Notes under the pieces: generated by a model
What the model saw: the letters and a program-made list of their open reading frames with translations, nothing else
Told to the model about the DNA's origin: nothing
Databases searched by the model: none
In this document: one piece after another, positions 1 through 31,495 of the stretch
How the letters are laid out: each line of letters opens with the position of its first letter
Position numbering within the stretch: the stretch's first letter is position 1
Position numbers and translations under genes: made by a program
Virus record (IMG/VR): IMGVR_UViG_3300036834_000336
Location: 1-31,495 of that record
Reading direction: 5' to 3' (one strand)
From: a virus
Length of the DNA: 31,495 bases

Positions 1-837
1 TCAGGCGATCTGGAGCAGCGACGTGCCGGCCGCCTGCGTGGGCATCGTCAGGGTCATGGTCCCCGAGGTCACCGTCTGCGTGCCGCCGAAGTCGTGGTTC
101 GAGATCGTTCGGTTGGCCGAGAGGGAGAAGGTCGAGGCGCCCAGGCGCGTGGTCGTGTTGTAGATGACGGCCGAGACGGTCGAGATCGTGGCGCCGGTGA
201 TCGACACGTTGGAGAAGCTGCCGCACGCCGTGTTGGTCGACAGGATCGGGCTGACGTTGGTGAGCGCCATGCCGCCGGCTGCGTAGGTTCCGCTGGCCGC
301 GACCTCGTCGGTTCCGATGTTGGTCGCCGACGGCGTGCCGCCGGTGGAGTTATTCGGCGTGCCGGCATTCGACAGCGTGTTGTTGTAGGTGCCGGTCGGG
401 GAGACCTTGATCAGCGATATCTTGAAGCTGTCTCCGGTAAAGACGACCGTGCCAGAGGTAACGGTACCGGCGTTCGCCACAGAGACGTGCACCGCCGAGG
501 CCGAGTCGATCGACGTCACGTAGTTCGGGGCAGTGCCGACGTTGGTACCGGTTACCAGCATTCCGGTCGCTATGCCGGCCGTGGAGGTCAGGCCGGTCAA
601 CGTGAACGCGCCGCTGGCGCCCGCGGATGCGGCCGGCGTGTAGGTGATCTGCATGCAGTGCGCCGCCTGCATGAGCTCGACCTTGCAGCTGTTGCAGATC
701 GAGGTGGTAGCCAGGAGCTGGTACTTGAGCGCCAGCGCTGGTTCGCACGAGCCCAGGTCGTACAGCAGCGGAAGCCAGCGCAGGTCCTGGTGGGCGAGGA
801 GGCCCTCGCCGAGGATGTCGTCGACGCGTAGATTCAC
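1..837 (-). CDS. Putative virion structural protein, connector/tail region
   Basis: A 278-residue protein that starts at a GTG overlapping the stop of the upstream gene (GTGA) and ends with TGA at positions 1-3, so it is complete. Residues 1-65 form a mixed segment with three cysteines (ICNSC, HC). The rest is almost entirely Gly/Ser/Thr/Ala/Val-rich beta-strand sequence without charged runs, typical of phage surface or tail proteins. Residues about 70-130 resemble the GTxVxTGTxV-type module also found in the cement-like protein and in the tailspike of this window. It is the last visible gene of the late operon, after the gp10-like protein, so a tail or neck role is likely. No family is recognised with certainty. 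Confidence 0.7.
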   Translation of the reverse strand: MNLRVDDILGEGLLAHQDLRWLPLLYDLGSCEPALALKYQLLATTSICNSCKVELMQAAHCMQITYTPAASAGASGAFTLTGLTSTAGIATGMLVTGTNVGTAPNYVTSIDSASAVHVSVANAGTVTSGTVVFTGDSFKISLIKVSPTGTYNNTLSNAGTPNNSTGGTPSATNIGTDEVAASGTYAAGGMALTNVSPILSTNTACGSFSNVSITGATISTVSAVIYNTTTRLGASTFSLSANRTISNHDFGGTQTVTSGTMTLTMPTQAAGTSLLQIA

Positions 838-1544
838 GGCTGTTCTCCTGCTACTTGCGCCGGTCGCGGTATCGAGTGACCGACGATCTTGACCAGCGTC
901 TCGCGACCGCCGTGGACCTCCAACTCATCGTCGGGCAGGTGAAGCAGACCGTGGCCGTCCCTCTCCACCGCGCGGAATGCGACGGCCGCCGGGTGATCCA
1001 GCGTCTTGGACGGCGGCGGGGCCCAGTCCGCCCGGTCGGGGTGCTCGTTCGCGTGCCACGAGCGCTCCTCGTGGCCGATGGTGTGCAGGTCGGCGTAGAG
1101 GTGATCCCGCAGGACCTGCTGGACGTCCGGCCGCGCGAAGTGGAAGGCGAACGCCGTCTTGCGCGCGGCGTCCAGGATGTCCTGCATCGCCCCTTCGAGG
1201 ACGGCGTCGAGGTGATCCATCGGCGCGAGGAGCCTGTCCGACCCATGGTCCACCAGCGCGGTGCGCTCGCCCGCCTGCATCTCCGCGTGGGCCTGGGTCA
1301 GGCACGTCGTGACGGCCGCCTGCAGGTCGCGCATCTGGACGGCGACCTGCTGGGGCGACATGTTGCGCGCGGCCTGCTGAGGCGACACGTTGCTCAACAC
1401 GCTGGCGATCTGCTCGTTGGTCAGCGGCGGGCCGGAGGGATCCGGGCCCGCGCACAGGATGTCGATCACGCGCTGCCCGCTGACGGCGCCCCACTTCTCC
1501 GGCGGGTGCGGCCCGCCATCGGTGATCATCACGCCGATCTGCAT
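834..1544 (-). CDS. Hypothetical protein, 236 aa, His/Asp-rich helical
   Basis: The ATG start at 1544 is preceded by GAGGAG about 10 bases upstream. The product is soluble, mostly helical and rich in Asp, Glu and His, with repeated SPQQxA segments near residues 54-66 (VSPQQAARNM, MSPQQVAVQM). The C-terminal half has several His-Asp pairs (LHTIGHEERSWHANEH, LLHLPDDELEVHGG) but no recognised catalytic motif. It sits between two structural genes and is translationally coupled to the next one by a 4-bp overlap. Function unknown; a chaperone or minor virion component would fit the position but is only inference. Confidence 0.65.
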   Translation of the reverse strand: MQIGVMITDGGPHPPEKWGAVSGQRVIDILCAGPDPSGPPLTNEQIASVLSNVSPQQAARNMSPQQVAVQMRDLQAAVTTCLTQAHAEMQAGERTALVDHGSDRLLAPMDHLDAVLEGAMQDILDAARKTAFAFHFARPDVQQVLRDHLYADLHTIGHEERSWHANEHPDRADWAPPPSKTLDHPAAVAFRAVERDGHGLLHLPDDELEVHGGRETLVKIVGHSIPRPAQVAGEQP

Positions 1545-1572
1545 CTCTCGGGACTCCTCTTTTCCTCAGTTC

Positions 1573-1592
1573 AAAAAAAGACTTCAGCAGTC
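1573..1592 (-). terminator. Weak hairpin plus T-run after the 140-aa gene
   Basis: On the minus strand a 4-bp stem (GACT/AGTC around the stop codon of the 140-aa gene) is followed at once by seven T residues. The stem is too short for a confident intrinsic terminator, and a good ribosome binding site for the next gene follows, so it may only reduce read-through. Confidence 0.2.
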
Positions 1593-2006
1593 GAGCGAGA
1601 TCGGAGCGCCCTCGCTCGTCGGGTTCTGCAGCACGAGCGCGACGCTGCACCATCCGGAGGTCCCGGACACGCCGTGCCCGTAGTCCTCGAACACGTAGGC
1701 GACCTTCCACATGCTGCCGTCGGGGAAGACCACCAGGTCGTTGCCCTTCTGCAGGCCGCGCACCATGCCGGTCCACGCCCCCCACAGGTACGCCTTGCGG
1801 CGGACGCCCTGGATGCCCAGGCCGTTGAGCAGGCGAATGTTGTCCGAGCTCAGGCCCTGCACCTGGGCGCCCATCGAGATCGCAGAGTAGGTCGGGGTGC
1901 GGGAGAAGTCGGCGTTGGTAGCGAAGCCCGTACTCTGCATCAGAGTAACGGTCTGGTTTGGATTGATCGCCCCGATGACGGGCGCGACGATGCTGTGGAG
2001 GTTCAC
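1584..2006 (-). CDS. Conserved phage connector/tail-region protein, 140 aa
   Basis: It starts at a GTG that overlaps the stop of the 63-aa gene (GTGA). The opening NLHSIVAPVIGAINPN and the middle GLGIQGVRRKAYLWG...DLVVFPDGSMWKVAYVFEDYG match, as I remember it, a small protein conserved in phages that carry the DUF2184 capsid module, where it lies between the gp10-like tail completion protein and the tail genes. The predicted fold is beta-rich, and the length is usual for that group. Its exact role (tail terminator or neck component) is not established here. Confidence 0.75.
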   Translation of the reverse strand: MNLHSIVAPVIGAINPNQTVTLMQSTGFATNADFSRTPTYSAISMGAQVQGLSSDNIRLLNGLGIQGVRRKAYLWGAWTGMVRGLQKGNDLVVFPDGSMWKVAYVFEDYGHGVSGTSGWCSVALVLQNPTSEGAPISLDC

Positions 2007-2194
2007 GTCTCGGCCGTGGTTCCGGGCAGTATGCGGTCGAGCCCGGGATGCAGCATGTCGGGGTACGGGTCGGCGAGCTTGTCCCTGATCAGCGCGTTGA
2101 TCTCGTGCCGCACCGAGACCCGGTCCAGCGACAGGCTGGGCCTCTCCTTCGCCTTGAAGTCTGGCATGTCGCGGAACGAATCGACGATGGACAT
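2003..2194 (-). CDS. Small hypothetical protein, 63 aa
   Basis: Starts at ATG 2194 behind a strong GGAGGAGGGG ribosome binding site. The product is short, charged and helical (VRHEINALIRDKLADPYPDMLHPGLDRILPG), without signal peptide or membrane segment. It is coupled to the following 140-aa gene by a GTGA overlap, which argues that both are made together. No family recognised. Confidence 0.65.
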   Translation of the reverse strand: MSIVDSFRDMPDFKAKERPSLSLDRVSVRHEINALIRDKLADPYPDMLHPGLDRILPGTTAET

Positions 2195-2222
2195 CGCGGG
2201 GCCCCCTCCTCCGGTATTTAGA

Positions 2223-2678
2223 TCATCGCTCCTCGTACTCGTGCGCGGCCGAGTTGATCATGATCGCCCTGTCGATCAGCGGCTTGTCGAAGCCCTTGCG
2301 CCGGATCGTAGCCGGCGCCAGCGGTGGCTCGTTGGTATCCCGGATGGACTGCTTGAGCTGGCCCACGAGCACCGCGCCGACTCGGTTCATGGTCTCGCGC
2401 GCGTCGTAGTTCGTCGCGCGGAGCTGGTCCCGAATCAGCTGAGGCCATCCCGGGCCGTACTTGACGATCATGTTGGTGAAGAACGGGCGCGGTGGAATGT
2501 TCCGGGCCGGCGCCCCCCAGTTGTGGATGGCCGCGATCATGGCCACGGGCTTGCCGTCCGGGTACGTGGCACCCGCGAGGAAGCCGACCTTGAGCGAGCC
2601 GCCGCGCCTGACCCCGCGCGAGATGCGAGACAGGGCGGCGCGCAGCTCGTCACCGCCCTCCAGAACCCTAGTTGCCAT
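2223..2678 (-). CDS. HK97 gp10-like tail completion / virion morphogenesis protein
   Basis: The 151-residue product has the features of the gp10-like tail completion family: an N-terminal helix (GGDELRAALSRISRGV), then KVGFLAGATYPDGKPVAMIAAIHNWGAP, IPPRPFFTNMI with a pair of aromatic residues, and a C-terminal LAPATIRRKGFDKPLID segment close to the usual LxxxTxxxKGxxxPLxxTG motif. Members sit at the head-tail joint or cap the tail tube. Position after the DUF4054 adaptor agrees. The C-terminus (MINSAAHEYEER) replaces the usual LxxSI/V ending, a minor variation. The assignment rests on recognised motifs, not on a search. Confidence 0.85.
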   Translation of the reverse strand: MATRVLEGGDELRAALSRISRGVRRGGSLKVGFLAGATYPDGKPVAMIAAIHNWGAPARNIPPRPFFTNMIVKYGPGWPQLIRDQLRATNYDARETMNRVGAVLVGQLKQSIRDTNEPPLAPATIRRKGFDKPLIDRAIMINSAAHEYEER

Positions 2679-2680
2679 TA

Positions 2681-2950
2681 TCAGTACTGGATTATCGTTG
2701 CGATGGTGAGATAGACGCCGCTCGCCCCCGTGATGAGCAACTGGTAGGTACCGGCCATGTACACCCCCGTAGTCAGGCCGTCGGCCGCGAAGTTCGTCAG
2801 GGCGTTCACGTACGTAGTCCCATTCGGCAACAGCTTCTGCAGCGTCACCGCCGTTCCGTAGGACGTCGCGCGGACGTCAATATCGTAGAGTCCAGGTGGC
2901 AGGACGAACGGCGTCGGCGTCGCCGAGATGTTGCTGAAGACTACGGTCAC
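2681..2950 (-). CDS. Small beta-sandwich-like structural protein, 89 aa
   Basis: Starts at GTG 2950, overlapping the stop of the 37-aa gene (GTGA). The sequence alternates hydrophobic and polar residues throughout (YDIDVRATSYGTAVTLQKLLPNGTTYVNALTNFAADGLTTGVYMAGTYQLLITGA), as in a compact beta-sandwich. Similar short proteins accompany head and tail genes in many phages and may decorate the virion. Specific function unknown. Confidence 0.65.
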   Translation of the reverse strand: MTVVFSNISATPTPFVLPPGLYDIDVRATSYGTAVTLQKLLPNGTTYVNALTNFAADGLTTGVYMAGTYQLLITGASGVYLTIATIIQY

Positions 2951-3060
2951 GTGATGTCGATCCGAATGGCCTCGTCGAGCTGCGCGTCGACCATCAGAAC
3001 CAGCACGAGGCCGACCGCCGCGAGCGCGAGCGCGGCGAGGATCGAGGCGCGGAGGATCAC
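2947..3060 (-). CDS. Tiny single-span membrane peptide, 37 aa
   Basis: A short reading frame with GTG start at 3060 overlapping the stop of the 109-aa gene (GTGA), and TGA at 2947-2949 overlapping the next GTG start (again GTGA). This double coupling is the best evidence that it is a gene. The product VILRASILAALALAAVGLV continues as VLMVDAQLDEAIRIDIT, giving one strongly hydrophobic helix (residues 5-22) and an acidic tail. Function unknown; a membrane anchor or small lysis regulator are possible. Confidence 0.6.
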   Translation of the reverse strand: MILRASILAALALAAVGLVLVLMVDAQLDEAIRIDIT

Positions 3061-3386
3061 CGAGGGACCACGTTGAGTGAGAAGTCGGCGCCCGCGCCGG
3101 ACGGCCCGACGGCGAGGAGCGCGACCCCCCTCGAATTGAGGGATATCCTGATCTGGGCGTCGTCGGGGAGCCGCGCGACGCTCATGACCAGCGCCTCCAC
3201 GGTGTAGACCATGGCGCCGGAGTCGATGGGACCAGAGGCGTCGGCGACCTCGTAGCAGCCTTCCCCGAGGAAGAACAGCCGCCTTCCGACGCCGTCCTGC
3301 CACACGTCCATCAGGCCGCTGCGGCCCTCCGCCGCGGCGCGGACGTCTCCGGCGGTCCTGATCTCCACGGGGAGCGCCATCGCCAT
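3057..3386 (-). CDS. Hypothetical protein, 109 aa
   Basis: Starts at ATG 3386, with a second in-frame ATG two codons later; the first is used here. It is a compact alpha/beta protein (PVEIRTAGDVRAAAEGRSGLMDVWQDGVGRRLFFLGEGCYEVAD) without membrane segments or a signal peptide. It lies in a run of small coupled genes between the DUF4054 adaptor and the gp10-like protein. No family recognised. Confidence 0.6.
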   Translation of the reverse strand: MAMALPVEIRTAGDVRAAAEGRSGLMDVWQDGVGRRLFFLGEGCYEVADASGPIDSGAMVYTVEALVMSVARLPDDAQIRISLNSRGVALLAVGPSGAGADFSLNVVPR

Positions 3387-3392
3387 ACTTCG

Positions 3393-3599
3393 CTACGGCC
3401 TCGTGTACTGCACCCACGTGATCGCAGTCGCGGTCGAGACGGAGCACACGTACAGCTGGGCGTTTGTCGTGTCCGACAGCAAGTCACCAACCTTGGCGAC
3501 GCCGAGGAACGTGACGTTGTTGGTAGGAGCGCCGGCGTTGGGCCAGGTCGGTACCAGCGTTATGTCGCCGACGCCAGGGACGAAGAAGGTGAGAGCCAT
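3393..3599 (-). CDS. Small hypothetical structural-type protein, 68 aa
   Basis: ATG at 3599 is preceded by AGGAG about nine bases upstream. The product is beta-rich and largely uncharged, with the pattern NVTFLGVAKVGDLLSDTTNAQLYVCSV, similar in style to small domains used in phage tail or fibre proteins. It may be a decoration or tail-tip protein; this is inference from composition and position only. Confidence 0.6.
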   Translation of the reverse strand: MALTFFVPGVGDITLVPTWPNAGAPTNNVTFLGVAKVGDLLSDTTNAQLYVCSVSTATAITWVQYTRP

Positions 3600-3612
3600 T
3601 TTTTATCATCTC

Positions 3613-4098
3613 CTACCAGAAGCCGGGGCCGACACCTCGGCTCCACACGGGCGGGTTGTAGATCCGGCGCCGGGCGCTCCCGACGTACCTCATCGTGCGC
3701 GACGGAGCCAGCATCATCCACACCATCGCCCCGTACGTGGTCTGCTGCCACCACGCCGCGTTGACCGGCTGGTTCGGCAGCTCGGTTGCCACGGACACGC
3801 TGCCCTCGGTCGCGGTGGTGATGCGACCGACGATGGGAGGCGGCGGATCGATGCCCCCGGTCGTCGGGACGCCGTTGGTCCTCTGCGAGAGGAGAAAGAC
3901 GACGTGGGCGGTGGCCAGGTACAGGAGATTAGTCAGCCTGACTGGATCCTGGACGAGGCAGCCGGACGTGTTCTGCACGAACATGGTGGCCAAGTTGAAG
4001 TAGTTGGTCGCCGCTGCCTGGTTGACCCCGCCCAGCTCGGGAAACATCGCGACCCAGTCGAGATAGTTGAAGACGACCGGGATCGTGGGGGTCTGCAT
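3613..4098 (-). CDS. DUF4054-family head-tail adaptor protein
   Basis: The 161-residue product matches the DUF4054 pattern: FNYLDWVAMFPELGGVNQAAATNYFNLATMFVQNT at the N-terminus (W-x-x-x-[FY]-P-E), a helix LLYLATAHVVFLL, then IVGRITTATEGSVSVATE and the aromatic-rich WWQQTTYGAMVWMMLAPSRTMRYVG. Members act as a head completion or adaptor protein below the portal. The usual family length is similar (about 120-160 residues). The gene order, capsid before and gp10-like protein after, is normal for this module. Confidence 0.9.
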   Translation of the reverse strand: MQTPTIPVVFNYLDWVAMFPELGGVNQAAATNYFNLATMFVQNTSGCLVQDPVRLTNLLYLATAHVVFLLSQRTNGVPTTGGIDPPPPIVGRITTATEGSVSVATELPNQPVNAAWWQQTTYGAMVWMMLAPSRTMRYVGSARRRIYNPPVWSRGVGPGFW

Positions 4099-4099
4099 C

Positions 4100-4468
4100 T
4101 CACTCGGTCGGGTGAGCCAGCGCGGCGTGGGCGGCGCGCTCGAATAGCTCCTCGTCGAACCGGTAGTTCACGCCGACAAATCGCCCGACGTCCTCCCGGT
4201 GACCCGGGACGTCGAGAAGCTCGACGGCAGTCCTGACGAATCCCGGCAGGACGTCGTCGTAGGCTCCGGGCCGAGCGGCGTAGGCGTCGACCGCCAAGAT
4301 CTGCGCCCCTGGCCCGTCGGCACCGGCCCACAAGTTGAGGTAGTGCCCTCGCGGGGTCGCGCGGGAGACAACGTTAAGTGGGGTAGCGGACAGCTCGATG
4401 CCCCGCGCCGCCGCGCGGCGCACGGCCTCCATCGTGAACCAGGGGAAGGGAAACTCGTCGACTCGCAT
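4100..4468 (-). CDS. Hypothetical protein, 122 aa
   Basis: The start is taken at ATG 4468 because GAGGA lies just upstream; the open frame itself extends further but that part overlaps the preceding gene. The product MRVDEFPFPWFTMEAVRRAA... is a soluble alpha/beta protein with a segment GHYLNLWAGADGPGAQILAVDAYAARPG. It is placed between the conserved 190-aa gene and the DUF4054 adaptor. No family recognised. Confidence 0.65.
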   Translation of the reverse strand: MRVDEFPFPWFTMEAVRRAAARGIELSATPLNVVSRATPRGHYLNLWAGADGPGAQILAVDAYAARPGAYDDVLPGFVRTAVELLDVPGHREDVGRFVGVNYRFDEELFERAAHAALAHPTE

Positions 4469-4476
4469 GTGGGTCC

Positions 4477-5049
4477 TCACTCGGTCGGCGGCAGCTCGGC
4501 CTGCTCGGGAGTAATCCGATTGTCGGACGGGCTGTACTTCCTGATCGATCTCCCGTTGGGCACGCGGTAGTCGCCGGCCTGGTTGAGGCCCTGCAGTCCC
4601 GATCGGATGTCCTTGTACTCCCTCGCCTCGTCCGCGGCGCGGGACTCCGTGCTGGACGCGTACACGTGCCGATTCGCGACCAGCGGGCTGGTCTTGTTCT
4701 GGGACAGCCACGCCTCCCACAGGTCGCGCGGGACGCCGGAGGTCAGCGCGTAGCCGGTGTCGGGGGTGGACCCCCGGATCACCCGATAGTCCGGCATGTT
4801 GGCGGCGGCCAGGGCGGCGTGGTCGAGCTTCTGCCCGTTCAGCACGTGCTGGCCGATGGCGAGATTGAGCGTCGCCACGTTCTCCTTGATCTCCCGCCCG
4901 TTGGGCAGGTAGTTGGTCACCACCTCCACGTCGTACACCTGGAGGATGAGCCCATTCGGGAGGTTGCACGCCACGGTCACCGTGTCGGTGCCGGTGGCGG
5001 GCGGGGTGCGCCGCTTGGGCGGCGATGCCGCAGCTGAGACGTCGGTCAC
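4477..5049 (-). CDS. Conserved phage head-region protein, 190 aa
   Basis: The start is placed at GTG 5049, which has a GAGAGGAG ribosome binding site about ten bases upstream; an ATG at 5094 would lie inside the capsid gene. Key stretches are VTVACNLPNGLILQVYDVEV, VLNGQ, TPDTGYALTSGVPRDLWEAWLSQNKTSPLVANRHVYA and a charged EAREYKDIRSGLQGLN. Proteins with this GYALTxGVxxxxxxxWLxQNK pattern recur next to DUF2184 capsid genes in phages as I recall them, with no known biochemical role. The C-terminus is polar and probably flexible. Confidence 0.75.
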   Translation of the reverse strand: MTDVSAAASPPKRRTPPATGTDTVTVACNLPNGLILQVYDVEVVTNYLPNGREIKENVATLNLAIGQHVLNGQKLDHAALAAANMPDYRVIRGSTPDTGYALTSGVPRDLWEAWLSQNKTSPLVANRHVYASSTESRAADEAREYKDIRSGLQGLNQAGDYRVPNGRSIRKYSPSDNRITPEQAELPPTE

Positions 5050-5071
5050 GCTCGTACTTCTCCTCTCTCTC

Positions 5072-6181
5072 TCAAATTCCGGCCATCGAGGCAATGCCGG
5101 CGGCGTAGCGGATGACGGAACCGAACGTGCCAGAGGTCATCTTCTGGCGAGCGGCGCTCATCTCGTAGACTACGCGATGGGCGCGAAGCTTCTCATTGAA
5201 CGCCGGGAACCCGGTGCGCTGCCCGTCCACGTCCGGGAAGATGAGCTGCATCAGCGACAGGCCGGAGCCCTGGCCCTGGGGGTTCGTGGAGGCGATTGGT
5301 CCGTACTGAACGGCCGAGACGACCTTCGCGTTCGGGAAGTTGTCCTTCATCAGCTTCGACACGTTGACACCGAACGAGTTGGTCGCGGTCAGCGCCGCCT
5401 CGTGCTGGGGGTCCATGGCAAAGATCATCTCGCTCTGGCGGTCGACCAGGCCGGCGTTCTGGATGACTCCCTGGATGAAGAGGGCCTGGAGGTCGTTGAA
5501 GATCTCGTTGGCCGTTGCCTTGACCTGCGTCCCGACCAGCCACGTGGTCCCGCCGTACGCCTTGACGGCCGGAGATATGCTGGCCGTCAGGTTCGGGTCG
5601 TTGATGAACCCGTAGTTCTGCAGGCCCGCGATGCCGTAGAAGTACGAGAAGTTGTGGAACGTGTTGAGCGACCGGACGCGGCTGCGCTGCTTCGCCGTGA
5701 CCCAGTTGATCCTGGCGCGGGCGTAGCGGGCCGTCTCCAGGTCGCCGTACTCGATGATCGACTGGAACAGGAACGCCTGCCTCTGGGGGAAGTTGACGTT
5801 CGCGCTGTTCTCGCCGGAGTTGTTGTAGTCCCCGTACGCCGTCGTCTCGCCCACGACCTCCTCGACCGGGAACATCGCGGTCTGCTCGGTCCAGTCTCCG
5901 GTCCGGCGCTCGGGACCGAGGATGTCCACTGCGCGGAGCGGCGCGAACACAACCTGGTAGATATCCGGGTCGACCCACGTCGTGAACATCGTCGGGATGC
6001 CCGCGTTGGGGTCGGTGACCAGCGTCGGGAGGGCGTCTAACGCCATCCCAGGGTCGCAGCCCCTCCTCGGGTCGCTGGACACGAATCCGTAGGGCTCGCA
6101 CCCGGGCTCCCAGGCGATCCCCTTCTCGACCAGGATGGGGCGCATGGCCAGGAACTTGGCGCGGGCTTCTTGTGGGGTCAT
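5072..6181 (-). CDS. Major capsid protein, DUF2184 family
   Basis: A 369-residue protein with strong family motifs: GIPTMFTTWVDPDIYQVVFAPLRAVDILG, GDWTEQTAMFPVEEVVGETTAYGDYNNSGENSANVNFPQRQAF, and FSYFYGIAGLQNYGFINDPNL. This is the HK97-fold capsid family known as DUF2184. It forms the icosahedral head. ATG 6181 has GGAG nine bases upstream. Upstream of it, on the opposite strand, is the small gene at 6273-6476, so the capsid message must cross an antisense gene or start in the 6182-6272 gap. Residues 1-60 may form an N-terminal arm; no separate delta domain is evident, consistent with scaffolding supplied by the protease-scaffold gene. Confidence 0.95.
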   Translation of the reverse strand: MTPQEARAKFLAMRPILVEKGIAWEPGCEPYGFVSSDPRRGCDPGMALDALPTLVTDPNAGIPTMFTTWVDPDIYQVVFAPLRAVDILGPERRTGDWTEQTAMFPVEEVVGETTAYGDYNNSGENSANVNFPQRQAFLFQSIIEYGDLETARYARARINWVTAKQRSRVRSLNTFHNFSYFYGIAGLQNYGFINDPNLTASISPAVKAYGGTTWLVGTQVKATANEIFNDLQALFIQGVIQNAGLVDRQSEMIFAMDPQHEAALTATNSFGVNVSKLMKDNFPNAKVVSAVQYGPIASTNPQGQGSGLSLMQLIFPDVDGQRTGFPAFNEKLRAHRVVYEMSAARQKMTSGTFGSVIRYAAGIASMAGI

Positions 6182-6199
6182 GTGAGAAAACTCCTTCGG

Positions 6200-6264
6200 T
6201 TGACGGTCCGGTTCCTGGCCGGATGGGTGGTATCTTCGGAGAGGCGATTAGAGGAACGAGGAGG
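6200..6264 (+). promoter_or_regulatory. Candidate plus-strand control region for the 67-aa gene
   Basis: The divergent gap contains TTGACG at 6200-6205 and an extended -10-like TGGTATCTT ending at 6236, but they are 25 bases apart, too far for one standard promoter. A short inverted repeat (TCCGG/CCGGA) lies between them. The ribosome binding site AGGAGG at 6259-6264 is perfect, eight bases before ATG 6273. Confidence 0.3.
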
Positions 6265-6272
6265 ACGACGAG

Positions 6273-6476
6273 ATGAGTTACGGGGACGACAATCCGCGGA
6301 TAGTCAAGATGCTGGACGACCAGGCAGCCAAGAACGGCCTGACCAGGCTGCCCGGTGAGAACAACGGCGATCTGTGGCTGAGAATACTCTTCCGCGCCGA
6401 GGAGGTGATGATCTCTAAGATGCCTGCGCGGGATCAATCCCGGTTCCGATCGGCCATCGCGAGACTTCGCCGCTAG
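6273..6476 (+). CDS. Small plus-strand protein, 67 aa, unknown
   Basis: One of few genes on the plus strand. It has a perfect AGGAGG ribosome binding site eight bases before ATG 6273. The product is soluble and helical, acidic at the start (MSYGDDNPRIVKMLDDQAAKNGLTR begins it) and basic at the end (SRFRSAIARLRR), the size and charge pattern of small phage regulators or host-takeover proteins. It is inserted between the major capsid gene and a 72-aa gene, opposite to both. A small hairpin with a TTTT tail follows. No family recognised. Confidence 0.65.
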   Translation: MSYGDDNPRIVKMLDDQAAKNGLTRLPGENNGDLWLRILFRAEEVMISKMPARDQSRFRSAIARLRR

Positions 6477-6482
6477 GCGGCC

Positions 6483-6701
6483 CTACCGCCTCGTGGGCGG
6501 TTTTATGTACGGCGGCAGGGTCGCCTTGGGGCCCACGGTCGCGAGCGGCACCGGCGCCCTCGGGGCGAAGTCTAGGCGAATCGCGGTCGCCGAGAAGTAG
6601 ATCACGCCGACCAGGTCGTGCTGGTGGGCCGACGCGACGATCGCGTCGAAGTCGTCGACCGTCGGGTTGTAGACCCGCGAGAAGTGTGGCCCCGCCGTCA
6701 T
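6483..6701 (-). CDS. Small hypothetical protein, 72 aa
   Basis: The start is taken at ATG 6701, one base after the stop of the cement-like gene, implying coupled translation. The product begins MTAGPHFSRVYNPTVDDFDA and has a helix VDDFDAIVASAHQHDLVG followed by a short strand region and a proline-rich, basic tail. The helix resembles EEWDHLVAAAAQHGILVP in the 80-aa gene at 12754-12996, so the two may be distant paralogues. Function unknown. Confidence 0.55.
   Translation of the reverse strand: MTAGPHFSRVYNPTVDDFDAIVASAHQHDLVGVIYFSATAIRLDFAPRAPVPLATVGPKATLPPYIKPPTRR
6485..6504 (+). terminator. Possible intrinsic terminator after the 67-aa gene
   Basis: CCGCC (6486-6490) pairs with GGCGG (6496-6500) across a five-base loop, with TTTT directly after. 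It starts ten bases after the stop of the plus-strand gene and lies inside the end of the convergent minus-strand gene. The stem is short, so strength is uncertain. Confidence 0.4.
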
Positions 6702-6702
6702 G

Positions 6703-7656
6703 CTACTGGGTGATCTCGCTGATCTTGACCAGCTCGCCGGCTGCCCCGCTGGACCTGGCGAACCACTTGGTCTCGACCGTAGTCGTCTCGGCAATCGTGG
6801 TGCTCGCCGTCGTCTGGGACGGGGACACGACCCAGGTGGTGGCGGAGAGCTGCCCCCACACGACCGTCCCGGTCGTGACGCCGGTGCCCGAGAGCACCCC
6901 TCCGGGCACGGCCGGGCCGCCGCCGCCCACGGTCAGGACGCCGTAGGTACCGGCGATGGCCTCCGACGCGACGGTCTGCTCGCCTATGCTGAGCGCGTAG
7001 GTACCGGTCGTACCCAGCGCCCCCGCCGCGGCGGTGGACGTGAGCTGGGCGACGACCTGGGAACCGGTCGCGACGCCGGTGCCGGTGATGATCGAGCCCG
7101 GGACGAGCGCGCCGGCGGACTGCGCCGTGATCGTCAGCACGTTGCCCGAGATCGACCCGGTGCCGGCGAACGCGGTGGCCGCGGCGATCGTCGAGGTCGT
7201 CAGACTGAGCGAGCCAGGAGGGCTGCCCGTGGCGGCGAACGACACCTGGCCGTTGTTCAGGTTGGCGTACGCCTTCTGGCCCACGAGGGCCTGGGTGGTG
7301 CCGTTATTCACGCACCAGTAGTCCCCGCCCGAGGCGAGCGTGAGCGGCTGGCCCGCGTTGACCAGCATCGTCGCGTCGGCCAGGTATGTGGTGATGATCG
7401 CCGGGTTAGTTGGCCTAGCCACGAACCCGTCTGGTACGCCGTTGCCGAATGAGTTGACGATCTGGGCCGCGTTGTCCGGGTCCAAGAACTGCTGGCTGAG
7501 CCAGGCGAACTGACCCACGAAGACTCCGAGGGACCCCGCGACCAGGCCGCCGGGGCCGCTGAGCACCGAGTACCTGTTCCAGTTGGCGCTCGCGAAGTCG
7601 CCGGAGACTGCCGGGGCGGGGAGCCCCCCGACCTGGTTCTGAACTCCACGGGGCAT
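6703..7656 (-). CDS. Head cement/decoration-like protein with added beta modules
   Basis: Residues 1-145 fit the phage cement-protein group encoded just before DUF2184 capsids: PAPAVSGDFASANWNRYSVLSGPGGLVAG, GVFVGQFAW, ITTYLADATMLVNAGQPLTLASGGDYW and GQKAYANLNNGQVSFAATG. The residues after 145 form two Gly/Thr-rich modules (about 165-233 and 238-290) with the signature ISGNVLTITA...GSIITGTGVATGSQVV and VLSGTGVTTGTVV...TWVVSPSQTTASTTI. Proteins of this type bind the outer capsid and stabilise it. The second module is close to one in the tailspike of this window. Confidence 0.85.
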   Translation of the reverse strand: MPRGVQNQVGGLPAPAVSGDFASANWNRYSVLSGPGGLVAGSLGVFVGQFAWLSQQFLDPDNAAQIVNSFGNGVPDGFVARPTNPAIITTYLADATMLVNAGQPLTLASGGDYWCVNNGTTQALVGQKAYANLNNGQVSFAATGSPPGSLSLTTSTIAAATAFAGTGSISGNVLTITAQSAGALVPGSIITGTGVATGSQVVAQLTSTAAAGALGTTGTYALSIGEQTVASEAIAGTYGVLTVGGGGPAVPGGVLSGTGVTTGTVVWGQLSATTWVVSPSQTTASTTIAETTTVETKWFARSSGAAGELVKISEITQ

Positions 7657-7710
7657 GACTCTACCTCACTTCCTCTCAGATTCGGATATCGATCGGGGGC
7701 GGGAGCGGAC

Positions 7711-10700
7711 TCACGTCCGCTCGATGCGCGCAGCGCCCGGGAACCACTCGGCGAACTCCGCGGTCGCGTCCACCGGGTGCGCGTCGAGGGCGAAGCCCCC
7801 GGAACGCTGCTCCCCGGCGCCGGGTCGCTGGGCGACCTCGAACAGGCGCCGGAGCGCCCTCGCGTCGCGGATGCCGTCGTGGTCGATGCGGAGGACTGTC
7901 AGCGCTCGGTCGTAGACGTCGGCCGCGGTGCGGACCGACCCGTCCATCGCGATCCGACCGGCTCCCCTGGAGCGCACGTGCTCTAACGCCTCGGTGATCT
8001 CCTGGTGCCGGCGGTCGCTCGCGGCCACCGCGTCGGCGACCTCCTTGCGCACCCGCTCGTTGATCGCCGCGTCCATCGCTGCCCTGGTCATGCTATCATC
8101 CCTAGTTCTGCGGGCGTCCCGCCCGTGCCTCTTGTCCCACGAGCGCCTGGCGTCGCGGGCGCGGTGCCTGGCGTCGCGGGCCCTGACCATCCTGTCGCGC
8201 GCGTCGCGGCAGTCCTCGTCGGCCTTGGCCATGTCGCGGGCGTGCCTGGCGGCGTCGTCCGCCTTGCGACCGTCCATCGCGGCCGAGTGGGCGTCCTTGG
8301 CGTGCCTCCAGTCGTTCGCAGCCTTCCTGTGGGCGTCGCGGGCGTGGCGGTGGGCGTCGCGGGCGTGGCGATAGTCCCGTCCCAAGCGGCGCCGGTCTCG
8401 CGCGCGGTCGTCGGCCTTGCGGCGGTCCTCACCCTCCTCGCGCTTCTCCCGCTCCTCGCGCTCCTCCTCGGTCTCGTCGCGGCCCAGGCGCTTGCGCGCG
8501 TCGGAGGCGCGCTTAGCGCGGTCGAATGAGTGAGGCTCGCGCCCGTGGGGCGGATCCTCCTCCTCGGCTACCTCGCGGTCCTCGGCCTCCTCCTCCTCCT
8601 CCTCCTCGCGCTCCTCGCGCTCCTCCTCGGTCTCGTCGCGACCCAGGCGGTGTCTGGCGTCGCGGGCGCGCTTGTCGTACTCCTCGTCCTCGCGCTTCTC
8701 CTCCTCGGTCTCGTCGTCCTCGTCCTCGGTCTCCTCGCGCATATACGGGGGGAGCCCGGAGTTGGCCTCGGTGGTCGTGTCGGCTCCCGCCTCCACTCCA
8801 CTGATGGCCTCCAGGAGCTGCGTCACCTCGCCGATGTCGGCGTCGTTCGCCAGCTTGCCCTTGAGCGCAGCGCGCAGGGCGGCGTCTAGCGCGGGGCGCT
8901 GCGAGTCGAAGTTCCGGCTGGTGATCCCGGCCCATATCGGGCTGAGGACGGACGAGATCGAGGCGGCGTCCTTCGCACCAGCCGCGTGCGGCACCGGCGT
9001 GCCGTGCTTCGCGTGCAGCCGGTGTAACTCAGCTATCTCTCGCCCGTGCTCAGTACTGAGGTCGGGAGGAGGCCCGCCCGACATTGGCGTACCGTGCTTC
9101 GCATGGAGGCGACGTAGTGTAGACAACTCGTGCTGACGCTCGGACTCGGCACCTGAACTCTTAGTCTTTCTCGCCGCAGCTGCCGCGGCCCTGGCCTCAG
9201 GTGACCAGGCGTCCTCGCCCGCGTCGAAGCTCTGCTCTATCGCCATCCCGTTCTGCTTCATCTTGGGAGCGAAGTGCCCCAGGAACTGCCCCAGGCCCAG
9301 GGCGGCCTTCGGCGACAACTGTACTCCCATGATACTCTCCTCCTCCTCGTCGTCCAAAGCGGCGTCAGACACCACCACGTCCGGCCCCTGCCGTCCCTCG
9401 GGTATCTGGGCCAGGTGCGAAAAACTTATGTCGCGCATCACGCCGTCGTACGGCTCTCCGTCCGGCGTCTTGCCCGGCATCATGTCCGGCTTGTAGCGGT
9501 AGGCGGGAGACAACGCCCGGCGCGTGTCGCTCTCGATCTCCCGGCTGGCCTTGGAGGGCCAGAACGACAGGGTAGATCTTATGAATGGCTCGTCCCATCG
9601 AGCGTCCGTCCCCACCGAGCCAACGACCATCTTGGGATCGTGGGTGTCGGCGTTGATCGGCGCGTGGTCGTTGAGGATCGGCTTGCCCTTGATCGACCCG
9701 ACGGCGCGCTCCAGCTCATCCGGGTCGCGATAGAGACGATACTTCCTCTTCGGGTCGAGCCCAAGCTTCTCGTAGCCCGGGATCTCCTTGCCGAGGTACT
9801 CGTTAACCGATGCCTTGGCTACCTTCACGTCCTTGACGTGGAGGTGCCCGTCCTCGTCGTACCGGCGAGCCGACTCGCGGTCATAGGCGAAGTCGAAGAC
9901 CGGAGGGACTGGGCCGTTCGGGTCGTAGAACCCCAACTCGCATGGCAGCGAGTGGCTGAGGATCGCCGCACCTCGCCAGTCCATCGCCAGGGCAGAATCC
10001 TCGGTCGAGCCGAACTCGCGCGCCCGGATCTCGTCGGCACGCTTGGCCAGGTCCTCGTGGCCGTGCATCCGCGCCTCGCGGGCGGCGGCCAGGAGCAGGC
10101 CGCGGTCGTACTTGCCATCCTTCTTGACCGGGTACTTCTTCTCGCTTGGCAGGAGGAAGTCGCTGTCCGGCATGTCCTCGCGGTGCTCGGAGCCGACGGT
10201 GCCGATCTCCTCGCGGGTCCTCTCGCTCAGCTTGCCCTCGGCGCGCTTCTTCGCCTCCTCGGACTCGTCGAAGCTACCTGCTGTGTACGATCGCTTGTAG
10301 ACACCGTGGGGGGCCACCTTGGCCCCGTGGACCTCACCGGTGTGCTTGTTCTCGATGGAGACGTTGTAGTTCCCGCCGGTCGACTTGGCGTGCTGGTGGA
10401 CGGCGCCGAGGTGCTTCTCGACCTCGCCGTGGTTAGACGCCGCGGTGGCGAACCTGCCGTGAGCGGCACCCTTCTCGTGAGTAGCCGTCATGTGGAGGTG
10501 AGGGGTCGATCCCCCCTGGCCCCGGGACTTGGCTGCGGCCGCGCGGGCCTCGGGACCCCACTCGTCCGTACCCATCAATTCCCAGCCGTCGAGGGCGCTC
10601 CGGCGCATCGGGCGGGCCCCGATCACCTTGTCGATCGCGGCGCGCACGCCGGGATGAGTGCGCTCCGGCAGCTCGGTGACGGGCACCCAGGCAAAGTCGC

Positions 10701-11472
10701 TGTGCTCCTTACTAAGATTCGGCTCGAACTCATCCTTGACCGGCACGACGTAGGTGGCGTGCTCGTAGTCGTTCGGGGTGCGGATGCGCTCCAGCTCCCT
10801 GATCCCGTCGAGGGCGACGTCGCCGCACTCCTCGCGCGCCTCGCGCCTGGCGCACGCCTCGAAGTCCTCCTCGCCGTCGGCCTGCCCGCCCGGGAACGAC
10901 CAGGCGTCGGGCCAGTTCTCCTCGTCCTTGGCGCGCCTCAGGAGCAGGACCTTGCCGTCCCTGGTCGTGAAGGCCACGCTGGCGGCGCGGCCCTTGCGGT
11001 CCCACGAGGAATCGCGTCCGCCCTCGCCCTCCCGGTGCTCCGGCTCCGCCTCCTCCTCGTCCAGCCACTCGCCGAACAGGCGCTTGAGGATCTTCCACTT
11101 GCCGGGGGCAAGATCCTTGCCCACCCGCTCGGGCAGCTTGCCGCCGGGGTCGGCCTCGGTGAACTCCTGGGCCACCGACTTCGGGATGCCCGACGTGCCG
11201 TGCCCGCCTGCCTCCGCCCACATGGCGCGGCGCTGGGCCTCGGACACGGGAGGATCCAGAGCCAGGCGGTCGTCCTCGGTGATGGTCAGCCTCTTCGGCA
11301 CGAACGTCAGCCCCCCGTCGCCCGGGTACGGCTCGCGGTGGTCGCGGGACGACGCCAGGATCTGGACCGGTATGCCAGCAGGAAACGCATCGCACGCCCA
11401 GCCCACGTCCGGCGCGACGCCGCGGAGGCGGGCGCAGTCGAAGCAAATCGGCGTGAGCGAGTCTCTCGACAC
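7711..11472 (-). CDS. Prohead protease-scaffold fusion with N-terminal Nudix domain
   Basis: A 1253-residue fusion starting at GTG 11472. Residues 1-60 form a Cys-containing module (ICFDC, WACDAFP, DHREPYPGDGG). Residues about 160-290 are a Nudix domain; its box is complete: G196, E202, R210-E211, E214-E215, G217. Residues 434-490 resemble the DUF6582-type segment (DSDFLLPSEKKYPV...). Residues about 537-703 are a DUF2213-type head maturation protease (RYDEDGHLHVKDVKVAKASV, YRLYRDPDELERA, NDHAP, RRALSPAYRY, ISFSHLAQIPEGRQGPDVVVSD); H603 and S655 are candidate catalytic residues. The C-terminal half is a scaffold-like region: acidic stretch 913-1018, RDAH/RHARD repeats 1025-1125, and a conserved helical end (1130-1253). 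Family members are usually 350-500 residues, so this one is greatly enlarged. Confidence 0.9.
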   Translation of the reverse strand: MSRDSLTPICFDCARLRGVAPDVGWACDAFPAGIPVQILASSRDHREPYPGDGGLTFVPKRLTITEDDRLALDPPVSEAQRRAMWAEAGGHGTSGIPKSVAQEFTEADPGGKLPERVGKDLAPGKWKILKRLFGEWLDEEEAEPEHREGEGGRDSSWDRKGRAASVAFTTRDGKVLLLRRAKDEENWPDAWSFPGGQADGEEDFEACARREAREECGDVALDGIRELERIRTPNDYEHATYVVPVKDEFEPNLSKEHSDFAWVPVTELPERTHPGVRAAIDKVIGARPMRRSALDGWELMGTDEWGPEARAAAAKSRGQGGSTPHLHMTATHEKGAAHGRFATAASNHGEVEKHLGAVHQHAKSTGGNYNVSIENKHTGEVHGAKVAPHGVYKRSYTAGSFDESEEAKKRAEGKLSERTREEIGTVGSEHREDMPDSDFLLPSEKKYPVKKDGKYDRGLLLAAAREARMHGHEDLAKRADEIRAREFGSTEDSALAMDWRGAAILSHSLPCELGFYDPNGPVPPVFDFAYDRESARRYDEDGHLHVKDVKVAKASVNEYLGKEIPGYEKLGLDPKRKYRLYRDPDELERAVGSIKGKPILNDHAPINADTHDPKMVVGSVGTDARWDEPFIRSTLSFWPSKASREIESDTRRALSPAYRYKPDMMPGKTPDGEPYDGVMRDISFSHLAQIPEGRQGPDVVVSDAALDDEEEESIMGVQLSPKAALGLGQFLGHFAPKMKQNGMAIEQSFDAGEDAWSPEARAAAAAARKTKSSGAESERQHELSTLRRLHAKHGTPMSGGPPPDLSTEHGREIAELHRLHAKHGTPVPHAAGAKDAASISSVLSPIWAGITSRNFDSQRPALDAALRAALKGKLANDADIGEVTQLLEAISGVEAGADTTTEANSGLPPYMREETEDEDDETEEEKREDEEYDKRARDARHRLGRDETEEEREEREEEEEEEAEDREVAEEEDPPHGREPHSFDRAKRASDARKRLGRDETEEEREEREKREEGEDRRKADDRARDRRRLGRDYRHARDAHRHARDAHRKAANDWRHAKDAHSAAMDGRKADDAARHARDMAKADEDCRDARDRMVRARDARHRARDARRSWDKRHGRDARRTRDDSMTRAAMDAAINERVRKEVADAVAASDRRHQEITEALEHVRSRGAGRIAMDGSVRTAADVYDRALTVLRIDHDGIRDARALRRLFEVAQRPGAGEQRSGGFALDAHPVDATAEFAEWFPGAARIERT

Positions 11473-11494
11473 ATCTTCTTCGCTTGCAAAAGTT

Positions 11495-11538
11495 GAGGGG
11501 CTGCGTGCAGGTGCCGCAGTTTACCCAATCAGCCCCTC
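11495..11538 (-). other. Nested inverted repeat upstream of the protease-scaffold gene
   Basis: Nine-base arms GAGGGGCTG (11495-11503) and CAGCCCCTC (11530-11538) enclose an inner CTGCG/CGCAG stem. On the minus strand the structure is followed by AACTTTTGC and then the start region of the giant fusion gene. It could be a weak terminator of the upstream unit or a leader structure. Confidence 0.4.
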
Positions 11539-11559
11539 TACTGCGGACTTCCTCGGAAG

Positions 11560-11579
11560 GGCGGTTTTAGATCCGCCCG
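11560..11579. repeat. Short hairpin at the end of the DUF3309-like gene
   Basis: GGGCGG and CCGCCC flank the stop codon of the 51-aa gene with an eight-base loop. No T-run follows on either strand, so it is at best a partial terminator or an RNA end-protecting hairpin. Confidence 0.35.
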
Positions 11580-11722
11580 AGCAGCAGGAGGACGATGACA
11601 ATGATCAGGACGAGTCCGAGTCCGCCCGTCGGATAGTACCCCCAGCCGGCGCTGTGCTGCCAGGTCGGGAACGACCCGAGCAGGAGTACGATCAATATGA
11701 TGATGAGGATCGTGCCGAGCAT
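11567..11722 (-). CDS. DUF3309-family small membrane protein, 51 aa
   Basis: Reading the minus strand from ATG 11722 gives MLGTILIIILIVLLLGSF, then PTWQHSAGWGYYPTGG, then LGLVLIIVIVLLLLGRI and a TAA stop. Two hydrophobic spans joined by a short aromatic loop with PTW and GYYPTGGLG is the DUF3309 pattern, a family abundant in Rhizobiales genomes and of unknown function. Length and termini match the family. The ribosome binding site is weak (AGGA about 11 bases upstream). Its presence in a phage head operon suggests capture from an alphaproteobacterial host. Confidence 0.85.
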   Translation of the reverse strand: MLGTILIIILIVLLLGSFPTWQHSAGWGYYPTGGLGLVLIIVIVLLLLGRI

Positions 11723-11773
11723 GCCGCGTTACGTCCTGGAACCGCTTAGGAAGCCCGTGGGACCCGGTGAGGC

Positions 11774-11804
11774 TGCGATGCGCTAGTATCGCAGGCGATC
11801 GCCT
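11774..11804. repeat. Adjacent palindromes in the 11723-11845 gap
   Basis: TGCGAT (11774-11779) pairs with ATCGCA (11788-11793) around an eight-base loop, and directly next to it is the perfect 12-bp palindrome AGGCGATCGCCT (11793-11804). They share one base. No T-run follows. The gap holds no gene; a protein binding site or a processing hairpin are possible. Confidence 0.4.
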
Positions 11805-11845
11805 CCCCACCGAGCTAGGATCGCGTTTGGCGCGCTGAGTGGCCC

Positions 11846-12280
11846 TTACGGCCCCGGGTTCGGCGGGGTCGGCTGGGTCGCCATGAACACGCCTGGGAAG
11901 TCCACGCCCTCCTGGGTCGCCGGGCCGGGCGGAGGGACGGTGATGTCGAACAGCGCGGCGGACGTCGTCGAGTTCTCGGCGAGGTTGGAGGTATCAGTCA
12001 GGGTCAGGCCGATGCCGCCGCCGCCGTTAGAGGCGTCGGATACCATGACCATCGGGGTTGCGATCACCGCCGGGCCCTGGACTGGTGCGCCGACGGGCAT
12101 CGAGCCGACGGAGAACGACAGGGCCGAGGCGTGCGGCCCGGTAGCGGCCGCAGTCACCACATCGCCGGTCGGGGCCGGGACGATGTTGTTGTTGACGTCC
12201 TCGTCTTGGAGGGGGAAGTAATACACCATGTCGTTCTGGAGGCCGAAGTGGCCGTTTGGCAGTACGGGCAGGGTAGCCAT
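11846..12280 (-). CDS. Hypothetical beta-rich protein, 144 aa
   Basis: ATG 12280 follows AGGAGA at good distance. The product is uncharged and rich in Gly, Ala, Thr and Pro (MATLPVLPNGHFGLQNDMVY begins it) with predicted beta strands such as GGIGLTLTD and SALFDITVPPPGP. It has the look of a minor virion or decoration protein and lies two genes before the protease-scaffold. No family recognised. Confidence 0.6.
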   Translation of the reverse strand: MATLPVLPNGHFGLQNDMVYYFPLQDEDVNNNIVPAPTGDVVTAAATGPHASALSFSVGSMPVGAPVQGPAVIATPMVMVSDASNGGGGIGLTLTDTSNLAENSTTSAALFDITVPPPGPATQEGVDFPGVFMATQPTPPNPGP

Positions 12281-12370
12281 GTCGAGTGATCTCCTCTTAG
12301 GGGTTCAGGGTCCGCGTCTCACTGGGGTATTCTGAGGTTTCGTTGCGACCTCGTCGGTCCTCGCACCGAT

Positions 12371-12745
12371 CTATGCCGGCTTCTGGGGCGCCGTCGCGAC
12401 GTTCTTGAGGTCAACCCCGATCTGCGTCGGGGTTCCCGGGATGCCCCCGAGCATGCGCTCGATGCGTCCCAGTTGCCGGAGGATCTCCTGCTGGTTCAGG
12501 AGCGTCCCGAACGTGGGCGCGAGTTCGATGATCGCCTGGAGCAGCAGCAGGACGGCGGCGAACTGCTCCTGGAACGAGGCGAACTGCTCAGACAGCGCCG
12601 TGAGTTGGTTCGACAGGCCGCGCAGGGTAACGTTGAACTGCGCGTAGGTGGGTGCCTGGGCCGCGAGGACCCGGAGACGCGCCGCGATGTCATCGACCTG
12701 ACCGAAGACAGTCTGAATCGTCGTCGTCGGTGGGAGACCGGACAT
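12371..12745 (-). CDS. Hypothetical coiled-coil protein, 124 aa
   Basis: Residues about 10-95 are a long helical region with heptad-like hydrophobic spacing (VFGQVDDIAARLRVLAAQ, LRGLSNQLTALSEQFASFQEQFAAVLLLLQAIIEL, LLNQQEILRQLGRIERMLGG). The end is proline-rich and polar. The hydrophobic part AAVLLLLQAIIEL could contact a membrane but is more likely a coiled-coil core. Function unknown. Confidence 0.6.
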   Translation of the reverse strand: MSGLPPTTTIQTVFGQVDDIAARLRVLAAQAPTYAQFNVTLRGLSNQLTALSEQFASFQEQFAAVLLLLQAIIELAPTFGTLLNQQEILRQLGRIERMLGGIPGTPTQIGVDLKNVATAPQKPA

Positions 12746-12753
12746 CTCTGATG

Positions 12754-12996
12754 TCAGATCGTGGCGTAGGCGTGTCGGAGCAGGCTCTCGAACAGTCCGC
12801 AGGAGATCGGCACGTCCATCGGCGAGACCACGATCGTTTCGGTGGTTCTCGCGTAGTACCAGCCGACGCGGAAGCCGTTAGAGTCGTAGAGGCCGGAGTC
12901 GCCGGGGACCAGGATGCCGTGCTGCGCGGCGGCGGCGACGAGGTGGTCCCACTCCTCCGGGGTAACCCCGGTAATCGTGATCGGTGGACAGGGCAT
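12754..12996 (-). CDS. Small hypothetical protein, 80 aa
   Basis: Starts at ATG 12996 and ends eight bases before the coiled-coil gene. It contains TPEEWDHLVAAAAQHGILVPGDSGLYDSNGFRVGWYYA, a helix followed by a strand-rich part. The helix resembles that of the 72-aa protein at 6483-6701. No catalytic motif seen; function unknown. Confidence 0.55.
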   Translation of the reverse strand: MPCPPITITGVTPEEWDHLVAAAAQHGILVPGDSGLYDSNGFRVGWYYARTTETIVVSPMDVPISCGLFESLLRHAYATI

Positions 12997-12999
12997 CTT

Positions 13000-13206
13000 T
13001 TATCGATACGCGGGGTGCTCGTGCCGCTCGCGGTGCTCGAAGTGGCGGTGTTCCCGTTCCCGGTACCAGCGGTGGCGTTCCATCTCTTCCTGATGCGCGC
13101 GATACTCGGTATCGACGACGAATGAGCGCATGGGTATGGCTCTGACCGACCCGGAGGCCAGCGCAACGGTCGACAGGGCGAGTAATACGGCGAGCGTGGT
13201 TCTCAC
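13000..13206 (-). CDS. Small exported His/Arg/Glu-rich peptide, 68 aa
   Basis: The N-terminus MRTTLAVLLALSTVALASGS continues to VRA and looks like a Sec signal peptide with likely cleavage after VRA (residue 23). The mature part, about 45 residues, is extremely charged, with seven histidines and repeated HR/ER pairs (HRWYREREHRHFEHRERHEH). Such a peptide could bind metal ions or acidic polymers in the periplasm. It overlaps the stop-start junction with the HExxH protein upstream (13203-13206), so the two are probably co-translated. Function unknown. Confidence 0.65.
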   Translation of the reverse strand: MRTTLAVLLALSTVALASGSVRAIPMRSFVVDTEYRAHQEEMERHRWYREREHRHFEHRERHEHPAYR

Positions 13207-13745
13207 TGCAATCCTCTAAGTACGTCTCGCATGTCCGCGGCCTCCTCGTCCGTCGCGAGCCCCATGTGGACCAGCGTGAACTCCTCGGCCCAGAACTCCA
13301 GCAGCGGGGGATTTCCGACCAGGGCGTATCCGCTTGGCGCACGGCGGGGATCCCGCGTCGCGGCGCGGAAGCGCTCGCGCGTCCACTTCTCGACCTCGCG
13401 GCGGGGCAAGGCATCCCAGGAGACGTGACCGAACTCGTGGGTCAGGACGTGGGCGGGCTCGTCGACCATCGGGCCGTGCCAGCCCATCCGAACACCCCCG
13501 ACCTCCACCGCGTGCCGGTTCGCGGCGGCGCGGCGGAGGAGGGACGGCCCCCTAGTAAACCAGTAAGAGTTCAGTCGGATGACGCCGTCAGTGGTGCCGC
13601 CGATCGAGGTATCGCCAGGCGCGGGTCGGAACAGGACCACAGACTTGAGGACGGCGCCGGGGTACTGCTCGGTCAGGGGAGTCAAGATGTCCGGGATCGA
13701 TCGCCGGTAATCTGGATGGGCCCCGGCGATGTCGAACTGGACCAC
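13203..13745 (-). CDS. Zincin-like (HExxH) protein, putative metallopeptidase
   Basis: A 180-residue protein with HVLTHEFGHVSWDALP: H103, E104 and H107 form an HExxH zinc site. Downstream LLEFWAEEFTLVHMG offers E154 or E155 as a third ligand, the geometry of gluzincin-like peptidases. No signal peptide is present. The start (GTG 13745) has no clear ribosome binding site, so the true start could differ. The neighbour, coupled by overlap, is an exported His-rich peptide. Substrate unknown; virion processing or host targets are possible. The portal of this window carries a second, distinct HExxH domain. Confidence 0.7.
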   Translation of the reverse strand: MVQFDIAGAHPDYRRSIPDILTPLTEQYPGAVLKSVVLFRPAPGDTSIGGTTDGVIRLNSYWFTRGPSLLRRAAANRHAVEVGGVRMGWHGPMVDEPAHVLTHEFGHVSWDALPRREVEKWTRERFRAATRDPRRAPSGYALVGNPPLLEFWAEEFTLVHMGLATDEEAADMRDVLRGLQ

Positions 13746-13752
13746 CTGGGGA

Positions 13753-14037
13753 TTAGTTCACCTTGCCCATGGACGCGCCCAACGCGCCGTCTAGTGCGCT
13801 CGGACCTGGGCAGTACCCCAGCATGGCTGCGACGGCGTCGATCTTGGCATCGGCCTCTGCCTCGTCCGCGCACGGGAACACGTACTGGCACATCTTGCTC
13901 AGCACTACGATCGCCCAGCCAGTAATATTCAGCTCGGGGCTGGGAGCGCGCTTGAAGATGGAGCCGACGGGGTTGTGCTCGGGGTCGATGTAGCTACCGT
14001 CTGGCAACTTGGTCAGGGGCATCTCGAATCTAAACAT
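13753..14037 (-). CDS. Hypothetical protein, 94 aa
   Basis: ATG 14037 follows an AT-rich candidate promoter by about 60 bases. The product starts MFRFEMPLTKLPDGSYIDPE and contains NITGWAIVVLSKMCQYVFPCADEAEADAKIDAVAAMLG, with three cysteines in all. It is not clearly exported. No family recognised. Confidence 0.6.
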   Translation of the reverse strand: MFRFEMPLTKLPDGSYIDPEHNPVGSIFKRAPSPELNITGWAIVVLSKMCQYVFPCADEAEADAKIDAVAAMLGYCPGPSALDGALGASMGKVN

Positions 14038-14071
14038 TGAGTTGAGCTACCGCAAGGCCGCGCCGTGGGCG

Positions 14072-14084
14072 TGGCTCCGGGAGC
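14072..14084. repeat. Short GC-rich hairpin in the leader of the 94-aa gene
   Basis: GGCTCC and GGAGCC pair around a single G. It lies between the candidate promoter and ATG 14037 and is not followed by a T-run on the minus strand. Confidence 0.3.
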
Positions 14085-14095
14085 CGTTCAGCTAA

Positions 14096-14125
14096 GCTAT
14101 AAACAGCAAATCAGATAAATTGCAA
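14096..14125 (-). promoter_or_regulatory. Candidate sigma70-type promoter, minus strand
   Basis: Inside an AT-rich island in otherwise GC-rich DNA, TTGCAA (14120-14125) and TATAGC (14096-14101) are separated by 18 bases on the minus strand. Each hexamer matches four of six consensus positions. It would drive the 94-aa gene, the HExxH gene and genes beyond. Confidence 0.35.
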
Positions 14126-14128
14126 GCG

Positions 14129-14686
14129 CTATTTGCCGCCGTCCTGCTCGGGAGCACCGACGTCGGCGACGGCGGCCTGGACGGACTTCGGACCTCGCGT
14201 CAGGAGGGCCTCGTGGAGGTCCGCGAGCCGCGCCTCGACGGCATCCACCCGATCCGCGAGGGGCGCGGGAACGCCGCTCAGGCGCTCCTCCACGCTATCG
14301 ACCCACGAGAGGAGTGCGTCGCGCAGGTGGGGCGGGAAGTCGAATGCCATCCCCAGGTGGTGTCGCAGGGCGTCGTCGGCTGGGTACCTCTCCTCGCCCA
14401 CCGGGTACCTCTCCTCGGGTTGGTCCGCCACGCCCTCGGTGATCTCCTGGTGCCGAAAATCCATGCCCGGCACTATGGTCGCCGTCACCGTCCGCGGCGC
14501 ACTGCGCTGCTGCCGGGCATCCCCGGTCCGCGCCTGCTCCACGGAGACCCGCTCCCGCGCGGCGCGCTCGGCGATCAGGTCCTCGGGGGCATCGACCCGC
14601 CGCTCCACGTCGGTGGCGTACTGGGTCTCATCGGCCTGGGCGGGTTGCTCCTTGGTATCATCCACGCCGGCCTTCTTTCGCTCCAT
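14129..14686 (-). CDS. Hypothetical charged helical protein, 185 aa
   Basis: ATG 14686 is preceded by AAGGGA at about seven bases. The product is strongly charged, probably disordered at the N-terminus (MERKKAGVDDTKEQPAQADE begins it), with a helical C-terminal half (LRDALLSWVDSVEERLSGV, LADRVDAVEARLADLHEAL) that could form a coiled coil. Residues about 92-104 hold an imperfect repeat, EERYPVGEERYP. The FRHQEITEG segment resembles RRHQEITEAL in the protease-scaffold of this window, a hint of shared scaffold-type origin. Function unknown. Confidence 0.6.
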   Translation of the reverse strand: MERKKAGVDDTKEQPAQADETQYATDVERRVDAPEDLIAERAARERVSVEQARTGDARQQRSAPRTVTATIVPGMDFRHQEITEGVADQPEERYPVGEERYPADDALRHHLGMAFDFPPHLRDALLSWVDSVEERLSGVPAPLADRVDAVEARLADLHEALLTRGPKSVQAAVADVGAPEQDGGK

Positions 14687-14720
14687 GATTAAATCCCTTT
14701 CCTTGGATTAAACCCCGTAC

Positions 14721-15299
14721 TCAATGCACTGCCTGGGCAAGCTCGACCGTCGCATCGCCGACCGGGCGATCGTGGGCATCATCGTGATGACTCATCGCGA
14801 GAACCACCTTGACGCGCCCCTCCGGCGTCAGGGGAGGCTGCCCGGTCGTCGGCTCGCTACCCATGAGGAGCGCGACGAACTGCGGCCTGCCTCCCCCGCC
14901 GTCGTCCTGGGCGACGAGGTCGTCCCGCCTGTGCATCCCGGAGTGGCAGTCGTAGCCCACCACGTGGGTGGAGCTGGTCACATCGACCTCGTTGCCGACC
15001 GCGTCGTAGTAGCGGTCGACGACCTGGTGGAACATCGCGTTGTGGTGCGGACTGGATCCTCCAGGGGGCGACAACAGTACCCATCCCTGACCATGACCGC
15101 TAGAACTACCAGACAATACCCAGGAGTCCTGACCGCTGTAGATAGGGATCGAAGCGTCAGGCAGAGGAATCGCCGGTAGTGAGATAGGAATCGCCGGTAG
15201 TGAGATAGGCTGAGCATACAGATGGTGCACGCCCGTGGCAATCCCGCCCAGCGCGGCGACGATCCCGAGCATCGGCGCGGCTATGGTCATCCTTCTCAT
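14721..15299 (-). CDS. Exported protein of unknown function, 192 aa
   Basis: The start is placed at ATG 15299, with GAGAGGAG a few bases upstream. Residues 1-30 (MRRMTIAAPMLGIVAALGGI, then ATGVHHLYAQ) look like a signal peptide or membrane anchor. Next is a duplicated ISLPAIP segment made by a perfect tandem 21-bp repeat. The remaining region contains GQDSWVLSGSSSGHGQGW, HQVVDRYYDAVGNEVDVTSS and a His/Asp-rich end (MSHHDDAHDRPVGD). It follows the gp7-like minor head gene directly. No family recognised. Confidence 0.6.
   Translation of the reverse strand: MRRMTIAAPMLGIVAALGGIATGVHHLYAQPISLPAIPISLPAIPLPDASIPIYSGQDSWVLSGSSSGHGQGWVLLSPPGGSSPHHNAMFHQVVDRYYDAVGNEVDVTSSTHVVGYDCHSGMHRRDDLVAQDDGGGGRPQFVALLMGSEPTTGQPPLTPEGRVKVVLAMSHHDDAHDRPVGDATVELAQAVH
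15166..15207. repeat. Perfect 2 x 21-bp tandem repeat
   Basis: Two identical 21-bp units (15166-15186 and 15187-15207) start with GGAATCGCCGG. They keep the reading frame of the exported 192-aa protein and encode the doubled ISLPAIP segment just after its signal peptide. Confidence 0.9.
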
Positions 15300-15310
15300 G
15301 AGTTCTCCTC

Positions 15311-16201
15311 TCAGCGTGGCAGTATGGGCTGGCTGAAGCACCTGCAGTGGATCAGCTCGCCGGTCCTAATATACCGCCGCTCGTGCGGGTCCCACCAGCC
15401 CTGCCGGACGTCGTACTCCTTCCCGTCGTTGGCCACGTGCGTGGGGCGCTTGTACTTCCCGGCGTGGGAGTGTCTCCAGATCGCCCGCTCGATCCCCGCG
15501 TCGAGGTACTGGAGGCGCTGGATGGCTCCGGTTGCGCTGTTGTTCTGCTGTATTGCGATGAGCTCCGCGCGCCGGCGGGTCACGCCGTGCTGGTAGATCA
15601 GGTCGTCGGTCAGGGTAGCCAGGTCGCGACCGGAGGAGACGCTCCGCATTACCGACGCCTCGACCTGGGCTAGATATTGCTCAGGAATGCTCTTAATGAG
15701 TGAGACGTTCTCGTGGACTATGGCAGACAGGGCGTCGCGAACCTCGCGGCTAACCTTGAACTCGACCGATATGCTACCGCGCCTCAGGATCTTCCTCAGC
15801 TCCGCGTCGCTTCTCTGCCACACGGCCTTCGCAAAGTATCGCGCCAGGTCCTGAGACGCCTCGTCGAAGCGGGCCAGCCAACGGCGGCGAAGACCTCGGA
15901 TAACCTTGATCAAGGCTGTGCCCGGGCGCGCGTCGCTGGCCAGACCGGACAGGGCCTCGATCCGGTCCCCCTCGCGCCGGTACGCGGCGCGGACCCAGTA
16001 CAGCACGGAGGCGTGCATCTCGTCGACGAGGCGGCGCAGGCGGGCGTCGTAGGACGCCTCCACGGCTGCGGAGGGCCTCACCGCCCGGCCCACCAGGCGA
16101 CCGTCGGTCAGCCTGCGTGGCGGCCTCGGCAGCGCGTCCTGCGCCGGGACGTAGGGTGCCCCGAGGTAGGGGCGGAGGAATGGGTCGGGGGAGAGCGTCA
16201 G
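15311..16201 (-). CDS. SPP1 gp7 / Mu F-like minor head protein
   Basis: The C-terminal part carries the family signature: IWRHSHAGKYKRPTHVANDGKEYDV, RQGWWDPHERRYIRTGELIHCRCFSQPILPR (H...RPxH...DG...HCRC), preceded by helical segments (LYWVRAAYRREGDRIEAL, VSLIKSIPEQYLAQVEASVM, DDLIYQHGVTRRRAELIAIQQNNSATG). Members are minor head proteins that act with the portal, often encoded right after it. The start is uncertain: no ATG is available and the best-fitting position is a CTG at 16201 overlapping the stop of the tailspike gene (CTGA); a GTG about 45 codons further in is the alternative. The end is certain. Confidence 0.85.
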   Translation of the reverse strand: MTLSPDPFLRPYLGAPYVPAQDALPRPPRRLTDGRLVGRAVRPSAAVEASYDARLRRLVDEMHASVLYWVRAAYRREGDRIEALSGLASDARPGTALIKVIRGLRRRWLARFDEASQDLARYFAKAVWQRSDAELRKILRRGSISVEFKVSREVRDALSAIVHENVSLIKSIPEQYLAQVEASVMRSVSSGRDLATLTDDLIYQHGVTRRRAELIAIQQNNSATGAIQRLQYLDAGIERAIWRHSHAGKYKRPTHVANDGKEYDVRQGWWDPHERRYIRTGELIHCRCFSQPILPR

Positions 16202-18765
16202 GGAGTTAGACCGACCAGATAGGTGACCTGGCCCGAGATGTTCGACGTGCTCGTGAAGTTGGAATTGCTGATCTGCGCGTTTCCCGCCGCCGAACCGTTG
16301 TAGAGGCTGACTATCTTCGCTCCGGCATTGACGGCCGCCATTACCTGAGGGTTGCCGGTCCCGAGGCTCTGCATATTTTGGGCGAGCGCGCCGAACATTC
16401 CCAGGCCATTCGCCCCGGACGACGTGAAGGGAAGCCCCACAAGAGTTGCAAATCCCGTGGCCGAGCCCACGGACGAGAGCGCAATGTTGTAACCCACGGT
16501 GACTAGGTTTCCGTGAAGCTGATATTGGCAGACGGGCGGCGTCGAATAGGTAATACCGGTGGTTGCGCCGCCGAACTGGAGGCCGAAGCCGGTGCTGCAA
16601 TTGGTCTGAGAATTCTGATTTACGCCGGGTATGTCGAATTCCACGCTGCTGCCGGAGGTCGTCGAATTGGTAATGGCGCCCCCGGAATTGGCGCCGCTGA
16701 ACAGCGCCGCGTTCCAGTGCCCCGCAACCGTGATGCCGTTGTAGGTATTGCCCTGCAAGACCGCATTCGAGCTGCCGACGCCCGTCAGGCTGATCGGGAT
16801 GATGAGGCTCGATCCGGTGATCTTTAGGTCGTTCATCTGGGCCGTGGGCGCGAGCGTGAGATCGGCCCACGACGTCAAGCTCAGTCCATTGATGTTCCAG
16901 GTGTTGATCGTCGTCGCGGCGTTGATCCCGGCGGCGAGGCTATTCGAGAGGTCAGCAAAGAAGTGATTGTTACCTCCCCATCCGCCGCCGACCCACACTC
17001 CGTGGATCTGAAGGTTCGTGATGCCCTTGACGGTACTGTCGGTGCAGAAGGCATTCTGGTCCGTCTCGATGTGGCCCGCCGTGAACTCGATGTCCTGGAC
17101 GACATTAGTCGTACCCGTGAAGGACTGGAAGGCCACCGCGCACTTGACAGTATTGGTGCCCAGATTGAAGTGCGAGTCGTCGAAGTGGATCGTCCCTACG
17201 GTCGCGTCCCAGTTCCCCGTGATGCGGACGAAGGCATTGTGCGCAACATCGGCCGACCCGGCACAGCCGAGCGTACTTTGCGTGAAGTAGGCGGCGGGCC
17301 AGCCCGAGTTGATCACATCCGCGTCCGTGATGCCGCACGTATAGAGCCGGTTCCCGTGAAAACCGATACCCGTCACGCCGCCGCTGTTCTGTAGCACGAA
17401 TCCCTGGGCCGAGCGGTAGCACTGAACGTCCTCGGCCGTGACGTTGGCCCCGCCGTTGAACAAGACGCACTGCGAGGTCGACGGCACCGTGCCGGCCGCG
17501 CGCGTGAACGTGATCCCCTTGATCACGTTCGGCTTGTTGTCGTTGTTGCCAACCGTCACCTCGGGCGACACGCCCAGGTCGAAGATGACCGAGCAGCCCC
17601 CCGTTGGGGGCGGCGATCCTGGCTGCGACGACTGACAAAGCCAGTTCATGCCGTCCGGAACGGTGAGCGTGGCGGAACTTCGATAGAGGCCGGCAGGCAT
17701 CACGCAATAGCCGGCCGAATTGTTGAGGCACGCCTGCAGGGCGACCGAGGCGTCCACGACGCCGCCCGACACGGCTCCGTACGCAACGTTGCCGGGCGTT
17801 GGGGTAAGGTTATTAAGTGCCGCGGCCGTACTCGCCACGTCCGACAGATTGTTGGCCGGGTTGAGCGGCGTGTAGCCCAGACCGGGCGTCGCCTGCGTGA
17901 ACTGGACGAAAGTAATCGGCGACACCCCGGGCGTGATGATCCCCCGGGTCGTCATCAGGAAGCCATCCGACGCGTTGATCTGCCCACCGATCGTCAGGAA
18001 GTAGCTGTTCGGCGTGATGTTGAGTGACGAGTTGAAGTCGGCCGCGCGGGTCAGCACGTAGGCGGAGACACCAGTCACGCCGGGACTGGTCACCAAGTAT
18101 ATCCCGTTGTTGGCCGGGCTGGCCTCATCCTTCACACCGATCCGCATGCCGGTAGTCACGGCCGTGCCGTCGACCGAGAGGACTCCGTTGGCCTGGCCGG
18201 TCAGCGTGGCCCCGACCCCGGCCGTGCCGTTGTTGTATGTGTTGGCGGGCAGCGCGTCTACTGAGGACATCGCGGTCGAGGCGACGGTCTGAGATGTCGA
18301 GACGACCCAGCTCGTGCCGGAGCCCGAGACGACCGTGGTACCGGTGGTAACACCAGTACCGCTCAGGGTCTGCCCCGGTCCGACGGCGCCGGAGGTAACC
18401 GCGCCGACGGTCAGCGTCGTCCCAGATATCGACCCGGTGAACTGAGCCGACCCGTTCGTCGCGAGCGACACCGGGGCGTGCAGCACGATCGGCGTCGAGA
18501 CGTTGTCGACGTACTGCTTGGTCGCGGCGTCGCCGGCGTTGATCGGCGGCGGCAGATTCTGGATGGTGACGCCACACAGGGACCCGTTGTTGGCGTCTGC
18601 CTTCGCGGCGAAGTACGCCTTGAACTGCGCCGCCGACGCGCCAAAGGCATTGCCCCCGATCGTGAAGTTAGGTGAGCTGTTCTGGACCGAGCACTGGGCG
18701 ATGGCGTCACTACCCCACAGCGAGAGTACCACAAGAATCAATGCTGCCCGATATAATAATCTCAT
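16198..18765 (-). CDS. Tailspike/tail-fibre-like beta-helix protein with signal peptide
   Basis: Starting at ATG 18765 gives 855 residues. Residues 1-23 (MRLLYRAALILVVLSLWGSD then AIA) form a clear signal peptide, unusual for a virion protein. Residues 77-88 contain AGDAATKQYVDN, a motif of tail-fibre N-termini. Residues 110-165 form a GTGVTTGTTVV-type module, 185-245 a module of the DGxxxxxGxRIxVKxxxxxxxNGIYxV type, and LNPANNLSDVAS (301-312) is a classic fibre linker. From about 338 on (VVDASVALQACLNN, MPAGLYRSSATLTVPDG) the sequence looks like a pectate-lyase-type right-handed beta helix, as in polysaccharide-degrading tailspikes. It splits the usual portal-gp7 gene pair and has less GC-biased codons, both signs of acquisition. 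Confidence 0.85.
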   Translation of the reverse strand: MRLLYRAALILVVLSLWGSDAIAQCSVQNSSPNFTIGGNAFGASAAQFKAYFAAKADANNGSLCGVTIQNLPPPINAGDAATKQYVDNVSTPIVLHAPVSLATNGSAQFTGSISGTTLTVGAVTSGAVGPGQTLSGTGVTTGTTVVSGSGTSWVVSTSQTVASTAMSSVDALPANTYNNGTAGVGATLTGQANGVLSVDGTAVTTGMRIGVKDEASPANNGIYLVTSPGVTGVSAYVLTRAADFNSSLNITPNSYFLTIGGQINASDGFLMTTRGIITPGVSPITFVQFTQATPGLGYTPLNPANNLSDVASTAAALNNLTPTPGNVAYGAVSGGVVDASVALQACLNNSAGYCVMPAGLYRSSATLTVPDGMNWLCQSSQPGSPPPTGGCSVIFDLGVSPEVTVGNNDNKPNVIKGITFTRAAGTVPSTSQCVLFNGGANVTAEDVQCYRSAQGFVLQNSGGVTGIGFHGNRLYTCGITDADVINSGWPAAYFTQSTLGCAGSADVAHNAFVRITGNWDATVGTIHFDDSHFNLGTNTVKCAVAFQSFTGTTNVVQDIEFTAGHIETDQNAFCTDSTVKGITNLQIHGVWVGGGWGGNNHFFADLSNSLAAGINAATTINTWNINGLSLTSWADLTLAPTAQMNDLKITGSSLIIPISLTGVGSSNAVLQGNTYNGITVAGHWNAALFSGANSGGAITNSTTSGSSVEFDIPGVNQNSQTNCSTGFGLQFGGATTGITYSTPPVCQYQLHGNLVTVGYNIALSSVGSATGFATLVGLPFTSSGANGLGMFGALAQNMQSLGTGNPQVMAAVNAGAKIVSLYNGSAAGNAQISNSNFTSTSNISGQVTYLVGLTP

Positions 18766-18799
18766 GAGCGAATCACGACCCTCGACGGAGATCTTTAGA

Positions 18800-18910
18800 A
18801 TGAGTATATCAGCGGAGGCCGGTAAATCTACGCACGGCGGAGACGTCAACGCGCCTCCCCCGACGGACGTCGGTACCGGAGATAAGCCGCCGACGAGTTA
18901 CCTCTTGTAG
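18800..18910 (+). CDS. Possible small plus-strand peptide, 36 aa
   Basis: ATG 18800 has GGAG nine bases upstream and opens a frame ending at TAG 18908-18910, in the gap between two minus-strand genes. The product starts MSISAEAGKSTHGGDV and is hydrophilic and Pro/Gly-rich with the end PPTSYLL. A longer version from ATG 18764 has no ribosome binding site. It could be chance; the good spacing and its position in a divergent gap, like the other plus-strand genes here, are the support. Confidence 0.3.
   Translation: MSISAEAGKSTHGGDVNAPPPTDVGTGDKPPTSYLL
18803..18811 (-). promoter_or_regulatory. Candidate extended -10 upstream of the tailspike gene
   Basis: On the minus strand TGATATACT gives the extended -10 form TGnTATAAT with one mismatch in the hexamer. 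No good -35 hexamer lies 16-18 bases upstream. It is about 38 bases before ATG 18765, so it could give the tailspike gene its own promoter. Confidence 0.3.
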
Positions 18911-18920
18911 ACCCCCAGAT

Positions 18921-19073
18921 CTAAACGGCCTGGTTCCTGCGCCGAGTCTCCCAGCCCCGTCGCATCGCGGCGGAGCGCTCGGCGGGAGTCTTGGCCGCCA
19001 TGCGCCTGATCGCGGCCTCGCTCCGCTCAGCGGAGGTCTTGGCCGCGCGTCCCACTATCCTCTTGCGGGCCAT
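18921..19073 (-). CDS. Small basic protein with internal repeat, 50 aa
   Basis: From ATG 19073, with AGAGGA about nine bases upstream, the minus strand encodes a very basic 50-residue peptide starting MARKRIVGR. It contains two similar units, AAKTSAERSEAAIRRM and AAKTPAERSAAMRRG, followed by WETRRRNQAV. The units look like short amphipathic helices suited to nucleic acid binding. It overlaps the end of the 91-aa gene by 47 bases. No family is recognised with certainty. Confidence 0.6.
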   Translation of the reverse strand: MARKRIVGRAAKTSAERSEAAIRRMAAKTPAERSAAMRRGWETRRRNQAV

Positions 19074-19302
19074 TCGCCGTCTTCCTCTTGGAGGTCACCA
19101 TGAAGCGGTCCGGGTCGAACCCCGAGCGCCCGATGCGCTCCGCCTCGTCGATCTGGATGGCGTAGAACGCCACCCGCGTGCGCAGGTCGGTCAGCGCGGC
19201 TATCCCCGCCGCGAACTCCCTCTGCCTGGCGGCGAGCGAGAGGCGCATGTTGACCAGGCACTGCTTGTGCCAGGCCAGACTATTGGGACACTCGACCGTC
19301 AC
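19027..19302 (-). CDS. Hypothetical small phage protein, 91 aa
   Basis: Starts at GTG 19302, overlapping the stop of the 61-aa gene (GTGA). The product has an N-terminal ECPNSLAWHKQCLVNMRLSL followed by a helical RQREFAAGIAALTDLRTRVAFYAIQIDEAERIGRSGFDPDRFM. The pattern Cys...His-x-x-Cys then a helical hairpin, ending in [FY]D.[DE]RF, recurs in small phage proteins as I recall them, without known function. Confidence 0.65.
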   Translation of the reverse strand: MTVECPNSLAWHKQCLVNMRLSLAARQREFAAGIAALTDLRTRVAFYAIQIDEAERIGRSGFDPDRFMVTSKRKTANGPQEDSGTRGQDLR

Positions 19303-19484
19303 TCCTCGTCCTCCTCCTCTCCCCCGGCGCCCGGGCGCCCGGAGCTGGGCACCAGGAACCGGATCTCGCCGTCGTCGAACACGACCTTGACGATCTGGGC
19401 CGCGTCCTTGTCAGTCGGCTCAAATTTTGCGGTGAGGTAGGCCACCACCGCCGGGCGTCCGCCCACCTCCTGGCGTTCGATCAT
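19299..19484 (-). CDS. Small acidic-tailed hypothetical protein, 61 aa
   Basis: ATG at 19484 overlaps the last codons of the portal gene (ATGA-type). The product VVAYLTAKFEPTDKDAAQIVKVVFDDGEIRFLVPSS suggests a small beta-barrel-like fold, ending in the acidic tail GGEEEDEE. It is co-translated with the portal and the 91-aa gene. Function unknown. Confidence 0.65.
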   Translation of the reverse strand: MIERQEVGGRPAVVAYLTAKFEPTDKDAAQIVKVVFDDGEIRFLVPSSGRPGAGGEEEDEE

Positions 19485-22417
19485 TGCTTCACTCTCCCGT
19501 AGAGGTCGTTGACCGCCCGATATAGCGGTCCCCAGTGCTTGGACTCCTTATACCACAGGAGGCGGTCCAGGGATCCCTCCCAGTCGAGGCTGGCCATCTC
19601 AGCCAGCGTCTCGTGGATGGCCTGGTCCGCAGTGGCGGATCCCTTTTCCTCCGCCCCCCACCACTGGCGACTGTAGTCGGTGATGCCGTCGTCCTCCCGC
19701 AGGTTACCGAGGCCACTCAGGACGAGGTGCTCGTTGATCGCGGCGTAGAACGGGTACTTCTCCGCCACTCCCTCGCGAAGCGTTCCGTCTACCCGGAAGA
19801 ACCCTAGGTCCGGATCGCGACGCTGCGCCTCCATTAGATTCGCCCTATCCCGCTTGTAGCCGTTGCGAACGGCTTGCCACTTCTGGTGCATCACCTCGTG
19901 GGCCAGGACCCCGCCGACCGATTGAGAAGAGAGGTGGTCCGAGAACACCTCGATTGTCCCGCGGTCGAGGTACGCCACTCCGGCGTAGTCGTACTCGCGC
20001 CCGTCCAGCGTGAACTTTTTTCCCATACTGGGGCGCACGCCGACGTCCCTCGACTCGAACCCCATGGCCGGGGCGATCACGTCCGCCACCTTCCTCACGT
20101 CCGTCTCGGACAGCTGCTGGTGGAAGCCGCGCTCGCGAGTACCGAGGAACATGGCGACTCGCTCCCTCGCCTCCTTGATCCGGGCTCCGTAGGTCTTAGC
20201 TCTCAGGGCCAACCGGCCCAGCGCCTCGGCGAGGTGCTCCCGCTTGTTTGAGACCTCGTGGAGGAACTTGTCGTCCTTATACACGGCGGAGTGATAGGAG
20301 ATTCCCTTGGCCATGTTCTTGGACGAGAACGCCACCGAGTGACCGCTGGGGTGCGTGTAGATCGCGTGGGGCGAGTCGGGGTGCTCGACGAAGCCGTGGG
20401 ACTTGAGCAGCTCGTGGTGGCCCCTGGCCGCGCTGCCCTTCGGGGCGAACTTGCCGGCCTCGGACCTCGGGTGGAGGTACTCCTCCCACTTGACGTCCTC
20501 GGCCAGGTCAAAAGAGCGCTCGTCGTCCCCACCCTCCTCGGCGATGGCGGACAGCGCGTCCATCGCCAGGGCCAGCGCGGCGTGGGCCTCGCGGACGGCG
20601 TCGACGGCTAGGTCGTGCGCGGCGAAGCCGCCGGTGGTTGCCCCGCCGAACCGCGCGGACTGGTTGGTCAGGCCGGTCAGGTCGCGGCGGGTTGGCTTGG
20701 GACCGGCCTGCCCACCGCCGGGACCCTCGGGCAGTTCTCCGGGCGGCTGCTCTCCCTCGGGGCCCATCATCTCCATCGGGTCTGGCTTGGGCAGCGGCTC
20801 GTGGAGGTCGAGGCCGGCGTACTGGGAGTCCGGGTCGCGGGCGATGGATAGCCGCGCCTCCTTGGGGTCGACCGACCCGGCCTCGATGTCGATCGCGCGC
20901 TGGTCCGCCTTGGTCTTCTGGATCGCGCTCTTGCCGGCCTCGTCGAGCTGCCACAGCGGCGGGAACTCCATCTCGATGTCGTCGTCCACCTCGCCCCACA
21001 GCTCGACCTGGACCATGTTGACGACCGTGGTAATCGGCTCCCGGATCCACCCCTCCTGCTCGGCGTGGATCTGGTCGTAGAACATCCGAATCACCCCCTC
21101 GCTGTCGGCGTTCAGACCGGACGGCTGGTTTCCGAAGTACTTCACGATGGGGATGCGGCAGGGCGCGCAGATGTGCTCCGCGGCCTGTGATACCAGGTCC
21201 TTGATTCCGCCGAGCGGCGCGGAGACGTTGGTGAGGTCCTCGGTGTCCTTGTTAATCAGGAACATGCCCTGGTTGTCGCGGAGCACGTTGGCGGTCGCGA
21301 CGCGCGCGAGCAGCTCCGATCCCTCGTCCATCGTCTGGACGTCGAGGTTGGTCGCCAGGACCACGTTGGAGAAGTTGTTCAGCAGGTCCGACGCCGACGT
21401 CCGGTCGCGCAGGTAGAAGTCGACGTACGGCTTGCTCATCTGGGTCCGGCTCAGGCCGCCGAACGAGTAGGCAGGCTTGAGCATGTCCGGGACCGGATTC
21501 GAGCAGAACGTCAGGAGGCGCGTCCGGTGCACCTCCTTGCCCATGACCCACCAGGTGTCGGGCCGGTACCAATCGACCCTCAGCGGATCGTCGGCGTTGT
21601 ACTGGGCCGGGTAGCACCACATCGGCTCGATCGCGGCCAGCCGTCGGATGCGCTTCTTCTTACCCCCTCGGCGGTCGGGCTCCTCGCCCGGACGGGTGGA
21701 CCCCGGCTCGAAGTCGTGGGCCAGGCCGTCGCGCCCAAACTTGGCCTGGGTGTCCCTCCCGCCGTCGCCGATCGGGGTCTTGAGTTCCTCCTGGTCGTCC
21801 TCGTCACCGGTGTCGATGTAGATCTGCGCGCGTCCCTGGAAGCCATCGTTCACGATGGCGTCGTAGATCACCTGGCGCAGCCTGAGATCATCGAGTCGCT
21901 CGTTCAGCTTATCGATCCTGCCCTGCTTGTCCTTGTCCTCGCTCTTGCTCTTGAACTCGATCCACTCGCGGGTCATCTCCGTCGCGAAGACCCCGGTGAT
22001 CGTCCGGTACTCAGGGCGCTGGGACAGCAGCACCAGGACGGCGTAGCCCAGCCACTGCTGGCCCTCGGCGTAGGCGCTGGCGAAGTACTGGTTGGCGTAC
22101 GCCCCCACCCATCCCTCGGCGGCTGTCGCGGTCTGGGGCCCCCCTGGGTAGTCGTCCATGGCCCCACGCCACGCCTCGGCGGCGTCGAGGGCGATCTGGG
22201 GGACGGGCGGCTTGCCCTGCCCGACGACGCCGGGAATCGGCTGCGCGGGCGTGAAGGGGTTGGGACGGCTCGGGGCACTGCCGGACGCGGAGCGCCGGCC
22301 CAGCCCCCTGGCCACGTCGCGCAGCGCGCGCCACAGGCCGCGGGGACGCTGCCTCTCGGGAATCGGGACGACGTTACTCCCCCTAGGAGGAGCGGGCGGG
22401 CGGGCGGATCGGGACAT
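19481..22417 (-). CDS. Portal protein (DUF1073 type) fused to an HExxH peptidase-like domain
   Basis: A 978-residue protein. Residues about 50-560 are a portal of the DUF1073 type: NPFTPAQPIPGVVGQGKP, WLGYAVLVLLSQRPEYRTITGVFATEMTREWIEF, RIRRLAAIEPMWCYPAQYN, FGGLSRTQMSKPYVDFYLRD and IPIVKYFGNQPSGLNADSEG. Portals form the dodecameric DNA gate at one capsid vertex. A Pro/Gly-rich linker (about 560-600) leads to LHPRSEAGKFAPKGSAARG (648-666), a linker type frequent in phage structural proteins. Residues 745-978 form an extra domain with VGGVLAHEVMHQKWQAV: H840, E841, H844, and IHETLAEMAS near 935 as possible third ligand. Other portals of this type often end near residue 500-550. Start ATG 22417 lacks a clear ribosome binding site. 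Confidence 0.9.
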   Translation of the reverse strand: MSRSARPPAPPRGSNVVPIPERQRPRGLWRALRDVARGLGRRSASGSAPSRPNPFTPAQPIPGVVGQGKPPVPQIALDAAEAWRGAMDDYPGGPQTATAAEGWVGAYANQYFASAYAEGQQWLGYAVLVLLSQRPEYRTITGVFATEMTREWIEFKSKSEDKDKQGRIDKLNERLDDLRLRQVIYDAIVNDGFQGRAQIYIDTGDEDDQEELKTPIGDGGRDTQAKFGRDGLAHDFEPGSTRPGEEPDRRGGKKKRIRRLAAIEPMWCYPAQYNADDPLRVDWYRPDTWWVMGKEVHRTRLLTFCSNPVPDMLKPAYSFGGLSRTQMSKPYVDFYLRDRTSASDLLNNFSNVVLATNLDVQTMDEGSELLARVATANVLRDNQGMFLINKDTEDLTNVSAPLGGIKDLVSQAAEHICAPCRIPIVKYFGNQPSGLNADSEGVIRMFYDQIHAEQEGWIREPITTVVNMVQVELWGEVDDDIEMEFPPLWQLDEAGKSAIQKTKADQRAIDIEAGSVDPKEARLSIARDPDSQYAGLDLHEPLPKPDPMEMMGPEGEQPPGELPEGPGGGQAGPKPTRRDLTGLTNQSARFGGATTGGFAAHDLAVDAVREAHAALALAMDALSAIAEEGGDDERSFDLAEDVKWEEYLHPRSEAGKFAPKGSAARGHHELLKSHGFVEHPDSPHAIYTHPSGHSVAFSSKNMAKGISYHSAVYKDDKFLHEVSNKREHLAEALGRLALRAKTYGARIKEARERVAMFLGTRERGFHQQLSETDVRKVADVIAPAMGFESRDVGVRPSMGKKFTLDGREYDYAGVAYLDRGTIEVFSDHLSSQSVGGVLAHEVMHQKWQAVRNGYKRDRANLMEAQRRDPDLGFFRVDGTLREGVAEKYPFYAAINEHLVLSGLGNLREDDGITDYSRQWWGAEEKGSATADQAIHETLAEMASLDWEGSLDRLLWYKESKHWGPLYRAVNDLYGRVKQ

Positions 22418-22450
22418 CGTCGAAATTATTTCTCAGCTGCGCGCATTTTT

Positions 22451-22474
22451 CCTCTTGCGGTTTTTCGCAAGAGG
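22451..22474. promoter_or_regulatory. Perfect 9-bp hairpin in the divergent region
   Basis: CCTCTTGCG (22451-22459) and CGCAAGAGG (22466-22474) are exact inverted copies around the loop GTTTTT. It lies between the divergent portal gene and the 64-aa gene. No T-run follows the stem on either strand, so an intrinsic terminator is unlikely; an operator or a leader hairpin fits better. Confidence 0.6.
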
Positions 22475-22508
22475 GACTAGGTTATCGAGTATCGGACTGA
22501 TGGAGGAA
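22459..22508 (+). repeat. 50-bp leader repeat, copy 1
   Basis: Identical in 49 of 50 bases to 22794-22843. It covers the hairpin loop and right arm, a block starting GACTAGGTTATCGAG, and the ribosome binding site GGAGGAA. The ATG of the 64-aa gene begins exactly four bases after its end. Confidence 0.9.
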
Positions 22509-22511
22509 GTT

Positions 22512-22706
22512 ATGCCAAAGACGCTATTGACCCCCACTGACGAGCTACAAATCGTGCGCGCCTTGCAGGATGCGCCGGGCATCACGGCCGCCGAGATAGC
22601 CGACGAGCTAGGGCTGTGCCCAGCCGGCGTCGAAGCGTACGTAGTGGCGCTCGACGGCGGTAAACTCGGGATCAAGGTCCAGATCCTCTACGGCTTCCGT
22701 CGATAA
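22512..22706 (+). CDS. Small winged-helix/HTH-like protein, 64 aa
   Basis: ATG 22512 follows GGAGG with a five-base spacer. The product reads LTPTDELQIVRALQDAPG, then ITAAEIADELGLCPAGVEAYVVAL and DGGKLGIKVQILYG, which is helix, helix-turn-helix and a beta wing, as in a minimal winged-helix domain. It is the first gene of the plus-strand island and diverges from the portal operon, so a regulatory role for the divergent region is plausible. No dimerisation domain is present. Assigned by pattern only. Confidence 0.65.
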   Translation: MPKTLLTPTDELQIVRALQDAPGITAAEIADELGLCPAGVEAYVVALDGGKLGIKVQILYGFRR

Positions 22707-22721
22707 GGAGGAGATCGTCGA

Positions 22722-22835
22722 ATGACAAAGATCACACACTCCAACATGATCAGGTACGCCGGCTGTCAAAGAGTACCCCTGGCTGCTGCTCGTGGTTTTT
22801 CGCAAGAGGGACTAGGTTATCGAGTATCGAACTGA
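22722..22835 (+). pseudogene. Short ORF running into the repeat, probably truncated
   Basis: GGAGGAG at 22707-22713 stands nine bases before ATG 22722, a textbook start. The frame reads MTKITHSNMIRYAGCQRVPL and then passes into the second 50-bp repeat, ending at TGA 22833-22835. About one third of the peptide is therefore encoded by repeat DNA. The likely reading is a gene whose 3' part was lost when the repeat copy was formed, but a real 37-aa peptide cannot be excluded. Confidence 0.4.
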
Positions 22836-22843
22836 TGGAGGAA
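22794..22843 (+). repeat. 50-bp leader repeat, copy 2
   Basis: Second copy of the 50-bp leader, differing from copy 1 by one base (A for G). The left arm of the hairpin is missing because similarity begins inside it. The ATG of the 67-aa gene begins four bases after its end, the same offset as in copy 1. Confidence 0.9.
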
Positions 22844-22846
22844 ATG

Positions 22847-23050
22847 ATGGCCGCTCTTTTGTGCGCATGGTTGAGCATCGGATGTCCGGCCCCGCAAATG
22901 TTTTATAATCCCGTCTATCACACTGTGTACCGAGATCCCGCGACCCTTCCCTGCGATTATCCGCACCGGTCAGAGTTCACGGATGAGCAATGGATGGAAT
23001 TCGCGAAGCGATGCCGATCATTCGACCACGATAACCATCAGCACCAATGA
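22847..23050 (+). CDS. Small hypothetical protein, 67 aa, possibly exported
   Basis: Of two adjacent ATG codons the second (22847) is chosen: it keeps the same distance from GGAGG as the 64-aa gene behind repeat copy 1. The N-terminus MAALLCAWLSIGCPAPQMFY has a short hydrophobic stretch and a cysteine, too short for a certain signal peptide. The rest has Tyr/His-rich PVYHTVYRDPATLPCDYPHR and a charged end with several His. It overlaps the next gene by ATGA. Function unknown. Confidence 0.55.
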   Translation: MAALLCAWLSIGCPAPQMFYNPVYHTVYRDPATLPCDYPHRSEFTDEQWMEFAKRCRSFDHDNHQHQ

Positions 23051-23283
23051 AAGGAAAAGTCCACGTGATCAAGCTATCTCAGGACTACGGACGGCTATAC
23101 GCCCTGAGGGCGGATGCCGAGAGAGCGGTCGAGACGCGCCCAGACCTGTTCCCCCCGGGGCACTGCTACGGGATCGAGATCATCCCTAAGAACATCGGCG
23201 GGGCGGTCCAGTCGTTCGCCGCGATCTACGCGTGCGACGAGGAGGGGAACTTCCTGGGATACGTCGACCGGCCGGAGGACTAA
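23047..23283 (+). CDS. Small hypothetical protein, 78 aa
   Basis: ATG 23047 overlaps the upstream stop (ATGA). A GTG seven codons later has AAGGAAAA in front and is an alternative start. The product is alpha/beta: VIKLSQDYGRLYALRADAERAVETRPDLF, then a strand-rich GIEIIPKNIGGAVQSFAAIYACDEEGNFLGYVDRPED. It ends ten bases before the convergent minus-strand gene. No family recognised. Confidence 0.6.
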   Translation: MKGKVHVIKLSQDYGRLYALRADAERAVETRPDLFPPGHCYGIEIIPKNIGGAVQSFAAIYACDEEGNFLGYVDRPED

Positions 23284-23293
23284 AAGCTGGCCT

Positions 23294-23485
23294 TCACCTG
23301 TCGCGACGAGACGCGGGAGGAGGGAATCTGAGTACCTCGCGGGGGCCGGCGAAGAACGACACCCAGAAGGCAAGGGGAGCGTAGACCCAGGCGAGCAGCA
23401 GGGCCGCAGCTGGGTCGCCATTCCGGAGGTGGGCCGCGCGTGCCCTCTCCTCCCTGGCCACGGCCAGGTCGATCACCTGTCCCAT
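23294..23485 (-). CDS. Small single-span membrane protein, 63 aa
   Basis: ATG 23485 lies three bases after the stop of the 151-aa gene; no separate ribosome binding site is seen, so translational coupling is assumed. A helical N-terminus (VIDLAVAREERARAAHL) is followed by one membrane span, AAALLLAWVYAPLAFWVSFF, and a basic, proline-rich tail. It ends the minus-strand membrane cluster at the convergent point. Function unknown. Confidence 0.5.
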   Translation of the reverse strand: MGQVIDLAVAREERARAAHLRNGDPAAALLLAWVYAPLAFWVSFFAGPREVLRFPPPASRRDR

Positions 23486-23488
23486 GGG

Positions 23489-23944
23489 TCACCCATCGCC
23501 ATTGACCTTGTGCTCCAGGGCCACTATCCTCGCGTGGAGCGTCTCGTTCTCGCGCTCCAGGGATCGTATCCGCAGCGCGTCCGCCTGGTGCAGCAGCTCG
23601 CAGTCGGCGGCCCTGTCATTCGCCAACCTCAAGTCGCGCTGCGTCTGGGACAGCGAAGTCTGCATCTCGTTGAACATCGTCCACAAATTGACTCGATCCT
23701 TGTCTCCGTCCGCGATCCGATTGCGCAGCGCCTCAACCAGGGACTGCTGAGCGAGGCGGAAGTTGTGACGCTCCTCCGACTCGGCCTGGATCTCGGCGGC
23801 CGAGGAGGCGTCGCTCCGCCCCCGACGGTACTCTGCGTGCTTGAGTGCCCAGTTCGCCGCCAACGAGCACAGCGCCGCGAAGGCGGCGCCGAAGGCCACG
23901 TAGGCGGCATTAGAGAGCGTGAGCGCCTCATTAGGCCCCGACAT
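23489..23944 (-). CDS. Membrane-anchored coiled-coil protein, 151 aa
   Basis: One N-terminal membrane span (AAYVAFGAAFAALCSLAANW, residues 13-32) is followed by about 110 residues of charged helix with coiled-coil character (SAAEIQAESEERHNFRLAQQ, LRIRSLERENETLHARIVAL). Topology is that of inner-membrane spanins (Rz type), but no outer-membrane partner lipoprotein gene is visible and no cysteine pairing motif is diagnostic. It overlaps the upstream multi-span gene by 14 bases. Spanin, lysis regulator or exclusion protein are all possible. Confidence 0.6.
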   Translation of the reverse strand: MSGPNEALTLSNAAYVAFGAAFAALCSLAANWALKHAEYRRGRSDASSAAEIQAESEERHNFRLAQQSLVEALRNRIADGDKDRVNLWTMFNEMQTSLSQTQRDLRLANDRAADCELLHQADALRIRSLERENETLHARIVALEHKVNGDG

Positions 23945-24482
23945 GCCAGTGCCAGGCCATCGACCACCTGCTCCACGCCGACATCATTATCCTGATCTGC
24001 CACACGGCCCCGAAGAAGTAGAACGACAGGGTGCCCAGCGCCCCGCCGGTCTCCACGAGACCACGCGCGAACATCACCGACCAGATCCAGGCCGACACGA
24101 GTGCGCCCAGCCAGCGCAGGGGCGAGCACCACCGATTTCCGAGATAGAACAGAACCAGGCCGGACAGAGTAGCCATCGAGGACAGCCACCACGGCACGGC
24201 TAGCACGTAGTGGGGGATCTCCCAGTACAGGCCCTCGGTCGTCGTCATGTTCAGCACTACCTGGGCCGACAGGGTATAAATGATCGCAAACCACAACTCC
24301 GAGAGGCCATAGATCATCTCCACCTCTACCCCGCCATTGGGGCGATCGAGAAACCTCAAGACAACATCGTTCAGCATGAGCCTCGGGCGCCAGCGGGCGA
24401 GGAACAGGGTGCCGTATGCCAGCCCCATGAGCAGTCCCGACGCCGACAGCGCCAGGACGGTGATAAGATCTCCATTACTCAA
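23931..24482 (-). CDS. Multi-span membrane protein, 183 aa, unknown
   Basis: A TTG at 24482 is taken as start because GGAG stands nine bases upstream and the first membrane span begins at once (LITVLALSASGLLMGLAYGT). Four further spans follow: around 62-80 (ELWFAIIYTLSAQVVLNM), 92-116 (YVLAVPWWLSSMATLSGLVL), 124-142 (LGALVSAWIWSVMFARGL) and 147-165. Tryptophan is frequent. The next ATG is 18 codons in and would cut the first span. No transporter or enzyme motif is seen. Confidence 0.65.
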   Translation of the reverse strand: MSNGDLITVLALSASGLLMGLAYGTLFLARWRPRLMLNDVVLRFLDRPNGGVEVEMIYGLSELWFAIIYTLSAQVVLNMTTTEGLYWEIPHYVLAVPWWLSSMATLSGLVLFYLGNRWCSPLRWLGALVSAWIWSVMFARGLVETGGALGTLSFYFFGAVWQIRIMMSAWSRWSMAWHWHVGA

Positions 24483-24485
24483 TAC

Positions 24486-24962
24486 TCACGGCTCCCGGCA
24501 CCGTCGCCAAGTCGCCAAAAAGTGGAGAACTAAGAGCGCCGAGAACGCGACCTGATCGCCGCTTATGTGCGCCCAGCCTATGGGCGATCCGTCCGGGTAA
24601 GTTCTCGTCCCGTCGAGGTATGCGCCGTCGTACGTCGCGACCAAGCCGCCAGCGGCCATCGCCGCGGTAAAGATATTCTGAGGAATGAAGAAAATTAACA
24701 TTCGCGCCCAGCCTAGCCGAAACATCGTTCCGATGACTGCCAAGACTGCCGATGCCACCATCGCCGACGCCACCATGTCGGGATGCTGCATGATTCTGAA
24801 AACTTCGATCACTGCCCTCAGGGCAGTCGCGTTGCCAGCGCGGTGGCCCCACAGGATCAAACTTGCCTGATAGACGTGCATCAGCGAGATGACGACGATC
24901 ACCGAGGACGCGAGCCTAGACGGTGGCGGCGCCCCGACTGCGCCGTCTGCCACCTCACTCAC
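24486..24962 (-). CDS. Multi-span membrane protein, 158 aa, unknown
   Basis: Starts at GTG 24962, overlapping the stop of the exported 122-aa gene (GTGA); the open frame extends further upstream but only as a shadow of that gene. About four membrane spans are visible: residues 20-38 (SVIVVISLMHVYQASLILW), 64-83 (VASAMVASAVLAVIGTMF), 87-110 (ARMLIFFIPQNIFTAAMAAG) and 135-151. It resembles the neighbouring 183-aa membrane protein in style, not in clear sequence. Function unknown. Confidence 0.65.
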   Translation of the reverse strand: MSEVADGAVGAPPPSRLASSVIVVISLMHVYQASLILWGHRAGNATALRAVIEVFRIMQHPDMVASAMVASAVLAVIGTMFRLGWARMLIFFIPQNIFTAAMAAGGLVATYDGAYLDGTRTYPDGSPIGWAHISGDQVAFSALLVLHFLATWRRCREP

Positions 24963-25327
24963 CCCTCGGACGGGAGGACGAAGCACCGCACCCACGGCAC
25001 CTTGATCTCGTGGTCGAAGCGGTACCCGACGCAGACCACGGGCCGACCAGTCGGGTTGCGGGTGTACTGGAGCAGCGCGTCGCGCGGGACGGGGATCCAC
25101 TCGCCTCGGATCCTCACCTCGTAGTCGTAGTCAGGCAGCTGGCTGGCGCGATAGTCGGCGTCGCCGATCGCGCCGCAGTCGTGGTGGGCCCCGCAGCACC
25201 CGACCGCGTGGCCACCCAGGGAGTTGTACCACTCCGCATCAGGTTCGCCCGGCTCGTGGGCGTGGGCACGGGACGCCCACGAGAGGAGGAGAACCATCGA
25301 AAGCAGGAGGCGATCGGACTTACTCAT
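24959..25327 (-). CDS. Exported cysteine-containing protein, 122 aa
   Basis: ATG 25327 has AGGA just upstream. MSKSDRLLLSMVLLLSWASR followed by AHA is a clear signal peptide with cleavage before HEPGEPDAEWYNSL. The mature domain has GGHAVGCCGAHHDCGAIGDADYR, an ASQLPDYDYEVRIRGEWIPVP segment and PTGRPVVCVGY with a late cysteine. Small exported proteins with this [WY]Y.SL...CC...DC pattern are common in Rhizobiales and their phages as I recall them; role unknown. It is coupled to the downstream membrane gene by GTGA. Confidence 0.75.
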   Translation of the reverse strand: MSKSDRLLLSMVLLLSWASRAHAHEPGEPDAEWYNSLGGHAVGCCGAHHDCGAIGDADYRASQLPDYDYEVRIRGEWIPVPRDALLQYTRNPTGRPVVCVGYRFDHEIKVPWVRCFVLPSEG

Positions 25328-25336
25328 TCCAGTATC

Positions 25337-25528
25337 CTACCGCACAATGATCTTAATCCCACGAGGCCCGAAGGTCCGCGTCTTCATCTCGCCGCCGACA
25401 AAGATACTGCACTCACCGGTGGCCTCATCGGCGGTGATGATGTCGCCGGGTACGTCGGTGTAATAATCGGTGCGCACGATTTTCCATTTTCTCTTATCTT
25501 CGCTGCTGTGCCAGGATTCGAGCTTCAT
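25337..25528 (-). CDS. Small hypothetical protein, 63 aa
   Basis: ATG 25528 (MKLESWHSSEDKRKWKIV begins the product) is chosen over a TTG five codons upstream. The sequence predicts a small beta fold: WKIVRTDYYTDVPGDIITADEATGECSIFVGG, ending in a basic strand GPRGIKIIVR. It follows the structured element at 25568-25645 and ends just before the exported 122-aa gene. Function unknown. Confidence 0.55.
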   Translation of the reverse strand: MKLESWHSSEDKRKWKIVRTDYYTDVPGDIITADEATGECSIFVGGEMKTRTFGPRGIKIIVR

Positions 25529-25567
25529 CGCCTCAGTTTCCAATTTTCGACGGCGGAGGTCGCACGC

Positions 25568-25645
25568 GCGGTGAGGGAGCCTTGCCGCTAGTAGCGTAGC
25601 GGGAACCTCCGCTCACCGCACCCTGCGAGCGCGCGCAGGGTGCGG
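25568..25645. other. Tandem hairpin element in the 25529-25648 gap
   Basis: Arms of 12 bases, CCGCACCCTGCG (25616-25627) and CGCAGGGTGCGG (25634-25645), pair exactly around a six-base loop. Beside it an imperfect hairpin is closed by GCGGTGAG (25568-25575) and CTCACCGC (25612-25619), continues with GGAG/CTCC, and ends in CCGCTA/TAGCGG (25585-25590, 25597-25602). The two structures share bases 25616-25619, so full pairing of one partly excludes the other. No T-run follows. A regulatory RNA leader, processing site or a REP-like mobile palindrome are possible. Confidence 0.7.
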
Positions 25646-25648
25646 GCA

Positions 25649-26068
25649 CTACCTCCCGGCGAGGAGCCTCCGGGCGACGGTCTCGCGGTCCTCGTATCCC
25701 TCGGCGTAGAACCACGCCGGGCGGGCGACGCGGTCGTGCGGGACGCGCAGCGGGCTCGCCGACCGGGCCGCCGGATCAGATCGCTCCACGTCCAGGAGTC
25801 GCCTGGACCTAATCCGGGTCATCCCGAGGAAGCTGAGCTGTTGGGTCACCGCCGATATCGTGCGGCCGAGGTGGCGGGCTGCCTCGATCCTCTCCTCCCC
25901 GCCGCCCGGGTGGAGGCGGAGGTAGTCGTTCTCCTCGTGGCTCCACGGGCGCTTCCCGTTCCGGCCGCGGCGGTTGCGCACCTCGCGGGCGTCGTCGGGC
26001 TCGACGCTCCGCTCCGGCCTCCACCACTCAGCCGCACCTGGCGCCGCGCCGATCTTATGATCCACCAT
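25649..26068 (-). CDS. Myb/SANT-like DNA-binding protein, 139 aa
   Basis: ATG 26068 has GGAG ten bases upstream and is preferred; a TTG at 26110 is the longer choice. Residues about 38-85 (GKRPWSHEENDYLRLHPGGG, then EERIEAARHLGRTISAVTQQLSFLG) follow the pattern W-[ST]-xEEx-xL...G.....A..LGRT..AV, a SANT/Myb-like helix-turn-helix also used by some phage terminase partners. The C-terminus is basic. It directly follows the large terminase, so a role in packaging or in regulation is plausible. Confidence 0.7.
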   Translation of the reverse strand: MVDHKIGAAPGAAEWWRPERSVEPDDAREVRNRRGRNGKRPWSHEENDYLRLHPGGGEERIEAARHLGRTISAVTQQLSFLGMTRIRSRRLLDVERSDPAARSASPLRVPHDRVARPAWFYAEGYEDRETVARRLLAGR

Positions 26069-26120
26069 CGTTCTGGGTCTCCACACCTTCGTCGTTAGAT
26101 CCGCATCCAACCAACGAAAC

Positions 26121-27878
26121 TTACCGGGCGCGGGCGAAGCGATTCCTGGACGGCGCGGCGAGCGGAGCGGCCCGGCCCCCCTGTATGACTCTCCTGAGCG
26201 CGGCCGGGGGCAGGATCAGGGCACCCGGCTCGGGATCGGCAAAGGCGATCATCACGGCGTCGGCGAGGTTCGGGGATCGGTTGCCGGCCGGCGTCTTGTC
26301 CACGAATATCTTCCCGGCCCCGTTCCTGTCCCACGTCGGCTGGGACAGCTCGGACGCCAGCTGGCTCCTCATGCTGGCAGGGATGGAGGAGCTGATCGAC
26401 ACGACGTCGCCCGGCGACGCGGCGATCCCCTCGGCGACGTGACGGTACGTGGCCAGGAAGCGATTCCTCAGCGACCACCACGCCTGGGCCTTCCGGTTGA
26501 GGAACATGTCCTTGTTCTTGCGACCGGCGACGTCCTGGCGCTCCGGTCCCAGCACCGCGGCCGAGCCGCGGAACGGGAGGACGCCCACCCTGCGGCGGGA
26601 CGTCTCCTGCTCCTGGATCGCCCTGGCGTCTCCCCTGACCCCCGCCCCGAGGCCGTCGGCGTCGTAGCGCAGATCACCCAGCTCCCACTCGGAGCACAGC
26701 GCCAGCGCGCGCTGGACCGTGGCGTATATGTCCCCGCCCAGCCCCGACCACTCCTCGACGTGCTCCATGAGCACGCCCTTGACGGCGACGAACGCGTTGC
26801 GATCCACGCCCTCGTCGGCAACGTCGAGGCCGCCGCGGGCGGAGCCGCTGGCGCAGGCACCGGGGGCGAACCTGAGGTGGGCGTCGAGGGCCGCGCCGAC
26901 CCAGGACGCCGGGATGAGCACGCCCTCGACGCTGGCCGCGTAGTCGCGGTCGATCTCCTGGGCAACGATCGCCGGGCTGTGAGCCTCGGCCAGCTTCTTC
27001 TGGTACCAGGCGTCGCTCTTGCGGGGGTCGTCGTGCCAGTCGAAGACGAAGACCTCGATCTTGCCGGAGTGCCGGTTCTGCTCGAACGGATTGCCCAGTC
27101 CGTGGACGGACGAGACGTCGTGGCGGCAGTTGGTGGTGTCGATCAGCGACGCCTCGGCGACCAGGGGCCTCTCCAGGTGGGCCGCCTCGTCCACGAAGTA
27201 CAGCGAGGTCCTGTTCCCCCTCCCGATGTTGTCGCCGCCCTCGCCGACCATCAGAGACCCGGTGTCCGGGAACATCAGCCGCATGTGGAAGGAGTTCCTG
27301 CTCTCGCTCCACGTCCCCCGGAACTCCTGAGGCAGCGCCCTCATGAATATCCGGGCCTTCTCGAAGATGGACTTGGGATCGCCGATCTTGTCGACGTACT
27401 CCTCCAGGCGCGAGCCGAACCCGCACACCACGCCCTCGTGGAACAGGCAGAGGGTGGCCGACAGGCTGACGGCGAGCCACGTCACGCCGCAGTCCCTGCT
27501 CTTCTCGGACAGGGCGCGCTCGCGGCTGCGCCACTTGCGCAGCGCGTACTCGCACCAGTCCACCTGGCGGGGAAACGGCACGAACGGGATCCTGGCCGGG
27601 AGCCCGACCTCGGGGTTGCGGGGGTCGAAGGTGACGCCCCAGTCGGCGATGAAGTCCACCGGGTGGTCCCGGTAGTGGTACCTGAGGTACGGCAGGAGGC
27701 GGGAGTCCGACCTCAGCCTCTCCAGCCTGCCCTGGCGCTCCTCCTCGATCGCGGGGTAGTCGGGGTGCTTCCAGTCGACCTCAGTCGGCTCGCCTCGGAC
27801 GTAGTAGATCGGGTCGTACGACTCCCAGAAGTCGTCGGTCTCCCTGGTCCTCCGGCGCACCTCCTCGACCAGGGCCAA
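26121..27878 (-). CDS. terL: Terminase large subunit
   Basis: ATPase domain: SEKSRDCGVTWLAVSLSATL holds the Walker A-equivalent (SRDCGVTW, without the standard GKS), and TSLYFVDEAAHLER is Walker B with D-E. The C-terminal nuclease domain starts at GGLDVADEGVDRNAFV with the first metal-binding Asp; LRYDADGLGAG and SPNLADAVMIAFA supply the others. It cuts and pumps DNA into the prohead through the portal. The reading frame is open to 27965, but the first 30 codons lie in well-conserved small-terminase coding DNA; TTG 27878, with AGGA about eight bases upstream, is chosen, giving 585 residues. Start remains uncertain. Confidence 0.9.
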   Translation of the reverse strand: MALVEEVRRRTRETDDFWESYDPIYYVRGEPTEVDWKHPDYPAIEEERQGRLERLRSDSRLLPYLRYHYRDHPVDFIADWGVTFDPRNPEVGLPARIPFVPFPRQVDWCEYALRKWRSRERALSEKSRDCGVTWLAVSLSATLCLFHEGVVCGFGSRLEEYVDKIGDPKSIFEKARIFMRALPQEFRGTWSESRNSFHMRLMFPDTGSLMVGEGGDNIGRGNRTSLYFVDEAAHLERPLVAEASLIDTTNCRHDVSSVHGLGNPFEQNRHSGKIEVFVFDWHDDPRKSDAWYQKKLAEAHSPAIVAQEIDRDYAASVEGVLIPASWVGAALDAHLRFAPGACASGSARGGLDVADEGVDRNAFVAVKGVLMEHVEEWSGLGGDIYATVQRALALCSEWELGDLRYDADGLGAGVRGDARAIQEQETSRRRVGVLPFRGSAAVLGPERQDVAGRKNKDMFLNRKAQAWWSLRNRFLATYRHVAEGIAASPGDVVSISSSIPASMRSQLASELSQPTWDRNGAGKIFVDKTPAGNRSPNLADAVMIAFADPEPGALILPPAALRRVIQGGRAAPLAAPSRNRFARAR

Positions 27879-28425
27879 CGTGCGGTCCTGCTCCGTCCTC
27901 GACGACTTGGAAATCGCCGTCAATGACGATCCCGCGACGCGCAAGTTCATCCGCGATCTGCTCATCCGTCAACTGCTTGGGGTCAGTGGTGATCTCGATC
28001 CGCTCGCGCCACATCTCGGGCTGGCGGTGGCTCAGCCAGTAGGCGCCGGCGGCCTGGTTGGGGGGATAGTGCTTGATCACCGGGACCTGGGTCACGATGC
28101 CATCGGAGACGAAGACCTTCGTCTCGGGGTGGGAGTACCCGAGGGCATTCTTGTACACGCTCCTGGCCACGTTGGCGTCGGCGTCGTGCTTTCCCTCACT
28201 CAGAGCCTTTAGAAATTCTGGATGGTGCTTCTTCCAGGAGTAGAACGTCGCGATGGTGGTGTCGAAGAACCCGATCATCTGCTCGTCGGTGGCCCCGAGG
28301 AGCGCGTAGTTGTACGCGCGCTGGGCGTACTCCGGGCGGTAGCTGGACGGGCGTCCCTGGGGAACGGGTGCCCGTCGCACCATCCTGCTGGACCTGGGAC
28401 CGCGGTAGTCGGGCTCGTCCTTCAC
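27781..28425 (-). CDS. terS: Terminase small subunit
   Basis: The 214-residue product begins with a basic segment and then YNYALLGATDEQMIGFFDTT, IATFYSWKKHHPEFLKALSEGK and DADANVARSVYKNALGYSHPETKVF, the standard order of a small terminase: helix-turn-helix, WK..HPEF..AL..GK and ANVA.SLY..A.GY. It recognises the phage DNA and loads the large subunit. Residues up to about 180 (DEQIADELARRGIVIDGDFQVVEDG) look authentic; the last 35 residues overlap the large subunit gene, are Gly/Arg-rich and may be out of the conserved part. Confidence 0.9.
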   Translation of the reverse strand: MKDEPDYRGPRSSRMVRRAPVPQGRPSSYRPEYAQRAYNYALLGATDEQMIGFFDTTIATFYSWKKHHPEFLKALSEGKHDADANVARSVYKNALGYSHPETKVFVSDGIVTQVPVIKHYPPNQAAGAYWLSHRQPEMWRERIEITTDPKQLTDEQIADELARRGIVIDGDFQVVEDGAGPHVGPGRGGAPEDQGDRRLLGVVRPDLLRPRRAD

Positions 28426-28451
28426 GTCTATGACTCAACTCCAGGGGGGTT

Positions 28452-30914
28452 CTACTGCACGCCGATGGTCAGGGTGCGCGTTGCCGGGCCGCAGGTCAGC
28501 TTGTAGGCTCCCGCGAACGGCTCTGTGAATCTCATCGTTCCGTTCGTCGGCTCGGGGCCGGACCACGCACCGGACGCGGCGCAGCTTGGAGCATTCGTGG
28601 CCAACCAATCAAACGAGATCGCCGGGAAATCGACGGTGACCGGCGGCGGCGGAGGAGCAGTTACCATGAAGGTAAGTGATTGCGGGAAACTCACTCCGTT
28701 TTCAGTAGCCTGCAGATTGCAGGCGTGGCTGCCGACGTCGCCCGCAGCCAGGGCCCGAGACAGCGTGAGGTTGCCGTTGCCGCTTGCCGGGGCAGCGCAG
28801 AGCGCATCGCTGCCGGCGAGCAGCGTGTTCGCCCCGGAGTACGTCGAGGGCGGGTTGGTCGTGACCACGAATCCGGCGATCGTCGCGCCCGAGGCCGCGT
28901 TGTCCAGCAGCGACGGGTTGGGCGGCGTGTAGTTGATCGCGGTCGGAACCGGCGAGGGCGGGGGAGGCGGCGTCGTGGGAATGGTCTTGAAATCGATTTC
29001 CCAGCCGTCCAGCGATCCCTGGAATTGCGACGCGGGTACCTGGACGTGCATGGTCCAGGTGCCGAGGTCAGACGTACCGTCGAACATGTTGGTGCTGAAT
29101 GGTACGTCGTTGTGCCCGTTGGCGTTGAACGGCAGTGGGATGGGAAAGGTGGCGCCAGATGGCGAGATGAGCGACACCGAGAGTTGGCCAATCGGGAAGA
29201 AGCTGAGGTGAACCACTCCAGACAGGCCGCTGTAGATCTTGCCGCCGTCAAACGCCGTTATCCTCGTCTCTACGGGCGGCGGCGTAGTCCACCAGGGAAA
29301 ATCTCCGCCGGTCAAGTGGGCCGTCTCGGTGGAGACGTACTGCAAGTCCTTGGTGCCGTATGGCCACACCTTGATTTGCGTCTGGGTCGTGTCCTGGATC
29401 GTGCCGTCGGCGGCCGCCGCGGCGTGGAGGACCACGTTGTACGTCTGCGGGGCGGGCGTGGAGAGCGACGGCATCAGGGTGACGCTCGCGACCTGTCCCG
29501 GCGTGATCGACGTCGGATTGATCGTGCACGCGGCAGCGGGAACGCCGCTGCAATCCAGATTCACGGGGCCGGCAAAGCCACCCAAGCCCCGCAGATCGAC
29601 GGTGCCGGCGATGGCCGAATTCTGGTTTACCTCAGTCGTCGGCCACGTCGAGCTGAGTCTTATGCTGGGCGCCGCGGCGTGAACCATGCCGGGGAGATCC
29701 ACGCGGCCGTGCGTGAAGACCGGCAAGGCCAGATTGATCGAGCCGGTCTCCATGCGATCCTTCACGGCTTGGATCGACAGGGTGGGGTCCTGGCTCCACG
29801 CCAGCGCCCAGGCGCCCGCCACTTCCGGCGACGCCATCGAGGTGCCCGATGCGAGCCGAGTGGCGGTCCCGCCAGCATCGTGATCCAGGCCAAGGACACT
29901 CACGCCCGGAGCGGCGATGAACACGCCTCCCTGAGCCTCGGGGCAAGTACCGAAGTTGGAGAAGCTCGCCAGCTTGTCGCTGGAGTCCGTGGCCGCGACC
30001 GCCACGACGTGAGGAAGAGTAGCGGGCATGAACGGCGTGCTGGCGTTGCAGTTGTCGGTCCCGTTGTTGCCGGCCGCGGCGACGACGCCAACGCCAGCGG
30101 CATACAGCGCCGCGTCGGCGTCGATGTACGACTGGGTCGGGGCGCTGTTCGAGCCCCACGAGTTGTTCACGATCACCTTGTAGCAAGGCGCGGCGCCGCA
30201 CATCTGCGAGGCGAGCTGGAGCGCGTAGTTCCACGTCAGCAGGCCGTCCGAGTCCGCGCCCTGGCCGTTGCGATCTAAGAATCTGACCATAGCGATACTA
30301 GCGGTGCCGGCGGTGCCGGCGACGTCGATACCGTTGTTGATCCTTGCCCCCGCCTCGCCCGCGACGAAGTATCCGTGCCAATTTTCCACCGGATCGGTGA
30401 TGAAGTTGCGGCTCAGGTCCTGGCGGCAGTTTGGCGCGAGGTCGGGGAGAGTGGTGCAGTCGGACCCGGTGTCGGACACGACTATAATCACATTGGACTT
30501 GCCCGTCTCGTTGTCCCACGCGGCGAACGCGTGCTGGATCGCCTTGTCCCACTCCTGGCCGATGAGTGGGTCGTTCGGCATGAACTGCGCGGAGGCCGTC
30601 GCGGAGACCGTATGACGCGGCTCAACATTCGCGACATTCGGGTCGGTGCGCAGCCGAGCCATTTCCTGCTGCAGTTGAGCCTCAGAATTATAATGGAAGA
30701 CGACAAATTCCCCTTGGCTGATGCGATCGAGCACGTAGCTGCTCACGGCGCCGCCCGCGGCGCTCGCCGATGCGGCAGCGGCGGCGGGGGTGCGATACTG
30801 CACCGTCAGAGCAGGACGCTGATTGCTGCTCTGACTCATGCTCTGCTCGGCAGAGGCCGTGCTGGACATGGCGATCGCCAGGCCGAGAATCGTCCACATG
30901 CGTAATTGTTTCAT
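28452..30914 (-). CDS. Exported subtilisin-like serine protease with P-domain
   Basis: The 820-residue product starts at ATG 30914 with GGAG eight bases upstream. Residues 1-22 are a signal peptide (MKQLRMWTILGLAIAMSSTA then SA). Residues about 58-105 resemble an inhibitor-I9-type propeptide. The S8 catalytic residues are D148 (VVSDTGSD), H180 (WHGYFVAG, a variant of HGTHVAG), N283 (AAGNNG) and S359 (GTSMASPEVAG). After Ig-like stretches, residues about 560-645 (GLSGVVHLSFFPIGQLSVSL, WTMHVQVPASQFQGSLDGW) look like a proprotein-convertase P-domain, followed by a proline-rich linker and more beta-rich segments. Such a protease is typical of bacterial secretomes, not of phage late operons; codons are less GC-biased than in the neighbours, suggesting acquisition. 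Confidence 0.9.
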   Translation of the reverse strand: MKQLRMWTILGLAIAMSSTASAEQSMSQSSNQRPALTVQYRTPAAAAASASAAGGAVSSYVLDRISQGEFVVFHYNSEAQLQQEMARLRTDPNVANVEPRHTVSATASAQFMPNDPLIGQEWDKAIQHAFAAWDNETGKSNVIIVVSDTGSDCTTLPDLAPNCRQDLSRNFITDPVENWHGYFVAGEAGARINNGIDVAGTAGTASIAMVRFLDRNGQGADSDGLLTWNYALQLASQMCGAAPCYKVIVNNSWGSNSAPTQSYIDADAALYAAGVGVVAAAGNNGTDNCNASTPFMPATLPHVVAVAATDSSDKLASFSNFGTCPEAQGGVFIAAPGVSVLGLDHDAGGTATRLASGTSMASPEVAGAWALAWSQDPTLSIQAVKDRMETGSINLALPVFTHGRVDLPGMVHAAAPSIRLSSTWPTTEVNQNSAIAGTVDLRGLGGFAGPVNLDCSGVPAAACTINPTSITPGQVASVTLMPSLSTPAPQTYNVVLHAAAAADGTIQDTTQTQIKVWPYGTKDLQYVSTETAHLTGGDFPWWTTPPPVETRITAFDGGKIYSGLSGVVHLSFFPIGQLSVSLISPSGATFPIPLPFNANGHNDVPFSTNMFDGTSDLGTWTMHVQVPASQFQGSLDGWEIDFKTIPTTPPPPPSPVPTAINYTPPNPSLLDNAASGATIAGFVVTTNPPSTYSGANTLLAGSDALCAAPASGNGNLTLSRALAAGDVGSHACNLQATENGVSFPQSLTFMVTAPPPPPVTVDFPAISFDWLATNAPSCAASGAWSGPEPTNGTMRFTEPFAGAYKLTCGPATRTLTIGVQ

Positions 30915-31186
30915 TCGCTAAACTCCATGCGACCTAATCGATGGATTACCACAGTATTATGAAATTTCGAAGACATCGCTAAACCCTCCGCTTTAGCGGA
31001 TCGCGGACGGCGGGCGTCGAAGTCGTGCGAATCGAACGATTTAAGCTCTTTAAATACGCCCTGCGCGGGGCACCCTTAGAATTTTCCGGGTTACTTGATT
31101 TATTTGGTTCTACAATGACTGTAATTTTCATAGTTCACCATGATTTTTCAGGATACTCACGTCGGTGACGAAGCGAGCCTCGACGC
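30915..31186. promoter_or_regulatory. AT-rich gene-free region, likely regulatory
   Basis: About 270 bases without a plausible gene, much richer in A and T than the rest. Visible elements are a CCGCT/AGCGG hairpin (30988-30999), an ATTTAA/TTAAAT inverted repeat (31039-31055), and on the minus strand a -10-like CATAAT near 30958-30963 about 45 bases before the subtilase start, without a good -35. The stretch 31080-31160 is the most AT-rich. It probably holds the promoter of the protease and terminase genes. Confidence 0.45.
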
Positions 31187-31495
31187 TCATTCTGGCTGAA
31201 CCGGCTTCTGCAACCTGGCCGACAGGACGTTACCGGCATGGTCGGCCCTCTTGTCCCGATACTTCGCGTAGATCCCCCACAGCGCCGTGCCGATGGCAAT
31301 CACGGCGGAGGAGATCAGGAATACCAGGCTGTCTGACGCGACCCCGTGGTAGACACCGAGTCCGGACAACAGCAGCAGGATGCTGCGAACCGCGCTCTCG
31401 ACGAGCGTCATGAGCGCCGGGTCGGGAGTACTCGGGATCGTCCTTGGAACGAGCAATCCATCGTGGCTCGTCGCGTTGTCGTTCGGTTCGGTCAT
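31187..31495 (-). CDS. Holin-like membrane protein, 102 aa
   Basis: ATG occupies the last three bases of the window, so the gene is complete here. A polar N-terminus (MTEPNDNATSHDGLLVPRTI) is followed by two membrane spans, about residues 37-53 (SILLLLSGLGVYHGV) and 57-76 (LVFLISSAVIAIGTALWGIY), and then a basic tail (AKYRDKRADHAGN). Two spans with a charged C-terminus at about 100 residues fits class II holins, including those seen in alphaproteobacterial phages. No endolysin is next to it in the window, so the lysis role is inference. Confidence 0.7.
   Translation of the reverse strand: MTEPNDNATSHDGLLVPRTIPSTPDPALMTLVESAVRSILLLLSGLGVYHGVASDSLVFLISSAVIAIGTALWGIYAKYRDKRADHAGNVLSARLQKPVQPE

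Follow-up and report, generated by a model that had tools for sequence, protein, structure and literature searches.

What does a secreted protease do at the head of the packaging genes of a phage? This question is raised by an IMG/VR virus contig of 31495 bases, which was analysed over its entire length (hereafter, the window) and in which a frame of 820 codons, uninterrupted from the ATG at 30914 to the stop codon ending at 28452, encodes a subtilase of 820 aa (Table 1). The gene is separated by exactly 26 bases (28426-28451) from that of the terminase small subunit (terS), and both lie on the minus strand. A previous reading of this DNA, made without database searches (the sequence-only reading), had recorded the spacing and the common strand, without naming the latter, and had described the product as an exported S8 protease with a complete D148, H180, S359 triad, a signal peptide, a propeptide-like region and a P-domain. 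As possible roles, it had proposed the breakdown of host surface proteins or biofilm matrix at lysis, a block to superinfection or a fitness contribution in lysogens.

Table 1. Features of the protease gene, of its product and of the adjacent part of the window
Feature	Position	Strand	Evidence
Exported S8 subtilase gene	28452..30914	-	Intact ORF; Pfam Peptidase_S8 1.3e-34 and P_proprotein 5.4e-9; PHROG phrog_3677 'protease' 2.6e-34
Sec signal peptide, residues 1-22 (MKQLRMWTILGLAIAMSSTASA)	30849..30914	-	Heuristic
Propeptide, I9-like, residues 23-110	30585..30848	-	Weak Fervidolysin_NPro match; beta-alpha-beta-beta-alpha-beta in model
S8 catalytic domain, residues 111-415	29670..30584	-	VIA-align vs deseasin MCP-01 3vv3
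Catalytic Asp148 codon	30471..30473	-	Invariant in 21 subtilases
Catalytic His180 codon, motif NWHGYFVAG	30375..30377	-	Invariant in 21 subtilases
Oxyanion-hole Asn283 codon, AAGNNG	30066..30068	-	Invariant in 21 subtilases
Catalytic Ser359 codon, SGTSMASP	29838..29840	-	Invariant in 21 subtilases
P-domain (proprotein convertase P), residues 568-642	28989..29213	-	Pfam
C-terminal region, residues 643-820, proline-rich linkers	28455..28988	-	Without family match
Terminase small subunit, GTG start	27781..28425	-	phrog_309, E 4e-42
Terminase large subunit	26121..27965	-	phrog_2 7.7e-20; 56% to Burkholderia phage Magia
AT-rich intergenic gap upstream of the protease, 272 bases, 47% GC vs 66% in the window	30915..31186	.	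Composition
Holin-like ORF at contig end	31187..31495	-	Pfam Phage_holin_10 8.4e-6, 26.2 bits, just below cut-off 27; PHROG holin 0.0065

The domain content of the protein agrees with this description. The S8 profile of Pfam matches residues 140-390 with 120.2 bits, against a cut-off of 21.8, and the P-domain scores 36.5 bits against 21 in the complete protein and 40 bits when the respective piece is searched in isolation. At the N-terminus, MKQLRMWTILGLAIAMSSTASA, followed by EQ, combines a charge of +2, a hydrophobic core and an A-S-A cleavage motif and is predicted by a home-made heuristic to be a signal peptide. Residues 36-99 give a Fervidolysin_NPro-like propeptide match at E 0.0035, under the Pfam cut-off for that family, and in an AlphaFold model of the full-length protein, built from 21 sequences, residues 35-99 form the beta-alpha-beta-beta-alpha-beta unit that is expected of an I9-type propeptide. 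The catalytic domain is well formed in this model (pLDDT mostly 70-96), and residues 414-820 are almost entirely of low confidence; its top structural match is deseasin MCP-01 (PDB 3vv3; Z 41.2, rmsd 2.2 over 288 residues, 35% identity), and the comparisons with deseasin, thermitase and subtilisins yield Z values of 38-41. The three triad residues and N283, all re-read in the sequence, are invariant in the alignment of 21 subtilases. The Pfam score, the order of the triad together with the oxyanion asparagine and the modelled subtilisin fold all place the predicted protein in family S8, and each of the features named in the sequence-only reading is recovered, the signal peptide and the propeptide as predictions.

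The C-terminal region has no match in Pfam, in the phage collection or among plasmids and no usable match among solved structures, and its single-sequence model is poor and of low confidence. Searched in pieces for a PKD domain, it gave no Pfam match up to E 1, and the model there is too poor to speak against an Ig-like fold. The usual S8 motif around the catalytic histidine is HGTH; in this protein, it is HGYF, with Y and F in place of T and H. The protease also sits on a long branch in the tree of S8 domains (2.07 changes per column), where its placement is unsure. Because of the altered motif and the long branch, protease activity is not certain.

Downstream of the protease, terS is followed by the genes for the large terminase subunit (terL), the portal, a Mu F-like protein, a DUF2213 protein and the major head protein. 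Upstream, across the AT-rich gap, lies the holin-like ORF, for which no relatives were found in viral contigs or phages. By these matches, the protease is enclosed by phage genes, with thin support on the upstream side. An Rfam scan gave no match. The DUF2213 protein (7711-11472, minus strand) is a single frame of 1253 aa that contains a NUDIX domain along with DUF2213 (Pfam) and a long tail rich in Arg, Asp and Glu; judging by its position, it is likely to be the prohead protease, and a NUDIX domain fused to such a protease is, to our knowledge, unusual. The portal ORF (19481-22417, minus strand, 978 aa) has a long extension past the portal domain, with a zinc-peptidase-like HEVMHQKW (HExxH-like) motif, and another minus-strand ORF (24959-25327, 122 aa), which has no Pfam match, begins like a signal peptide and probably encodes a second exported phage protein.

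Is the protease a regular component in the group of this phage, the closest relatives of which infect alphaproteobacteria? Searches with the portal and terL yielded 95 loci, and 50 of these virus records were searched for S8: 49 had no match, and the single match, in L002 (G001), is an S53 peptidase. Our own S8 profile detected no S8 gene in any of the fetched terS, terL or portal neighbourhoods, in a scan that included 80 terS relatives, nor in the genome stretches fetched around related portals (five matches in genome contigs, three of them in Rhizobiales, including Mesorhizobium). The genes preceding terS are highly variable among the relatives. Homologues next to terminases, for which the sequence-only reading had suggested a search, are accordingly missing from the relatives covered, and absence from all related phages, which it had named as a refuting outcome, is nearly what was found, with no S8 in 49 of the 50 records, an S53 match in the remaining one and none in the neighbourhoods. 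Because the portal core of even the nearest relative shares no more than 67% identity with that of the window, this absence points to an accessory gene rather than an artefact. As far as sampled in these sequence searches, the protease gene, which is phage-borne, is an accessory of the group.

That nearest relative is L002 itself, in which several other genes are 59-79% identical to those of the window. Its peptidase is a kumamolisin-like protein of 352 aa (1.2e-53 to kumamolisin-As) that aligns over the E, D and S positions and is encoded upstream of a different terminase pair. Like the window protease, it is a clan SB serine peptidase located upstream of terS, but it belongs to family S53 rather than S8, has no signal peptide in its frame and is separated from terS by other genes. 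The L002 record (L101:8906-10306 and L101:4190-6052) further encodes, upstream of the S53 gene, a fused glycosyltransferase-sulfotransferase and an ORF with weak similarity to GH5 and, before terS, a 5-hmdU DNA kinase-like ORF. A small ORF of the window (13203-13745, minus strand), without a Pfam family, carries an LTHEFGHVSWD (HExxH-like) motif and matches L002 at 59%.

No close relatives of the protease were found by its own peptide patterns in viral contigs or genome contigs. Among viral contigs, some of which may hold host DNA, a signal peptide is predicted in the majority of the 35 S8 clusters. A group of 12 contigs (L107-L131) and the T4-like contigs L105, L106 and L125 are clearly cases of S8 in phages. 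In 11 of the 12, the exported S8 overlaps or directly follows a long portal-type ORF, which comes in two sequence types (as in L114:7500-8972 and L115:9683-11203), with a small ORF between the two genes in L109; of the members tested against portal families, L109 matched at 1.6e-58, L114 gave a weak match (8.6e-4), though with a terminase gene next to it, and a portal match of 2.8e-57 was obtained among the scanned neighbours of viral-contig S8 genes. In the T4-like contigs, terL is located about 4-6 kb downstream of the exported S8. These proteins resemble the window protease in having a signal peptide, a propeptide-like region and an S8 domain and in being encoded in late or head regions, but those aligned are 23-33% identical to it, and the core phage genes are not shared. 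Because the neighbours of viral-contig S8 genes (one per cluster) have mixed functions, replication included, no single rule of late-gene position holds for viral S8. The window gene also shows that a 'secreted protease' annotation on a virus contig can stand for a real phage gene and not for host DNA. Two further contigs (L102 and L146), in which an exported S8 belongs to a long run of genes on one strand, were not counted, hallmark phage genes beside it not being confirmed. A match in the phage collection (E 1e-5), to an assembly named 'Acinetobacter phage MD-2021a' (L100, CAKLQH020000012.1), was also rejected, its S8 being located among chromosomal-looking genes; the record, in the stretch read, appears to be mislabelled.

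S8 enzymes of this layout are exported unfolded, fold with the aid of the propeptide, which is then self-cleaved, and act outside the cell. We assign a probability of roughly 0.45 to the reading that the window gene encodes a phage-borne accessory subtilase that, judging by sequence and model, would be exported, mature itself and act on proteins of the host surface or its surroundings around the time of lysis. The gene would be transcribed jointly with the packaging and head genes or slightly before them: the common strand and the 26-base gap suggest co-transcription with terS, and it is from this spacing that we infer late transcription. The product would be exported by the Sec pathway, the propeptide would chaperone folding and then be removed by the enzyme itself, the P-domain would stabilise the protease, and the mature enzyme, at work late in infection and once the cell has lysed, would cut proteins at the host surface or in its surroundings, such as matrix or surface proteins that would otherwise retain virions or bind them again. 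That an exported P-domain enzyme is encoded directly before packaging genes suggests that it acts late in infection and outside the cytoplasm; such action, if demonstrated, would give phage release a protein-cutting step in addition to holins, endolysins and spanins. The holin-like upstream neighbour and the exported S8 genes of other virus contigs, where they occupy late or head regions, are counted in favour of a role in egress. So is the S53 peptidase of L002, which need not share the job of the window protease because its frame has no signal peptide.

The main rival to this egress reading, tentative but with a real chance of being correct, is a cargo gene (moron) that would be driven in the prophage state by a promoter of its own within the AT-rich gap and would supply the host with an extracellular protease for nutrition or competition. 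The composition of the gap, the absence of the gene from relatives, which marks it as accessory, the wide variation of the genes upstream of terS and the related portals in Rhizobiales genome contigs all fit such a gene, and a private promoter within the gap could count against the egress reading. A scan for sigma-70-like sites, which is weak for such hosts, found no promoter-like match on the protease strand within the gap, and the same scan found no terminator-like match between the protease and terS; moreover, with only 26 bases between the two genes, a transcript made in a lysogen would run into the packaging genes. Since the window proteins searched include no integrase, lysogeny is itself hypothetical for this phage.

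The lack of a close relative of the protease in any collection searched, the long branch and the unusual HGYF motif would be in keeping with a passenger gene that brings no benefit, is perhaps inactive and was recently taken from a host; this is improbable, given the full catalytic set, the open 820-codon frame and a base composition (GC3 0.82) that falls among the values of the phage genes. An assembly chimera, in which a bacterial protease gene was joined to a phage contig, is very unlikely: only 581 bases lie between the start codon and the upstream end of the contig, GC content drops sharply in the upstream gap and the holin match is weak, but terS, with its own ribosome-binding site, follows immediately downstream, base composition is continuous and the gene on the upstream side is phage-like too. 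A protease of head maturation or of the virion, which the proximity to the terminase and the position of S8 genes directly behind portal-type genes in other contigs could suggest, is hardly credible for a protein with a signal peptide and a propeptide in a phage that has the separate DUF2213 protein for a likely prohead protease.

The egress reading could be extended beyond the window. Tailed phages might have gained exported subtilases repeatedly and independently as a late-gene function, namely, as release proteases by which proteins of the host surface or the matrix are cleared around lysis. We regard this generalization as rather unlikely; if it is true, the window gene, the portal-adjacent group and the T4-like cases are separate examples.

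Phage S8 proteins are already known. Those of Xanthomonas phage Mallos (gp45), Sodalis phage phiSG1 (gp48), Brevibacillus phage Jimmer1 (gp42; PMC4168068), Agrobacterium phage Atu_ph07 and the archaeal virus vir520 have no signal peptide, and none was scored in loci L141 and L148, taken for Bacillus phages SP-15 and Goe3. All share the S8 fold with the window protease but read without a signal peptide, and none adjoins terS: gp45 of Mallos is at the border of the tail and lysis genes, and gp42 of Jimmer1 follows the gene for a cell-wall hydrolase. A tail sheath has been described that contains a subtilase-like domain without catalytic function (PMC13118943), and a literature search of incomplete coverage returned no paper on an exported phage subtilase. 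Within what was searched, an exported deseasin-like S8 protease immediately before the terminase is an undescribed variant, for which we make no claim of a first report.

Outside phages, the closest parallel in structure is deseasin MCP-01, an S8 protease of Pseudoalteromonas with a C-terminal P-proprotein domain; a review that covers deseasin reports that P-domains contribute to keeping the protease stable (PMC11294657). An S8 protein encoded on a Pseudoalteromonas plasmid aligns with residues 12-642 of the window protease at 26%. The window protease resembles deseasin MCP-01, its top structural match, in the C-terminal P-domain and differs from it in that no PKD domain was detected, in an extra, unassigned region (416-545) and the C-terminus, in HGYF for HGTH and in being encoded by a phage. 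It is thus a phage-borne, structurally intact S8 protease, predicted to be exported, with the deseasin-like layout of signal peptide, propeptide, S8 domain and P-domain.
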